In this document: positions 1 to 64,000 of the stretch, piece by piece
How positions within the stretch are numbered: the first letter of the stretch is position 1
Layout: every line of letters starts with the position of its first letter
Assembly: GCA_013001695.1 (NCBI GenBank)
Contig: JABDMC010000156.1
Coordinates: forward strand, 1 to 64,000
Direction of reading: 5' to 3'
DNA: 64,000 bases
Source of the DNA: Akkermansiaceae bacterium
GTDB taxonomy: Bacteria > Verrucomicrobiota > Verrucomicrobiia > Verrucomicrobiales > Akkermansiaceae
Notes under the pieces: model-generated
Database searches by the model: none
Told to the model about the DNA's origin: nothing
Seen by the model: only the letters and a program-made list of their open reading frames with translations
Program-made: the position numbers and the translations under genes

Positions 1-204
1 GCGCCGCCCGAGGGCCGTGCCAAGGCAGGGCGCGTCGAGAATCACCTCCTCGAGGAGGATCCGCAATTCGGGCTCCCCGGCCGCGATTTCCGCCGCTTCC
101 CGCCGCATCCCCTCCCACATGGTGCCAAGGTCGACGTCATGCTCCTGGCAGAGCCGGGCCGTTTCGGGCCTCGCCTCGGTGCGCAATTTATGCTTGGCTT
201 CCAT
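1..204 (-). CDS. cysE: Serine O-acetyltransferase, N-terminal part (truncated by window edge)
   Basis: Not in the ORF track. Reverse complement of 204..1 is open and reads MEAKHKLRTEARPETARLCQEHDVDLGTMWEGMRREAAEIAAGEPELRILLEEVILDAPCLGTALGRR, resembling the CysE N-terminus (W..I/MR.EA...A..EP.L...L...IL....L..AL). Adjacent to cysK/H/I/J. Start may instead be the ATG at 120. Confidence 0.75.
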   Translation of the reverse strand, partial: MEAKHKLRTEARPETARLCQEHDVDLGTMWEGMRREAAEIAAGEPELRILLEEVILDAPCLGTALGRR

Positions 205-206
205 CG

Positions 207-620
207 GTGAAAATCTCCCAGAAGCTGGATTATGCCTGCCGGGCGGCGGTTTGTCTCGCAAAACACTACGACCGGAGCTCGGTCGTCAAGCTCGAGGACA
301 TCTCCCGGCGGGAAGATATCCCATCCAGCTTCCTCGTCCAGATCCTCAACGAGCTGAAACGGGCCGGGATTGTCAGCAGCAAACGCGGCAAGGCCGGGGG
401 ATATGCGCTGAATCAGCCGCCGGGCGCGATTTCCCTCTGTGACCTCGTCCGCGCCGTGGAGCCGGGGCTCCTGACGGTCCCCACGGAGGGCAAGGGTACC
501 TCCGGTCCCGCGGTCTCCAGGGTCTGGAAGCAGCTCTCCGGCCGCATCGAGGAACGCCTCGCGGAAATCACCCTCGAGGCCATCGCCAACGACGCCGCGG
601 CGCCGATGTACCACATCTAG
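207..620 (+). CDS. Rrf2-family transcriptional regulator
   Basis: GTG start; MKISQKLDYACRAAVCLAKHY... winged-helix N-terminus and RGKAGGYALNQPP wing are typical of Rrf2. The IscR-type Cys cluster is absent. Confidence 0.92.
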   Translation: MKISQKLDYACRAAVCLAKHYDRSSVVKLEDISRREDIPSSFLVQILNELKRAGIVSSKRGKAGGYALNQPPGAISLCDLVRAVEPGLLTVPTEGKGTSGPAVSRVWKQLSGRIEERLAEITLEAIANDAAAPMYHI

Positions 621-769
621 TGCGGCTGGAAGGGAGTTGTCCGCGGTCGGTCGAGATCTGCGAGCTTCCCTTCGCGCGGTCCAGGTGGGACGGAGGGATT
701 CGGGGCCCGCTTCTTCCCCACCCCGCCATGGATCGCGGCGTCACCCGGGGCGCGCTGCGACGACCGTCC

Positions 770-1735
770 CTACAATTCGCTGACCGGCAGGTTCGCGCAT
801 TCCTCGCGGACGGACTCGGCGAGGGGGGTGCTGAGGTAGCGCTCGGTCGACGAGCAGCCGATGGTGACGATGCGCTTGCCTTCCATGCCATCGCGCTTGG
901 CGATCTGCATGGACGCCCAGACGTTGGCGCCGGTGGAGATTCCGGCGGGAAGGCCCTCGAGCCGGGCGAGGTCACGGGCGGTATTGAACGCGTCCTCGTT
1001 GGACACCTGCACGACCTCATCGACAACGTCGGTGTTGAGGTTGCCCGGGATGAATCCGGCCCCGATCCCCTGGATCTTGTGGGGGCCCGGGTTGCCGCCG
1101 GAAATGACCGGGCTGGCGGTGGGCTCGACGGCCACGGTGTGGAGGTCGCGGCGGCCCTTGATCACTTCCGAGACCCCCGTGATGGTGCCCCCGGTTCCCA
1201 CCCCGGCGACGAAAATGTCGATCTCCCCGCCGGTGTCGCGCCAGATTTCCTCGGCGGTGGTGCGGCGGTGGATCTCGGGGTTGGCGGGGTTGTCGAACTG
1301 CGACGGACCGAAGGCCTCGTCGCCGTGTTCCTCGAGAAGCGACTTGGCCTTGGCGATGGCGCCGCCCATGCCCTTGGGCCCCGGGGTCAGGACGATCTCC
1401 GCCCCGAGCATCTTCAGCAGCACGCGCCGTTCGACCGACATCGTCTCCGGCATGGTCAGGATGCAGCGATACCCCTTGGCCCGGGCCACGAATGCCAGGG
1501 CGATCCCGGTGTTGCCGGAGGTCGGCTCGATGATCAACCCGCCCGGCTTCAGGCTGCCGTCCTTCTCGGCGGCCTCGATCATCGACATTCCGATGCGGTC
1601 CTTGACGCTGAACAGCGGGTTGAAAAACTCCCCCTTCACCACCACCTCGGCCTTACATCCGTCCGTGATGGTGTTGAGCTTGATGAGCGGGGTGTTCCCC
1701 ACCGTCTCGACCATGTTCGCTGCGATTCCACTCAT
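770..1735 (-). CDS. cysK: Cysteine synthase A (O-acetylserine sulfhydrylase)
   Basis: [26 protein letters not shown] (PLP lysine), [12 protein letters not shown] and [11 protein letters not shown] motifs. Confidence 0.96.
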
Positions 1736-1791
1736 GATAATTTGCTTGGTTCCCGTCGTGTCTACGGGGCATTCCCGCGGGCATCAATGAA

Positions 1792-2523
1792 TTATATCTG
1801 AAAATCCTGCACACCGGAATCGAGGTGCAGCCCGCATTCATATTTTTCGCCATTGAAGCGGGTCTCCTCGGCGGAATCCCCCTCCCCGGCCCGCTTCGTC
1901 GAGTGCCAGTCGCCCATCGTGACGTACCCCAGCTTCGCCAGCGGGTGCGGCGGCAACCGGTGCTCGGCCATGTAGTCGGCCACCTCCCGGTCGGTCCAGT
2001 CGACGATCGGATAGACCTTCAGCGTTTTGGCCTGCTGCTCGAAGAACCCCTTCGCGGCCCGGGTGCTCGATTGCGACCGGCGCACGCCGCTGATCCAGAC
2101 GTTGGCCCCGTGCTCGAGGAGGGCCCGGTTCATGGGCTCGATCTTGTTGATCCGCGCGTATTGGTCCATGCCCTCGCTCCCCTGCTCCCAGAGGCGTCCG
2201 TGCAGAGCCTCCTGGCGGGCGGGCGTGACGGCCGGCGAATAGACCTCGATCTCGAGCCCGAGGCGCTCCTGGAGATCCTGCGCGTAGCGGTAGGTTTCCG
2301 GGAACAGGTAGCCGGTGTCGATGAACACCACCGGGATCCCGGGGGCGTGATCCTTGAGCAGCTTCAACATCACGGCGGATTGCAGGCCGAAGCTGCTGGT
2401 GGCCACGATGCGCCCCGCGAACCTCTCGGAGAGGAGCCGCAGGCGCTCCCCGGCGTCGAGATCCTGGAAGGTCTCCGCCAGGCCGCTGAGCTCGCCCTCG
2501 GTCATGATCCTGGTGGCCTTCAT
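1792..2523 (-). CDS. cysH: Phosphoadenylyl-sulfate (PAPS) reductase
   Basis: TSSFGLQSAVMLKL, FIDTGYLFPETY, GVRRSQSSTRA, GYVTMGDWHST and C-terminal ECGLH. ATG at 2523 overlaps the end of cysI by 4 bp. The ORF-track start is upstream and inside cysI. Confidence 0.92.
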   Translation of the reverse strand: MKATRIMTEGELSGLAETFQDLDAGERLRLLSERFAGRIVATSSFGLQSAVMLKLLKDHAPGIPVVFIDTGYLFPETYRYAQDLQERLGLEIEVYSPAVTPARQEALHGRLWEQGSEGMDQYARINKIEPMNRALLEHGANVWISGVRRSQSSTRAAKGFFEQQAKTLKVYPIVDWTDREVADYMAEHRLPPHPLAKLGYVTMGDWHSTKRAGEGDSAEETRFNGEKYECGLHLDSGVQDFQI

Positions 2524-4250
2524 GCTCCTGATCCGGCGGGTGCGGGGAGATCGACCCCGGCGTGGAAGTCGCGTCCCTCGGTGGTTTCCTTGACGTAGCC
2601 CTGGCGGATCACGAAGTCGCCGAAGCGTTCGCCCTCCGTGCGGTTCTGCGCGTAGTCCCGGATGACCGGGGCGAGGACCTCCGTGATCTCGGCGGACTGC
2701 ACGCTGGCCCGGTAAAGCTTGTTGAGGCGGTCCCCCGCGAAGGACCCGCCGAGATAGAGGTTGTACTTGCCCGGCCCGCGGCCCACGAAGGCGATCTCCG
2801 CAAGATACGGACGGGCGCAGCCGTTGGGGCATCCCGTCATCCGGATCGTGATGGCATCATGGCGCAACCCCGCCTCCTCCATGACCTCCTCGAGGTTGGT
2901 GAGGACATCCGGCAGGAAGCGCTCCGCCTCGGCGAGGGCCAGCCCGCAGGTCGGGAGGGCCACGCAGGCGATGGAATGCAGCCGCAGGGCGCTCAAATCC
3001 TCCGGCCGGCTGTGCCCCGCCGCTGCCAGCAACTCCTCGAGCCTGGCGCGATCCCCCGCGGCGACCTTCGCGAGGGTCACATTCTGGTTCGGCGTCAGCC
3101 GGAACTCGCAACCGATCTCCTCCGCCACGGTCCGGAGGGCGCTGCGCAACGTGTGATGGCCGTTGTCGAGGACGCGCCCGCCCTGCACGAACAGCGTGTA
3201 GTTGCCGGTGCCGTCGTCGTTGTCCGACCACCCGAAGCGATCCCCGTTGCCGGTGAAGACGTACTCGCGGGGCGGGTCGAGCTTGTACCCGAGGCGGCTC
3301 TCGACCTCGTTCCGGAACCAGTCCACGCCGTGGTCATCGATGGTGTATTTCAGGCGGGCGTGCTTGCGCTTCCTGCGGTCGCCGAACTCCTTCTGCACGA
3401 TGACGACCTTCTCGGCGACATCCACCACCTTCCCGACCGGCACGAAGCCGATGACGTCGGCGGTGCGCGGGTAGGTGTCTTCCTGCCCGTGGGTCATGCC
3501 CATGCCGCCCCCCACGAGGACGTTGAAGCCCTCGAGGCCCCTGCCATTCGCGATGGCCACGAACGACAGGTCGTTGGCGTGCACGTCCACGTCGTTGCTG
3601 GGCGGCACCGCGATGGTGATCTTGAACTTCCGCGGCAGGTAGGTCTTCCCGTAGATCGGCTCCTCCTCTTCCTCGCTGCTCACCACCTTCTCGCCGTCGA
3701 GCCAGATCTCGTGGTAGGCCCGGGTCCGGGGCGTGAGGTGATCGCTGATGGCCTGGGCCACGGCCTGCACCTCGGGGTGAATCGCGGAGGCCTCCGGGTT
3801 CGGGTTGCACATGACGTTGCGGTTCACGTCGCCGCAGGCCGCGATGGAATCCATGGCGGCCTCGTTGATCTCGCGGATGGTGCGCTTCAGGTTGGTCTTG
3901 ATCACCCCGTGGAGCTGGAACGCCTGGCGGGTGGTCAGCTTGAAGGTCTCGTTGCCGAACTGTGATGCCATGCGGTCCATCTCGAGCCACTGTTTCGCGG
4001 TGGCCACCCCTCCCGGCACGCGGATGCGGATCATGAACGAGAACGCCTTCTCGAGCTTGTGCTTGCGGCGCTCGGCACGCAGGTCCCGGTCATCCTGCTG
4101 GTAGGTTCCGTGGAACTTGAGCAACTGCTGGTCGTCGGCGCTCATTCCGCCGGTGGCGACATCCGCGAGGCCGTCCGCGATCGTCCCCCGGAGGAAGCGG
4201 CTGCGTTCCTTGATGCCCTCGTTGGCGGCAAGCTTGTCTTCTTTTCCCAT
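2520..4250 (-). CDS. cysI: Assimilatory sulfite reductase, hemoprotein (beta) subunit
   Basis: 576 aa; siroheme/4Fe-4S signatures CVALPTCGLALAEAER and TGCPNGCARPYLAEIAFVGRGPGKYNLYLGG. Confidence 0.95.
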   Translation of the reverse strand: MGKEDKLAANEGIKERSRFLRGTIADGLADVATGGMSADDQQLLKFHGTYQQDDRDLRAERRKHKLEKAFSFMIRIRVPGGVATAKQWLEMDRMASQFGNETFKLTTRQAFQLHGVIKTNLKRTIREINEAAMDSIAACGDVNRNVMCNPNPEASAIHPEVQAVAQAISDHLTPRTRAYHEIWLDGEKVVSSEEEEEPIYGKTYLPRKFKITIAVPPSNDVDVHANDLSFVAIANGRGLEGFNVLVGGGMGMTHGQEDTYPRTADVIGFVPVGKVVDVAEKVVIVQKEFGDRRKRKHARLKYTIDDHGVDWFRNEVESRLGYKLDPPREYVFTGNGDRFGWSDNDDGTGNYTLFVQGGRVLDNGHHTLRSALRTVAEEIGCEFRLTPNQNVTLAKVAAGDRARLEELLAAAGHSRPEDLSALRLHSIACVALPTCGLALAEAERFLPDVLTNLEEVMEEAGLRHDAITIRMTGCPNGCARPYLAEIAFVGRGPGKYNLYLGGSFAGDRLNKLYRASVQSAEITEVLAPVIRDYAQNRTEGERFGDFVIRQGYVKETTEGRDFHAGVDLPAPAGSGA

Positions 4251-4265
4251 GATTCTGTCTTTCGT

Positions 4266-6047
4266 TCAGTACACGTCGCGCTGGTAACGGCCCGACTTCT
4301 TCAGGTCCTCGAGGCAGGCCGCGGCCTCGGCCGGGGATTTCCCGCCCTCGGTCTCGATGATGCGGAGGAGTTCGGCATGGACGTCGCCCGCCATGCGGCT
4401 GGCGTCGCCGCACACGTAGATGTGCGCCCCCGCTTCGAGCCACGCATGCACGTCCCGCGCCCGCTCCGCGAGGCGGTGCTGGACGTAGACCTTTTCCGGC
4501 TGGTCCCGCGAGAACGCCACGTCGAGGCGCGTCAGGGCCCCCGTCTTGAGGTGCTCCTGCCACTCGAGTTGATAGAGGAAGTCGTAGGTGTAGTGCTGGT
4601 CGCCGAAGAACAGCCACGCATCGCCCGTGGCCCCGCGCGCGGCGCGCTCCTCCACGAAGGCCCGGAAGGGCGCCACCCCGGTGCCGGGACCGACCATGAT
4701 GATCGGGGTGGCGTCGTCGGCCGGGAGGCGGAAGCGCTTGTTGGGCTGCACGAAGACGCCCACCCGGTCGTTCGCCGCCACGAGATCCGCCAGCCACGTC
4801 GAGGCCACCCCCTTGCGGTCCTTGCCGTGGGCGTTGTAGCGCACCGCCGCGACGGTGAGGTGCACCTCCCCCGGGTGGGCCTGCGGACTGGAGGCGATCG
4901 AGTACAGGCGCGGGGGCAACTTGCGCAGGATGCCGGCGAGATCGGCGGCCTTGAGGCCCGGCGCCGGGAAATCCTCGAAAAGGTCGACGATCTGGCGGCC
5001 GTCGACGTAGGCGCGGAAGGCTTCGGCGTCGCCGTCGAGGAGGGCCGCAAGATCCCCGGATTGCGCGAGCGCCTGGTATTTCTTGGCGACGTTGCGGGAG
5101 AGGGCCGTGACGTCGAAGGCGGTCGCAAGGGCCTCGCGCGCGGGGAGCACCGCGCCGTCCTTGAGGGCGACCTCCTCGGAACCGTCGAGTCCGGCGGCCT
5201 CCAGGACGGCCTCCACGACGTCCGGGGAATTGCGCGGCACCACGGCCAGTGAATCGCCCGGCTCGTAGCTCAATCCCGAGCCCTCGAGACTCAGTTCCAG
5301 GTGCCAGGTCTCCTTGTCGCTTCGTTCGCCGTTGAGGAGGACCTTCTCGAGGACCTCCGCCGGGAAGGGGTTCTTCTTTCCGAATTCCCCGACGGAAGGA
5401 GCGGCAAGCGCGGCGGTCCCGGTGCCGCTGCCGGCGCTCTCGCCCAACGCCCCGAAGACGCTCGCCATCCACGCCGTGTGGGCCTCGTCGAAATCGACGT
5501 CGCAATCGGCCCGGGCCGCGATCCGCTCCCCGCCGAGTTCCTCGAGGCGCCGGTCGACCTGCTTGCCGATCTCGCAGAATTGTTCGTAGCTGGTGTCGCC
5601 GAGGGCGCACACCGAGAAGCGCACCGCCTCCATGGTGGGGCTGCCGTTCATGAGGCTCTGGTGGAACTCGACGGCCGTTTCCGGCGGGTCCCCCTCTCCC
5701 CACGTGCTCACGATGACGAGGAGGTTCCCGGTGTCCTTCAATTCCTCGACCTGCGTCTCGGCCATGTTGCGCACCCGCGCCTTGAACCCCCGCCGCTTGG
5801 CTTCCTTCGCGGTGAGGTCCGCGAGGGCCTCCGCATTCCCCGATTCCGTCCCGTAGAGGACTGTCAGGGGGCTCCCTCCCGCCGCAGGCGGAACAGGACC
5901 CCCGCCGGGGGCCGCGGCCAGTCCCGAGAGCCCCGCGAGATAGCCGCTCAGCCAGTCCCGCTGGCTGGCCGCCAAGCCCGACAGCAGCTTCTCCAGGGCC
6001 TCCCGATCCCTTTCCGGGATTGGCGCATTGCTTGGCAATCTAATCAT
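4266..6047 (-). CDS. cysJ: Sulfite reductase flavoprotein (alpha) subunit
   Basis: Flavodoxin domain LTVLYGTESGNAEALA, FAD/NADPH domain RLYSIASSP, GPGTGVAPFRAFVEER, C-terminal YQRDVY. Confidence 0.95.
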   Translation of the reverse strand: MIRLPSNAPIPERDREALEKLLSGLAASQRDWLSGYLAGLSGLAAAPGGGPVPPAAGGSPLTVLYGTESGNAEALADLTAKEAKRRGFKARVRNMAETQVEELKDTGNLLVIVSTWGEGDPPETAVEFHQSLMNGSPTMEAVRFSVCALGDTSYEQFCEIGKQVDRRLEELGGERIAARADCDVDFDEAHTAWMASVFGALGESAGSGTGTAALAAPSVGEFGKKNPFPAEVLEKVLLNGERSDKETWHLELSLEGSGLSYEPGDSLAVVPRNSPDVVEAVLEAAGLDGSEEVALKDGAVLPAREALATAFDVTALSRNVAKKYQALAQSGDLAALLDGDAEAFRAYVDGRQIVDLFEDFPAPGLKAADLAGILRKLPPRLYSIASSPQAHPGEVHLTVAAVRYNAHGKDRKGVASTWLADLVAANDRVGVFVQPNKRFRLPADDATPIIMVGPGTGVAPFRAFVEERAARGATGDAWLFFGDQHYTYDFLYQLEWQEHLKTGALTRLDVAFSRDQPEKVYVQHRLAERARDVHAWLEAGAHIYVCGDASRMAGDVHAELLRIIETEGGKSPAEAAACLEDLKKSGRYQRDVY

Positions 6048-6050
6048 TAC

Positions 6051-6066
6051 TTACTTGATCAAGTAA
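6051..6066. promoter_or_regulatory. Perfect 16-bp palindrome TTACTTGATCAAGTAA abutting the cysJ start codon; candidate operator
   Basis: Direct read: ttacttgatcaagtaa equals its own reverse complement; ends 3 nt from the cysJ ATG (6047..6045). Confidence 0.55.
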
Positions 6067-6369
6067 CTGCGAATTGAGGGTATGATGCGCTCCCTGCCAC
6101 GATTTGCAACCGTTTTTCCCGATATTGGGGCTGGAGGATTGGCCACACGGGGCCGGGCGGCGGCTTCGCCCCTCCGCCCCCGGCCGAATTCAGGCGCCTG
6201 ATCGAGCCGGAGAGCGGGGGGCAAACGCGGGTCGCGACGGCGCCCCGAAGGAAGCCGGTCGGCTCACGGGCCCGGCAACGGAACCGGCTGGCAGTTACGC
6301 CCGTGGTCGCGTGGCCTCACCGGATTGGTGTTGCCGACCACGGGACGCGTCCGAAATGATCCCCCCGGA

Positions 6370-7443
6370 ATGCGGGGCGCCCACAAGTTCATCCTGGCGC
6401 TCCTCCTGGCGGGAGGATCCTGCGCATGGGCGGACCGCGACAGCCCCTTTCCGGACCGCGGAGACGCCTACCTGACCTTCTACCTCGAGAACGACCTCTT
6501 CGCGGGCACCGACCGGAATTACACGAACGGGGCGCGCCTTTCGTGGGTTTCCGGGGCCCGCCCGGTCAGCGCTCTCGGGTCGGTGCAGCGGCTTCTGCGC
6601 GGGTTCTCCGGCGACGAGGACAGCTTCCACATCGTCCAGCTCCTGACCGGGTTTGATGCTCCCGACGAGGTCGAGTACAATTACGGTTTCTCGCTGACGC
6701 AGTTGATGTTCACGCCGGAAGACGACCGCTTCCCGGGGCAGCCCGCGGGGGAGCGCCCCTATGCGGCGTGGACCGGGATCGGGTTTTCCCTGCACGCCAT
6801 GGACGCCAACGTGCTGAATTCGGCGGAACTGACGCTCGGGGTCATCGGGCCGCACGCCCTCGGCGAGGAGACGCAGGACTTCGTGCATGATCTCAAGGGC
6901 GTGCCGAAGTTCGCCGGCTGGGACGCCCAGATCCCCGACGAGATCACGCTGAATTACTACTTCGTGCAGAAGCGGCGGATCGATCTGAAGATCCGCGAGT
7001 TGAAGACGGGCGCCTTCCGGGCCTCGGCGCTGTGGGATTGGGGGATGGCGGTCGGCAATTTCCGCACCCATGCCGAAACCGGGGCGTTCTTCCGCGCCGG
7101 CTGGAACCTGCCCGCGGACTTCTCCGACCCGCGCCTGTCCGAGACGGCCTACTCGCACCGCTATTTCACCGGCCGGGAGAACACCGCGGACTTCTCGATC
7201 TACGCGCTGGCGGGCGCGCGGGCCCGCGCCTCGCTCTTCGACGCGACCCTCGACGGGCCCCTCTTTTCCGACTTCGACACCCGGGTCCAGCGGGAGGGGC
7301 TCACCGGGGAGGTCTTCGCCGGAATGGGGCTGCGGTGGAATTGCTGGGAACTGAGCTACGTCCAGACCTTCCAGACCGAGTCGTTCGAGGAACAGGCCGG
7401 CGGGCAGCAGTTCGGATCGCTGGCGCTGCGGCGGGCCTTCTAG
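6370..7443 (+). CDS. LpxR-like outer-membrane protein (DUF2219 / lipid A deacylase family)
   Basis: Signal peptide MRGAHKFILALLLAGGSCAWA then YLENDLFAGTDRNYTNGARLSW and GERPYAAWTGIGFSL, matching the LpxR signature. ATG at 6370 preferred over the 6325 start. Confidence 0.8.
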   Translation: MRGAHKFILALLLAGGSCAWADRDSPFPDRGDAYLTFYLENDLFAGTDRNYTNGARLSWVSGARPVSALGSVQRLLRGFSGDEDSFHIVQLLTGFDAPDEVEYNYGFSLTQLMFTPEDDRFPGQPAGERPYAAWTGIGFSLHAMDANVLNSAELTLGVIGPHALGEETQDFVHDLKGVPKFAGWDAQIPDEITLNYYFVQKRRIDLKIRELKTGAFRASALWDWGMAVGNFRTHAETGAFFRAGWNLPADFSDPRLSETAYSHRYFTGRENTADFSIYALAGARARASLFDATLDGPLFSDFDTRVQREGLTGEVFAGMGLRWNCWELSYVQTFQTESFEEQAGGQQFGSLALRRAF

Positions 7444-7537
7444 CCCCCCTCCCCGGCCTGCCATTCACGGGGAGTTCGCCCCGCGGTGCCGCCCCGGAGC
7501 GCGCGGCATCCCGGCCGGACCAGGGGCTTCCCGGCGG

Positions 7538-7954
7538 CTACTCCTCCGCGGCCCAGTGCCAGTTGATGACTACCTCGATGTCGGGGTGGATGCTGTGCTG
7601 CACCGGGCAGCCGAGGACCGTGCTCTGGAGGAGCTTCCGCTCGATGTGGTCCTCGGGGAGGGGCATGAAGATCTCGACGTCGAGGCGCTCGATCCGGCGC
7701 GGCTGGTCGGACGCCATGTACTTCCGGACCGCGAGCCGCATGCCCTGCAGCGAGAGGTTCTTCCGCTGGGCGGCGATGCCCATGACCGTCGCCATGCAGG
7801 TGCCCAACGCCGTGGCCACGAGATCCGTCGACGAGAAGGTTTCTCCCCGGCCATGGTTGTCGACGGGCGCATCGGTGCTCAACACCGTCCCGGAGGGCTC
7901 GTGCAGGGCGTCGCAGTGCAACTCCCCGGTGTAATCAATCCGTATCTCGATCAT
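7538..7954 (-). CDS. OsmC family protein
   Basis: GETFSSTDLVATALGTCMATVMGIAA and LGCPVQHSI: OsmC-type paired Cys positions. Confidence 0.9.
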   Translation of the reverse strand: MIEIRIDYTGELHCDALHEPSGTVLSTDAPVDNHGRGETFSSTDLVATALGTCMATVMGIAAQRKNLSLQGMRLAVRKYMASDQPRRIERLDVEIFMPLPEDHIERKLLQSTVLGCPVQHSIHPDIEVVINWHWAAEE

Positions 7955-10578
7955 GGTTGTCGGCTCGCCTCGTCGGAAGCTCCGGGTTCGTTTTCAGCTG
8001 GAATCGGGATTTTTGCAAGGACGACCCGAAAGCCGTAATAATCCTCCCGGCGATCGGGCCGCACCGCGTTGCGGGCCGCGGTCCGGAGGTGATCCGGCTG
8101 GTAGCTGTTCCACCCGCCGCCGCGCATGACCCCGTGCAACCCGGAGGCGTTGTAGTCGTCGTCGACCCACTCATGGACGTTGCCCGCGAGATCGTGAATC
8201 CCGTGCGCTCCGGGCGCGAACGATCCGGCCGGCGCCGTGGCGGCGTAGCCGTCCGAGTAGCGCCACGTGACCTGGTCATCCTCGAGCGTCCGGATCGTCT
8301 GGTTCTCGAGAACCAGCAGGAGCGCCTCGTCGTCGGCGAAATTGCCGGCCCCCTCGGGGGGCGGCCACTCCGGGCCCCACGGGAATCCCGCCCGGAGTTC
8401 TTCGCCCCGCTCCTGCGGCCAGTCGCCCATCTCGTCGTCCAACCCGGCCATGATGCTCCACTCCAGGTCGCTCGGCAGGCGGTACTCGTGCTGGCTGGCG
8501 ATGCGCTTCTCGCGGCGTTCCCGGTCCGTCAGCCACGCGCAGAACCGCCGGGCATCCTCGCGGGTCACCTGCACCACCGGGTGGTCCGGGCCCTGCGCGA
8601 AATCCTCCGGCAGGGGCGGAGCCTCGGCCTTCTTCTGGTTCTGCAGGTAGCGCTGGTAGTCCTTGACGCGCACCTCCCAAAGGCCCGCCATGAGGTCCTC
8701 CCCCACCGGGACGAAGGGCATCCCCAATCCGTTCTCCCACTCCCGCCCGAAGACCACCGCCTTGCTCTCCGCGGTCGGCTCCAACTGGATCACCAGGGGC
8801 TGCGGCATCCGGTAATCCGGCCCAAGCTCCATCTCGGACCGGTAGCGGTTGAAACCCACCGCCTCCAGCACCAGCTCCACCTTCCCCGGCTTCACCTTCA
8901 CCCCCGGTTCCCCGCCCTCGTTGCCCAGCAGGGGCGTCTCGCCCCTCAGGATGCCGTTCAAGTACACGTAGGCCCCGGGCGGCACCGAGTCGATCATGAC
9001 CCGCGCGTAGGGAACCTCCCGCACCACGCTGTAAAACGGACGCATCCCCCGCGCCAGCACCTCCGGATCGACCCCCGGAAGCTCGGCCTGCGTGTCGATC
9101 CGGGGCTCCATGACATGGTCCTCGGTGAGGTAACCGTCGCGGCACTTGTCCTCCATCCACTGCATGAACCGCTCGGCCTGCCCCGGGGTGGCGAGCACGA
9201 TGCGCCGCTTCTCGCCGTTCTCGGTGATCGGCACGATCAGCCCTTCCTCCCGCTTGCTGGCCTTCTCGAACTGCCTCCATTCCTCCTCGGCCACGTAGTA
9301 GTGGCTGACGTGCACGTCGCCGTCCCACCCGTAGGGACGGCCGAAGATGTCCTCCCACGGGTCGCCGGCCACCGGGGGCGAATACACCTTCAACACCGGT
9401 TCAATGACGAGCCCTTCCGGGGTGACGATCCCGCCGGCCCACGCGTTCTGGAATCCATCCAGCCGGAACTCGTAGGTCACCTCCTTCCCGACCTCGACCC
9501 GCTGGGGCCGCAGGGGCGTGTCGGCGAGGTAGTTCCCCAGGGTGTCGTAGACCTCCGCGCCGAGGGGGTCGCTCGTCACCGTGACGAGCCCCATGTCCGG
9601 CTGCAGGGGCAGCCCCCGGCCCGCCGCCGCGACGGAGGTCACCTGCCACGGTTGCACCGGCAGGAAGGCCCAGCCGGCCACGGTGAGCAACCCCAGCAGG
9701 GCGAGCCCCGTGATCAGGGCCGGGCTGACCCGCACCGGGCGGCCCTGGCCGCGCTCGAGGCGGCCGAGCTCCATCGCGAGGTCCCCCGCGGTCTTGATCT
9801 TCCGGCGCGAGATCTTCGGTTCACACACGTCGCAGATGGCCCCGTTGAGGGCCCGCCAGCGCTTCAGCTCGTTGTGGTCCGTCGGCAGCTCATCCGGCAG
9901 TTCCGGGAAATCCAGCCGGTCCATCCCGGTCGCCATCTCGTAAAGAACCTTCCCGAGGCTGTAGACGTCGGCCTGGGCGGACCCCGGTCCCTCGGGCGGC
10001 ACGAACCCCTCCGTCCCCACGAAGGTCTGTTGCCCGCGCAGGGCCACGAGCCCGATGTCCGCCAGCTTGGCCTTGCCATCCACGAAGATCACGTTCGACG
10101 GCTTCACGTCCCGGTGCGCCAGCCCGTTGGAGTGCAGGTGCTCGAGCGCCTCGGCCAGCCGCCGGCCGGTCTCGATGCAGAAATCGGTGTCGAGCGGCTG
10201 CTTGGCGGCGCTCTTCATGTCGCTGCGCAGCGTCCGCGGCTCGTATTCCACCGGGTTGATCTCGCGGCCCATGGCCACGTCGTCGCCCAGCTCCATCACG
10301 TAGTAGTAGAACGGCTCGCCCGCATCCCCCCGGCCGACGTGCAGGATGTGCACCAGCCCGGGGTGGTCCCGCGAGATGGGCTCGTATTTCAGAATCCCCT
10401 CGAACTCGCGCTCAAACCCCCGCTCGTCCTCGAAGTCGTCGTGCCAGACCACCTTGGCGGCACGCATCGCTCCGGTCACCCCACGGGCGAGCCAGACCTC
10501 GCCGTAGGCTCCACCACCGATTTTTCGCAGGACCTCATGGTCTGGAATCGTCGGCTCTGGCCGAACCTTAGTCGGCAT
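7951..10578 (-). CDS. Hanks-type Ser/Thr protein kinase with TM helix, PEGA-like repeats and C-terminal FGE-sulfatase (SUMF1-like) domain
   Basis: IGGGAYGEVWLA P-loop, AAKVV, HRDVKPSNVIF, LADIGLVA (DIG in place of DFG); TM ALITGLALLGLLTVAGWAFL; SVPPGAYVYLNGILRGETPL (PEGA-like); GIHDLAGNVHEWVDD...GVMRGGGWNSY...YGFRVVL (FGE fold). Confidence 0.92.
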   Translation of the reverse strand: MPTKVRPEPTIPDHEVLRKIGGGAYGEVWLARGVTGAMRAAKVVWHDDFEDERGFEREFEGILKYEPISRDHPGLVHILHVGRGDAGEPFYYYVMELGDDVAMGREINPVEYEPRTLRSDMKSAAKQPLDTDFCIETGRRLAEALEHLHSNGLAHRDVKPSNVIFVDGKAKLADIGLVALRGQQTFVGTEGFVPPEGPGSAQADVYSLGKVLYEMATGMDRLDFPELPDELPTDHNELKRWRALNGAICDVCEPKISRRKIKTAGDLAMELGRLERGQGRPVRVSPALITGLALLGLLTVAGWAFLPVQPWQVTSVAAAGRGLPLQPDMGLVTVTSDPLGAEVYDTLGNYLADTPLRPQRVEVGKEVTYEFRLDGFQNAWAGGIVTPEGLVIEPVLKVYSPPVAGDPWEDIFGRPYGWDGDVHVSHYYVAEEEWRQFEKASKREEGLIVPITENGEKRRIVLATPGQAERFMQWMEDKCRDGYLTEDHVMEPRIDTQAELPGVDPEVLARGMRPFYSVVREVPYARVMIDSVPPGAYVYLNGILRGETPLLGNEGGEPGVKVKPGKVELVLEAVGFNRYRSEMELGPDYRMPQPLVIQLEPTAESKAVVFGREWENGLGMPFVPVGEDLMAGLWEVRVKDYQRYLQNQKKAEAPPLPEDFAQGPDHPVVQVTREDARRFCAWLTDRERREKRIASQHEYRLPSDLEWSIMAGLDDEMGDWPQERGEELRAGFPWGPEWPPPEGAGNFADDEALLLVLENQTIRTLEDDQVTWRYSDGYAATAPAGSFAPGAHGIHDLAGNVHEWVDDDYNASGLHGVMRGGGWNSYQPDHLRTAARNAVRPDRREDYYGFRVVLAKIPIPAENEPGASDEASRQP

Positions 10579-11392
10579 GCTTCTCCAGTTTCATCAACTC
10601 GCGCTTCAACACCGCACCGACCCGGTGCTTCGCGAGGTAAACCTGCGCCATGCTCACCCCGAGGTGTTTCTGCACTTTTTTCGCCTCCCACTGTTTCACC
10701 ACGTAGTAATCGAATATCTGGTACTGCTTCGGCGACACCTGGGCCTTGACCCGCGCCAGCGCCGCGTCGGCGAGATTCTTCTTCCACTCCACGTCCCACA
10801 TGCGCTCCAGCAGGTCGCCCTTGGGATCCTCGAAGCGGTCGATGAGGGCCGTCTTGCGGTCGTCTTCCCACTCCGCCCCCGCCATGGCGGTGTCCTTCTT
10901 GCGCTTCCGGAACTGGTCGTTGATCCGCCAGCGCGTCATGTTCATCAACCACGTCTTGAACGACCCCTGGTTCGGGTCGTAGAGGTTCTTCTTACTCTGC
11001 TTCGCGATCGAGAGGATGGTCTCCTGCACGACGTCGAAGGCCTCGTCCGAGCGCAGCCCGGCCTTCAACCCGACCGAGTAGATCAACCTCCAGTAGGTCT
11101 GGTAGAACTCGTCCCAGGTGCGCTGGTCTTCCCAGTTCTCGAGCCGCGCGATGAGGCTCTTGCGGGTCCGCGCGTAGGCCTGCTCGAGTTTCCCCCGCTT
11201 GCCGCTTTTCACCACCTCCGCGATGGCCTCCTTCGTGCTCCGGCGCCGGGGCTTCTTCTTCGCCGCGGGGGCGGCCTTCTTGGCCGCCTTGGCCACCGCT
11301 TTCCGGGCGGCCTTCTTGACCGCCTTTTTGGCGGCCGTCTTGGCCGGCTTCTTCGCCGGACCCGGCTTTCTCGACTTCCCTTCCTTCGGCAT
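10568..11392 (-). CDS. ECF-like RNA polymerase sigma factor with A/K-rich histone H1-like N-terminal tail
   Basis: Tail MPKEGKSRKPGPAKKPAKTAAKKAVKKAARKAVAKAAKKAAPAAKKKPRRRS followed by DEFYQTYWRLIYSVGLKAGLRSDEAFDVVQETIL...FKTWLMNMTRWRINDQFRKRKK (sigma region 2) and a C-terminal HTH. Start set to ATG at 11392; 11440 is possible. Confidence 0.88.
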   Translation of the reverse strand: MPKEGKSRKPGPAKKPAKTAAKKAVKKAARKAVAKAAKKAAPAAKKKPRRRSTKEAIAEVVKSGKRGKLEQAYARTRKSLIARLENWEDQRTWDEFYQTYWRLIYSVGLKAGLRSDEAFDVVQETILSIAKQSKKNLYDPNQGSFKTWLMNMTRWRINDQFRKRKKDTAMAGAEWEDDRKTALIDRFEDPKGDLLERMWDVEWKKNLADAALARVKAQVSPKQYQIFDYYVVKQWEAKKVQKHLGVSMAQVYLAKHRVGAVLKRELMKLEKHAD

Positions 11393-11593
11393 TCGATTCC
11401 TTTTAGCATAGAGCGTCACGGAAGTCTCCCGCGGCCTCATTTTTATTTAGCTTACACATATTAAATCTGGTCCCTAAGCATCCGGAAATTCGTTGCCTCC
11501 GCGGGGGGCAATCCGTAGCGTCGAAATCGAGTCTTTTCACCCTCATTCCCAGCCCGCTTTTCCCCGGTGGGACGGGTTCTTCGCCCGCGTCTC

Positions 11594-12187
11594 ATGTCCG
11601 AATCCAGCTCGCATTCGTCCGAACAAGTCGAAAAGATCCGGGAGATTCTCGTAGGCCGGCAGCTGGGCCTTCTTGAGCACCGTCTCGGGAGCCTGGAGGC
11701 CGCCATCGACGCCCACCGGGGTCATGCCGGCGGCGAGGCCCTCGGAGGGGCCGAGTCGACGCACGCCAGCGTCCTCGAGAGCACCGAGGACCTGCGCCGC
11801 CAGTTGCGCGACGAAGCGCAGATCCACAGCGACCAGATCGCGCGGCTCACCGAGCAGCTCAATGCCGCATCCCACCAACTCGAGGAAGCCTCGTCGAAAC
11901 TCGTCGAACAGGACCGCCACGTCGAGCAGCACCTCTCCGAGCAACTCGAACATATCTCCTCGGCGATGGCGGCCCGCATCGACGCCCGCGTCCGCGAGGT
12001 CCTCCAGCACCTCCAGTCCGAGATCGTGCAGTGGAAGCACCAGCTCGACCGTGACCTTCTCGCGGTGCGCCACACCAAGGTCGACCGCCAGGAAGTGCGC
12101 AACCGCTTCGCCCGTCTCGCCGCGGCGGCCATGGAGGACCCGCCGCCAACCGAGGCGCCCCGGGAAGACCAGGGGTTCCTGCTTTGA
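11594..12187 (+). CDS. Hypothetical coiled-coil protein
   Basis: Heptad-rich sequence (SEQVEKIREILVGRQLGLLEHRLGSLEAAIDAHR...LRRQLRDEAQIHSDQIARLTEQLNAASHQLEEASSKLVEQDRH). ATG at 11594; the ORF-track start at 11567 is GTG. Confidence 0.7.
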   Translation: MSESSSHSSEQVEKIREILVGRQLGLLEHRLGSLEAAIDAHRGHAGGEALGGAESTHASVLESTEDLRRQLRDEAQIHSDQIARLTEQLNAASHQLEEASSKLVEQDRHVEQHLSEQLEHISSAMAARIDARVREVLQHLQSEIVQWKHQLDRDLLAVRHTKVDRQEVRNRFARLAAAAMEDPPPTEAPREDQGFLL

Positions 12188-12206
12188 GTGCCTGCCCATC
12201 ACCGCC

Positions 12207-13193
12207 GTGACCGAGTTGCCCACCACCCCGTTCCCCGAGCTTCGTCCCCTCGACGAAAAGAGGCGGGTCCCGTCCCTCTCGGACCTGCTGCGCGGCGGAC
12301 CCGGCTTCCCGGCGCCCGCCGGACCTGCCGGCAAGCCTCCCGGCGCGGATCTCCCCGTGCTTCCCTTCGGCTCCGCCGATGCCGCGGTGGTCGCCGCGGA
12401 AGCCCCCCAGGCGGCCGGCGCCCCCACCGGCCGGTTCGCGGAGTCCCTCGCCTCCCTCATGGACGACGAGCGCCGGGACGCCGCGGGATCCACCCTGCCG
12501 CCCATCGCCGACATCGTCCCCGGCCCGGCCGCCACCGACGCGGACCTCGCCGCGGCCCTCGCCGCCCTCCTCGAACCGGCCCTCGACCGGGCGCCGGCCG
12601 TCGACTCCCACGCCGCCCTCCACACCTATCTCGAACCGATGCTGCGCAACACCGTGCGCCGCGCCATCGCCGAGCAACTCCAGGCGTCCAGCCAGTTCAC
12701 CGAGATCGGCACCCTCGACCGCCTCGCGTGGCGCCTGCGCGCCATCTTCTCGAGCCGCACCTACGACGAGATCGTCTTCGAACGCACCCGCCGCTACCAG
12801 GTCGAGGAGGTCTACCTGGTCCGCAAGAAGGACCGGGGGCTGATCTCTTACGCGGTCCACGACCCCGCCCTGCACGGGGCCCCGCGCCGCATCCAGCCTC
12901 ATCTGCGCCGCCTCACCTCCCGCATCCGGGAACAGGACGGGTCCTTCGAGACTTCCCTCGATCTCCCCGAACATCGCGTCGGCCTCGTCCGGGAAGGCGA
13001 GCACTCCCTGCTCCTCGCCGTCATCCGCGGCCGATCCAATGCCCTCGTGCGGGCCGACCTCGATTTCATCCAACGCCAGATCGAGGAGCAGTTCGGCTCC
13101 CGGATCGAGACGAGATCGGACGCGTTCATCCACGTCCTCCAGCCCATCCTCGAGGGCGCATTGCTCATCCAGTCGCCGGCCCCGCCCAGGTGA
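12207..13193 (+). CDS. Conserved hypothetical protein with Pro/Ala-rich linker and folded C-terminal half
   Basis: In-frame from GTG 12207; the upstream part of track ORF 11673..13193 is an out-of-frame reading of the coiled-coil gene. C-terminal half LEPMLRNTVRRAIAEQLQ...LAWRLRAIFSSRTYDEIVFERTRRYQVEEVYLVRKKDRGLISYA is non-repetitive and protein-like. Confidence 0.65.
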   Translation: MTELPTTPFPELRPLDEKRRVPSLSDLLRGGPGFPAPAGPAGKPPGADLPVLPFGSADAAVVAAEAPQAAGAPTGRFAESLASLMDDERRDAAGSTLPPIADIVPGPAATDADLAAALAALLEPALDRAPAVDSHAALHTYLEPMLRNTVRRAIAEQLQASSQFTEIGTLDRLAWRLRAIFSSRTYDEIVFERTRRYQVEEVYLVRKKDRGLISYAVHDPALHGAPRRIQPHLRRLTSRIREQDGSFETSLDLPEHRVGLVREGEHSLLLAVIRGRSNALVRADLDFIQRQIEEQFGSRIETRSDAFIHVLQPILEGALLIQSPAPPR

Positions 13194-13246
13194 ACGGCGC
13201 GTGCTGTTCCCCTTGACCAGTCCGCGCCTTCCCTCTACCAAGCGCC

Positions 13247-14446
13247 ATGTTGTTTAGTGAACTCGGACTTGCGGAGACAGTTCTGCAGGCCGTTACGGAG
13301 TCCGGTTACGAGAAACCCACCCCCATCCAGGCGCAGGCGATTCCGCTCGTCCTCGAGGGGCGGGATGTCATCGGCGCCTCCCAGACCGGCACCGGCAAGA
13401 CCGCGGCCTTCGCCCTTCCGACCCTCTCGAAGCTCGAACCCCTCGGCAAACCCCAGTGCCTCGTCCTCGAGCCCACCCGCGAACTCGCCCACCAGGTCTC
13501 GGAGTCCTTCGAGCACTATGGCCAGCACACCGGCCACAACGTCGCCCTCCTGCACGGCGGCATCGGCTACGGGAGCCAGCTCGAGGCCCTCGATCGCGGC
13601 GCCGACATCGTGGTGGCCACCCCCGGCCGCCTGATCGACCACTTCTACCGCGGCACGATGCGCTTCGGCGCCATCAAGGTCCTCATCCTCGACGAGGTCG
13701 ACCGCATGCTCGACATGGGCTTCCTTCCCGACGTCAAGAAGCTCGTCAACCTCACCCCGTGGGAGGGCCGCCAGACGCTCTTCTTTTCCGCCACCATGCC
13801 GCCCGCCATCCAGACCTTCGCGCAGTGGTGCCTGAAGGACCCGGTGGAGGTCGAGATCGCCCGCGGGCAGGTCGCCTCCACCGTCACGCACGCCTTCTAC
13901 CCGGTCGCCATGGACCAGCGCGACGAGCTCCTTCTCGCCCTCCTCGAGGGGACCGACTACCACTCCGTGATGATCTTCACGCGCACCCGCAAGGAGGCCG
14001 ATTCGGTGGCGGGAATGCTCCGCGCCGACGGTCACGACAAGGTCGCCGTGATGCACTCCGACATCCGGCAGGCGGACCGCATGAAGGCCCTCAAGGGCTT
14101 CAAGGACGGCACCTACGAGGTCCTCGTCGCCACCGACGTCGCGGCCCGCGGCATCGACATCTCCGACGTCAGCCACGTCATCAACTACCGGGTCCCGGAG
14201 AATGCCGAGGACTACGTCCACCGGATCGGGCGCACCGGCCGCGCCGAGAAGGAGGGCGATGCCTTCACCCTTCTCACCGCCGACGAACTCGACTTCGCCG
14301 ATTCCGTGGAGCGCTTCGTCGGCAGGAAGATCGACCGGAAGAAGCTCGACGACTTCAAATACACCTACACGGCCCTTCTCGACGATTCTCCGGCCAAGCC
14401 GATCCGGAAGAAGCGCCGCCCGATGAAGCGGCGCAAGCGCTCGTAG
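13247..14446 (+). CDS. DEAD-box ATP-dependent RNA helicase
   Basis: PTPIQAQAIPLVLEGRDVIGASQTGTGKTAAF, PTRELAHQ, TPGRLIDH, LDEVDRMLD, SAT, ATDVAARGIDI, HRIGRTGRA. Confidence 0.96.
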   Translation: MLFSELGLAETVLQAVTESGYEKPTPIQAQAIPLVLEGRDVIGASQTGTGKTAAFALPTLSKLEPLGKPQCLVLEPTRELAHQVSESFEHYGQHTGHNVALLHGGIGYGSQLEALDRGADIVVATPGRLIDHFYRGTMRFGAIKVLILDEVDRMLDMGFLPDVKKLVNLTPWEGRQTLFFSATMPPAIQTFAQWCLKDPVEVEIARGQVASTVTHAFYPVAMDQRDELLLALLEGTDYHSVMIFTRTRKEADSVAGMLRADGHDKVAVMHSDIRQADRMKALKGFKDGTYEVLVATDVAARGIDISDVSHVINYRVPENAEDYVHRIGRTGRAEKEGDAFTLLTADELDFADSVERFVGRKIDRKKLDDFKYTYTALLDDSPAKPIRKKRRPMKRRKRS

Positions 14447-14505
14447 GACCCGCTTTCGCGGATGCGCCGTCGACTCCCGGCCCCGGGCCGGGCATACTCC
14501 CGCCG

Positions 14506-15009
14506 ATGAGAATCCTGGCGATCGACCCCGCCATCCGGAATACCGGGTATGCCGTCATCGAGGGCGACCACCGGTCCCACCGCTCGCTCGACTTCGGGGT
14601 CATCACCATCCCCGCGAGGCACGCCCAGTCGCGCGCCCTCGCCGCGGTCCGCGGCGGCCTCTCGAACCTCATCAAAAAGTGGGAGCCGGACGAGGTCGCG
14701 GTGGAGGGCATCATCTACGTGCAGTCCCACCGGACCGCCATCTCGATGGGCGCGGCCCGCGCCGCGGCCCTCATCGCGGCCGCCGACCACGGCCTGACGA
14801 TCTTCGAGTACGCGCCGAAGAAGATCAAGCAGGCCGTCGTCGGGAAGGGCGCCGCGGACAAGCAGCAGGTGGCCTTCATGGTCCGCGCCCTCCTGGGCCT
14901 CGACGAAACCCCGCCGCCGGATGCGGCCGACGCCCTCGCCATCGCCCTCGCGCACCTCTTCGCCTCCGATCCGCTGAAGCAGGCCGCCCTTCCCCGCAAC
15001 GAGGTATGA
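14506..15009 (+). CDS. ruvC: Crossover junction endodeoxyribonuclease RuvC
   Basis: MRILAIDPAIRNTGYAVIEG..., VEGIIYVQSHRTAISMGAARAAAL, PPPDAADALAIALAHL. Confidence 0.92.
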   Translation: MRILAIDPAIRNTGYAVIEGDHRSHRSLDFGVITIPARHAQSRALAAVRGGLSNLIKKWEPDEVAVEGIIYVQSHRTAISMGAARAAALIAAADHGLTIFEYAPKKIKQAVVGKGAADKQQVAFMVRALLGLDETPPPDAADALAIALAHLFASDPLKQAALPRNEV

Positions 15010-15638
15010 CCGCCGCAATCGAGACCCGCTGGCTCGGATCCGGCGTGGATTTCCACGAGGCCCTCGCCGTCCAGCGGGACCTCGTCGCGCAGCGCCTCGC
15101 CGGGGCCGTTCCCGACACCCTGCTGCTTCTCGAGCACGCCCCGGTCTACACCATCGGCCGCACCCGGGACCGCTCGTCGCTGCACGACCCGGCCCTCCTT
15201 CCGCATCCCGTCGTCGAAATCAACCGCGGCGGGCAGGCCACCTACCACGGTCCCGGCCAGCTCGTCGGCTACCCGATCGTTGACCTCCGCAACCACGGCC
15301 GCGATCTGCACCTCTACCTCCGTCTCCTCGAAGGCGTCCTGATCGACACCCTCGCGGACCACGGCGTGACGGCCGGACGGCGAGACGGGCTCACGGGTGT
15401 CTGGGTCGCGGACCGCAAGATCGCCTCCCTCGGCATCGGCGTGCAGAAGTGGATCACCATGCACGGCTTCGCGCTCAACGTCACCGCCGAGTCGCTGCCC
15501 CCCTTCCTCGCCATCACGCCCTGCGGCATCGCGGACGTCGCCATGACCTGCCTCGAGGCCGAAGCCCGCCAACGCCACGGGGTCCGCGACGTCGCCAAGG
15601 CCCTCGCGGCACGCCTCGGCGCGGCCCTCGCCCCCTGA
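15006..15638 (+). CDS. lipB: Lipoyl(octanoyl) transferase
   Basis: LLLLEHAPVYTIGRT, INRGGQATYHGPGQLVGYPIVDLR, GVWVADRKIASLGIGVQKWITMHGFALNV. ATGA overlap with ruvC. Confidence 0.95.
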   Translation: MTAAIETRWLGSGVDFHEALAVQRDLVAQRLAGAVPDTLLLLEHAPVYTIGRTRDRSSLHDPALLPHPVVEINRGGQATYHGPGQLVGYPIVDLRNHGRDLHLYLRLLEGVLIDTLADHGVTAGRRDGLTGVWVADRKIASLGIGVQKWITMHGFALNVTAESLPPFLAITPCGIADVAMTCLEAEARQRHGVRDVAKALAARLGAALAP

Positions 15639-15818
15639 CCCGGGCGCCCTCCCGCGGCGTGGTTTTCCCCGCGATCCGTTCGCCCTCAGCGCTTTGCGCC
15701 CCGCGGCCCGCGTCGATAGTCGGCATGCGTTGAGGAAGGGGGCGAAAGCTTGTCACGAAGGACTCTTGCCCTGCGGGGGGATGCGTGCCGAAATGCGACC
15801 AGTCGATAAGGAGGGAAT

Positions 15819-17681
15819 TTGGCAACGCGAACCTACAAGATACTGTGTGTCCACGGCGTGGGCCGTCACGAGCCGGGCGGGCGCTGGGAGAAGGAATGGT
15901 CCCGGGACATTCGCCGGGCCCTCGCGGACCTCGACGGCGACCTGAAACCGAAGATCTCCTTCGCCCATTACGACGACCTCTTCGAGACCCGCCGCATCTC
16001 GGCCCTCGATGTCATCGGGGCCCTCGGCAAGCTCGGCTGGAGCGGACTGACGGCCATGTTCCGCGGGGGCGCCCGCGGGCTGCGCAGCCGCACCGCCGGG
16101 GCGCGCCTCAAGTGGACCGCCGGCATGGTGGTCGAATGGGTCGAAGACAAGAACTTCCGCGCCCAGCTCGCCGCGCGCGTCCGGAAACGCATCGAGAAGG
16201 ACAAGCCCGACATGATCATGGCGCACAGCCTGGGATCGCTCATCTGCTACGACATCTTCAGCCAGAGATCCGGAGCGAAGCTCATCGAGAACCGGATCTT
16301 CGTCACCTTCGGGTCGCAGATCGGAAATCCCTTCGTCCTCGGGAACTTCGCGGCAGGCCGGATCCTCCCCCTCTCCGGGGCCAGGTTCTGGTTCCACCTC
16401 TACAACCGTTTCGATGACGTCTTCACGGCGCGCGTCCGCCTGGCGGCGCGGAACTTCGTGGAGATCGACACCCCCTTCAACCACAAGGGCTGGGGCGACC
16501 ACTCACCGTCGCGGATCAACGGGCGGCCCGGCTACCTCGCCCACCCCGAAACGGTGGAAGGCATGTGGGCCGAGGTGGCCCTCTCGCGGCGCAAGTCCGC
16601 CACCTTCGCCCTGAACCCGGTCTCGCTGACCACCCCCCGCGGCAAGAAGGAGTCCCTCCAATGGGCCGTCACCGATTCCTTCCGCGCCCTCCTCATCGGG
16701 ATCGATGCCTACCCCGCCCCCGACATGCAGCTCGAGGGCTGCCGGAACGACGTCTTTCTCGTCAGCGAACTCCTGCAGGAACTGGGGCTTCCGGCGGGAA
16801 GCGTCCGCGTCCTGCTCGACAGCCGCGCCACCGCCGCCGCGATCCGGGAGCGCATGGAATGGCTCCTCGAGGGCGTCGGCGAAGATGACGAGCGCTTCCT
16901 GTTCTTCAGCGGACACGGCGCCCAGATCCCCGGCTACGGCCTCGGCGAAGTCGTGGATCGCCGCGACGAGGTCCTCGTCCCGTGGGACTTCGACTGGACC
17001 CGCCAGAACGCCATCCACGATGACGGGTTCTACGAGCTCTACTCGAACCTCCCCTACAGCTCGCGCTTCACGGCGGTCTTCGACTGTTGCCATGCCGGCG
17101 GAATGACCCGCGACGGTGCCATGCGGGTGCGCGGGCTCAATCCGCCCGATGACATCCGTCACCGCGTCATGGCGTGGCACTACGATGACCGCTCGAAGCG
17201 GAAGGACCCCGACGAGTGGGACCTCCGGGAACTGGAGCTTCCCGCGAACCAGATCTACCGCCACATCAACCAGCTTCCCCCTCCCGGCCGGAGCGGGTCC
17301 GGTTCGGCCTACTGCTCGACGCATCGCCTCGGCCAGGCCATGACCCTGCGCGAGTACGGTCCAGGCGGCCGCGACCGCTTCCGGAAGCTGGCCAAGAGCC
17401 GGGGCCACCGCGGCCCCTACATGCCGACCCTGTGGTACGCGTGCCAGGAACGGGAGTTCGCCATGGAGTACCGGCAGGGATCGGCGAGTTACGGGGCCTT
17501 CACCTGGTCCTTCGTGCGCCTCGTGCGCGAAATCCGGAAGCAACAGGAGATCCGCTCCGCGAGCCAGATCGAGAAGCACCTCCAGTCCCGCGTCCAGGCG
17601 ATCAACCCGAGCCAGATGCCGCACCTCATCGCCCCCAGCGCGGTCCGGAAGAAGCCGCCCTCGTGGATCCTGCCGCACTAG
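15819..17681 (+). CDS. Fusion protein: N-terminal alpha/beta-hydrolase (lipase-like) domain + C-terminal caspase-like (peptidase C14) domain
   Basis: TTG start behind AAGGAGGG SD. N-half: ILCVHGVGRHEPGG...DMIMAHSLGSLICYDIF (nucleophile-elbow-like). C-half: RALLIGIDAYPAPDMQLEGCRNDVFLVSELL...FLFFSGHGAQIPG...FTAVFDCCHAGGMTR (catalytic His/Cys of caspase-like peptidases). Confidence 0.9.
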   Translation: MATRTYKILCVHGVGRHEPGGRWEKEWSRDIRRALADLDGDLKPKISFAHYDDLFETRRISALDVIGALGKLGWSGLTAMFRGGARGLRSRTAGARLKWTAGMVVEWVEDKNFRAQLAARVRKRIEKDKPDMIMAHSLGSLICYDIFSQRSGAKLIENRIFVTFGSQIGNPFVLGNFAAGRILPLSGARFWFHLYNRFDDVFTARVRLAARNFVEIDTPFNHKGWGDHSPSRINGRPGYLAHPETVEGMWAEVALSRRKSATFALNPVSLTTPRGKKESLQWAVTDSFRALLIGIDAYPAPDMQLEGCRNDVFLVSELLQELGLPAGSVRVLLDSRATAAAIRERMEWLLEGVGEDDERFLFFSGHGAQIPGYGLGEVVDRRDEVLVPWDFDWTRQNAIHDDGFYELYSNLPYSSRFTAVFDCCHAGGMTRDGAMRVRGLNPPDDIRHRVMAWHYDDRSKRKDPDEWDLRELELPANQIYRHINQLPPPGRSGSGSAYCSTHRLGQAMTLREYGPGGRDRFRKLAKSRGHRGPYMPTLWYACQEREFAMEYRQGSASYGAFTWSFVRLVREIRKQQEIRSASQIEKHLQSRVQAINPSQMPHLIAPSAVRKKPPSWILPH

Positions 17682-17828
17682 GCCGCCAGTTGGAACACCG
17701 CGGGGGGCGGCGCGTGGCTTTTTATCCGTTCACCGCAACGACCGCGAACGGCGCGACGTTCAACCTCATCACCGATTGAGCCCGGCAGTTCATCGTCGCG
17801 GATGGCACCGTGGCCGGCGCGTCTTTCC

Positions 17829-20800
17829 TCACGCGCCCCAGCCTCCGCCGCCGGGGGTGTCGATGCGGATGCGCTCGCCCGGCCGGACCTCGAAGCTCGT
17901 GATCGGCGCGAGGGGTTCGGCGCGGCCGTCGGCGCGGATCAAGACCTGCGCGCCCGGGGCCCCGTCCGCCCCGCCTTCGGCCCCGTGGGGGCCGCGCACC
18001 CGGCGCTGCGTCAGGAAGGAGACCGTCATGGGCTCGAGGAACTCGATCTCGCGGCGGAGTCCGTCGCCGCCCCGCCACTTCCCGGCCCCACCCGACCCGC
18101 GCCGCAGCGAAAACTCGCGGACCCGCACCGGGTAGCGCCACTCCAGGATCTCGGGATCGGTCACGGCGGTGTTGCTCATGTGGACGTGGGTGCCGCTCAT
18201 CCCGTCCCACCCCGGCCCGGCGCCGGAGCCCCCGCCGAGGGTTTCGTAGAATCCGAAGCGCTCCGTCCCGAAGAGAAAGTTGTTCATGGTCCCCTGGCTG
18301 TTGGCCTGCAGGCCGAGGGCATCCAACAGGACGTCCACCACCCGCTGGCTCGTCTCGACGTTCCCCCCGACAACCGCCGGGCAGGCCGCGGGGTCCGCCG
18401 CGAACTCCGGGTTCAGGATGCCCGCCGGCAACCGGATCTCGACGCCCTCGAGGAGCCCCTCGTTCAGCGGAAGGTCGTCTTCCGTCCACACCCGCATGAC
18501 GTAGAGCACCGCGCTGCGCACGATCGCCGGGGTGGCATTCAGGTTGCCCGGGTGCACCGCCCCGCTGCCCGCGAAATCGACCGTCAGGCCGTGCCGGCCG
18601 GCTGTCACGGTGACGCGGACCGGCGTCCCGTCGTCCATGGCGTCGTCGCCGGTCCAGCGCCCGTCCGGCCGGGTGGCCAGCGTGGCGGCCATCGCGGACG
18701 CCGCCCGCGCGAAGAGGGCCTCCATGTTGCGCGTCACCGCCTCGCATCCCGCGGGCCGGCACAGGTCCCGCACGGCCTTGACCCCGTGCCGGTTGGCGGC
18801 CGTCTGCGCGGCAAGGTCGGCGAGGTTGTCGTCCACGGCGCGGCTCGGGAATGGTCCCCCGCGCAGGAGGGCTTCGATTTCCGCGACGTGGTCGGTGCCG
18901 CCATCGACGAGGAGGAGCGGGGGGATCACCACCCCTTCCTCGCCGAGGGAGGATGCCGTGGCGGGCATCGAACCCGGGGTGCGCCCCCCGAGCTCGGCAT
19001 GATGGGCGCGGTTCGCCACGAAGGCCACGAGGCGCCCGTCGCCGAAAAACACCGGGCTGATGACCGTGATGTCCGGCAGGTGCGAGCCCCCGAAGGCGGG
19101 ATGGTTCACCACCACGGTGTCACCGGGTTTCCACTCCCGGCCATCCGAGACCTTCCGCACACACTCCCCCAGCGCCCCAAGGTGCACCGGGATGTGGGGG
19201 GCATTCACCACCAGCCGCCCCCGGGCATCCAGCAGGGCGCACGAGAAATCGAGCCGCTCCTTGACGTTGGTCGAGATGGCGGTGCGCCGCAGCAGCTCCC
19301 CCATCTCCTCGACGACATTCTCGAAGCGGCACCGGAACAACTCCGCCTCGACCGCCTCGGACCAGCCGGCGGATTCCCGGGCCGCGCCCTCCCGGCGCAA
19401 CCACAGCGACCCCCGCTCCCCTTCCGCCACCGACCAGCCGGGTTCGATGACGCAGGTCCGGAAGACATCCTGGCGGAGCACCCGCGCCGCGGCGGGGGGC
19501 GACCACGCCCCGAACGATTCCGCCTCGACCGGCTCGGCCCGTTCCGCCCCGACGACCCGCACCGCGACGACCTCCACGGCCCGGCCCGCCGGGGGCGCAT
19601 ACCCATAGAGCTTCTCGTATTCCGCGCGGAAACCGTCGGCGAGCATGGCGCCCTCCACCCGGGCCGCGAACTCCAGCTCGAGGGTGCTGTCCTGGCCCGC
19701 GAGCCGCATCTCGAACAGGCTGCGGGCCACCACCCCGGCCGCCCCCAGCGCCGCGAGGGCCTCGGCTTCCATCTCCGCGAGGAGGCCGTCGAGGCGCCCC
19801 GACAACTCCTCGAGGGGGGCCAGCACGAGGCGCTCCACGATCTCCTCCCGTCCCGACCGGTCGAGCCCCCAGGCGCTGAGCAATCCCGCATCGGACGGCA
19901 CGAGGATGTCGCGCACCGCGAGCTTCTCCGCCACCGCGCACGCATGCTGCGGGCCGGCCCCGCCGAATGCCACCAGTCCGTAGTCCGAGGGATCGTAGCC
20001 TTCGCGCAGCGACACCTTCCGGATGGCGTCCGCCATGCGTTCCACCGCGATGGCCCGCAGGCCCTCCAGCAACCGCTCGTCATCGGCGGCCTCCGCCCCG
20101 GCGGCGCGCAGGGATTCCTTCAAGCCCGCCAAGGCCGCCCGCGAGGCCCCGGGGTCGAGCGGGATCCCCGCCCGCGACGGATCCATGCACCCCAGGAGAA
20201 GATTCACGTCGGTCACCGTCAACGGCCCGCCCCGCCCGTAGCACGCCGGCCCCGGATCGGCGCCCGCGCTCTCCGGGCCGACTTCCAGCCCGCCGTGGCG
20301 CCACTGGCAGATCGACCCGCCCCCGGCGGCCACGGTCTCCATCCTGACGGCCGGCACGAGAACCCGCACCGGCCCGATCTGCTGCTCGTAACGCAGGCGC
20401 GGCCGGTCCCCGATGCGGGCCACGTCGGTGCTGGTCCCGCCCATGTCGAAGGAGAGCACCCCGCGCCACCCGGCGGCCCGCCCCGCCGCCTGCGCCCCCA
20501 CCACTCCCCCGGCCGGGCCGCTGAGGAGGCTGTCCACCGGGCGGTAGTTCCCGGACGGTTTCAGGGCCCCGGCGCTGGTCATGAGCGACACCGGACCGCC
20601 GCCCAGGGGGTCCTCCACCCCGCGCACGAACCCGTCCATGATGGGTGCCAGGTAGGCATTCGCCACCGCGGTCTCGGCGCGCGGCAGGAGGCGCATGGCC
20701 GGCGTGAGATCCTGCGATGGCGAGACGTGCCGCACCCCGGCGCGCTCCAGCATCTCCGCGACGCGGCGTTCGTGCGCCGGGTTGGCGTAGGAATTCAGGA

Positions 20801-21497
20801 GGGCCACCGCCGCGACCTCGCCTCCCGCGAGGGCGAGCCCCGCGAGATCCGCGGCCAGTTTCGCCTCATCGAGTTCCCGCAGGACCGCCCCGTCGGGCGC
20901 GATGCGTTCCCGGACCCCGACGACGCGCGCAAAGACGGGATCGGGCCGGTCCTGGCGGAGGGCGAAGAGATCCGGCCGCCGTTGATCCCGGATGCGCAGC
21001 AGGTCCTCGAACCCCTCCGTGACGAAGAGCACCCCGGCGGCGCCCGTGCCTTCCAGGAGGGCGTTCGTCCCGCGGGTCGTCGCCACCCGGAATTCCATCG
21101 GCGGAAATCGCTCGCCCAGCCTCGTCGCGGTCAGGAGGCGGGCCGCCACCACCGGGGCCTCCTCGCCGGTCCCCAACTCGAGCATGTCGCCCACCGCGTA
21201 GTCCCCTTCGAGCCGCACCCGCCGCGCGCCGGGCATCCACCCGGTCACCGCCCTGCCATCCGGCGCGAGGAACCCGTCGAGGACGTTTTCCGCGGCTCCG
21301 AGGTCCGCGGCCACCTCCAGCCACCCGTCCCCCGGCAGGGCGCTCACCGTCGTGCGCACCACCCCGCTCGAGAGGATCTTGCACCGCTTCTCCCGGCCGT
21401 CGGGGTCGAGGGCCCACCCGTCCGTGAAGGTCCCCCCCGTGTCGATCCGCACCCGCCACGGCGGCCGTCCTCCCTCTCGGCGGGCCGCCGGCATCAC
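17829..21497 (-). CDS. Hydantoinase/oxoprolinase family protein, fused HyuA-HyuB (5-oxoprolinase-like)
   Basis: 1222 aa; VRIDTGGTFTDGWALDPDG, ATTRGTNALLEGTG, DMGGTSTDVARIG (A half); RRTAISTNVKERLDFSCALLDARGRLVVNAPHIPVHLGAL, GDTVVVNHPAFGGSHLPDITV (B half). Confidence 0.93.
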   Translation of the reverse strand: MMPAARREGGRPPWRVRIDTGGTFTDGWALDPDGREKRCKILSSGVVRTTVSALPGDGWLEVAADLGAAENVLDGFLAPDGRAVTGWMPGARRVRLEGDYAVGDMLELGTGEEAPVVAARLLTATRLGERFPPMEFRVATTRGTNALLEGTGAAGVLFVTEGFEDLLRIRDQRRPDLFALRQDRPDPVFARVVGVRERIAPDGAVLRELDEAKLAADLAGLALAGGEVAAVALLNSYANPAHERRVAEMLERAGVRHVSPSQDLTPAMRLLPRAETAVANAYLAPIMDGFVRGVEDPLGGGPVSLMTSAGALKPSGNYRPVDSLLSGPAGGVVGAQAAGRAAGWRGVLSFDMGGTSTDVARIGDRPRLRYEQQIGPVRVLVPAVRMETVAAGGGSICQWRHGGLEVGPESAGADPGPACYGRGGPLTVTDVNLLLGCMDPSRAGIPLDPGASRAALAGLKESLRAAGAEAADDERLLEGLRAIAVERMADAIRKVSLREGYDPSDYGLVAFGGAGPQHACAVAEKLAVRDILVPSDAGLLSAWGLDRSGREEIVERLVLAPLEELSGRLDGLLAEMEAEALAALGAAGVVARSLFEMRLAGQDSTLELEFAARVEGAMLADGFRAEYEKLYGYAPPAGRAVEVVAVRVVGAERAEPVEAESFGAWSPPAAARVLRQDVFRTCVIEPGWSVAEGERGSLWLRREGAARESAGWSEAVEAELFRCRFENVVEEMGELLRRTAISTNVKERLDFSCALLDARGRLVVNAPHIPVHLGALGECVRKVSDGREWKPGDTVVVNHPAFGGSHLPDITVISPVFFGDGRLVAFVANRAHHAELGGRTPGSMPATASSLGEEGVVIPPLLLVDGGTDHVAEIEALLRGGPFPSRAVDDNLADLAAQTAANRHGVKAVRDLCRPAGCEAVTRNMEALFARAASAMAATLATRPDGRWTGDDAMDDGTPVRVTVTAGRHGLTVDFAGSGAVHPGNLNATPAIVRSAVLYVMRVWTEDDLPLNEGLLEGVEIRLPAGILNPEFAADPAACPAVVGGNVETSQRVVDVLLDALGLQANSQGTMNNFLFGTERFGFYETLGGGSGAGPGWDGMSGTHVHMSNTAVTDPEILEWRYPVRVREFSLRRGSGGAGKWRGGDGLRREIEFLEPMTVSFLTQRRVRGPHGAEGGADGAPGAQVLIRADGRAEPLAPITSFEVRPGERIRIDTPGGGGWGA

Positions 21498-22090
21498 GCC
21501 CCGTTGGTCGCCCCGGCCCCGTCATGGCGCCGGGCCAATTCGGTCAGCACCCATGCCACCGCCGCGGCGGGATCGGTGCCATTCCGGGCGCTCGTCGCAA
21601 ACCGCGGCATGGTTCCGGGCGCGATGCCCAGCCACGCGTCCATCTCCTCGGCGTTGAACCCCGGCTGCAGGTCGGTGCGGTGGTACTGCATCGCCACCGG
21701 CAGGCTCGCGAGGTCCATCTTGTGCCGTTGCGCGTTGCTGACCATCGCCTGCAGCGCTTCGCGCGCCTGCACGGCCCGTTCCCCGGCGGCGTCCGCGACG
21801 AAGACGATACCGTCGCACCTCGCCATGACGAGTTCGCTGGCGGCATTGTAGTGGGGCGACCCCGACAACGCAAAGAGGCGCACCTTCAGACGGGAACCGT
21901 CGGCCAGCGGCTGCGGCCACAGGAAGGTGGTGCGGACCACCCGGCCGCCCTCCACCTCGCCGACGCGCACCCCCGCCCCGGCGACCCGGTCGGCGATGCC
22001 TTGCAGGATCGAGGCCTTGCCCGCCCCGGGAACCCCCAGCAAGGCCACCTTGACCTCCGGTTGACGCTCGTCCTGCCGGGCATCTGCCAT
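21494..22090 (-). CDS. Small MglA-like GTP-binding protein
   Basis: VKVALLGVPGAGKASILQGIADR (P-loop-like), LKVRLFALSGSPHYNAASELVMARCDGIVFVADA; overlaps the HyuAB gene by 4 bp. Confidence 0.65.
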   Translation of the reverse strand: MADARQDERQPEVKVALLGVPGAGKASILQGIADRVAGAGVRVGEVEGGRVVRTTFLWPQPLADGSRLKVRLFALSGSPHYNAASELVMARCDGIVFVADAAGERAVQAREALQAMVSNAQRHKMDLASLPVAMQYHRTDLQPGFNAEEMDAWLGIAPGTMPRFATSARNGTDPAAAVAWVLTELARRHDGAGATNGA

Positions 22091-22127
22091 GGGAAAATCC
22101 TCTCCCCCGGCTTTCCCGGGAACGCGA

Positions 22128-23090
22128 CTACAGCTGGTCGATTTCGTTCACGACGATGAGGAGCGTCTCGCGGACGCCGGGGGCATACTCGCCCTCGTGA
22201 ATCACCGCCATGGACGTGTCGCCGTGCGCGACGAAATCAATCACCCCGCCGGGGCAAGTCATCGTGATGGCCTCCCGGTCGCCGAATCCCAGCTTCGAGA
22301 TGCAATTGCGGAGAGTCTCGAGCGCCACCATCTCGTTCGGACGGACCTTGGCGAGGTTGCGCACCCCGGGCAGCGTCCGCGCCCGCTGGATGATCTCCCC
22401 CTCGTTCAGTTCATGGCTGACGCCGAAGATGGCCCGCAAGGCGAGTTGCTTCGTGTCGTTGGTGACCGGTGCTTTCGCATCTGCCGTGTTCCCCGGTGTG
22501 GCGGCCCCCAAAGCCGCGGCCCCGAAGGCTGCATCTTTCACCGCGGCTTTGGCATCGCCGGCGGATGGTTGGCTCGCTTTGGACATAGGCGCTCCGAAGT
22601 CGGGATCCAGTCGTTTCACTCCCTCTTCGGCGGCGTCGCCCCGCGGCAGCGGAGGTTCGCCAAAAGCTGATCCCTCGTTCCGGGAGGGCGGAAGGTCAAG
22701 GCCGCCCGTCGGGCCAAGCCCTGCCGCGACGTCGGACGCCACCGGGGCGGCATCCAGTTTGTCCATCGGGGCCGGTCCGTCCGGGAACCCCTTCATCTCG
22801 AAGCCCCCGCCCGGGGACCCGTCCTTGGAACCGCCTCCGCCCGGTTCGGCGAGTTGAAACGGGTTGTCGCCCGGCGACTCTTCTCCCGCGGGCTGGGGAT
22901 CGGGAATCTTGGCGGGCTTCCCGCTGTCGGGCCCGGCGATCCCGAAAGGCGAATCACCCTCCACGGCTTCGAAGGGCGATGCTCCAGGTGCCGGGGTCTC
23001 CCCGGCGATCTGAAATGGATTGTGAGAATCAGCGGAACCGTTCTCGCCATTTTCCCCGAAGGGATTGGGTTGGGACTCTTTCTGCGGCAT
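22128..23090 (-). CDS. Low-complexity protein with NPF/SPF motifs and C-terminal roadblock/LC7-like domain
   Basis: N-terminal NPFGE, NPFQIA, SPFEAV, SPFGIA, NPFQLA; C-terminal EGEIIQRARTLPGVRNLAKVRPNEM...VIDFVAHGDTSMAVIHEGEYAPGVRETLLIVVNEIDQL resembles roadblock. Confidence 0.6.
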   Translation of the reverse strand: MPQKESQPNPFGENGENGSADSHNPFQIAGETPAPGASPFEAVEGDSPFGIAGPDSGKPAKIPDPQPAGEESPGDNPFQLAEPGGGGSKDGSPGGGFEMKGFPDGPAPMDKLDAAPVASDVAAGLGPTGGLDLPPSRNEGSAFGEPPLPRGDAAEEGVKRLDPDFGAPMSKASQPSAGDAKAAVKDAAFGAAALGAATPGNTADAKAPVTNDTKQLALRAIFGVSHELNEGEIIQRARTLPGVRNLAKVRPNEMVALETLRNCISKLGFGDREAITMTCPGGVIDFVAHGDTSMAVIHEGEYAPGVRETLLIVVNEIDQL

Positions 23091-23222
23091 GTTTTGGCTA
23101 GGTTGATAATTAGGCTATCGGGAAAAATTGCCGGTGTAAACCGAAAAGGCGGGCCTCTTGTTCTGGTCGACCCGCGATTTGCCCCCGGCGTTCAATGTTC
23201 CGCGCCCCGGCGCTGTGAACAA

Positions 23223-23774
23223 TTAGGAGGCGCCGGCCCGCAAGCGCTTCAGTTTCCCGCGGAGCGAGACCTTCGCGGCGGTGCTCAGGCGGTCGATGAA
23301 GAGCACCCCGTTCAGGTGGTCGGTCTCGTGCTGGATCACCCGCGCCAGGAGGCCGTCGGTCTCGATCGCGATGCGGCGGCCGTCGAGGAGACCCAGGGTG
23401 CCCCGGATCGCGCCCGGGCGCCGCACCTGGGCCCGGATGTCGTGGATGCTCAGGCACCCTTCCTCGAGGGATTCGCGCTCGCCGTCCCCCTCGAAATCCG
23501 GATTGATGAAGGCGAGGGGCATGAGGTCCGCGAGGTCGACGTCCTCCCCGTCGATCCGCAGGTAGCTGACGCATTCCGGGTCGTGGGAGACATCCACCAC
23601 CGCGAGGCGCAGATCAACCCCCACCTGGGGCCCGGCCAAGCCGACGCCGTGGGCGTCATGCATGGTCTCCAGCATGTCGGTCACGAGCTGCTCCGGCACG
23701 CTCCCCGGATCCGCGATGACCGGACACTTCTTCCGGAGGATCGGGTCGCCGTACTGCGTGATCGGCAGGATCAT
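23223..23774 (-). CDS. def: Peptide deformylase
   Basis: GVGLAGPQVGVDLR, EEGCLSIHDIRAQV, VIQHETDHLNGVLFIDRL (HExxH). Confidence 0.96.
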   Translation of the reverse strand: MILPITQYGDPILRKKCPVIADPGSVPEQLVTDMLETMHDAHGVGLAGPQVGVDLRLAVVDVSHDPECVSYLRIDGEDVDLADLMPLAFINPDFEGDGERESLEEGCLSIHDIRAQVRRPGAIRGTLGLLDGRRIAIETDGLLARVIQHETDHLNGVLFIDRLSTAAKVSLRGKLKRLRAGAS

Positions 23775-24214
23775 TCCGTCTCCTCCTTTCCGGGCGATTC
23801 GGCCGGAACCCGGATCCGCGCCGGGACGTCCTTGATCTCGATGTCCGCTTCCGTGAGGGCATCCCAGATCTCGAACAGTTGCCGGATCGAGACGGCCTGG
23901 TCGGCTTCCAACTCGAGTTCCCGGTTGGGGTTGTCCGTCTTGAACTGCATCAGGTAGGCCGCGAGCGTCCCCTCCGGAACCTCGTGGATGTCGAGGGTCA
24001 CCCGCCCGTCCGCCGCCACCGCCAGCACGGCGCGCTCGTCGGTGACCTCCTCGGTGAAGACTTCCTTCACGGTCGGCAAGTCGATGGTCAGGATCGGCCG
24101 CGGCTTCTTGAAGGTCGTCGAGATGATGAAGAAGATCAGCAGGATCGCGAGAATGTCGATCAACGGGATGATCGGCACGCTCATGTCCTTCTTCTTCGGC
24201 TCGTAGAATTCCAT
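23771..24214 (-). CDS. Biopolymer transport protein ExbD/TolR family
   Basis: VPIIPLIDILAILLIFFIISTTF with membrane Asp; ATGA overlap with def. Confidence 0.88.
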   Translation of the reverse strand: MEFYEPKKKDMSVPIIPLIDILAILLIFFIISTTFKKPRPILTIDLPTVKEVFTEEVTDERAVLAVAADGRVTLDIHEVPEGTLAAYLMQFKTDNPNRELELEADQAVSIRQLFEIWDALTEADIEIKDVPARIRVPAESPGKEETE

Positions 24215-24229
24215 TCCTCCGCGCGGTTC

Positions 24230-24985
24230 CTATTCGTTCGGCATGGCCTCGCCGGCATACGCTCCGGCCGCGTAGGGTTCAGCGGGGGTCTCCGCGGGCG
24301 TTCCCTCCGGCGGCCGCCCCTCGGCGTGGTAGACCGACACCACCCGGTTCATCATGACTTCCAGGCGGGCCGCCATGGTCTCGATCTTGCGGCTGAAGTA
24401 ACTGTGCGCCACCACCGCCGGCACCGCCACCGCCAGCCCCGCGATGGTCGTGTAGAGGGCCCGCGAAATGCCCCGCGCGATCTCGACGTGATCCGCCGCC
24501 GGCCCCAGCTCCCGGAACACCAGGACCAGCCCGCTCGCCGTCCCGAGGAGGCCCAGCAGCGGCGCGATCGTGATCACCACCTCCAAAATCGGCAGGCCGG
24601 TGTGCATCTTCACGATCTCCTCGCGGGCCGTGGATTGCACGGCCTCCTTCACTTCCGCCTGGGCGGCGCCGGAGCGGCTCATGGCGACGCCGCACAGCCG
24701 CGCCAGGGGGGTCTCCCCGCGGCAGGCCTCGCTTTCCAGCCCCCGCATCCTCGCGGAATCTTGCCCGGTGCCGCTGATTTTTTCGACCTGCTCGGCGAGG
24801 CCCGTCGGGACGATCCGGGCGCGCCGCAGGGTCAGCATCTTGAAGACGATGACGGTGAGCGCCACCAGTGAGCACAGGAAGATCACCAGCATGTAGAACC
24901 CGCCCACTGCCAGCGCCTCCCACGTCCGGCCGAACGCTTCCGTCATCGATGCCGCCAGATTCATGCCCGCACTCAACTCACCCAT
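24230..24985 (-). CDS. MotA/TolQ/ExbB proton channel family protein
   Basis: PILEVVITIAPLLGLLGTASGLVLVFRELG...GISRALYTTIAGLAVAVPAVVAHSYF. Confidence 0.92.
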   Translation of the reverse strand: MGELSAGMNLAASMTEAFGRTWEALAVGGFYMLVIFLCSLVALTVIVFKMLTLRRARIVPTGLAEQVEKISGTGQDSARMRGLESEACRGETPLARLCGVAMSRSGAAQAEVKEAVQSTAREEIVKMHTGLPILEVVITIAPLLGLLGTASGLVLVFRELGPAADHVEIARGISRALYTTIAGLAVAVPAVVAHSYFSRKIETMAARLEVMMNRVVSVYHAEGRPPEGTPAETPAEPYAAGAYAGEAMPNE

Positions 24986-24991
24986 GACCCG

Positions 24992-26116
24992 TCAAAAGAA
25001 GAAATTGTATACCATCTCGAGCGGATCACCGTTGAGGCTGTCGCGCACGCTCTTGGGCATGGCGGGAATGGCAGCGTTTTGGATCGATTTCAAGGTAAAC
25101 CCCTTCTGGATCTCCCCCGCTTCGACCGAATCGAGGAAGCGGAGCCCCGAGATGTTGCCCTTCTCGTCGACGAGGAAGCGAATCGTCAGGAGGCCCGGCG
25201 TGATGTGATCCCGGTAGCGGATGCAGTTTTTCTGCCACTCGTTCTCGACGGCCCGCCCGAGTTTCGCCTGGTAGCGGCCGAGGGGGGAATTCTCCACGTC
25301 CAGCGAGCTGACCCCGCGGCGGCGGATCGACCCCTGCAGGCGGGTCTTGCGGACCTCGCTGCGGAATCCCGGCTGCTTCGGCTGCTCTTCGACCGGTTCG
25401 CGCACCTTCCCGGGGGCGCCGCCCGGGACATTGGCGGCCTCCGGCGGGCTGCTCGCCTTCGATTCCTTCGGCCGCATCTCCTTGTCGCGCCCGTCTCCTT
25501 CCCCCTTGCGTTCCGGCACCGGCACCTCGTTGGCGGTCTTCAGGAGAGTCTCCTTGGGGCTGCCGATGCGGTCTTCGCGGTCCTCCCCGGCGACGCCCTT
25601 GACCTCCTCCTCGACCGGCTGGGGCAGTTCGCTGACCCCGGGGAGCTCGCCGGCCGGCGCGGCCTGCATCGGCACCGCGGGCACCTCCCCTTCCTCGAAC
25701 CGCGAGTCGATGGTATCGAGGTCGTCGGGATGGCGCGGCTCCCGCCCGTCCTGGGAGGGCACTTCCGGGGCGTTCGCGTCGGGCGTCCGCTCGCTGGCCG
25801 CGCGCGTGTCGCGCTCCCCGATGAAGCGCGCATCCTTCGGCCGCTCGGCCGACTCCTGGGAGGGATCGGTCCGCTGGAACCGCTTCTCGCCGGCGGCGGC
25901 GGGCGCCTCCGGGGCGGCCTCGGGACGCCGGAAATACTCCGGCCGGATCTCCAGCGTCACAACCCGGGGGGCCGGCTTGCGGGCCTTCCGCAGCGCTTCC
26001 GACCTGATCACGAACACCATGCCGACCACGAAAGCGGCCAAGAGGACCGCGTGGAGCAGCACCGCCGCCGAAGCGGCGATCACGTAATCGGAGGGTCGTG
26101 CGAAGGTGGCCGTCAT
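24992..26116 (-). CDS. TonB-like energy transducer
   Basis: N-terminal TM DYVIAASAAVLLHAVLLAAFVVGMVFVI, Pro/charged linker, C-terminal YRDHITPGLLTIRFLVDEKGNISGLRFLDS; follows ExbB/ExbD. ATG at 26116 (shorter than track ORF). Confidence 0.7.
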   Translation of the reverse strand: MTATFARPSDYVIAASAAVLLHAVLLAAFVVGMVFVIRSEALRKARKPAPRVVTLEIRPEYFRRPEAAPEAPAAAGEKRFQRTDPSQESAERPKDARFIGERDTRAASERTPDANAPEVPSQDGREPRHPDDLDTIDSRFEEGEVPAVPMQAAPAGELPGVSELPQPVEEEVKGVAGEDREDRIGSPKETLLKTANEVPVPERKGEGDGRDKEMRPKESKASSPPEAANVPGGAPGKVREPVEEQPKQPGFRSEVRKTRLQGSIRRRGVSSLDVENSPLGRYQAKLGRAVENEWQKNCIRYRDHITPGLLTIRFLVDEKGNISGLRFLDSVEAGEIQKGFTLKSIQNAAIPAMPKSVRDSLNGDPLEMVYNFFF

Positions 26117-26157
26117 CCCTGCCGGGGAATTCTCGCCGCTGCCCCCCCTTCTTGCAA

Positions 26158-27492
26158 CTACCGATGCGGCTGCCACGCCGCCCAGCACTCCAGGAAACCG
26201 GTGGCGAAATCCCCCGGGCGCCGCTCGATCCATGCCTCCAACTCCGCGGGGGATATCCAGATCCCGGCTTCGACCTCGCTGCACGGATACCGGACCGGCC
26301 CCGCCTGCCCGGCGCGGTAGAGGCGCACGAACTCCCAGCCGGTCGCCTCGGAGGGGGCAATGCGGGCCAATTCCCGCAGTTCCACCGGCTCCTGGCCGGC
26401 CTCCTCGTCGAGCTCGCGCACCGCGGCGGCCTCGTAATCCTCGCCGGCGTCGAGGTGGCCCGCGACGCTCGAGTCCCACTTCCCCGGGTGCACGTCCTTC
26501 AGGCGCGACCGCTTCTGCAGGAAGATCTCGCCGCGCTTATTCATGAGAAAGACGTGAACCGCGCGGTGCAGCAGCCCCTCGGCATGCACCACCTCCCGGC
26601 GTTCGGTCCGCACCACGGCATCGTTCTCGTCCACCACGTCGAAGAGCTCCCCGCCATCCTGCGGGATCTCGCTCAGCGGGTGGGGGTCGTAGCGCCGGGT
26701 CAGCTCCACCCACTCCTCCAGCGACAACTCCTCGGCGCGCGCCGTGGGGCTGATCCCCAGCTCCGCCGCGACCCGGTCCCACCCCGGATCGTCCGGCATG
26801 GCCTTGCGCAGTTGCTTGCGCCGCTGGGCGAATCCCCGCCGCGCCAGCTCATCGAAGAGCCGCGTGTCGTGGACCGGCAGCGGTGCGCTCCGCGGCTCCA
26901 CCACCATCACGGTCGAGTCGATCGCGGGCCGCGGGAAGAACAACTCCGGCGCGATCGTCTTCACCGGGCGGCTCTCCCACGCCGCCTGCATCCGCAGGCT
27001 CAACACCCCGTAGGCCTTGGTGCGCGGGACCGCGAGGATGCGGTCGATGACTTCCTTCTGCAGCATCACCACCGCCCGGGCCACCGGCGACGGATGCCCG
27101 AGGAAGTTCCGCAGGATCGCCCCGCCCGCCGAATACGGCAGGTTCCCCAGCAGCTTCACCGGCTGTTCCTTGTAGAGCGCGCGCACGTCGAAGCGGGCCC
27201 CGTCGGCGTGGATCACCTCCACCCCCCGGACCCCCGCGAAGCGCCGCCTCAACCACCCCGCGAGCCGCTCGTCGTACTCCACCAGCATCAGCTTGCGGAC
27301 CCGGCCCGCGAGGATCTCGCTCAGGGCCCCGGTCCCCGGGCCGACCTCCACCACGACGTCCCCCTCCCCCGCCTCGAGCTGCTCCACGATCCACTTCGCG
27401 GTGTTGGCATCGGTCAGGAAATTCTGCCCGAGCTTCTTCGACGGGCGCACCCCCGCCTCGTCCAATGCCGCCCTGACCTCGGTGCCCGTCAC
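26158..27492 (-). CDS. ksgA: KsgA (16S rRNA adenine dimethyltransferase) fused to C-terminal NUDIX hydrolase
   Basis: N-half: KKLGQNFLTD, VVVEVGPGTGALSEIL, LLGNLPYSAGGAIL, FFPRPAIDSTVMV. C-half: HRAVHVFLMNKRGEIFLQKRSRLKDVHPGKWDSSVAGHLDAGEDYEAAAVRELDEEAG (NUDIX box). One continuous frame. Confidence 0.93.
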   Translation of the reverse strand: MTGTEVRAALDEAGVRPSKKLGQNFLTDANTAKWIVEQLEAGEGDVVVEVGPGTGALSEILAGRVRKLMLVEYDERLAGWLRRRFAGVRGVEVIHADGARFDVRALYKEQPVKLLGNLPYSAGGAILRNFLGHPSPVARAVVMLQKEVIDRILAVPRTKAYGVLSLRMQAAWESRPVKTIAPELFFPRPAIDSTVMVVEPRSAPLPVHDTRLFDELARRGFAQRRKQLRKAMPDDPGWDRVAAELGISPTARAEELSLEEWVELTRRYDPHPLSEIPQDGGELFDVVDENDAVVRTERREVVHAEGLLHRAVHVFLMNKRGEIFLQKRSRLKDVHPGKWDSSVAGHLDAGEDYEAAAVRELDEEAGQEPVELRELARIAPSEATGWEFVRLYRAGQAGPVRYPCSEVEAGIWISPAELEAWIERRPGDFATGFLECWAAWQPHR

Positions 27493-27572
27493 GGGGGCAG
27501 TTACGGCGCCCGCCGCGCCGGCCGCAAGCCAATCCGCTTTCCCATGCGGCCCCCAGCGCCTATCCTCGCGCC

Positions 27573-28157
27573 GTGACCTTCGCGACCCAGATCACCGTGG
27601 CGCGCATCCTGCTCGTCCCGGTCTTCGCCATCTTCGCCATCAACTACGGCAAATCCGTGGCGCTGGGCACCCCGGACGAATCGATCCGCTGGTGGGCGGT
27701 GGGCGTCTTCGTGGTCGCCGCGGCCTCCGACGGGATCGACGGCTGGATCGCCCGGCGCTTCAACCAGCGCTCGCGCCTCGGGGGGGTTCTCGACCCCATC
27801 GCCGACAAGGCCCTCGTCCTCACGGCCCTCATCACGCTCTCCATCGTCGAGTGGGGCGCGAACTGGTCCCTGCCGATCTGGTTTACGGTGCTGGTCATCG
27901 CCCGCGATCTCGTCATCCTCGGCGGCATCGCGGTCTTGCATTTCCTCAACCAGCACGTCCATATCGCTCCCCACTGGACCGGCAAGACCTGCACTTTCCT
28001 CCTGATGTCCACCCTCGCCTGGGTCATGCTGAAAGTCATCCCCATCTCCCCGCTCTACCCGGTCATCGTCACCGCCGCCTTCGTCGTCGCCAGCGGCTGT
28101 TTCTACCTGCGCGACGGCCTCCACCAGCTCCACGAACATGCCCAGCCCGAATCGTGA
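27573..28157 (+). CDS. pgsA: CDP-alcohol phosphatidyltransferase (CDP-diacylglycerol-glycerol-3-phosphate 3-phosphatidyltransferase-like)
   Basis: GTG start; ASDGIDGWIARRFNQRSRLGGVLDPIADK matches the DG..AR..G..LD..AD signature. Confidence 0.9.
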   Translation: MTFATQITVARILLVPVFAIFAINYGKSVALGTPDESIRWWAVGVFVVAAASDGIDGWIARRFNQRSRLGGVLDPIADKALVLTALITLSIVEWGANWSLPIWFTVLVIARDLVILGGIAVLHFLNQHVHIAPHWTGKTCTFLLMSTLAWVMLKVIPISPLYPVIVTAAFVVASGCFYLRDGLHQLHEHAQPES

Positions 28158-29532
28158 TCCCGTCGTCGCCCTCGTGGGCCGCCCCAACGTCGGGAAGTCG
28201 GCGCTCTTCAATCGCCTCGCCGGGCGCCAGATCTCCATCGTCTTCGACGAACCGGGGGTGACCCGCGATCGCGTCAGCGCCCCGTGCACGCTCACGAAGG
28301 TCCCCTGCGAACTCGTCGACACCGGCGGCATCGGGGCCGTGGCCGACGAGGATTTCTCGGCGGCCGTCGCCACCGAGGCGCAGATCGCGATGGAGACCGC
28401 CGACATCATCCTCTTCCTGGTGGACGCCCGGGAGGGCTTGTCCCCGGTCGACGAGGCCATCGCGCAGCAGCTGCGGCCCGCCGCGGGCAAGACCGTCCTC
28501 GTCCTCAACAAGGCCGACCATGCCGAGCAGGACCTCGCCAGCGGGGAGTTCGCCAGCCTCGGGTTCGGCTCCGGCCAGCCCGTTTCCGCCGCCCACGGGC
28601 GCAACTTCGACGAAATCCTCGGCACGTTGAACCGCCTCCTCGCCCCGCTCGCCGCCGGGGACCGCGAGGCCGGGGAGACACAACTCCGGGCCGGCCTGAA
28701 GGTCGCCGTCGTCGGCAAGCCGAATGCCGGGAAGTCCTCGCTCATCAACGCCATCCTGAAGGACGAGCGCACCATCGTGTCCGAGGTCGCCGGGACCACC
28801 CGCGACGCGGTCGACATCCCCTACGAGCGGGAAGGCGAGCGCCACACCCTCATCGACACCGCCGGGCTCCGGGCCCGGTCCAAGATGGACTCCTCGGTGG
28901 AGGTGTTTTCCGCGATGCGGGCCGAGCGCTCCATCCGTCGCGCCGATCTCTGCCTGCTGGTGGTCGATATCGCGAATGGCATCACCGCCCAGGACCGCAA
29001 GATCGCCCGCCTCATCCAGAAGGAACAGAAGGCGTGCATCATCGTCGCCAACAAGTGGGACCTCTTCCACCCCGACGCCCCCCGCGGCCCGCGCCTCGGG
29101 GAAGCCGAGGAACATATCCGCAACGAGCTCTTCTTCCTGCACTACGCGCCGTTCATCTGCGTCTCGGCCCGCGAGGGCCAGAGCCTCGGCCGCATCTTCG
29201 CCGCCATCACCGGGCTGCGCAAAGCCTCGCAGGAAACCATCTCCACCGGCCGTCTCAACCGCCTCCTCCAGGAGGCCTTCATCCGCAACCCGCCGGCCGC
29301 CCACAAGAAGTACCGCAAGCGTCCCAAGCTCCTCTACGCCACCACCGCCGTCAACGACGCCTACACCGCCATCCCCGTCCCGCTCTACATCCTCTTCGTC
29401 AACGACCAGCGCCTCGTCGCGGAGTCCTACCTCCAGTACCTCGAGAACTACCTCCGCAAGCACCACCCCTCCGCCGGGATCCCCATCAACTTCTCGGTCC
29501 GTTCCCGCCGGGTGCCCACCCCGAATCGCTGA
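28138..29532 (+). CDS. der: Ribosome-associated double-domain GTPase Der (EngA)
   Basis: Two G domains: VALVGRPNVGKSALFNRLAG...DEPGVTRD and VAVVGKPNAGKSSLINAIL...VAGTTRD; C-terminal KH-like domain. Confidence 0.96.
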   Translation: MPSPNRDPVVALVGRPNVGKSALFNRLAGRQISIVFDEPGVTRDRVSAPCTLTKVPCELVDTGGIGAVADEDFSAAVATEAQIAMETADIILFLVDAREGLSPVDEAIAQQLRPAAGKTVLVLNKADHAEQDLASGEFASLGFGSGQPVSAAHGRNFDEILGTLNRLLAPLAAGDREAGETQLRAGLKVAVVGKPNAGKSSLINAILKDERTIVSEVAGTTRDAVDIPYEREGERHTLIDTAGLRARSKMDSSVEVFSAMRAERSIRRADLCLLVVDIANGITAQDRKIARLIQKEQKACIIVANKWDLFHPDAPRGPRLGEAEEHIRNELFFLHYAPFICVSAREGQSLGRIFAAITGLRKASQETISTGRLNRLLQEAFIRNPPAAHKKYRKRPKLLYATTAVNDAYTAIPVPLYILFVNDQRLVAESYLQYLENYLRKHHPSAGIPINFSVRSRRVPTPNR

Positions 29533-29597
29533 GGCCGCCCCGGCGATCCGCCTTCGTCCGTGACAAGGGACTCATTCGGGGCCATTGGTGAAGGGAG

Positions 29598-31850
29598 TTG
29601 AAGACGGCAGCCACGGCGGCGATTGCGGGACTGGCCTGTTTCGGGCTGGGGTGGATGCTCCGGCCCGCGGGCGGGGCGGGCGGACGCGGGGACGCCACGG
29701 TCCGGGGATCGAAGTCGTTCCGCAGCGACGCGCCCACCGGCCGGGCCGAGAGCCGCGAGGCGACCCGCCGGACGGTGAAGGCGCTCCTCCGGGAGGAGCT
29801 GCGGCACCGGCCCGGGGCCATGCACAAGGCCGCCCTCGACATCCTCTCGTTCAGCGAAGGGGAACTCGCGGCGCTGTCCGAGGAGTTCCTGACCGCGCCG
29901 CAACCGGAGAACTGGGCCGACCGCGTCGCGCTCCTGAAGGTCGTCTACGCGCGCTGGGCGGAGCTGAATCCGGAGGGCGCCCTGCAGTCGGCCGGCACCC
30001 TCGGGAGGTGGTCGCGCGATACGGCCCTCGCGGCGGCCTTTGAAACCATCGCGGCGAACGACCCGGCGCGCGCCTGGGAGCTGGCCACCACCATCGAGCC
30101 GCCGGTGCTGCGCAAGAAGGCCAAGGAGGTCAGCATCGCCGGCATCGCCCGGACCGATCCGGAGGCGGCCTTCCGGCTCTTCCAGGCGGACCCCACATTG
30201 CGGCCGAACCAGCTCTTTGTCGAATGGGCGCGGCAGGACCCCGCGGCGGCCCTCGCCGCGGCGCAGAACCTGCCGGGCGCCTCCCGGCTGGAGGTGCTCG
30301 GCGGCGTCCTCGGCACCTGGTTCCGCGAGGACCGCGCGGCGGCCCTCGAGTATTCCGAATCGCTGCAGGGCAAGGAAGGCGAGTCCGCGATGACGGCCAT
30401 CCTGCACCATTGGTCGAGCCTCGACCCGGCGGCCGCCGCCGCCTGGGCCGCGGAGCGGGCCGCGCGCCTTCCCGAAGGCGCGGTCAACTCCCTCATGACC
30501 AACTGGAGCAACCGGGACCCGCAGGCCGCGGTGACCTGGGCCGCCGAGCACCTCCCCCGCCACCTCCAGGAACGCGGACTGCAGAGCGCCTTCCGCAACT
30601 GGCTGGGGCGCAACCCGGAGGAAGCCGTCGGCTGGTTCCAGTCGCTCGACGACGACGCCCTGCGCCGCGAGATCACGCGGGACCCGCCGTGGCAACTGGT
30701 CTGGGACAACCCGGAGGTGGCCCTCAGCGTCGTCAAGTCCATCGACATCGAGAACGAGCGCAACCGCTGGATTGTCACGAATGCCGTGGAACGGATCGCG
30801 GCGACCAACATCCAGCGTGCCATCGAGGTCGTCGACGCCCTCGAGCGGCCGAGCCTGCAACTCGACGCGCGTGCCGACCTGGTCGAGGCGTGGGTCAAGA
30901 CCGATCCTGAGGCCGCCCTGGAATACGCCCGGGGCATCCCGGCCGGCGAGGGACGGGACGGGCTCTTGTCCCGCGCCATTGTCACCCTCGGCGCCAGCGA
31001 TCCCGAGGACGCCATCCGGATGGCCAGCGCCCTCGAACCGGGGAAGGCGCAGACCGATGCCATCCGCGGAGTCGTCGGCCGGTGGACGGAGCGCGATCCC
31101 GCCGCCGCGGCGAAGTATGTGCAGGACATCGACGACCCGTTCACGCGCGACTCGGCGCTCACCGCCCTGCTGTCCTCGTGGGGCCGCAAGGACATGCGGG
31201 CCGCCGCGGAGTACGCCATCGCCCTGCCCGCCAGCGCCGCCACGGAGCGCGGCATGGGCAGCATCGCCGCGCACTGGGGCGACGAAGATCCCGCCGGGGC
31301 CCTGAAGTGGGCCGCGGGACTCGAGGAGACCTCCGCGTCCCGCCGCTTCATCGCGGAGGTCTTCGAACAGTGGTCGGAGGAACGGCCCGTGGAGGCCGCC
31401 GCCGCCCTGCATGACGGGTCCCTCGGCTTCCAGCATCCCGACTTCTACCGGGAGATCGCCGGGAATTGGTCGGCGCGCGACGCCGAATCCGCCGCCCTGT
31501 GGGCCGAGCGCATCGAGGACGAGAAGTCGCGGGGCGCCGCCTACGCCGCAGTGATCGGCAACTGGGCGAGGAACGATCCGGAAGCGAGCGGCGGGTGGCT
31601 CGAGCGCCTCCCGCGCGGACCGGCCCGGGACGCCGCCGTGAAGACCTACGGGGCGTCGCTTGTGAACATCGACCCCGCGGCCTCCCTCGGGTGGGTGGCC
31701 ACCATCGAGGACCGCGCGGGCCGCTGGGAAACAATGAAGAAGCTGGCCGGCCAGTGGCAGGGCCGCGATCCCGCCGCGGTCCGGGAATGGGTGGAGACCC
31801 GCACCGACCTCACCGCCGAGCAGCGCCTCGAGTTGCTGCAATCGGAGTGA
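29598..31850 (+). CDS. Exported/membrane-anchored repeat protein with ~30-35 aa W...DP.AA..WA units
   Basis: TTG start; N-terminal hydrophobic segment; recurrent units (HHWSSLDPAAAAAWAAERA, TNWSNRDPQAAVTWAAEHL, VGRWTERDPAAAAKYVQDI, AHWGDEDPAGALKWAAGL, GNWARNDPEASGGWLERL). Confidence 0.8.
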   Translation: MKTAATAAIAGLACFGLGWMLRPAGGAGGRGDATVRGSKSFRSDAPTGRAESREATRRTVKALLREELRHRPGAMHKAALDILSFSEGELAALSEEFLTAPQPENWADRVALLKVVYARWAELNPEGALQSAGTLGRWSRDTALAAAFETIAANDPARAWELATTIEPPVLRKKAKEVSIAGIARTDPEAAFRLFQADPTLRPNQLFVEWARQDPAAALAAAQNLPGASRLEVLGGVLGTWFREDRAAALEYSESLQGKEGESAMTAILHHWSSLDPAAAAAWAAERAARLPEGAVNSLMTNWSNRDPQAAVTWAAEHLPRHLQERGLQSAFRNWLGRNPEEAVGWFQSLDDDALRREITRDPPWQLVWDNPEVALSVVKSIDIENERNRWIVTNAVERIAATNIQRAIEVVDALERPSLQLDARADLVEAWVKTDPEAALEYARGIPAGEGRDGLLSRAIVTLGASDPEDAIRMASALEPGKAQTDAIRGVVGRWTERDPAAAAKYVQDIDDPFTRDSALTALLSSWGRKDMRAAAEYAIALPASAATERGMGSIAAHWGDEDPAGALKWAAGLEETSASRRFIAEVFEQWSEERPVEAAAALHDGSLGFQHPDFYREIAGNWSARDAESAALWAERIEDEKSRGAAYAAVIGNWARNDPEASGGWLERLPRGPARDAAVKTYGASLVNIDPAASLGWVATIEDRAGRWETMKKLAGQWQGRDPAAVREWVETRTDLTAEQRLELLQSE

Positions 31851-31902
31851 AGATTGGCGTTTCTTCGCGGCCGCCTCCGGTCTTAAGATCCGCCCCAGCC
31901 GC

Positions 31903-32916
31903 ATGCCCGTTCTCGACGTCCGCAATCTCACCACCCGGTTCCACACCCGCAACGGCATCGTGCACGCCGTCGAGGACGTCTCGTTCGCGGTGGAGCCCGG
32001 CGAGACCGTCGGGATCGTCGGCGAATCCGGGTCCGGCAAGTCGGTGACCTGCTACTCGCTGCTGGGGCTCATCCCCCAGCCTCCGGGGCGCATTCACTCC
32101 GGCGAGGCGATCTTCGACGGGCTGGATCTGCTGAAGACGCCGCCATCGAAACTGCGCGCCATCCGCGGCAAGCGCATCTCGATGATCTTCCAAGACCCCA
32201 TGACCTCCCTGAACCCCTACCTCCGGATCTCGCGACAGATCACCGAGCCGCTGGAGGTGCACGAAGGCATCACCGGAAAGCGCGCCGTGGCCCGCGCCAT
32301 CGAGGCCCTCGAGGAAGTCGGCATTCCCCGCGCCGCGGAACGCATCCATTCCTACCCGCACGAGTTTTCGGGCGGCATGCGCCAGCGCGTCATGATCGCC
32401 ATGGCCATGATCACGCGCCCCGAGATCCTGGTGGCGGACGAGCCCACCACGGCCCTCGACGTGACCGTGCAGAAGCAGGTCCTCGACCTCATCCGGGACC
32501 GGCAGAAGGCGCTGGGCTCGGCGGTCGTCCTCATCACCCACGACCTCGCGGTGGTCTCCGAGAATTGCGAACGGGTGAACGTCATGTACGCGGGCCGCAT
32601 CGTGGAATCGGCGCCGTCGGATGAACTGTTCGCCCGCCCGCGGCACGCCTACACGCGGGCCCTCCTGAAATCGATCCCGGCCACCCACGAGCGGGGCGAA
32701 AAGCTCTACACCATTGCGGGCATCCCGCCGGACCTTTCGCAACCGCCCGACCACTGCTCCTTCCGCCCCCGGAACACCATCGGGAATCCCGACCTGTGCC
32801 TCACCGACCGGCGGCCCGAGCTCACCGAAATCTCCCCGGGCCACTTCGTGCAGAATTGCCCGGGATGCCTGGCGGAAGCGGCCAGCGGCGTCCCGGTCGT
32901 CATCGAGGACGATTGA
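31903..32916 (+). CDS. ABC transporter ATP-binding protein, OppD/DppD type
   Basis: [57 protein letters not shown]-terminal oligopeptide-binding-like Cys-containing tail. Confidence 0.95.
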
Positions 32917-33046
32917 CTTCGCCAAGGGGCACGACCGGGACGGTAGCCCCCGGGCTCCGGCTTGGCCTGGCGCGGCAATTTCCGTCCCTGCGGGCCGCCG
33001 GGCTCGATCACGACCGGGACGACGGTCGTGCCACCATGATGGCCGG

Positions 33047-33478
33047 CTAGGCGCTGATCTCCTCGCCGCCGACGTGGAAGCCGATCTTCCGCTTCTTCTT
33101 CTCCGGCTCCACCTTCTGGGTGTAGCAGAGGACCTGGAAACTCGCCTGGTGCGATATGAAGAGGCACGGCGAATTGTTCATGAGGCCCTCGACCACCACG
33201 CTGGAGTGCCCGTCCTCGCCGATGGACCAGATCTCGACCGAGTTCCCGTCCGGCAGGACGGCCAGCATCACCGGCTGCTCGTCTTCCGCGAGGCGCTCGC
33301 GCCACTTCTGCACGCGCATCGCGAGGCGCTTCACGAACTCCCCCGCCGACTCGAAGCGGTGGTTCGCCTCGGCCGGCATGTGGGCCAGGATCTCGTGGAT
33401 GTCCGGCATCCCGGTCGCCCCGGGCATCGTCAAATACGGGCGCCGCAGGGTATCGCGGCCGGCGTCGTCGTCACTCAT
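33047..33478 (-). CDS. Conserved hypothetical protein
   Basis: 143 aa from ATG 33478 (MSDDDAGRDTLRRPYLTMPG...), ATGA overlap with folE2. The track ORF 5' part is out-of-frame folE2. Confidence 0.7.
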   Translation of the reverse strand: MSDDDAGRDTLRRPYLTMPGATGMPDIHEILAHMPAEANHRFESAGEFVKRLAMRVQKWRERLAEDEQPVMLAVLPDGNSVEIWSIGEDGHSSVVVEGLMNNSPCLFISHQASFQVLCYTQKVEPEKKKRKIGFHVGGEEISA

Positions 33479-34263
33479 TCTGCATTCCCCTTCTCGATCA
33501 CCGCGTAGGCATTGTGATTGTGGATCGACTCGAAGTTCTCGGCCTCCACCCGGTACCACGTGATATTGCGATGATCGTTTGACCGGGAGGCCACATTGCG
33601 CACGAGGTCCTCCACGAAGACGGGATGGTCGAAGGCCCGCTCGGTGACCGCCTTTTCGTCGGGCCGCTTCAGCAGGCTGTAGAGTTCGCAGCTGGCGGAG
33701 CGCTCCACCAGATCGACGAGATCCTCGATCCAGACCGGCTCGCGGAAGCGCACCGCGTAGGTCACGAGTCCCCGCTGGTTGTGGGCCCCCCTGGCGCTGA
33801 TGGCCTTCGAGCACGGGCAAAGGGTCGTCACCGGGACCATCACGGTGACCACGAAATCCACCTCCCCGCCCTTCTCGGCCTCGACCTCGAAGCGCACCTC
33901 GTAATCGACGAGCCCCTCCTTCCCGGTGACCGGCGCGGCCTTGGAGCGGAAGAAGGCGAACTGGATCTCGGCGTGGGCGCGCTGCGCGTCGAGCCGGTCC
34001 AGCAGCTCGCGCGGCAGGGCCGCCATCGACCGGACGTCGAGGCAGGACCCGTGCGAGTTCAGGACCTCCACGAACCGGCTCATGTGGGTTCCCTTGTAGT
34101 GATGCGGCAGGTCCACCGCGAGGGAGACGGTCGACACGGTGCGTTGCACGGTTCCCCCCTTGTCGCGCACCTCGACCGGAAATCGCAACTGCTTCACGCC
34201 GACCCGGTCGATGGGAATATTCCGGTCGTCGCGCTCGTTCTGCGTGTCCTTGAGCTCTCGCAT
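33475..34263 (-). CDS. folE2: GTP cyclohydrolase FolE2 (type IB)
   Basis: DRVGVKQLRFPVEV, SLAVDLPHHYKGTHMSRFVEVL, VPVTTLCPCSKAISARGAHNQRG. Confidence 0.94.
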   Translation of the reverse strand: MRELKDTQNERDDRNIPIDRVGVKQLRFPVEVRDKGGTVQRTVSTVSLAVDLPHHYKGTHMSRFVEVLNSHGSCLDVRSMAALPRELLDRLDAQRAHAEIQFAFFRSKAAPVTGKEGLVDYEVRFEVEAEKGGEVDFVVTVMVPVTTLCPCSKAISARGAHNQRGLVTYAVRFREPVWIEDLVDLVERSASCELYSLLKRPDEKAVTERAFDHPVFVEDLVRNVASRSNDHRNITWYRVEAENFESIHNHNAYAVIEKGNAE

Positions 34264-34269
34264 GCTCTC

Positions 34270-34304
34270 AAAAAAAAGGCTTGTCCCTCGGGAGAAGGAC
34301 AAGC
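34270..34304 (-). terminator. Rho-independent terminator/attenuator-like hairpin between rpsR and folE2
   Basis: Minus-strand GCTTGTCC-TTCTCCCGAG-GGACAAGC followed by CTTTTTTTT; the 8-bp stem is perfect. Confidence 0.8.
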
Positions 34305-34334
34305 GCCGGAATATCGGAATGATCCCCTCCCCGT

Positions 34335-34577
34335 TCAGGGAAGCAGGTTCACGGACCGCGCCCGCTTGATTTCGCGGGTGATCTTGCGGTGCATCTTGGC
34401 CGAAACGCCCGTCACCCGGCGCGGAAGGATCTTGCCGGTGTCGGAGGTGAACTTCGCGAGGACCTCGGGGTTCTTGTAGGAGATCTTGTCGAAGGTGAGG
34501 TCCAGCCTCCGGCGGGTCATGGGCCGGTTCGCCTTCCGGAAATTGATGCGGCGCTGCTCGGTCTTGGGTTCGGTCAT
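34335..34577 (-). CDS. rpsR: 30S ribosomal protein S18 (no cysteines)
   Basis: [49 protein letters not shown]. Confidence 0.93.
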
Positions 34578-34593
34578 GGCGGAAGAAAAGTTA

Positions 34594-34767
34594 TCAGCGA
34601 AGCTCGCGATGCAGCGTCCGCTTGTTCATGAACGGGTTGAACTTCACCTTCTCCAGGCGGCCCGGGGTCCGAAGACTCTTCTTGTTCCGGGTCGTCATGT
34701 AGCGGGAGGGAGGCTTGCCGGCCTCCCTCGCTTCGGTGCATTCCAAGGTGATGATGTCGCGGGGCAT
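34594..34767 (-). CDS. rpmG: 50S ribosomal protein L33
   Basis: Below the ORF-track length cutoff; reverse complement reads [57 protein letters not shown] (57 aa). Confidence 0.9.
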
Positions 34768-34797
34768 GTCGTCGAAAAGGGCCGTGAAACTAGCCGA

Positions 34798-35520
34798 TTA
34801 GACCGCCTCGTCAAGCGAAACCGCCCCGCTGAACATCTCGCCGGAATTGCCGGAAAACTGCTTGTTGGGATGCTCCTGCTCCCAGCGGGTCTGGCATTCG
34901 ACGGTGAGGCGGGCGAAGGGGATGGCCTCGAGGCGGGCCTGGGGGATCCTTTTTCCGCTGATCTCGCAGATTCCGTAGGTCCCGAGGGCGATCCGCTCGA
35001 GGGCGCCCTCGATCTCCTGGAGGGCGTCCTGCTCCTTGGAGAGGAGGTTCAGGGCGAAATCGCGGTCGTAGGCATCGCTGCCGGCGTCCCCCTGGTGCAT
35101 GCCGCTCCCGGATGCCTCGCTCCCTTCCGGCGAGTTCAGGAGGGTGTCGTGCTGCACGCCGTACATGGCGTCCATCAACTCGTCGCGCAGATCGAGGAGG
35201 TTCTGGCGCTGCTTCTTGACGAAGGCCGTCAGCTTGACGGGCTTGGCCGGAATCTTCTTCTTGGGCGGTTCGGGCTTCGCGGCGGCGGCCTTTTTGGCCG
35301 GGACCTTCTTGGCGGCGGCCTTTTTCACCGCGACCTTCTTGGCGGCGGCCTTCTTGGCGGCGGCCTTCTTGGCCGGAGCCTTCCGGGCGGCCGCTTTCTT
35401 GGCGGCCTTTTTAGCCGCCTTTTTGGCCGCTTTCTTGGCCACCTTGCGGGATGCCTTGGGGGCGGTCTTCTTGGCCGCTTTGCGGGCGGCTTTCTTTGCG
35501 GCTTTCTTCTTCGCGGCCAT
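34798..35520 (-). CDS. DksA/TraR-family regulator with long A/K-rich histone H1-like N-terminal tail
   Basis: MAAKKKAAKKAARKAAKKTAPKASRKVAKKAAKKAAKKAAKKAAARKAPAKKAAAKKAAAKK... then coiled-coil and YGICEISGKRIPQARLEAIPFARLTVECQTRWE. Start ATG 35520. Confidence 0.9.
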   Translation of the reverse strand: MAAKKKAAKKAARKAAKKTAPKASRKVAKKAAKKAAKKAAKKAAARKAPAKKAAAKKAAAKKVAVKKAAAKKVPAKKAAAAKPEPPKKKIPAKPVKLTAFVKKQRQNLLDLRDELMDAMYGVQHDTLLNSPEGSEASGSGMHQGDAGSDAYDRDFALNLLSKEQDALQEIEGALERIALGTYGICEISGKRIPQARLEAIPFARLTVECQTRWEQEHPNKQFSGNSGEMFSGAVSLDEAV

Positions 35521-35726
35521 AATGACTGGGGATTTGCGGTTGCTTGGGCGGCCTCCAGGACCGTCGGACATCCAGTAGGGCGGGAGTGCCTAATGGCTGG
35601 AAGACGGCGCTGCAAGCGGAATTTGCCCGAAATCTTCTTCCCAATGAGCCCCTCAATACGCACCGCAGGCCGACTCCTTGCGCTTGAATTCACCGGAGGC
35701 CTCCCCTAGGTTTTCGCCTCCAACAC

Positions 35727-36500
35727 ATGGATCTTTCCGCTGTTATTGAGGCCCTTTTGGTTGCATCTGAAGATCCCCTCCCGTCTTCCGAACTGGCCCG
35801 GTTGATCCGGGCGCGGGTCGCCGAGCTCGAGGACGAGGGCGCCGCGGAGGGCTATGAGCCCGAGGAGGGCGAGGAGCTCGCGGAGGACCTCGCGGACCTC
35901 GCCAGGATCGACGACGAGGCCGTCACCGCGGCGATCGCCGAGCTGAACCGCCGCTACGAGGAAGAGGCCCGCTCCTTCACCATCATGGAGCGCGCCAAGG
36001 GGTGGAAGATCTACACCCGTCCCGCGTTCGCCGGCTTCATCCGGCACCTCTTCCCGGGGCAGAAGCCGCGCAAGCTGAGCCCGCCCGCCATGGAGACCCT
36101 CGCCATCATCGCCTACCGCCAACCGGTCACGAAGGCCGCCATCGAGGCGGTCCGCGGCGTGTCGTGCGACGGCATGCTGCAGAAGCTGCTCGACCTGGAA
36201 CTCGTGAAGATCGGCGGCCGGGCCACCCTCCCCGGGCGTCCCCTGCTCTACGAAACCACCGACTACTTCTTCGAGCACTTCGGCATCAAGTCGGTGGAGG
36301 AACTGCCGAACGCCGCGGAGCTGCGGAAGGTCCCCCTCCCCGAACCGGAGGAGGAAGCGGCGGGCGACGACGACCAACCCGCGGGGGCCGATGACGAGGA
36401 CGACGAGAAGCAACTCGCCCTCGTCGAGCCCAGCGGGGGCGCCCCGGCCGCGGAGTCCCCCCCGGCCGACTTCTCGGCGGGGGATCGCGACGAGGACTGA
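35727..36500 (+). CDS. scpB: Segregation and condensation protein B
   Basis: DLSAVIEALLVASEDPLPSSELARLI..., PPAMETLAIIAYRQPVTKAAIEAVRGVSCDGMLQKLLDLELVKIGGRATLPGRPLLYETTDYFFEHFGI; acidic tail. Confidence 0.93.
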   Translation: MDLSAVIEALLVASEDPLPSSELARLIRARVAELEDEGAAEGYEPEEGEELAEDLADLARIDDEAVTAAIAELNRRYEEEARSFTIMERAKGWKIYTRPAFAGFIRHLFPGQKPRKLSPPAMETLAIIAYRQPVTKAAIEAVRGVSCDGMLQKLLDLELVKIGGRATLPGRPLLYETTDYFFEHFGIKSVEELPNAAELRKVPLPEPEEEAAGDDDQPAGADDEDDEKQLALVEPSGGAPAAESPPADFSAGDRDED

Positions 36501-36600
36501 TCTCCCGCCCCCTCCCGGCCGCGACGCGGGGAGGCAAAATCCGGCCCGGAAGGAAAATTCCGTTGGGCATCGCGGGCGATGGCTCTAGAACGTCCCCACC

Positions 36601-37671
36601 GTGGCCCTCGACGACATCCGCCAAGACATCGACCAGCTCGACGCGCAACTCCTCGACCTCCTGTCGCGGCGGGCCGACCTGGTCCACGAGGTCGGCGTCA
36701 TCAAGAAGAAGGAAGGACTGCAGATCTACGCCCCGGACCGCGAGGAAGCCCTCCTCCGCAAGCTCGTGGCGATGAACCAGGGCCGCCTGCCGGAGAAGTC
36801 GATCCGGGCCATCTTCCGCGAAATCATGTCGGCGGCCCTCGCCCTCGAGGAGGATCTCAAGATCGCCTACCTCGGGCCCGAAGGCACCTGGACCCACCAG
36901 GCCGCCATCAAGAAATTCGGCCATTCCGTCAACTACACGGCGCACCCGAGCTTTGCGGAGGTCTTCGACGACGTGGCCCGCCGCCGCGCCGACTACGGGG
37001 TGGTCCCCATCGAGAATTCCACGGAGGGGGCGGTCTCCCACACCCTCGACCTCTTTGTCGACTCCCCCCTGCAGATCTGCGCGCAGATCCTGCTGCGCAT
37101 CGAGAACTGCCTGCTGGCGGCCGGCCCGGAGGACGGCATCAAGACCCTCTACTCCCACCCGCAGGTGTTCGGCCAGTGCAAGAACTGGATCCTGCGGCAC
37201 TTTCCCGAGGCGGAGCTCGTGGAGGTCGCCTCGACCACCAAGGCGGCCCGCATCGCCCGCGAGCGGGCGGACGAGGGCGCCGCGGCCCTCGGCGGCAAGC
37301 TCGCCGCCGAACTGGCGGGCCTCGACGTCCTCCACGAGTCCATCCAGGACCGCGCCACCAACACCACCCGCTTCCTCGTCATCGGCGAGAAGACCTGCCC
37401 GCCCACCGGGAACGACCGCACCTCCGTCCTCTTTGCCATCCACGACCGGCCCGGCTCCCTCGTCAGCGCCCTGCAGGCCTTCGACGCCTTCCAGATCAAC
37501 ATGTCCAAGATCGAATCCCGCCCCTCCAAGCAGAAGGACTGGGAATACATCTTCTACGTCGACCTCGCCGGGCACTGCGACGATCCCATGGTCGGCTCCG
37601 CCCTCGAGGAACTCGAAAAACACTGCTCCCTCGTCAAACTCCTCGGATCCTATCCCGATACCGAACAATGA
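36601..37671 (+). CDS. pheA: Bifunctional chorismate mutase/prephenate dehydratase
   Basis: GTG start; DDIRQDIDQLDAQLLDLLSRRADLVHEVGVIKK (CM), YLGPEGTWTHQAAIKKFG, VVPIENSTEGAVSHTLDLF, NTTRFLVIG, ACT domain NMSKIESRPSKQKDWEYIFYVDLAGH. Confidence 0.95.
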   Translation: MALDDIRQDIDQLDAQLLDLLSRRADLVHEVGVIKKKEGLQIYAPDREEALLRKLVAMNQGRLPEKSIRAIFREIMSAALALEEDLKIAYLGPEGTWTHQAAIKKFGHSVNYTAHPSFAEVFDDVARRRADYGVVPIENSTEGAVSHTLDLFVDSPLQICAQILLRIENCLLAAGPEDGIKTLYSHPQVFGQCKNWILRHFPEAELVEVASTTKAARIARERADEGAAALGGKLAAELAGLDVLHESIQDRATNTTRFLVIGEKTCPPTGNDRTSVLFAIHDRPGSLVSALQAFDAFQINMSKIESRPSKQKDWEYIFYVDLAGHCDDPMVGSALEELEKHCSLVKLLGSYPDTEQ

Positions 37672-38117
37672 CGGCCCCACAACGGGTTCCGGCGATCCCT
37701 TCCAGGAATGCTAATCATTTGGGTGCATGAATCATTCAATTTTCTAAACTGACTCCAAACGCTGGACGTCACTTTTTTTCGATCTTCTTCCCCCGCCCGA
37801 GGTCACTTCATCCTCGCTATCCGGTCCTTCCGATAGTCGGCCTTCGCCCCGCGATTGCCCCTTCCCGCCCCCGGAAGAAGCCCCATATCCCGGGCCCTCC
37901 CGCAGATGTCTTTAGGACTCTGCGTTTATTCATCTTTGTTAATCTCTTAAAGAGATCAAAGGTTTGGGATATTATGAAATATGCCTGAGTTACATAACCA
38001 AAGATAAATTTCCCTGTGTATTTTCATGAGTTTGAGTTTTGATGATGCCGTTCGCTCGTCCTGAGCGACACCCTGCTCACCGCTGCCTCTCCCTGGGGCA
38101 GCAACCTGTTCACCCCC

Positions 38118-38837
38118 ATGAAAACTGCACTTGCCCTGGGCGCGATCTCCGCGCTGACCCTCGCTCCTGTCTTCGGACAGCAAGCCGCCAACCATGGCGA
38201 TCCGTTCACCCCGGTCGGGTGGCTCACCGTGAACCGGGTCCATGTCCGCACCGGCGTGAAGCCCGAACTGACCTGGTCCATTCAATATCCGAAGACGGTG
38301 CATGACATCGTCGACATCGATCCCGAGACCGACAAGATCGTTCCCAAGCAGAAGACCCGGATGGAAGTCCGGGTGGTCGGAGCGGCCTTCCAGGTCGGCG
38401 CGACCCACACCCCGGTCGCCCTCCAGGCCCGCGTCGGCAGCGGCTCCTCGTGGGAACCCCTCTTCTTCGGCGCGGACAACACCGTCAACCCCTCCGACGT
38501 GGTCCTCAACCAGGTCGTCGAGGCCGGCACCACGGTCGACTTCGCGGCCCAGGCCCAGCGCCTCAACGGCAGCTGGTATTCCTCGCGGAACACCCTTTCG
38601 CCGAACCCCACCGTCCAGGCGATGACGAAGGGAGACTCGGTTCCCCACTACGTCCCGGCTTACCAGCAGGGCACCGTGGAGAGCTTCCTGACCTCCTACA
38701 TCGACGCCGACAACTTCGTGACCGTCGGCCCCCGCGACGTCATCTATCTCTTTGAATTGTATTCGAACAACCCGACTTCCAGCTACTTTGACATGCAGGA
38801 TATCGTGGTGGTTGTGACGTTTCACGACGTCGACTGA
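38118..38837 (+). CDS. Exported hypothetical protein
   Basis: Signal peptide MKTALALGAISALTLAPVFGQ; 239 aa with no recognised family. Confidence 0.75.
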   Translation: MKTALALGAISALTLAPVFGQQAANHGDPFTPVGWLTVNRVHVRTGVKPELTWSIQYPKTVHDIVDIDPETDKIVPKQKTRMEVRVVGAAFQVGATHTPVALQARVGSGSSWEPLFFGADNTVNPSDVVLNQVVEAGTTVDFAAQAQRLNGSWYSSRNTLSPNPTVQAMTKGDSVPHYVPAYQQGTVESFLTSYIDADNFVTVGPRDVIYLFELYSNNPTSSYFDMQDIVVVVTFHDVD

Positions 38838-38934
38838 TCCCCCCCAACCGGCCCCTCCCCAGACACCCTCCGCCCCAACCCCTTTAGAACCAAGTCCATC
38901 AACGACTGACTGAACATTCCCTGCCAAGCCCTGA

Positions 38935-38964
38935 GGGAGCAGTTTCGAGACTGCTGCTGCTCCC
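38935..38964. other. Hairpin gggagcag-N14-ctgctccc in the 3' region of the exported-protein gene
   Basis: Perfect 8-bp stem, followed 8 nt later by a second hairpin. Confidence 0.5.
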
Positions 38965-38972
38965 CACCCTAA

Positions 38973-39018
38973 GACCCCCCGGTGCGGAAGCGGAGACCGC
39001 CCGGGGGGTCGCTTTTTG
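38973..39018 (+). terminator. Rho-independent terminator
   Basis: gaccccccgg-N18-ccggggggtc then gctttttgtttt; 10-bp perfect stem. Confidence 0.85.
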
Positions 39019-39069
39019 TTTTGTGCAAGCGGCCCGTTTCCGGCGTAATGACGGCCACCTCTCCGAATC

Positions 39070-39693
39070 ATGCCACGCGTCTGCATCACCGTCCCCGGAA
39101 ACAACGCCCAGCCCTACCGGTTCTCCCTCGAGCGAAAAATCGTGCGCCTCGGCCGGGCCGCCGACAACGATATCGTGGTGGATTGCCCGTCGGTGTCGTC
39201 CCACCACTGTGAAATGCGCCGCGTCGAGGGCGGCTACATCCTCGCCGACGCCGGGTCCACCAACGGCATCAGCCTCGACGACGAGCCGATGGAGATCATC
39301 GACCTCGATAACGGGATGGAGATCAAGGTGGGCGACTCCGACCTCGATTTCGAGCTCACCCCGGAGGAGCGGGCGGAGCTGGCCTCCGAGGACCATGTCC
39401 CGCAGCAGCGGCGCAAGCTTCCCTCCGCCCCGGCCGAGAAGACCGCGGACAAGGCGCCCGTGGAAGCGGACGAGCCGCGCGCCGCGCCCTCCCGTCCCCC
39501 GGCCGCCCCGCCGCTGGCGAGTTCGCAGCAGGCCTCGGGCGGGATCAACTTCCTGATCTCGATGTGCTTCCTGGTCCTGGCGGGCCTCGCCTTCTACCTG
39601 GGCCTGTCCACCAAGCACCGGGCCGAAACCGGACGGAGCCTCTGGCAGGACCTGTCCGGTTCGGGAGCCCCCGCCGAGGAGACCGTCGAGTAG
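39070..39693 (+). CDS. FHA-domain protein with C-terminal TM helix
   Basis: RKIVRLGRAADNDIVVDCPSVSSHHCEMRRVEGGYILADAGSTNGISLDD; TM FLISMCFLVLAGLAFYLGL. Confidence 0.92.
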   Translation: MPRVCITVPGNNAQPYRFSLERKIVRLGRAADNDIVVDCPSVSSHHCEMRRVEGGYILADAGSTNGISLDDEPMEIIDLDNGMEIKVGDSDLDFELTPEERAELASEDHVPQQRRKLPSAPAEKTADKAPVEADEPRAAPSRPPAAPPLASSQQASGGINFLISMCFLVLAGLAFYLGLSTKHRAETGRSLWQDLSGSGAPAEETVE

Positions 39694-39713
39694 CGCCGCG
39701 CGGGCGGCCGCCG

Positions 39714-41000
39714 TCAGGCCTTGAGCTGCCCTTCCCCGCGGATGCGGTACTGGTAGGACGTCAGCTCCCGCAGGGCCATCGGCCCCCGGGCGTGGAGCTT
39801 GTCGGTGGAGATCCCGATCTCGGCCCCGAACCCGAACTCCTCCCCGTCGCTGAAGCGCGTCGAGACGTTGTGGAAGACGCAGGCTGAATCCACCTCGCGC
39901 AGGAATTGTTCCGCCGCCGCGGAATCCGCGGTGACGATGCAGTCGCTGTGATGGGACCCGAACTCGTTGATGTGCTCCACGGCCTCGTCGCGGGAGGCCA
40001 CCACCTTGATGGCGAGCACGTAGTCGAGGTACTCGGTCACCCAGTCGTCCTCGTCGGCCGGCACCGCGGCCTCCCCGAGAAGGGCGACGGTCCGGGGACA
40101 GCCCCGCAACTCCACCCCCTTCTCCCGCAACTTCGCCGCCACCGCGGGGAGAAACTCCTCCGCCACGGCCTCGTGCACGAGGAGCGTCTCGAGCGCGTTG
40201 CAGACGCTCGGCTTCTGCGTCTTGGAATCCACCACGATCCCCTCCGCCATGCCGAGATCCGCCTGCTCGTCGACGAAGACGTGACAGATCCCGTCGTAAT
40301 GCTTGATCACCGGCATCCTCGCCAGGGAGACCACCGTTTCGATCAGCCCCTTCCCGCCACGCGGAATGATGAGGTCGAGGAACTTGTCCATCCCCGCCAT
40401 CTCCTTCACGCTCTCCCGGTCGGTGAACGGAATCAGCTGGATGGCGGCCTCCGGCAACCCCTCCCGCTCCCCGCCGGCCTGCAGGGCATCCGCGATGGCG
40501 CGGTTCGAGTGGATCGCTTCCGATCCGCCCCGCAGGATGGTGGCGTTGCCCGACTTCAGGCAGAGGACCGCGGCGTCGCTGGTGACGTTCGGCCGGCTTT
40601 CGTAGATGATCCCGATGACCCCGATGGGCACCCGGACCTGCTCGATGCGGATGCCGTTCGGGCGCGACCACTCCTCGAGGACGTCGCCGACCGGGTCCTG
40701 CAGGCCGGCCACCTGCTCGACCCCGCCGGCCACCGCTTCGAGGCGCTCGGCATCGAGGCGAAGCCGGTCCAGGAGGGCCGGCCCGAGCCCGCGTTGCGCC
40801 CCGGCTGCGAGATCCTTTTCGTTGGCGGCGAGGATCTCCGCGGACCGGGCCCGCAGCTCGGCCGCCATGGCGCCGAGAATGGCATCCTTCTGTCCGGTGC
40901 TGAGCACCGCGAGGGCATGGGCCGCCTTGCGGGCCTTCCGGCCCATGGCGTACACCGCGTCGTGAATCTCCTCCGCCGTCATCGTGTCGGGCTCACCCAT
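39714..41000 (-). CDS. proA: Gamma-glutamyl phosphate reductase
   Basis: IGVIGIIYESRPNVTSDAAVLCLKSGNATILRGGSEA, IPRGGKGLI, NEFGSHHSDCIVT. Confidence 0.96.
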   Translation of the reverse strand: MGEPDTMTAEEIHDAVYAMGRKARKAAHALAVLSTGQKDAILGAMAAELRARSAEILAANEKDLAAGAQRGLGPALLDRLRLDAERLEAVAGGVEQVAGLQDPVGDVLEEWSRPNGIRIEQVRVPIGVIGIIYESRPNVTSDAAVLCLKSGNATILRGGSEAIHSNRAIADALQAGGEREGLPEAAIQLIPFTDRESVKEMAGMDKFLDLIIPRGGKGLIETVVSLARMPVIKHYDGICHVFVDEQADLGMAEGIVVDSKTQKPSVCNALETLLVHEAVAEEFLPAVAAKLREKGVELRGCPRTVALLGEAAVPADEDDWVTEYLDYVLAIKVVASRDEAVEHINEFGSHHSDCIVTADSAAAEQFLREVDSACVFHNVSTRFSDGEEFGFGAEIGISTDKLHARGPMALRELTSYQYRIRGEGQLKA

Positions 41001-41014
41001 ATACGCGCCGGGGC

Positions 41015-41779
41015 CTAGCGGCTAGCCCTGAAACGGGTCGCGTCCCCGCCGTCCGTCACGATCCCGGCGAGGCGCTCCGGCTTCCGGCCGTTGGCAATCA
41101 CGGTTTCCACCCCCGCGTCGACCGCCAGCTTGACGGCCTGCAGCTTGGTCTCCATCCCCCCGATGGAGAACTTCCCCTTTTCGCCGTCCGCGAAAAAGAG
41201 GACCTCGTCGACCTCGCGGACCTCCTTCACGATCTCCCCGCCGCCGGGCGGATACAGCCCGTCGACCGAGGTCAGGAGGACCAGCAGACGGGCCCCGAGG
41301 AGGACCGCCACCCGCGCCGAGAGGACGTCGTTGTCCCCCACCGCGAGTTCCTCCACGGCCACCGAGTCGTTCTCGTTGATGATCGGGATGATCCCGTCCT
41401 CGGCCAGGAGGCGCTGCAGGGTGTCGCTGACGCGGGCCCGCCGCTCCGGCGAGTCGAGGTCGCCGGCGGTCAGGAGCAGCTGCGCCACGCCCGTCTCGAA
41501 ACTCCGGAACAGATTCTCGTAGGCGTGCATCAGGCGCGTCTGCCCGATGGCCGCCGCGGCCTGCCGGGTGGGCAGGTCCTCGGGATACTCCTTGAGGCCC
41601 AGCGCGGAAATCCCGGCCCCCACCGCCCCGGAGGAAACCAGGACGATGTGGCGGTCCTCGGCCTGGAGGTCGGCCACCGCCGCCACGAGGCGGGCCAGCG
41701 AGGCGCTGTCGAGCGTCCCGTCCTCCTTGGTCAGCACCCCGGTGCCGATCTTGATCACAATTCGCTGCGGTGCGTCCAT
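41015..41779 (-). CDS. proB: Glutamate 5-kinase
   Basis: RIVIKIGTGVLTKEDG, VLVSSGAVGAGISALG, IPIINENDSVAVEELAVGDNDVLSARVA, SIGGMETKLQA. Confidence 0.96.
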   Translation of the reverse strand: MDAPQRIVIKIGTGVLTKEDGTLDSASLARLVAAVADLQAEDRHIVLVSSGAVGAGISALGLKEYPEDLPTRQAAAAIGQTRLMHAYENLFRSFETGVAQLLLTAGDLDSPERRARVSDTLQRLLAEDGIIPIINENDSVAVEELAVGDNDVLSARVAVLLGARLLVLLTSVDGLYPPGGGEIVKEVREVDEVLFFADGEKGKFSIGGMETKLQAVKLAVDAGVETVIANGRKPERLAGIVTDGGDATRFRASR

Positions 41780-41788
41780 GGCTTCGGT

Positions 41789-43543
41789 CTACATGCGCTC
41801 GGGGACCTCGATGCCGAGCAGCCCCAGCCCCTTGCGGAGGATGCGGGCCGTCAGCTCGCAGAGCACCAGGCGGGTGCGGCGCACCGCCCCGTCCGACTTC
41901 AAGACGGGGCACGCCTCGTAGAACGAATGGTAGGAGCGGGCCAACTCGAGAAGATAGTTCGCGAGGAGGTTCGGCCGGAAGTCGTCGAGCACCACCGGCA
42001 CGGTCTCCCCGAAGCGCACCAGCATGCGCGCGAGATGGATCTCGGCGTCGGCCTCGAGCACGAGGTCCTCGCCGGTCAGGGCGGCCTCCCCCTCGATCTT
42101 CCGGAAAATCGAGCGGCACCGCACGTAGCTGTTCTGGAGGTACGGCGCGGTGTCCCCCTCGGTGGCCACCATCTTCTCGAGATCGAAGACGTAGTCCGAC
42201 ATCCGGTGGTGCGACAACTCCGTGAACTTCACGGCGCTGATCCCGATCAACTCCGCGAGCTCGTCCTTCTCCGCGGCGGTTTCGAGGCGGCTGCGTTCCT
42301 CCGCGGTGCGGCGCGCGGCCTCCACGGCGTCATCCAGGACGTCATCGAGTTGCGGGAGGTCGCCGGACCGCGTCTTGAGCGGCTTCCCGTCCTTCCCGAG
42401 GATCGTCCCGAAGGCGACGTGATTGAGGTCCGCCTGCACGCCGCGGCGGGCCGCGAGGGCGAACAACTGGCGGAAGTGCAGCGTCTGGCGGTGGTCCACC
42501 ACGTACCAGATGGCATCCGCCCCGAAGGTCTCGAGCCGGTAGTCGATGGTCGCCACGTCGGACGTCGAGTAGTTGAATCCCCCGTCGCTCTTCCGGATGA
42601 TCATGGGGTTGTCCTGCCACTCCCCGTCCTTGCGGATCCGGAAGGGATCCTGCTCCTCCCTGGCCGCGCCGTCGGAGAAGACGCACACCGCCCCCTGGCT
42701 CTCGCGGGCCTGCCCGGACTCGAGGAGACTGTCCACCACCCCGGCGAGCCGCTCGTTGTAGCAGCTTTCGCCCAGCCAGTGGTCGAAGCCGACCTTCAGG
42801 CGGTCGTAGATCTTCTCGAGGCCGTTGCGGGAGAGGCGCACGCATTCCTCCCAGATCTCGAGGTTGCCCGGCTCGCCCTGCTGGAGCCGGACCAGTTCCT
42901 CGCGGCATTCCTCGCGAATCGCGTCGTCCTTCTTGCAGGCCGCGTTGGCGACCCGGTAGAGCCGCAGGAGCTCCGCGAGGGGGTCGGCCTCGATGGCGGC
43001 CCGGTCGAGTTCGCGTTTCCACGCCCAGATGACCATCCCGAACTGCGTCCCCCAGTCGCCGACGTGGTTGTCGGTGACCACGCGGTGTCCGAGGAAGCGG
43101 GCCACGCGCGCCAGGGCGTCGCCGATGATCGTGGAGCGGATGTGCCCGACGTGCATCGGCTTCGCGATGTTGGGCGCGGAGAAGTCGACCACGATGGTGC
43201 GGGCCTCCTCGACGAGCCCGACGCCGAGGCGCTCGTCCCCGAGGAGCGCGCCGGCCCGCTCCGCGAAGGCCGCCGGCAAAACCCGGAAATTCAGGAAGCC
43301 GGGGCCCGCGATCTCCATTTCCGCCAGCCCGTCGACCGCGGTGGCGCCGGCGAGCTCCTCCGCGAGTTCGCGGGGATTGCGCCCCGCGCCCTTGGCCAGC
43401 ACCATGGCGGCGTTCGACTGGTAGTCGCCGAAGCGCAGGTCCGCGGCCTGCGTCACCGAGACACGCCCCCGGGCCTCGTCGTCGAACCCGGCCTCGCGGA
43501 CCGCGCTTCGCAGGCGCTCTTCCAACAATTGTGCGAGGGTCAT
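41789..43543 (-). CDS. argS: Arginyl-tRNA synthetase
   Basis: VDFSAPNIAKPMHVGHIRSTIIGDALAR (HIGH motif), C-terminal LARSYHSFYEACPVL and LLGIEVPERM. Confidence 0.97.
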   Translation of the reverse strand: MTLAQLLEERLRSAVREAGFDDEARGRVSVTQAADLRFGDYQSNAAMVLAKGAGRNPRELAEELAGATAVDGLAEMEIAGPGFLNFRVLPAAFAERAGALLGDERLGVGLVEEARTIVVDFSAPNIAKPMHVGHIRSTIIGDALARVARFLGHRVVTDNHVGDWGTQFGMVIWAWKRELDRAAIEADPLAELLRLYRVANAACKKDDAIREECREELVRLQQGEPGNLEIWEECVRLSRNGLEKIYDRLKVGFDHWLGESCYNERLAGVVDSLLESGQARESQGAVCVFSDGAAREEQDPFRIRKDGEWQDNPMIIRKSDGGFNYSTSDVATIDYRLETFGADAIWYVVDHRQTLHFRQLFALAARRGVQADLNHVAFGTILGKDGKPLKTRSGDLPQLDDVLDDAVEAARRTAEERSRLETAAEKDELAELIGISAVKFTELSHHRMSDYVFDLEKMVATEGDTAPYLQNSYVRCRSIFRKIEGEAALTGEDLVLEADAEIHLARMLVRFGETVPVVLDDFRPNLLANYLLELARSYHSFYEACPVLKSDGAVRRTRLVLCELTARILRKGLGLLGIEVPERM

Positions 43544-43556
43544 GCCATTCCTCCCT

Positions 43557-44027
43557 TCATGCCGCCTTGGATTCGAATTGCCGGATGGCCTCGAGGAGTT
43601 GCTCCGCCCCCTCGATCCCGGCGAGGCCCTTGCGGACCTCGCTGCGCGAGAACAGCCCCGCGATCGACGCCAGCGTCTGCAGATGGGTCGACCCCTGGTC
43701 CTCCGGCACCAGGAGGAGGATGACGAAATGAACCGGGGCGTTGTCGAGCGCCTCGAACTCGATGCCTCCCGGGGAACGCCCGAAGACCACCATGGTGTCC
43801 CGCAGGTTCCGGCAGTAGGCGTGCGGGATGGCGACCCCGCTCCCGATGCCCGTGCTGACCTGATCCTCCCGCTCGTGAAGGGCCGCCAGGATCTCCTCCT
43901 TCTCGTCCGCCGCGATCTCCCCCGCGCGGATCAGGTGGTCGACCAGTTCCGCAAGCGCATCCCAGTGCGTCGTAGCTTTCATCTCCGGCACAATCCGTTG
44001 CGCCGATAAAAGCGTTCCCAGTTTCAT
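43557..44027 (-). CDS. PTS EIIA (PtsN-like/fructose-type) domain protein
   Basis: From ATG 44027: MKLGTLLSAQRIVPEMKATTHWDALAELVDHLI...VSTGIGSGVAIPHAYCRNLRDTMVVFGRSPGGIEF; conserved phospho-His in IPHA. Confidence 0.9.
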   Translation of the reverse strand: MKLGTLLSAQRIVPEMKATTHWDALAELVDHLIRAGEIAADEKEEILAALHEREDQVSTGIGSGVAIPHAYCRNLRDTMVVFGRSPGGIEFEALDNAPVHFVILLLVPEDQGSTHLQTLASIAGLFSRSEVRKGLAGIEGAEQLLEAIRQFESKAA

Positions 44028-44175
44028 GAAGAGGAAAAAATACCCCGTTCCGGGCGCGGAGGGGGCAGCGGTCGCATACCCTCGATGCCCCCCGCAAGCA
44101 AGGCTTTTCCCGTTGCCCCCCGGGAACCCCCGATCGCTCTTGACCCCGCGGATCCTGGCGCAATGATCGGCCCCG

Positions 44176-44688
44176 ATGCGCATCGGCGTCTTCTTCTCCG
44201 CACTGGCCGCCATTCTCTTTCTCGCCTCCTGCGCGGGCCCTGCCGCCAGTTTCCAGCGGGGGCGGGGCCCCGCCAACATGGGCGGTCCCTCCGCGGAGGC
44301 CCGCGCCGCCCAGATCGCCTCGGAGCCCACCGGCAATTACTATTACGGCCGGCGCTATTTCGTGCGGAAGACGCGCTTCTGGGGGTACCTGCGCAAGCCG
44401 GGGGAAGCCGCCACGCGCTCGAAACTCGTCATGATGAACGAGTCGAAGCGGCGCACCCCCGACCGCCTTCCCGAAACCGGCCCGCCCGGCCGCCGCTACG
44501 CCTTCGACAACAACTACGAGTACCGCATCTGGGGCAACTACACCGGCGACACCGTCTACGACCCCAACAGCAACCAGTTCCTTCCCGAGTTCATGCCGAC
44601 CAAGTTCGAGGTGGTGGACCGCAATCCCGGCTGGCTCTTCAGCCCGGGCGATCACTACGACGAGTACCGCCTCACCCTCCTCCCCTGA
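44176..44688 (+). CDS. Hypothetical lipoprotein
   Basis: MRIGVFFSALAAILFLASCAG: lipobox at LASC. Confidence 0.75.
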   Translation: MRIGVFFSALAAILFLASCAGPAASFQRGRGPANMGGPSAEARAAQIASEPTGNYYYGRRYFVRKTRFWGYLRKPGEAATRSKLVMMNESKRRTPDRLPETGPPGRRYAFDNNYEYRIWGNYTGDTVYDPNSNQFLPEFMPTKFEVVDRNPGWLFSPGDHYDEYRLTLLP

Positions 44689-44886
44689 GGGCGGCCCGCC
44701 GGAGGGATCCCGCGGTGACCGGGATCGGCAGCGTGTTGTCCGGACTCGTCAGGAGGCGGGTCGGATTCCGCAATTGCTGGGCGCTGCGCGTCAAAGGGCA
44801 GACCCGCCGCGTTCCGGTGATATTATTTGCACGAATTGAACCCGCCGGAGACAAACTTTGTATCACAAAGCGCTGTGCGTGCAAGC

Positions 44887-45591
44887 ATGACCGGATCCCG
44901 CCTCCTGCCGCCGCTGCCCGCCCTGTGCCGGGGGGACCGCTCCCTGCTGGACGGGTGGCTGTCCGGCCACCAGCGGGGCTCCCTGGGGACCTGCGTGCTG
45001 CTCATCGTGCTGGGGTGCGGGGCCTACGGATACACCATCGGCCTCTGGCGGGGCGGGGAAATGGCGCTCTACGTGGCGGTGAAGCTCCCCGCCGTGATCC
45101 TGCTCACGGTGGTCCTCAACGGCCTCCTCAACGGCATGCTGTCCCTCGTCCTCGGCAGCGGCATCGGGGTGCGCCGCAGCCTGCAGTTTCTCCTGACGGC
45201 CTTCGCCATCATGGCGGTCACCCTCGGGGCCCTGAGCCCCGTGGCGCTCTTCCAGGTGCTGAACACCCCACCCCCGGGCGGCGGGTCCGCGGGGGGGAGT
45301 TACACGGTCCTGCTGCTGACCCACACCTCGCTGATCGCCTTTGCCGGAATCGTCTCGCACCGCAAGCTGCTCGGCCTCCTTCGCAGCAAGGCGGCCACCC
45401 CCGGGGCGGGCACCCGCACCTTCGTCGCGTGGCTCGCCGGCAACCTCTTCGTCGGGGCCCAAGTCTCCTTCATCCTGCGTCCCTACTTCGGCATTCCCGG
45501 GCGCGACGTCGAATTTCTCCGCGCCGATCCGCTCCAGGGCAACTTTTACGAGGCGGTCTACCACGCCGCCGCCACCCTCTGCGGATTCTGA
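44887..45591 (+). CDS. Multi-pass membrane protein (paralog A of tandem pair)
   Basis: ATG 44887; several predicted TM helices; ends in LRPYFGIPGRDVEFLRADPLQGNFYEAVYHA. Confidence 0.72.
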   Translation: MTGSRLLPPLPALCRGDRSLLDGWLSGHQRGSLGTCVLLIVLGCGAYGYTIGLWRGGEMALYVAVKLPAVILLTVVLNGLLNGMLSLVLGSGIGVRRSLQFLLTAFAIMAVTLGALSPVALFQVLNTPPPGGGSAGGSYTVLLLTHTSLIAFAGIVSHRKLLGLLRSKAATPGAGTRTFVAWLAGNLFVGAQVSFILRPYFGIPGRDVEFLRADPLQGNFYEAVYHAAATLCGF

Positions 45592-45618
45592 TCCGAAGCC
45601 ATCCAACCCAACCCAGTT

Positions 45619-46371
45619 ATGTACCCCGAAGACAAGACCCCACCGACCATTCCGCCCGCCGGTTTCGAACCCCTCGAGGGCGGCGCCGGACTTTCCAACG
45701 TGCTCAACAAGCTTCTCAAGAAGCCGCTCTCGCTCGTCCACCACCTCCAGAACCACGAGGACCGCGGCAAGCTCCCGGTGCGCTTGCTGGTCATCACGAT
45801 CCTCGCGCTCGCCGTCTTCGGTCTCGTGGCGGGGTCCTTCTCGGCCGGATCCCAACTCTGGGCCGCCCCGGTGAAGATGATCGCGGGGCTCCTCCTCGCC
45901 GCCCTGCTCTGCCTGCCGAGCCTCTACATCTTCACCTGCCTCGGCGGCATCGAGGCGCGCTTCCTCACCGTGGCGGGCATGCTCTGCGCGGTGCTGGCCC
46001 TCGTGGCCGTGCTCCTCGTCGGCTTCGCGCCGGTGGTCTGGCTCTTTTCGGTATCGTCCACCTCCCTGGCCTTCATGGGGTTCCTCCTCGTGGTCCTGTG
46101 GCTGATCTGCGCGGGCTTCGGGCTCCTGCTCATCTTCCGCGGCGGGAAGGCCCTCGGGATGACCGCCAGCGGCCACATGTGCGTCTGGGGCCTCGTCTTC
46201 CTGCTGGTGACCCTCCAGATGCCCACCACCCTGCGTCCCATCATCGGCCCCGGGAACGGGTCCTTCCTCAACCTCCACGAAAAGCGCTTCTTCCTCGGCT
46301 ACTGGATCGAGCAGTTCAGCACCGAGATCGATCCCGAAGCAAGCCGCACCGGAAACGCGGAGGGAGAATAG
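45619..46371 (+). CDS. Multi-pass membrane protein (paralog B of tandem pair)
   Basis: Several TM segments; ends in LRPIIGPGNGSFLNLHEKRFFLGYWIEQF, parallel to the upstream gene. Confidence 0.75.
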   Translation: MYPEDKTPPTIPPAGFEPLEGGAGLSNVLNKLLKKPLSLVHHLQNHEDRGKLPVRLLVITILALAVFGLVAGSFSAGSQLWAAPVKMIAGLLLAALLCLPSLYIFTCLGGIEARFLTVAGMLCAVLALVAVLLVGFAPVVWLFSVSSTSLAFMGFLLVVLWLICAGFGLLLIFRGGKALGMTASGHMCVWGLVFLLVTLQMPTTLRPIIGPGNGSFLNLHEKRFFLGYWIEQFSTEIDPEASRTGNAEGE

Positions 46372-46381
46372 GCCCGGGGGC

Positions 46382-47866
46382 TCAGTACTTCTTCCAGGCC
46401 GCCGGCAAGAAGAGAACCATGGCGGCGTACAACTCGAGGCGGCCGAGGATCATCAGGAAGGCGAGAAAGGCGTGGGTCGTCGGGCGCAGGTGCGCAAAGT
46501 TGTCGGTCGGCCCGACCGATCCGAACCCCGGCCCGATGTTCCCGAAGGTCGACAGGACGGCCGCGACCGTCGTCTCGAAGTCGACCCCGTTGCGCGTCTC
46601 CATGATGGCCACGATCACCATGGCGCCCAGCGCCGTCAGGGAAAACAACGCCACGAAGAGCACCGTCTGGGTCCGCGAGGTTTCGTCGATCGGGTTCCCG
46701 TTGACCTGCATGCGAAAGACCTGGTTCGGGCGGAAGGCCCGCACGATCTCATGGTAGGCGGAGCGCACCAGCAGGATCAGGCGGCTCACCTTCATGCCGC
46801 CCGCCGTGGATCCCGCGCATCCACCGATCAACATCAGCGCCAGGATGATGAAGTGCGTGCCCACCGGCCACTGTTCGTAGTCGGCGCTGGCGAAGCCGGT
46901 GGTGGAGGCGATCGACACCACCGTGAAGAGGGCCCCGCGGAAGGATTCCCCGACATCGCGGCCGCCTCCCCAGCTTCCCACCAGCCACACCCCGGCCACC
47001 CCGATCGCCACGATGAGGAGGTACCACTTGAGTTCCTCCTCGCGCCTGAGCCGCGGCCAGTTGCGCCGCATCAGGACGACGTAGATCAGGAAGCTGATGC
47101 TTCCCAGGAGCATGAAGACCTCCAGCCAGAGTTCGATGTACAAGCCGTTCGCCCATTCCGAGTAGTAGGCGATGCTCTCGTTGTGGGGACTGAAGCCGCC
47201 GGTCCCGAGGGTCGGGAAGGCGTGCGCCACGGCATTGAACCAGGTGAGCCCCAGCGCCCTCAACCCCAGGATGCAGGTGAGCGTCAGGGTCACGTAGATC
47301 TTGAGGAGCGTCAGGGCGGTGTCCCGGATGCGGGCCGTGGCGGCTTCACCCGCCTGGAACGAGGACTCGTTGCGGAAGAGGGATTTCGCCCCGCCCCCGA
47401 TCGTCGACAGGATCGCCACGAAGAGGACCAGGATGCCGAGACCGCCGAGCCACTGCATCACCGCCCGCCACAGGAGGATGGCCCGCGGCCATTCCTCGAG
47501 GTCGACGATCACGGTCGACCCGGTGGTGGTGAACCCCGAGACGGATTCGAAGAGGGCGGCCTCCGCCGCGAGGCCGGGTTCGCACAGGATGAAGGGGATG
47601 GCCCCGAACAACCCGCTCAGCACCCAGCCCATGCCGACGATGACGACCCCCTCGCGGCGCGGGATCCGGTCGTAATTCCCGATCCCGAAGATCACCAGCA
47701 GGATGCCCGCGATCAGGGTGAGGGCGCTGGCCGTGAAGAGCGGAACCACCGCCGTGCCTTCCGGCTCCACCGGGTCCAGCATGGCGAACACCCCGCAGGA
47801 CCCCATCGCCACGCTGACCAGCGTCAGGAGGAGGCCCAGGACCTTGGCGAGAAGTCGGAAATTCAT
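46382..47866 (-). CDS. trkH: TrkH-family potassium uptake protein
   Basis: ALFESVSGFTTTGSTVI, FPTLGTGGFSPHN, SIASTTGFASADYEQWP, GGCAGSTAGGMKVSR. Confidence 0.95.
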   Translation of the reverse strand: MNFRLLAKVLGLLLTLVSVAMGSCGVFAMLDPVEPEGTAVVPLFTASALTLIAGILLVIFGIGNYDRIPRREGVVIVGMGWVLSGLFGAIPFILCEPGLAAEAALFESVSGFTTTGSTVIVDLEEWPRAILLWRAVMQWLGGLGILVLFVAILSTIGGGAKSLFRNESSFQAGEAATARIRDTALTLLKIYVTLTLTCILGLRALGLTWFNAVAHAFPTLGTGGFSPHNESIAYYSEWANGLYIELWLEVFMLLGSISFLIYVVLMRRNWPRLRREEELKWYLLIVAIGVAGVWLVGSWGGGRDVGESFRGALFTVVSIASTTGFASADYEQWPVGTHFIILALMLIGGCAGSTAGGMKVSRLILLVRSAYHEIVRAFRPNQVFRMQVNGNPIDETSRTQTVLFVALFSLTALGAMVIVAIMETRNGVDFETTVAAVLSTFGNIGPGFGSVGPTDNFAHLRPTTHAFLAFLMILGRLELYAAMVLFLPAAWKKY

Positions 47867-47872
47867 TGCGCC

Positions 47873-49219
47873 TTAGAGCACGAACTTGAGGAACTTCTTC
47901 CGCACCTTCGGACCGACCATCGCGAAGATGCGGTCCCCGGCGTGGAGGACGTCGTCGGGGCCCGGAACGATGGCCTGCAGCCCGCGCACCAGTCCGACCA
48001 GCACGCAGCCGGCCGGCCAGGCGACCTCCGCGACCTTGTTGCCGGCCGCCTTGGACTCCGTCGCGATCTCGGTCTCGATCACCTCCCCGGCACTGAGGCG
48101 CGCCGCGACGTGATACGGCTCGGTGGTCAGGAACCGCTCGATGTCGCCCCGCGTCGCCTCCCGCGGGCTGACGGCCGCCACGATGCCGAAATGCCGTCCG
48201 CTGGCGCTGATGGCGTGGGCGTAATCGGCGCGGTGGATGATCGTGAGGCAATTCTTGGCGCCGATGTTGTGGGCCTGCAGGCAGGTCATGACGTTGTCCT
48301 CGTCGCTGTCGCTGGTGGCGACGAAGAAGTCGGCCTCCCCGACCTGCTCCTCCTCGAGTTCCGCCACCACGGTGGCGTCGGCGTTGATGACGGTCGTCTC
48401 GCTGAGGCGCTCGGTGAGCATCTGGCACAGCTTGACGTCCTTCTCGAAGATGCGCACCCGGCAGTCCCAGCTTTCGAGCATCTGCGCCAGGGCGAAGCCG
48501 TATTCTCCCCCGCCGAAGATCACGATGCGGTGGCTGTCGCGGTTGCGGCCGCCCTTCTGCAGCCTCTCCGCGAGGGTCCCGAGGCGGCGCGGCTCGCCGA
48601 AGATCGTCACGATATCGCCGGCCGTGAGCGTCGTCTCGGCGTCCGGCACGAAGCTCTCCCCCTCCCGCGTGATGGCCGCCACCCGCGTGCGCTCCGGCCA
48701 CTTCATGGTCCGCAACGACTCGCCCGCGACCTCGCTGTCCTGGCTGATCCGGACCTGCTGGACCTCGATCTTCCCCCGCGCGAGTTCCTCCACCGCGAGC
48801 GACTCGGGGTTGCGGATCGACTTGGCGAGCTCGATGGCGGTGAGGCGCTCGGAACTGAACATGTGGTCGAGCCCGAAGTGCCCCCGGAAATCGAAGAGCC
48901 ATTCCTCGCGCTGCAGGCCGGGGTGGACGCGGCCGATCACCTTGGCGACCCCCATCGCCTTGGCCATCGAGGCGCTCATGAGGTTCACGGTGTTCTCGCT
49001 CGTCAGGGCGAGGAACAACTCGCACTCGCCGATGTTCGCCTGGGCGAGGGCCTGCACGCTGCTGCCGTCCGCACAAATCACCTTGGCGTCGATGCTGGCC
49101 TCCAGTTCCGCGACGAGGCGCGGATTCCGCTCGATGACGGCGATGCTGTGGGCTTCCCGCGAAAGTTCCGTTGCCAGGTGCCGCCCGATCTCCCCTGCCC
49201 CGACGATAATGATGTTCAT
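47873..49219 (-). CDS. trkA: Trk system potassium transporter TrkA
   Basis: MNIIIVGAGEIGRHLATELSREAHSIAVIERNP..., second RCK HRIVIFGGGEYGFALAQMLES. ATG at 49219; the track ORF is over-extended upstream. Confidence 0.95.
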   Translation of the reverse strand: MNIIIVGAGEIGRHLATELSREAHSIAVIERNPRLVAELEASIDAKVICADGSSVQALAQANIGECELFLALTSENTVNLMSASMAKAMGVAKVIGRVHPGLQREEWLFDFRGHFGLDHMFSSERLTAIELAKSIRNPESLAVEELARGKIEVQQVRISQDSEVAGESLRTMKWPERTRVAAITREGESFVPDAETTLTAGDIVTIFGEPRRLGTLAERLQKGGRNRDSHRIVIFGGGEYGFALAQMLESWDCRVRIFEKDVKLCQMLTERLSETTVINADATVVAELEEEQVGEADFFVATSDSDEDNVMTCLQAHNIGAKNCLTIIHRADYAHAISASGRHFGIVAAVSPREATRGDIERFLTTEPYHVAARLSAGEVIETEIATESKAAGNKVAEVAWPAGCVLVGLVRGLQAIVPGPDDVLHAGDRIFAMVGPKVRKKFLKFVL

Positions 49220-49375
49220 AGGAGCAGCTGCCCGCCGCGCCGCCATTCTCCCCGGAAGTCCCCGCTTTTCCAGCAAAAACCCCGGAAATGGCCGATACCC
49301 GGAGGTTGCTTCGCATCCGCGCCCTGCATATTCTTCCCGATAACCCGTCGAGGGCATTGGAACTTCCGGACGCAT

Positions 49376-50470
49376 ATGAAGCCGACCATCCACCTCTTTC
49401 CCGCCTCCCTGCTGCCACCCGAAGGAACCGAGGTGGTCTTCGAGGATCTCGCCACGGAGGAGCTCGAGCCGTGGCTGGCGGCCCTGCCGTCGGGCGGTCC
49501 CGGCTACGTTCTGAGCAACGGGTCCTGCGAGCGAAACGTCGATGCCGCCGGCCCCGACGAGCAACCCGAACCGATCCTGCCGCTCTTTCCGGCCCAGCGG
49601 GATGCGGATGCCGGCTTCGAACTCAACCTCCAGCGCCTCGACCGCGTCATCTCGGCGGCGTGGCAACAATGCCAGCAGGCCGGGGCGGAAGCGCCGGCCG
49701 AGCGGGCCTCCCTCCTCTTTGAACAACTCGCCACCCACTTCGCCGCCGCGGGCAACGACTGGACCCTCGTCTGGAGCTGGGATTCCCCCTCCGGCGACGA
49801 CCTCGAGATCTGCCTGCGGGCCGTGAGCCTGCACAGCGGCACCCGCCCGGTCCTCTACCACGAATCGCTTCCGGAAGTGGCGGGACGCAGCGCCCGCGAC
49901 GTCATCGCAGCCGGCCTGCTCTCCCTGGCGGCGGCCACCCCGCTCGCCGCCGACGACGGCGGAGCGGCCGCCACCGAGGAGGTCGTTCCCGACGACACCT
50001 CCCTCCTGCGCGCCCTCGCCCCGGCACCGAACGAGAAGCAGGACCCGGTGATGGTCGACGACTCGCTCCTCTCGTGCGCCAAGGACGCGGAGGTCCACAT
50101 CGTCGTCGACCGCGGCGGGCAACGGGCCTACCTCCTCGTCGACGGGCAGGTCGCCATCGACACCCCGGTGTCCACCGGCGCCAGCGGCCACACCACCCCG
50201 CTCGGCGACTTCACCATCCTCGAAAAGCGGCGCAGCGGGAAGATCTCGACGATCTACAAGTGCCCGCTCCCGCGCTGGATGCGCCTCACGTGGCGCGGCA
50301 TCGGCATGCACGTCGGGAAGCTTCCCGGCTACCCGGCCTCCCACGGCTGCATCCGCCTCCCGGAAGAGGGCGCCAGCGCCATCTTCGCCCATGCCCCGGC
50401 CGGCACCAAGGTCACCGTCGTCAAGGAGTGGACCGGCCCCACCGGCGACACCTCGCTGGCCGCGCAATGA
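49376..50470 (+). CDS. L,D-transpeptidase (ErfK/YbiS/YkuD family)
   Basis: VHIVVDRGGQRAYLLVDGQVAIDTPVSTGASGHTTPLGDFTI...GMHVGKLPGYPASHGCIRLPEEGASAIF. ATG 49376; the track ORF starts far upstream, antisense to trkHA. Confidence 0.93.
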   Translation: MKPTIHLFPASLLPPEGTEVVFEDLATEELEPWLAALPSGGPGYVLSNGSCERNVDAAGPDEQPEPILPLFPAQRDADAGFELNLQRLDRVISAAWQQCQQAGAEAPAERASLLFEQLATHFAAAGNDWTLVWSWDSPSGDDLEICLRAVSLHSGTRPVLYHESLPEVAGRSARDVIAAGLLSLAAATPLAADDGGAAATEEVVPDDTSLLRALAPAPNEKQDPVMVDDSLLSCAKDAEVHIVVDRGGQRAYLLVDGQVAIDTPVSTGASGHTTPLGDFTILEKRRSGKISTIYKCPLPRWMRLTWRGIGMHVGKLPGYPASHGCIRLPEEGASAIFAHAPAGTKVTVVKEWTGPTGDTSLAAQ

Positions 50471-50535
50471 CGCCCCCCGCGGTCGCGCCGGGGCTCCGCC
50501 GGATGTCCGGCCCCTAGCGGCACGGGGCATGGCGG

Positions 50536-50626
50536 CGGAGAGGGAGGGAGTCGAACCCACCGTTCCGCGTGAGCGGAACCAACGGTTTTGAAGACCGCGG
50601 CGGCCACCAGGCACGCGTCACTCTCC
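50536..50626 (-). tRNA. selC: tRNA-Sec (anticodon UCA)
   Basis: Minus strand GGAGAGTGACGCGTGCCTGGTGGCCGCCGCGGTCTTCAAAACCGTTGGTTCCGCTCACGCGGAACGGTGGGTTCGACTCCCTCCCTCTCCG: anticodon loop CTTCAAA, perfect 7-bp long variable arm GTTCCGC-TCAC-GCGGAAC, TTCGACT T-loop. One acceptor and one T-stem pyrimidine mismatch. CCA not encoded. Confidence 0.88.
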
Positions 50627-50733
50627 GCCGCCAAGCTAGGCGCCCCCCGGTCCGAGTCAATCCTGCGCACATTCCGGAAAGCTTCCCGCCCCCCGGCTTG
50701 TCGGCCCGGCGCCGGGTGCCTATTCTGGCGGCG

Positions 50734-51918
50734 ATGCGTCTCGCGGATCGCTACATCGGGTGGCAAGTCCTCTTCGGCACCCTTTTCGGGGTGACCCTCC
50801 TGACGCTGGTCCTCGTCCTCGGGCAGCTCTTCAAGGAGATCCGCCCCCTCCTCGTCGAGCAGCGCGCGCCCCTCGGCCTCCTCGTCCGCTTCGTGATCTA
50901 TGTCCTGCCGTTCTCGCTGATGTTCACCCTGCCCTGGGGATTCCTGGCGGCCACGCTCCTGAGTTTCGGGCGGCTTTCGTCCCACAACGAGCTGATCGGC
51001 CTGCGGATGGCGGGTCTCAGCCTGCCGCGGGTCGCCGCCCCGGTGCTCGTCGTGGGGCTCGGGTTCTCCGGCGTGTGCTACTGGCTCAACGGCACCGTCT
51101 CGCCGCTGGCGAAGGCCGCCACCCGCAATCTCGTCTACGAGGCCATCAAGAACGATCCCCGCAGCCTCCTCGACCCGGGGGTGGTGCAGTTGCGTTTCCC
51201 GGGGCAGAAGGTCTTCATCGAGAAGCGCGAGAACGACAACCTCGCCGGCTTTCACCTCTACCAGTTGTCGAGCGACGACCGCGACGCCGTGCCGGTCGCC
51301 TACGTCCACGCCGGGACGGTCGACCTGCGGGTCGACACCGACCTGAAACAGCTCAAGTTGAAGCTCACCGACGCCTACATCGAGACGACCCGCGAGAACG
51401 GCGAGGTCGAGCTGGCCTTCGCGGGCGAGGCGGAACCATGGTTGTTCGATTTTTCCTCCGCGCAACGCCGCAAGAAGCTCAAGGCCAGCGACCTGACGAA
51501 TGCCGCCATTCCCGGCACCATCGCGGAACTCGCCGCCGCCCACGACGAGAAGACGGCCCTCCTCGCGGACCCCGAGCTCGGGCCGCGCAAGCGCACCGGC
51601 CTCGAGGGGGAACTCCGCCGCAATGTCGCCATCCGCAAGTCCATGCAGGTCGAGCTCCACAAGCGCCGGTCCCTCGCCCTCGCCTGCTTCGCCTTCGCCT
51701 GCATCGGCGTGCCGCTCGGCGTCACGGCCCGCCGCCGTGAGACGTCCAACGGCCTCCTGATCAGCCTCGCGGTGGCGGGCGGCTACTTTGGCAGCATGGT
51801 GTTCGTGGACCAGTTGTCGGGGCTTTCCTTGCCGCTCGTGGTGGGGCTCCTGTGGTTCCCCAACCTGGCCTGCCTGGCGCTCGGCGCCTGGCTGTTCCAC
51901 CGCGCCAGCCACCGTTAA
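50734..51918 (+). CDS. LptF/LptG (YjgP/YjgQ) family permease
   Basis: MRLADRYIGWQVLFGTLFGVTLLTLVLVLGQLFK..., FVIYVLPFSLMFTLPWGFLAATLLSFGRLSSHNELIGLRMAGLSL, C-terminal ALACFAFACIGVPLGVTARRRE. ATG 50734. Confidence 0.92.
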   Translation: MRLADRYIGWQVLFGTLFGVTLLTLVLVLGQLFKEIRPLLVEQRAPLGLLVRFVIYVLPFSLMFTLPWGFLAATLLSFGRLSSHNELIGLRMAGLSLPRVAAPVLVVGLGFSGVCYWLNGTVSPLAKAATRNLVYEAIKNDPRSLLDPGVVQLRFPGQKVFIEKRENDNLAGFHLYQLSSDDRDAVPVAYVHAGTVDLRVDTDLKQLKLKLTDAYIETTRENGEVELAFAGEAEPWLFDFSSAQRRKKLKASDLTNAAIPGTIAELAAAHDEKTALLADPELGPRKRTGLEGELRRNVAIRKSMQVELHKRRSLALACFAFACIGVPLGVTARRRETSNGLLISLAVAGGYFGSMVFVDQLSGLSLPLVVGLLWFPNLACLALGAWLFHRASHR

Positions 51919-51929
51919 CCACGACCGGG

Positions 51930-53789
51930 ATGCCGCACCCCCTATCGCGCTCGGTCCGGCTCTTCGCCCGCGAAGTCCGGGCCCTGCTTGTCGAGAACAC
52001 CCTCGACCCGCTCCCCATCCGCGGCCCGTTGAGGCGCTACAACGGCGAGAAGTTCCGCCATGACATCCGCGCCGCCTTCAACGTGGCCCTCCTCGCCCTC
52101 CCGCAGGGCATGGCCTACGCCGCCATCGCGGAACTCCCCATCATCTACGGCATCGCGTGCTCCGCGATCGCGGCCATCGTGGCGCCGTTCTTCTCCGGGT
52201 CGCGCCACACCATCCTCGGCCCCACCAACGCCACCTCCTTCATGATCTTCTCGTTCTTCGCGGCGGGAAGCATCGGCGCGCAGAAGATCGCCTACATGCC
52301 GATGCTGTGCCTCATGGTGGGCGTGTTCTGCATCCTGGGCGCCCTCCTCAAGGTCGCCGACCTCCTCCAGTACGTCTCGCGCTCGGTCCTGATCGGCTAC
52401 ATTTCGGGCGCGGCGGTGCTCATCATCGCCAACCAGTTGAAACACATCCTGGGGATCGCGCCCCAGGTCAGCGCCGAGGGCGGGCAGACCTTCATCGGGA
52501 TCGTGCAGGGCCTCGGGAAGCACCTTCCCGCCATGCAGTGGCAACCGCTGGCCCTCGCGGCGGCCACCCTCGGCGTCTACGTGTTCCTCCAGCGCCGCTT
52601 CAGGATCCTCCCCACCTTCGCCATCACCTTGGTGCTGTTCTCGGCGTTGGCGACCGGCCTCCGGGCGTGGCTCCCGGGCTTCGACGCCATCGACACCTTT
52701 GCGCCCTTCACGATCAGCGACCTCCGCCCCCGCCTGCCGGACTTCAGCGTCACCGCCTTCTTCGACCAGGTCTCGCTGCTGGCGGCGGTGGCCTTCGCGG
52801 TGGCCTTCCTGGCCTCCCTGGAAAACACCGTCATGGCGAAGTCCCTCGCGTCGCACACCGGCGACCGCCCGGACGTCAACCAGGACATGTTCGCGGTGGG
52901 CGTGTCCAACCTGGCGGCCGCCGTCTTCGCGGGAATGCCCGCCTCGGGGTCGCTGACGCGCTCGCAGCTGAACTACGACTCGGGGGCGCGGACCCGCTTC
53001 GCCTCCCTGTTCTGCGGAATCATCTGCGTGGGGGGCATCTTCCTGCTGGCGGTCGTCCCCCTCGTCTCCCACATCCCCAAGGCCTGCCTCGCGGCCCTCG
53101 TCGTGGGGATCGCGGTGTCGCTGATCTCCCTGCGCCTGGTGCGGATTTGCCTGCGTTCCACCGGGGACGATGCCGCGGTGCTGATCACGACCTTCGTGGC
53201 GGCCCTCGTGTCCCCGCTGCATGTCGCCATCTTCATCGGGGTGGCCTTGTCGATCACCCTCTTCCTGCGCAAGGCCTCGCGGCCCTTCCTCGTCGAGTAC
53301 GAGATCAACGACGAGGGGGACCTGCGCGAACTCGGCGAGAAGCGCAAGCGCCCCAACCCGGCGATCTCGATCGTGCACGTCGAGGGGGATCTCTTTTTCG
53401 GCGCTGCGGAGCTGTTCCGGACCCAGATCCAGCGCACCGTCATCGATGAGAACCTCCGCGTCATCATCCTGCGGCTCAAGAACGCCCGGCACCTCGATGC
53501 CACCAGCGTCATGGCCCTCGAGGACCTCATCCGCTTCGCGCGCTCGCACGAGCGCCACATCATCGTTTCCGGCGCGACCCGCGAGGTCTACCGGGTCCTG
53601 AAGTCCTCCGGGGTGCTCGACGTCCTGCAGGAGGGCGCCGACCGCAGCGCGGGCGAGTCGAACATCTTCCTCTACCGGGCCAGCAACCCGAACATCTCGA
53701 CGCGCGACGCCCTCAAGCGCGCCCAGCAGTTCCTCGGGACCACCAAGGCCGACATCAAGATCTTCTACGACCCCAGCAAGGAGAAGTGA
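51930..53789 (+). CDS. SulP-family anion transporter with C-terminal STAS domain
   Basis: DIRAAFNVALLALPQGMAYAAIAELPIIYGIACSAIAAIVAPFFSGSRHTILGPTNATS; STAS VEGDLFFGAAELFRTQIQR...ARHLDATSVMALEDL. Confidence 0.94.
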   Translation: MPHPLSRSVRLFAREVRALLVENTLDPLPIRGPLRRYNGEKFRHDIRAAFNVALLALPQGMAYAAIAELPIIYGIACSAIAAIVAPFFSGSRHTILGPTNATSFMIFSFFAAGSIGAQKIAYMPMLCLMVGVFCILGALLKVADLLQYVSRSVLIGYISGAAVLIIANQLKHILGIAPQVSAEGGQTFIGIVQGLGKHLPAMQWQPLALAAATLGVYVFLQRRFRILPTFAITLVLFSALATGLRAWLPGFDAIDTFAPFTISDLRPRLPDFSVTAFFDQVSLLAAVAFAVAFLASLENTVMAKSLASHTGDRPDVNQDMFAVGVSNLAAAVFAGMPASGSLTRSQLNYDSGARTRFASLFCGIICVGGIFLLAVVPLVSHIPKACLAALVVGIAVSLISLRLVRICLRSTGDDAAVLITTFVAALVSPLHVAIFIGVALSITLFLRKASRPFLVEYEINDEGDLRELGEKRKRPNPAISIVHVEGDLFFGAAELFRTQIQRTVIDENLRVIILRLKNARHLDATSVMALEDLIRFARSHERHIIVSGATREVYRVLKSSGVLDVLQEGADRSAGESNIFLYRASNPNISTRDALKRAQQFLGTTKADIKIFYDPSKEK

Positions 53790-53794
53790 GGGGA

Positions 53795-54033
53795 AAGACG
53801 GCCTGCGCCGGAAGATGCATCTGCGACGCAAAAGACGGCGGCGCCGAAAGATGCGCCTGCGGCGCAAAAGACTGCTGAATCAGAAGGAGTCCCCCCTCCC
53901 CCGCAAGCCGTCTTTCGCGCAGCGTCTTCCGCGCAGCGTCTTCCGCGCAGCGTCTTTCGGCGCAGCCGTCTTTTGCGCAGCGTCTTCCGGCGCAGCCGTC
54001 TTTTGCCCAGCGTCTTCCGGCGCAGCCGTCTTC
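53795..54033. repeat. Intergenic short-unit repeat array with an inverted block (gcgcagc(c)gtctt(t/c) units)
   Basis: Plus-strand units gcgcagcgtcttcc / ggcgcagccgtctttt recur from ~53917 to 54030; reverse-complement units (gcgccggaaga, gcgcaaaagac) occupy 53795-53870. Confidence 0.7.
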
Positions 54034-55861
54034 ACCCCCAGAGCACCGGAATCATGAAGGAGGCCACGATCCAGAGGATGACGGCGAGGGGCGCCCCGAC
54101 CCGGAAGAAGTCCCCGAACTTGTAGCCGCCGGCCCCGTAAACGAAGGTGTTGGTCTGGTAACCGATGGGGGTCGCGAAACTGGCGGAGGCGCCGAACATC
54201 ACGGCCACCACGAGGGCGCGCGGGTCATCGAAACCCGCCTGCACCCCCAGGGCGATCGCCAGGGGCGTCAGCAGGGCGGCCACCGCGTTGTTGCTGATCA
54301 CCTCGGTGAGAAGGGCCGCCGAGATATAGATGCCGGCGACGAGCAGGTAGGGCCGGTCCCCCACGACCCCCACGACGTGATCCGCGAGCAAGGCGGCGAG
54401 ACCCGAGCGCTCGACGCCGAGACCGACGCCCAGCATCCCGAAAATCAGGAAGAGCACCTTCCACTCGATGGCGCTGTAGGCCTCCTTCGGGTCGAGGCAG
54501 CGGGTCAGCAGCACGAAGAGGGCGGCCCCCATGGCGAGCACCACCACCGGAATTCCCGGCAGCACCTTGAAGCCCACGAGGGCCCCGAGGACCATGAAGG
54601 CCCCGATCGCCCCGACCGCGAGCGGGGCCCGCCCCGGGCGCAGCAGGGTGGCCTTGGGCTCGCTCAGGTTGATGAAGTCCTTCCGCTCAAAGAGTTGGCG
54701 CATTTTTTCCGCGGGGCCCTGCACGAGGAGGGTGTCGCCGAAGGCGAGGGTGACGTCCTCGAAGCGCTCCCGGAGGCTGGTCCCCCGGCGGTGCACCGCG
54801 AGGATGATCACCCCGAAGCGCTGCCGGAACTTCAGATCCCGCAGGGTCCTGCCCGTCATGGTGGATCCCGGGCCGATGATCCCCTCCATCAGCACGGCGG
54901 ATTCGGTGCGCTCCCCCTCCAACCCGAGGTCATCCTCGCCCCGGAGGGGAAGATCGGTGTTTTCCGTGATTCCCACGAGCCCCTCGACCTTCCCCTTGAA
55001 GACGATCTCGTCGCCCTCCTCGAAGACGATTTCCGGGAGCGGGGCCGCGATCGGTTTCCCCTTCCGCACCACCTCCAGGACCCGGGCCCGCCGCAACTTG
55101 GCGAGCTTCGTTTCCGGAAACGGCTTTCCGATGACCGGCGACCCCCGCCGCACGAGGGCGTAGGTGATGAACTCGCGGCTCTCGGAACTATCGATGAGGG
55201 CCGCGAGGGTCACCCGGTCCGGCAACAGGCGCCGCCCGATGGTCAGCATGTAGACCAGCGCCACCCCCACGAAGATGATGCCGAGGGGAAAGATCTCGAA
55301 CATGCCGAAGGGCTCGTAGCCGTGCTCCACCGTGATCCCCGCCGCGATGAGGTTCGTGGACGTTCCCACGATCGTCATGGTCCCGCCCACGATGGCGGCG
55401 TAGGAGAGCGGGATCAGGAACCGCGAGGCCCGCCATTCCTTCTTGCGGCAAATCCCGAGGATGATCGGCATGAACACCACCACCACCGGCGTGTTGTTCA
55501 TGAAACACGACAGGAATGCCACCGAGACCATGAGAACCACCAGCATGCGGAGCGGACTCACCGCCGCGAAGCGCTCGAACTGCGCCCCGAGGGCGTCGAT
55601 CACCCCGGTGCGGTCGAGGGCCGCGCTCAGGACGAACATGCACGCCACCGTGATGGGCGCCGGATGGGCGAAGACGCGCAGGGCGTCGAACTTCATGAGG
55701 GCCGGGTCGGTCGGCGCCACCGGCAGGATCCCGGTGACGATGCAGGCGAAGAGCGCCCCCAGCGCCACGATCTCGACCGGCAGCCATTCCTTCACGAAGG
55801 CCGCGAAGACGACCAGCACGAGAACCCCCATGAAGACCTGTTGCTGCCAGACTTCCAACAT
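54032..55861 (-). CDS. SLC13/DASS-family permease with TrkA-C (RCK_C) domains
   Basis: FLSCFMNNTPVVVVFMPIILGICRKK, RFLIPLSYAAIVGGTMTIVGTSTNLI, two RCK_C-like segments, ALLTEVISNNAVAALLTPLAIALG. Confidence 0.94.
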   Translation of the reverse strand: MLEVWQQQVFMGVLVLVVFAAFVKEWLPVEIVALGALFACIVTGILPVAPTDPALMKFDALRVFAHPAPITVACMFVLSAALDRTGVIDALGAQFERFAAVSPLRMLVVLMVSVAFLSCFMNNTPVVVVFMPIILGICRKKEWRASRFLIPLSYAAIVGGTMTIVGTSTNLIAAGITVEHGYEPFGMFEIFPLGIIFVGVALVYMLTIGRRLLPDRVTLAALIDSSESREFITYALVRRGSPVIGKPFPETKLAKLRRARVLEVVRKGKPIAAPLPEIVFEEGDEIVFKGKVEGLVGITENTDLPLRGEDDLGLEGERTESAVLMEGIIGPGSTMTGRTLRDLKFRQRFGVIILAVHRRGTSLRERFEDVTLAFGDTLLVQGPAEKMRQLFERKDFINLSEPKATLLRPGRAPLAVGAIGAFMVLGALVGFKVLPGIPVVVLAMGAALFVLLTRCLDPKEAYSAIEWKVLFLIFGMLGVGLGVERSGLAALLADHVVGVVGDRPYLLVAGIYISAALLTEVISNNAVAALLTPLAIALGVQAGFDDPRALVVAVMFGASASFATPIGYQTNTFVYGAGGYKFGDFFRVGAPLAVILWIVASFMIPVLWG

Positions 55862-55997
55862 GCTGAATCAATTTTACCGCAGGAGCCGTCCCCTGCCAGC
55901 GCCCGCGCCCGGACAGGAAGCACCCTCCGTCACCGCAGATATATCCCGCCCGGGGAGATGCCCCACGAAAAAAAATCCGCCATTCACACCACCTCTC

Positions 55998-56090
55998 CCG
56001 GCGCAGTCTTTCGCAGCGCATCTTCCGGCGCAGCCGTCTTTCGGCGCAGCCGCCTTTCGCAGCGCGTCTTCCGGCGAAGCCGTCCGGCCT
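55998..56090. repeat. Second copy of the gcgcag/cgtctt repeat, on the other side of the SLC13 gene
   Basis: ccggcgcagtctttcgcagcgcatcttccggcgcagccgtctttcggcgcagccgcctttcgcagcgcgtcttccggcgaagccgtccgg. Confidence 0.65.
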
Positions 56091-56454
56091 ACCCCATCCG
56101 GTAGACGATCCGCGCCTTGTCGGTGTCGTAGGGCGACATCTCCATCTTGACCTTGTCGCCGACGACCAGGCGGATGAAGCGCTTCCGCATCTTTCCGGAG
56201 ATGTGCGCCAGGACCTCGTGGCCGCTGGGCAGCTTCACCTTGAACATGGTGCCGGCCAGGACCGCCGAAATGGTGCCTTCCACCTCCACGGCCTTGTCCT
56301 CGCCTTCGACCGTGTTCCGCTTCTTCTTGCCAAGCTCATGGCGGCGGCGGCGTCCGCCTCGTCTGCCACGTCCACGTTTTCTAGGGGGTCCTGCGATGGT
56401 AAGCCTTCTTTCTGCTGTTTGGGAGACGCTGTCGCGCCCCGTGGGGCGCATCAT
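56089..56454 (-). CDS. infA: Translation initiation factor IF-1 with basic N-terminal extension (start uncertain)
   Basis: AVEVEGTISAVLAGTMFKVKLPSGHEVLAHISGKMRKRFIRLVVGDKVKMEMSPYDTDKARIVYRMG is IF-1. N-terminal RKRGRGRRGGRRRRHELGKKKRN. ATG at 56454, or a non-canonical ATC at 56397 behind AGAAGG. Confidence 0.9.
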   Translation of the reverse strand: MMRPTGRDSVSQTAERRLTIAGPPRKRGRGRRGGRRRRHELGKKKRNTVEGEDKAVEVEGTISAVLAGTMFKVKLPSGHEVLAHISGKMRKRFIRLVVGDKVKMEMSPYDTDKARIVYRMG

Positions 56455-56630
56455 CCCGGATTTTCCTTCGCCCGCAACCGAAATCTCACTCCCCGGGGCC
56501 ATTCCGGACCGCCCCCCCCGGCCGTCCACCCCCGGAGATTTGCATTGACACTCCGGGACCGCGCTCCTAATTTTCGCGCCCTTTCGCGCCGGATCCACCG
56601 GCCGGGACTCCCCCTGATCCGAATCCGAGG

Positions 56631-57062
56631 ATGAGCACATTTTCCGCCAAACCAGCCGATGTGGACCGCAAGTGGCACATCATCGACGCCGAGGGCAAGG
56701 TCCTCGGCCGCATCGCCGTCGAAGCGGCGCGCCTCCTGCGCGGCAAGCACAAGCCGATCTACACGTCCCATATCGACACCGGCGACTTCGTGGTGGTGGT
56801 GAATGCCGACAAGGTTGTTCTCACCGGGACGAAAGAAACCGAGAAGATTTACACCAGCCACTCCGGCTACGTCGGCGGCCAGAAGGTCGAGACGCCGAAG
56901 CGGATCCGGAAGCGCAAGCCGGAGCTTCTCGTCGAGCGGGCGGTGCGCGGCATGATTCCCCACAACCGCCTCGGCCGCGCCCAGTTCAAGAAGCTCAGCG
57001 TCTACGCCGGGCCGGATCATCCCCACGAGGCCCAGCAGCCGCAGCCCTTCACCATTTCCTGA
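56631..57062 (+). CDS. rplM: 50S ribosomal protein L13
   Basis: [67 protein letters not shown]. Confidence 0.96.
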
Positions 57063-57082
57063 GTTCCCTTCGCACCATTTCC

Positions 57083-57481
57083 ATGTCCGCCACCGCCACC
57101 ACCTACACCGCCACGGGACGCCGCAAGAAGTCCGTGGCCCGCATCTGGCTCACCGAAGGCACCGGGAAGATCACGATCAACGGGTCGCCCTTCGAGGAAT
57201 ACTTTCCGACGCTGCCGCTCGAGAACCAGGTTCTCGCCCCGTTCCAGACGTCCAACATGGTCAACAAGTTCGACGTGAAGGTCGTCGCCAGCGGCGGCGG
57301 ACTCGGCGGGCAGGCCGACGCCGTGAAGCTCGCCGTGGCGCGGGCCCTCACGCAATTCGACTCCGAGCTGCGCGGCCCGCTGAAGGCCGCCGGGCTTCTC
57401 CGCCGCGACCCGCGCGCCAAGGAGCGCAAGAAGGCCGGCCAGCCGGGCGCCCGCAAGCGCTTCCAGTTCTCGAAGCGCTGA
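57083..57481 (+). CDS. rpsI: 30S ribosomal protein S9
   Basis: TATGRRKKSVARIWL...GGGLGGQADAVKLAVARAL...LLRRDPRAKERKKAGQPGARKRFQFSKR. ATG 57083. Confidence 0.96.
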   Translation: MSATATTYTATGRRKKSVARIWLTEGTGKITINGSPFEEYFPTLPLENQVLAPFQTSNMVNKFDVKVVASGGGLGGQADAVKLAVARALTQFDSELRGPLKAAGLLRRDPRAKERKKAGQPGARKRFQFSKR

Positions 57482-57483
57482 TT

Positions 57484-57581
57484 GGGTTATTCGTTACTGG
57501 GTGATTGGTTATTGGCGGCGAGGAAGACGCGGTCTTCGCAGAACGCGCCGTTCCCCAAATACCTCAATAACTGAATAACCA
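57484..57581. repeat. AT-rich inverted-repeat element between rpsI and xth
   Basis: Left arm ggttattcgtta (57485) matches the reverse complement of taactgaataacc (57568) with one indel; internal hairpin gaagac-gcg-gtcttc. Confidence 0.6.
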
Positions 57582-57591
57582 AACAACCGCA

Positions 57592-58353
57592 GTGAAACTG
57601 CTGAGTTGGAACGTGAACGGCATCCGGGCGGTCCTGAAGAAGGACTTCACCCGGGACATCCTCGCGGAGGACCCCGACATCCTCTGCCTGCAGGAAACCA
57701 AGGCCCGCCCGGAGCAGGTGGAGGTGCCCCTCGATCTCGGGGCCTACCGGACCTACTGGAATTCCGCCGAGAAGCCCGGCTACTCCGGCACCGCGATCTT
57801 CACGAAGACCGAGCCGCTGGAGGTCACCTGCGGCATGGGCATCGACGCACACGACACCGAAGGGCGCGTCATCCGGGCCGAGTTTCCCGACTTCCAGATC
57901 GTGAACGTCTACACGCCGAACGCCCAGGACGGCCTGCGGCGCCTCGACTACCGGATGGCGTGGGATGACGCCTTCCGCGCCTACCTCCTGCACCTGCAGA
58001 AGTCCGGCAAACCGGTCATCTGGTGCGGGGACCTGAACGTCGCCCACGAGGAGATCGACCTCGCCCGGCCGAAGCAGAACCGCGGCTCGGCCGGATTCTC
58101 GGACGAGGAGCGCGCCAAGTTCTCGGCCCTCCTCGAGGCCGGGTTCACCGACACCTTCCGCCATTACTCCCCGGACGAGGCCGAGGCCTACAGCTGGTGG
58201 TCGTTCCGCGGCGGCGCCCGCCAGCGCAACGTCGGCTGGCGCATCGACTATTTCGGGGCCGACGAGACGGCCCTCCCGGCGGTGGCCTCCGCCACGATCC
58301 ACCCCGCGATCCTCGGCTCCGACCACTGCCCGGTCGGCATCACGCTGAAGTGA
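57592..58353 (+). CDS. xth: Exodeoxyribonuclease III
   Basis: GTG start; KLLSWNVNGIRAVLKKDF, LCLQETKA, YSGTAIFTK, WCGDLNVAHEEIDLARPKQNRGSAGFSDEER, WRIDYF, LGSDHCPVGITL. Confidence 0.96.
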   Translation: MKLLSWNVNGIRAVLKKDFTRDILAEDPDILCLQETKARPEQVEVPLDLGAYRTYWNSAEKPGYSGTAIFTKTEPLEVTCGMGIDAHDTEGRVIRAEFPDFQIVNVYTPNAQDGLRRLDYRMAWDDAFRAYLLHLQKSGKPVIWCGDLNVAHEEIDLARPKQNRGSAGFSDEERAKFSALLEAGFTDTFRHYSPDEAEAYSWWSFRGGARQRNVGWRIDYFGADETALPAVASATIHPAILGSDHCPVGITLK

Positions 58354-58416
58354 CGGCGCCGCGGTTTGCCCGTGTCCGGCGACGCCTGGCGCGAGGACGG
58401 GGCCGTCCGGCCCGCG

Positions 58417-58770
58417 TCACGCACCGCCAGATTCCCGCTCGCCGTCGGCGGCGGTCCCGAGGGCCTTCCCGCAGGAAAAGCACACCTCGAAATTCCCGGG
58501 GTTGCTCTCGCCGCACTCCGCGCAGGTCACCTCGGTGTCGGACCCGCGGGCATTCTCGTGGATCGCGCGCCGCATCACCTTCCACGCCCGCTCGTAGTCC
58601 TCATCGTGCAGCACGCAGATGTTGGGATAGAATTCGGTGATCGGGATCTCGGTGAGGCCGGACATGGCGAGATACTCGTTGCGCATGATCACCGGAATGC
58701 CTTCCGCCTCGAGCAGCCCCCGGTAGTAGGAAACCAGGGTGTGGTCGCGGTGCCGGAAAAGCTCCTTCAT
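58417..58770 (-). CDS. DUF2007-like protein with C-terminal zinc ribbon
   Basis: YYRGLLEAEGIPVIMRNEYL...PNICVLHDEDYERAWKVM (DUF2007-like) + CAECGESNPGNFEVCFSCGKALG (CxxC...CxxC). Confidence 0.75.
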   Translation of the reverse strand: MKELFRHRDHTLVSYYRGLLEAEGIPVIMRNEYLAMSGLTEIPITEFYPNICVLHDEDYERAWKVMRRAIHENARGSDTEVTCAECGESNPGNFEVCFSCGKALGTAADGERESGGA

Positions 58771-58793
58771 GCCCCTGCGTCCCGCCCGCCGCC

Positions 58794-60086
58794 TCAGGAA
58801 TTCATCAACTCCTCGATCTCCCCGGCCTCCACCGGGATGTTGGCGAAGAGGTTCACGTTCTCGTCCTTGCCGATGAGGATATCGTCCTCGAGGCGCACCC
58901 CGAGATTCTCCTCCCGGATGTAGATCCCCGGCTCCACCGTGAAAACCATCCCCTCGCGGACCGGCTCGTGCGGCGGGCAGACGTCATGCACATCGAGGCC
59001 CAGGTGGTGGCCGACGCCGTGCATGTAGTACTTCTTCACGAGGGGCCGCTCGTCCTTGTCCTGCTCCTTGGCGTCCTTGGCATCGACGAGGCCGAGCTGG
59101 ATCAACTCGGCCTCCATGAGCTCCAGGGTGTGGTCCCGCCACTCCATGGGGGTCACCCCCGGACGCAGGAAATCGGTGGCGCCCCGCTGGACCCGCAGGA
59201 CCGCGTCGTAGACCGCCCGCTGGCGGTCGCTGAAGCGTCCGTTGACCGGCACGGTGCGCGTCATGTCGGCGTTCCAGTTCGCCCACTCCGCCCCGACATC
59301 CATCAGGAGCATCATGCCGTCCTCGCAGACGGACTGGTTCTCGACGTAGTGCAGGGTGCAGGCGTTGCGCCCGCAGCCGACGATCGGCGGGTAGGCGAAC
59401 CCCCGCGACTTCCTCCGGACGAACTCGTGCAGGTACTCGGCCTCCACCTCCCACTCGCCCACTCCCGGCTTCAGGAACGACAGGACCCGCCGGAACCCGG
59501 CCTCGGTGATGTCGATGGCCCGCTGCAGCTGCTTGATCTCCTCCTTGTCCTTGATGATGCGCAACTCGTGCATGAGGAGCGCCAGCCGCTCGTAGCGGTG
59601 CAGGGGGTAGCGGTCCCGGCAGTCCCGGATGAAGCGGTCGTTGCGCGTTTCCACCACCGCGGTGGCCCGCAGGTGCTCGTTGGTGGCGAGATGCACCGAC
59701 TGGGATTGCGGCATGAGCCGGTGCCAGTGGGCCTCGAAGTCCTTCGTCCAGATGACCCGCTTCACGCCGGACACCTCCGTGGCCTGCTCCTTGGTGAGCT
59801 TGTCGCCCTCCCAGATGGAGAGGTGCTCGCTGGCCTCCCGCACGAAGAGGATCTCGCGGTCCTTCTCTTCCGCCGCGTCGGGAAAGAGCACCAGGATGGT
59901 CTCCTCCTGGTCCACCCCGGTCAGGTAGAAGAGGTCCGAATTCTGCTGAAAGGGCAGCACGCCGTCGGCGTTGGTCGGCATGATGTCGTTGGCGTGCACG
60001 ATCACGAGCGCCCCCTTCGGCAGCAACTCGCGCAGCCTGTCGCGGTTGCGCACGAATAGTTCCGGATCAATCCTGTCGTATCTCAT
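58794..60086 (-). CDS. pepP: Xaa-Pro aminopeptidase (aminopeptidase P)
   Basis: FYLTGVDQEETILVLFP, LLMDVGAEWANWNADMTRTVPVNGRFS, HGVGHHLGLDVHDV, GMVFTVEPGIYI. Confidence 0.94.
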   Translation of the reverse strand: MRYDRIDPELFVRNRDRLRELLPKGALVIVHANDIMPTNADGVLPFQQNSDLFYLTGVDQEETILVLFPDAAEEKDREILFVREASEHLSIWEGDKLTKEQATEVSGVKRVIWTKDFEAHWHRLMPQSQSVHLATNEHLRATAVVETRNDRFIRDCRDRYPLHRYERLALLMHELRIIKDKEEIKQLQRAIDITEAGFRRVLSFLKPGVGEWEVEAEYLHEFVRRKSRGFAYPPIVGCGRNACTLHYVENQSVCEDGMMLLMDVGAEWANWNADMTRTVPVNGRFSDRQRAVYDAVLRVQRGATDFLRPGVTPMEWRDHTLELMEAELIQLGLVDAKDAKEQDKDERPLVKKYYMHGVGHHLGLDVHDVCPPHEPVREGMVFTVEPGIYIREENLGVRLEDDILIGKDENVNLFANIPVEAGEIEELMNS

Positions 60087-60120
60087 AGTCGATCTGTCCT
60101 CGATTCCCTTCCCCGGCGGA

Positions 60121-60966
60121 CTAGCCGCCGAACCAGCGCAGCTTCTTCCGCAGGGTCTCGTAGAATGAATGGTCCGGCATGCGCACCAGGCAGAGCGGCC
60201 GGGGGGCCTTTTCGACCCGCACCACGCTGCCCCGCGCCAGCCGCAGGACGTCGCGCCCGTCGACGGTGAACAGAATCGGCTCGGCGTTCTTCCCGCCGTG
60301 TCCGATCTCCACCACCGAGCCGTCGTCCACCACGAGGGCGCGGTTGCTCAGGCTGTGCGGGCAAATCGGGGAAATCACGAATACCCCGGCCCGCGGCGAA
60401 ATCAGCGGTCCCCCCGCCGCGAGGTTGTAGGCCGTCGAGCCCGTGGGGGTGGCCACGATGAGCCCGTCGGCGCGGTAATGGTTCAGCAGCTCGCCGTCGA
60501 CCCGCGCTTCGAGCGACACCAGCCGGCCGGTCTCGCCCCGCATCAGGACGACCTCGTTCAGGGCGAGGAACTCCTGCTCGCCGTTGTTCTCCTCGACCAT
60601 GCGGACCTTCAGGACGGAGCGCTCGCTGACCTCGTAGGTTCCCTTCTCGAGGACCTCCGCGCAGGCCTCGATCTCCTCGTCGGTGCAGGTCGTGAGGAAC
60701 CCGAGGGTGCCGATGTTGACGCCGGCCACCGGCGCCTCGCAGCCGCCCATGCGGTGCAGGGTCTCGAGGAGGGTGCCGTCGCCTCCCAGCGAGATGACGA
60801 GGTCGGCCCCTTCCCAGAACTTCGCGACCCCGCTTTCGCCGAGGAGCGCCGCGGTGGCCTCCTCCAGGACGGTGTCGATCCCGCGCCGGTGCAGGATCTC
60901 CCGCACCCGGCGCAAGGCAGCCGGGGCCTCGGCCTTGCGGGGATGGGCGACGATCGCGATCTGCAC
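60121..60966 (-). CDS. nadK: NAD kinase
   Basis: LVISLGGDGTLLETLHRMG, GVNIGTLGFLT, YRADGLIVATPTGSTAYNLAAGGPLISP. Confidence 0.95.
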   Translation of the reverse strand: MQIAIVAHPRKAEAPAALRRVREILHRRGIDTVLEEATAALLGESGVAKFWEGADLVISLGGDGTLLETLHRMGGCEAPVAGVNIGTLGFLTTCTDEEIEACAEVLEKGTYEVSERSVLKVRMVEENNGEQEFLALNEVVLMRGETGRLVSLEARVDGELLNHYRADGLIVATPTGSTAYNLAAGGPLISPRAGVFVISPICPHSLSNRALVVDDGSVVEIGHGGKNAEPILFTVDGRDVLRLARGSVVRVEKAPRPLCLVRMPDHSFYETLRKKLRWFGG

Positions 60967-61051
60967 TGCCCGTTTCTAGCGGCCAGCCCTGACGAGGTCG
61001 AAGCGATTTTTGGGGGGAAGGAATATCCCCCGCGGGACCGGCCCGCGGCCG

Positions 61052-61828
61052 TCACGCCACGAGAACCTCGATGCCCAGGTTCTCGAGCCCGCCGATCATG
61101 CCGGGATCCGCCCCCTCGCTGGTGACGAGGGTCGTCAAGTCGCCGACCTGCGCGAAGAAGAAGGAGGACTTCACGCCGATCTTGGTGGCGTCGGCAAGGA
61201 GGCAGATCTCCTCGGAGCACTCGATGACGCGCTCCTTGAACGCCGCCTGCCGGGAATTCGTCTCGGAGACGCCGCGCTCGAGGTGGATCCCGCTGCACGA
61301 GAAGAACATGCGGTGGATGTTGTGCTTGCGCATGGTGGTCTCGGCGGGGAGCCCGATGTAGGACCTCGAGCGCGCTTCCCAGATGCCGCCGGTCGAGATC
61401 AGGTCGATCCCCTCGCGGTTGGCGAGGGCCGAGACGACGTTGTGCGCGTTGGTCAGGACGGTCAGGGGGACGTCGGGGAGGAACTCCACGAGGGTGAGGG
61501 CCGTCGAGGAGGCGTCGATGAAGATGGTGTCGTTGGGCTCGATGCGCTCCGCCGCGAGGCGCGCGATGGCGGTCTTGGCCTCGCGGTTGATCAGCTGGCG
61601 CTCGGTGAGGGCCAGCTCCACGCGGGCCTGGTTGGGCTTCACCGCCCCGCCGTGGATGCGATGCACCTCCCCGCGCTTCTCGAGGAACTCGAGGTCCTTG
61701 CGGATCGTCTCGTCGGTGACCTCGAGGGCCGCCGCCAGCTCCACGGTGCGCACCGACTCGCATTCCGCGAGCCTGCTGAGAATGAAGGCCTGGCGCTCGG
61801 GCGGGAGCATGACGGGTCGTGATTGCAT
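61052..61828 (-). CDS. DeoR-family transcriptional regulator
   Basis: RQAFILSRLAECESVRTVELAAALEVTDETIRKDLEFLEKRGEVHRIHGGAV HTH and DeoR sensor domain. Confidence 0.94.
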   Translation of the reverse strand: MQSRPVMLPPERQAFILSRLAECESVRTVELAAALEVTDETIRKDLEFLEKRGEVHRIHGGAVKPNQARVELALTERQLINREAKTAIARLAAERIEPNDTIFIDASSTALTLVEFLPDVPLTVLTNAHNVVSALANREGIDLISTGGIWEARSRSYIGLPAETTMRKHNIHRMFFSCSGIHLERGVSETNSRQAAFKERVIECSEEICLLADATKIGVKSSFFFAQVGDLTTLVTSEGADPGMIGGLENLGIEVLVA

Positions 61829-61933
61829 GGTTTGTGGAGTGGATTGGCCCCGCGGGCCGGATGCCCCCTACCCGCCGGGGCCGCGGGGACATGGATCCCC
61901 ACCGCTGGGCTGGTCCCGGACGCACGCTATGAG

Positions 61934-61972
61934 TTGGGATTTTCTGGGATCCGCTTGGTTTTTCTTGGATTT
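61934..61972. promoter_or_regulatory. Four ~10-11 bp-phased direct repeats (consensus yTGGgatt) upstream of pduL
   Basis: ttgggat (61934), ctgggat (61944), ttggttt (61955), ttggatt (61965). Confidence 0.5.
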
Positions 61973-61975
61973 TAG

Positions 61976-62698
61976 TTGACGGAACCGCCATATCCAAGCA
62001 AAAAGCGGTTCGTTTACGCGCAAATGGCGATTAATTCCAACCTTCCGCGCGCCGTGGTAGAGCACCTCGTGCGCGAACAAGTCTACGGGGAGATGGGCCT
62101 CGCGCTCCCGGCCTCGGCGGCGGCGCCGAACGCCCTCGTGGTGAATGTGAGCGCCCGGCATTGCCACCTCTCCCCCGCGGCGGTCGAGCAACTCTTCGGT
62201 CCGGGCCACACCCTCACCCCGATGAAGCACCTCTACCAGTCGGGCGCCTTTGCGGCCAAGGAGACCGTCACCCTCGTCGGCCCGCGCAGCCGCGTCATTT
62301 CCAATCTCCGCATCCTCGGCCCGTGCCGCGATTTCAACCAGGTCGAACTGGCCTACACCGACGCCATCGCGCTGGGATTCGACATCCCGCTCCGCCTCTC
62401 GGGCGACATCGCGGGGACCCCCGGCTGCATGCTGATGGGGCCGAACGGGTTCTTCGAGATGCAGGAAGGCGTCATCCGGGCCGAACCGCACGTCCACATG
62501 CACCCCGACGACGCCGCCTACTACGGCGTGCAGCACAAGGACGTGATGAAGATGAAGGTCCACGGGGAATGCCCGGTGACCTTCGACAACATCGTGGTGC
62601 GGATCGACGAGAGCTTCAGCCTCGAGGTGCACATCGACACCGACGAGGGCAATGCCTGCGGGTTGAAGCCCGACACGTTCTGCGAATTGATCAAATAG
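61976..62698 (+). CDS. pduL: Phosphate acyltransferase PduL (BMC-associated); alternative start ATG 62024
   Basis: VNVSARHCHLSPAAVEQLFGPGHTLTP, HVHMHPDDAAYYGVQHKDVMKMKVHG, VRIDESFSLEVHIDTDEGNACG; N-terminal LPRAVVEHLVREQVYGEM resembles an encapsulation helix. Confidence 0.93.
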   Translation: MTEPPYPSKKRFVYAQMAINSNLPRAVVEHLVREQVYGEMGLALPASAAAPNALVVNVSARHCHLSPAAVEQLFGPGHTLTPMKHLYQSGAFAAKETVTLVGPRSRVISNLRILGPCRDFNQVELAYTDAIALGFDIPLRLSGDIAGTPGCMLMGPNGFFEMQEGVIRAEPHVHMHPDDAAYYGVQHKDVMKMKVHGECPVTFDNIVVRIDESFSLEVHIDTDEGNACGLKPDTFCELIK

Positions 62699-62723
62699 AC
62701 TCCAATCAAACCAACAAAAATAC

Positions 62724-62996
62724 ATGAGCCAAGCCCTTGGATTAATTGAGACGAAAGGATTCGTCGGCAACGTGGAGGCCTCCGATGCGATGGCCAAGGC
62801 GGCCGATGTGAGCCTCGTGAAGCAGGTGCAGATCGGCGGCGGATTCCTCACCATCCTCGTGCAAGGGGATGTCGGGAGCGTGAAGGCCGCGGTGGATGCC
62901 GGATCGGAAGCCGCCAACCGCGTCGGCGAATTGGTGGGTTCCCACGTGATCCCCCGCCCCCATGCCGATCTCCTCAAACGCTTCGACCTCTCCTGA
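62724..62996 (+). CDS. Bacterial microcompartment BMC-H shell protein
   Basis: ALGLIETKGFVGNVEASDAMAKAADVSLVKQVQIGGGFLTILVQGDVGSVKAAVDAG...SHVIPRPH. Confidence 0.96.
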   Translation: MSQALGLIETKGFVGNVEASDAMAKAADVSLVKQVQIGGGFLTILVQGDVGSVKAAVDAGSEAANRVGELVGSHVIPRPHADLLKRFDLS

Positions 62997-63029
62997 TCGA
63001 CCCCGGGACAATCCCAACCACACAGAATC

Positions 63030-63305
63030 ATGGCAAAACAAGCTGTAGGAATCATTGAAACGAAGGGCCTGGTCTCGCTGATGGAGGCGTCCGACGCCGC
63101 CCTGAAGGCCGCCGACATCACGATGATCGGCTGGAACAAGATCGGGGGCGGGCTCGTGACCGGCTTCTACACCGGGGACGTCGCGGCCGTGAAGGCCGGG
63201 GTCGACGCCGGCGCGGAAGCGGCCTCGCAGGTCGGCGAAGTGACCTCCATGCAGGTCATTCCGCGTCCCCACGACGACCTCTCCGGCCTCCTCGAACTGC
63301 TCTGA
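63030..63305 (+). CDS. Bacterial microcompartment BMC-H shell protein (second copy)
   Basis: AVGIIETKGLVSLMEASDAALKAADITMIGWNKIGGGLVTGFYTGDVAAVKAGVDAG...QVIPRPHDDL. Confidence 0.96.
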   Translation: MAKQAVGIIETKGLVSLMEASDAALKAADITMIGWNKIGGGLVTGFYTGDVAAVKAGVDAGAEAASQVGEVTSMQVIPRPHDDLSGLLELL

Positions 63306-63322
63306 CGGCTCGCGGCGCCCGC

Positions 63323-63435
63323 GATGTTGGATCTTCGATATTCGATCAAGACGACTGGAGCGGCCCGCGCACGAAGCTGATCAAGTTGGACCGGCCCTTC
63401 CCCCCAACATCGAACATCCAACATCGAATATCGCG
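63323..63435. repeat. AT-rich inverted-repeat element (gatgttggatcttcgat ... atcgaacatccaacatc)
   Basis: Arms 63323-63339 and 63409-63425 are complementary at 16/17 positions. Confidence 0.65.
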
Positions 63436-63450
63436 CCGCAGGCGCTCCAA

Positions 63451-64000
63451 ATGAAAATCCTCGTCGCCAACCTGGGCTCGACCTCCTTCAAGTACCGCCT
63501 CTTCGAGATGGCGGAGGGCGAGGAGCGCCTCCTGGGGAAAGGGGGCTCCGAGCGGGTGACCGACTTCGGCGAGGCGATCAGCGGCGCCCTCCGGCAGATG
63601 GAGGACGACGGCATGGTGGCCTCGCGGGACCAGATCGAGGCGGTGGGCTTCAAGACCGTCCTCGGGCGCGGCCTGAGCGGCTGCGTGGAGGCCGGGGACG
63701 AGGTCCTCGAGGCCCTCGACGGGTTTGCCGAGGTGGCCCCGGCGCACAACCCGGCGTATGCGGCGGGGATTCGCCAGTTCCGCGACCTCCTTCCCGGGGC
63801 CCGGCGGGTGGCCCTCTTCGAAACCGCCTTCTACCAGTGGATGCCGGAAGCGGCGACGCGCTACGCGGTTCCCGGGGAGTGGCACGAGGCGGGGATCCGG
63901 CGCTACGGCTTTCACGGCGCCAGCCACAAGTTCATCGCGGAGCGCTCCGCGGAGTTGCTCGGGCGCGATGACGTCGCCGCCGCGGTGCGCCGCCTCTACC
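63451..64000 (+). CDS. ackA: Acetate kinase, N-terminal part (truncated by window edge)
   Basis: Not in the ORF track (no stop in window). MKILVANLGSTSFKYRLFEM...VGFKTVLGRG...FAEVAPAHNPAYAAGI...VALFETAFYQWMPEAATRYAVPGEW...IRRYGFHGASHKFIAER. Confidence 0.93.
   Translation, partial: MKILVANLGSTSFKYRLFEMAEGEERLLGKGGSERVTDFGEAISGALRQMEDDGMVASRDQIEAVGFKTVLGRGLSGCVEAGDEVLEALDGFAEVAPAHNPAYAAGIRQFRDLLPGARRVALFETAFYQWMPEAATRYAVPGEWHEAGIRRYGFHGASHKFIAERSAELLGRDDVAAAVRRLY

Follow-up and report, generated by a model that had tools for sequence, protein, structure and literature searches.

Pairing of a caspase-family protease with an alpha/beta-hydrolase is already known in bacteria. In the vWA-MoxR-VMAP ternary conflict systems described by Kaur, Burroughs, Iyer, and Aravind (2020, PMC7159879), a caspase never occurs without an alpha/beta-hydrolase gene next to it. 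A 2020 review (PMC7475262) lists three cyanobacterial orthocaspases (Osc7112_0662, Cri9333_0714, and Nos7107_1322) with an abhydrolase and a caspase p20 domain in one protein, for which "dual specificity" was suggested there, and a Chitinophaga pinensis metacaspase with a GDSL lipase and an amidase (PMC3501461) likewise has a lipase-type enzyme and a caspase in one protein. The canu system (PMC12799240) pairs a caspase-family protease with another hydrolytic effector that it is thought to cut at disordered insertions, and provides proof of principle that a caspase can activate a gated partner enzyme.

The gene described here lies in a 64,000-nucleotide stretch of DNA from an Akkermansiaceae bacterium (the window) and encodes the same two enzyme classes as the vWA-MoxR-VMAP systems, the hydrolases being compared by description. 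The window has them in one chain, a relative (L153) has a two-gene version, and no vWA, MoxR, or VMAP genes lie beside the window gene, whose neighbours are lipB and hydantoinase A/B. We infer that the fusion protein is related to the caspase and alpha/beta-hydrolase pairs of these conflict systems. Two of the three cyanobacterial orthocaspases are reportedly membrane-bound, whereas the present family, compared by description, has no obvious transmembrane part and, unlike those abhydrolase-annotated proteins, goes unrecognised by the Pfam Abhydrolase models (one weak match, to Abhydrolase_6, in 76 family members). The C. pinensis protein has another lipase fold and is a single protein, whereas ours belongs to a family; the canu partner is an MBL-fold nuclease encoded by a separate gene and its protease a MALT1-like caspase with Ig, whereas the fusion protein has its serine hydrolase in cis, with no MBL-fold pro-nuclease gene beside the fusion gene in the window. 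The type I/II metacaspases of C14B (TbMCA2, AtMCA4, and AtMCA9) resemble the fusion protein in fold, His-Cys dyad, and acidic S1 pocket, but have a short pro-domain where it has an N-terminal hydrolase enzyme and, after the Cys, a family-specific insert. We found no prior description of this fused family in the literature searched, a scope that mostly excluded subscription papers. As judged from modelling and conservation, one chain joins a serine alpha/beta-hydrolase to a metacaspase with an acidic S1 pocket, both intact, and about 90 patchily distributed homologues share this arrangement.

The fusion gene and its two halves

The sequence-only reading, made before any database search, had proposed a single 620-aa frame joining a lipase-like half to a caspase-like half. 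This was borne out: the reading frame is uninterrupted over its 620 codons (Table 1), and every motif then quoted is in the protein (ILCVHGVGRH at residues 8-17, DMIMAHSLGSLICYD at 131-145, FFSGHGAQ at 362-369, and FDCCHAGG at 421-428). The neighbours are also those it had named, with lipB 5' in the same orientation and, 3', a hydantoinase A/B fusion gene running convergently (Pfam). The gene is single copy in its own genome, its product is the sole Peptidase_C14 match across that genome, and a promoter and terminator scan of the gene found none.

Table 1. Features of the fusion gene and its product (window coordinates; counts are homologues in the 89-sequence alignment).
Feature	Position	Strand	Basis
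Hydrolase-metacaspase fusion gene	15819..17681	+	620 aa, TTG start; ORF, Pfam, family alignment, AlphaFold2
Shine-Dalgarno-like AAGGAGGG	15808..15815	+	3-4 nt 5' of TTG start; sequence
N-terminal alpha/beta-hydrolase domain, aa 1-262	15819..16604	+	AlphaFold2 pLDDT 89.8, pTM 0.89; conservation
Oxyanion-type HG motif, His12-Gly13	15852..15857	+	H12 84/89, G13 87/89
Disordered loop aa 82-98 with Arg86-Gly87, candidate metacaspase cleavage site	16062..16112	+	pLDDT <50 at 83-91; Arg-Gly 62/89
Nucleophile Ser137 (AHSLGS)	16227..16229	+	85/89
Catalytic acid Asp199	16413..16415	+	89/89
Catalytic His228	16500..16502	+	87/89
Interdomain linker aa 255-287, Lys/Arg-rich	16581..16679	+	Family composition; low pLDDT at 268-281
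Metacaspase-type Peptidase_C14 domain, aa 288-610	16680..17648	+	Pfam 289-605, E 4e-24; Foldseek top matches metacaspases
Asp311, aligned with TbMCA2 S1-pocket Asp95	16749..16751	+	89/89; PMC4357240
Catalytic His366 (SGHG)	16914..16916	+	89/89
Asp422, aligned with TbMCA2 S1-pocket Asp211	17082..17084	+	89/89; PMC4357240
Catalytic Cys424 (DCCH)	17088..17090	+	89/89
Family-specific insert aa 431-470 after Cys (R..RGLNPPDDIRHR..W...W..R)	17109..17228	+	Family alignment

AlphaFold2 modelled the whole chain from a 76-row alignment with a pLDDT of 85.1 and a pTM of 0.88, and structure prediction upheld the proposed hydrolase fold of the N-terminal half (pTM 0.89), with Ser, Asp, and His canonically placed and conserved across the 89 homologues. 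In the N-domain model the HG motif comes after the first strand, Ser137 between strand 132-136 and helix 138-147, Asp199 after strand 190-195, and His228 after strand 213-217; in the model, this order of residues and strands is that of a canonical alpha/beta-hydrolase with a nucleophile elbow. A Pfam scan of the window protein found no domain in the hydrolase half, and a PDB sequence search with that half found no relative. Foldseek matches to the N-domain alone were weak, an uncharacterised Legionella protein and poorly superposed azoreductases ranking first and Bacillus lipase A and cutinase lower (probability 0.93-0.95, E about 0.02-0.03); naming the hydrolase by structure was dropped, as the top matches were spurious or uncharacterised and the lipases stood further down. 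Going by topology and conservation, the N-terminal half is a hydrolase, probably from a family absent from Pfam and the PDB. Its substrate, given the fold and the partners described below, would most plausibly be a lipid ester, of a membrane lipid.

The complete Ser-Asp-His triad is present in 84 of the 89 aligned homologues, which indicates that selection acts on the hydrolase half as an enzyme. The notion of a degenerate pseudo-enzyme, suggested by loss of the Ser in three of the first six sequences, was dropped on this count. Active-site losses comprise Ser to Gly in three relatives that keep the caspase, loss of the His in one, and Ser to Asp in L097.

In a Foldseek search with the whole chain, the metacaspases AtMCA4 and AtMCA9 came out on top (E 5e-14). 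Metacaspases cleave after Arg or Lys, often in a Ca2+-dependent manner. Window residues C308, D311, S364, and D422 align with Cys92, Asp95, Ser156, and Asp211 of TbMCA2, the proposed S1 pocket of that enzyme (PMC4357240). Because the acidic residues D311 and D422 are invariant, the protease of the fusion protein is predicted to cut after Arg or Lys and not to have caspase-like Asp specificity. "Caspase-like", as this half was first called, therefore stands for the fold and the intact His-Cys motifs, but the acidic S1 pocket makes "metacaspase" the proper term. The R..RGLNPPDDIRHR insert that follows the Cys was not seen among the caspase-only proteins inspected; it contains a second conserved Arg-Gly, Arg438-Gly439, a candidate autoprocessing site. 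Going by their motifs, both halves look catalytically competent.

Distribution of the family and probable replacement at the locus

A single-sequence scan of GTDB contigs found no homologue. A six-row profile scan of the same contigs gave 428 loci, of which the best 80 were used, nearly all spanning almost the whole query; these and the whole-genome matches make up the 89-sequence alignment, with homologue genes called mechanically as ORFs and genome collections sampled. This search for the same architecture, drawing on the best 80 of 428 loci and the genomes, yielded about 90 collinear homologues in more than 10 bacterial phyla, with the caspase dyad in 89/89 and the hydrolase triad in 84/89. 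The phyla among the best 80 of 428 loci are Pseudomonadota, Planctomycetota, Verrucomicrobiota, Gemmatimonadota, Thermodesulfobacteriota, Nitrospirota, Nitrospinota, Acidobacteriota, Bacteroidota, Myxococcota, and others. Two loci (L054 and L062) come from metagenome bins that bear the titles Klebsiella pneumoniae and Bordetella parapertussis; L062 clusters among relatives from environmental betaproteobacteria, so these titles may be mislabelled. The homologue from G440, a genome of the same class, does not differ from the one in a "Verrucomicrobiota bacterium" record (L077 and L100).

The sequence-only reading had set its effector interpretation against a constitutive, housekeeping distribution, and what we found is sparse and patchy: the fusion gene is absent from all 14 congeneric genomes and present in 6 of 387 sampled genomes of the order and 5 of 384 of the class. 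In the tree, the window protein pairs with a myxococcal sequence (SH-aLRT 90) within a set from Pseudomonadota, Planctomycetota, and Myxococcota, and is not grouped with homologues from its own order. In the seven congener stretches read, the gene order is DEAD-helicase, (ruvC), and lipB, then EF-G-like and isochorismatase-like genes, with hydantoinase A/B next in all five stretches that reach that far. Compared with L116-L128, positions 15638-17829 of the window lack the EF-G-like and isochorismatase-like genes and hold the fusion gene instead; the best EF-G match in the genome is only 49% identical to the EF-G-like gene of the congeners. The absence of these two genes, with the fusion gene in their place, suggests that it replaced other genes at the lipB-hydantoinase locus, in an event old enough for composition to match, as its G+C and GC3 agree with those of the flanking genes. 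On the same grounds we rejected a recent foreign gene as judged by composition. Carriage on plasmids or phages was likewise rejected: a plasmid search gave no match to the fusion gene, and a phage search gave no full-length copy and one contig with the caspase part alone. That contig (LR745208.1, a 485-kb uncultured phage contig) has, at 346126-346599, a caspase-like stretch 36% identical to window residues 289-446, without the hydrolase.

The protein might be an ordinary physiological enzyme, acting in lipid or envelope turnover or in the quality control of proteins, a role suggested for some metacaspases, and not in defence. Most copies standing alone on chromosomes, the lack of plasmid and full-length phage copies in the searches, and the match in composition to the neighbours would all suit such an enzyme, but it sits poorly with so sparse a distribution, missing in 14/14 congeners and with the nearest relatives in other phyla, with the replacement of other genes at the locus, and with the SIR2/STAND company of one relative (below), and we regard it as improbable.

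Related architectures and gene neighbourhoods

In L153, a caspase gene is followed, with a 4-nt overlap, by a standalone hydrolase gene whose product matches the N-domain profile (E 9e-19). Four relatives (L089, L094, L097, and L154) have an extra N-terminal Phosphoesterase domain (PF04185), which we take to be the family of non-specific phospholipase C, ahead of the hydrolase and caspase. These three-enzyme chains are about 1000-1120 aa long; the one at L154 (4125-7343) has degenerate hydrolase motifs. L002 (1507-4218) and L015 (601-3312) encode 903-aa proteins with a broken hydrolase Ser, an intact caspase, and a C-terminal trypsin (in L015 by alignment). An extra fused enzyme is present in 4/6 members with a broken triad versus 2/84 with an intact one (Fisher p 8e-5, uncorrected for ancestry; p 4e-4 after rough collapse of sister sequences), and since it occurs mostly where the triad is broken, we suggest that the hydrolase acts as an effector whose loss is followed by replacement.

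This association bears on whether the hydrolase half might instead be a regulator that, by binding a lipid or acyl ligand or turning it over, controls the metacaspase as the true effector. The caspase dyad is never lost, whereas the triad is broken in 5/89 and in L154, and in conflict systems a binding role is described for many peptidase domains (Kaur et al. 2020, PMC7159879); catalysis is nonetheless usually kept, and the extra enzymes gather in broken-triad members as if replacing an effector, which makes a purely regulatory hydrolase quite unlikely.

The neighbourhoods of the homologues vary. L133 (938-10538) holds an operon-like run of a 429-aa protein, the hydrolase-caspase, SIR2_2, nSTAND1-WD40, and a second caspase, which looks like an immune operon. 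Eight loci have an astacin-type metallopeptidase cluster close by, which in six of these lies immediately 3' on the gene's own strand, and patatin (L035 and L047), trypsin, C70 protease, or caspase neighbours occur in a few, counts that have no matched background. As the best candidate, the astacin-type cluster, occurs in 8 loci only, a universal operon partner was rejected. Directly 3' of a Ser-less hydrolase-caspase at L132 (5435-8104) is an 889-aa protein with its own HSAGS (GHSAG-type) motif and a second caspase, possibly an independent fusion. Most loci showed no recurrent partner or sensor gene, and comparison of the neighbours with PADLOC gave few, scattered, and mostly generic matches. 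The earlier statement that the gene "stands alone" holds for the window, where no adjoining sensor gene was found, and for most homologues, but fails for some. Against PADLOC, the window protein matches the "caspase" model only (E 1.4e-19). Assignment as an EACC1-associated caspase (NF047832) was rejected at 32.4 bits against a curated cut-off of 140, and with it, the neighbour matches being scattered, membership in a named defence system.

The added third enzymes (phospholipase C and trypsin) and the changing hydrolytic neighbours (astacin, C70 protease, patatin, and caspase) can also be read as a stack of destructive activities, in which the two halves are independent warheads, made and activated together with no cleavage between them, the metacaspase cutting proteins of host or phage and the hydrolase cutting lipids. 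That reading does not account for the Arg-Gly loop, the basic linker, or the way the halves keep their order and spacing, and we consider it unlikely.

Linker, Arg-Gly loop, and a possible gating mechanism

The interdomain linker is 21% Lys/Arg across the family versus 12% protein-wide, contains at least one Lys or Arg in 89/89 homologues, and ranges from 22 to 58 residues in length, the order of the halves being constant. Within the hydrolase, loop 83-91 is the lowest-confidence stretch of the AlphaFold2 model, and its Arg-Gly occurs in 62/89 homologues versus 29.6 expected from per-loop shuffling (standard deviation 4.1; maximum of 2000 shuffles, 42). An Arg/Lys-specific metacaspase could cut both the linker and the Arg-Gly loop. 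L097, which has lost the hydrolase Ser, has lost the Arg-Gly too, and its close relatives L089 and L094 keep it; L002 and L015 have lost the Ser but kept the Arg-Gly. Among the few standalone hydrolases inspected, most are without the Arg-Gly and at least one has it: L145, a standalone hydrolase not known to adjoin a caspase, yet carries the motif, which could instead be structural. Basic linkers, moreover, are common in disordered regions. The loop and linker are consistent with a gated hydrolase and support it, but do not prove it.

Our best explanation, held tentatively and at a little under even confidence, is that the fusion protein is a cytosolic self-damage effector, triggered by stress or infection, in which the Arg/Lys-specific metacaspase sets free or switches on the hydrolase joined to it. 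A trigger, perhaps Ca2+, a partner, or the product of a sensor gene lying elsewhere, would activate the metacaspase; this would then cut in the basic linker, the Arg-Gly loop, or both, and the hydrolase, so freed or opened, would in turn cleave an ester, most plausibly of a membrane lipid. In its favour are the triad in 84/89 and dyad in 89/89 homologues, the canonical fold and residue order, the overlapping gene pair of L153, the phospholipase-C-type and trypsin fusions, the patatin neighbours, and the L133 operon with SIR2_2, nSTAND1-WD40, and a second caspase; so are the basic linker, the Arg-Gly loop, the invariant S1 residues, the rarity in relatives, the published caspase/hydrolase pairing (PMC7159879), and the canu precedent (PMC12799240). 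Against it count the lack of a recurrent neighbour or sensor gene in most homologues, the few and generic PADLOC neighbour matches, an Arg-Gly that is possibly structural, how common basic linkers are, and the broken-triad relatives; the weak lipase fold match counts against its lipid-cutting part. The sequence-only reading had offered a protease-activated lipase or a two-warhead effector, and the Arg/Lys-rich linker, the Arg-Gly loop, and the split two-gene version, all circumstantial, lean towards the former. That the family is an undescribed, widespread group of single-chain caspase-activated lipases, in which a cut at the Arg-Gly gate or linker leads to membrane-lipid hydrolysis as a cell-death programme, is a bolder proposal that we rate as somewhat unlikely.

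The pairing reported by Kaur et al. came without a mechanism, and the single-gene version opens the partnership to testing with just one plasmid and two point mutants. Should the metacaspase indeed switch the hydrolase on, bacteria would possess a caspase-triggered attack on membrane lipids that needs no pore-former, and caspase-activated lipases would be the lipid-cutting counterpart of the caspase-nuclease (canu) systems.
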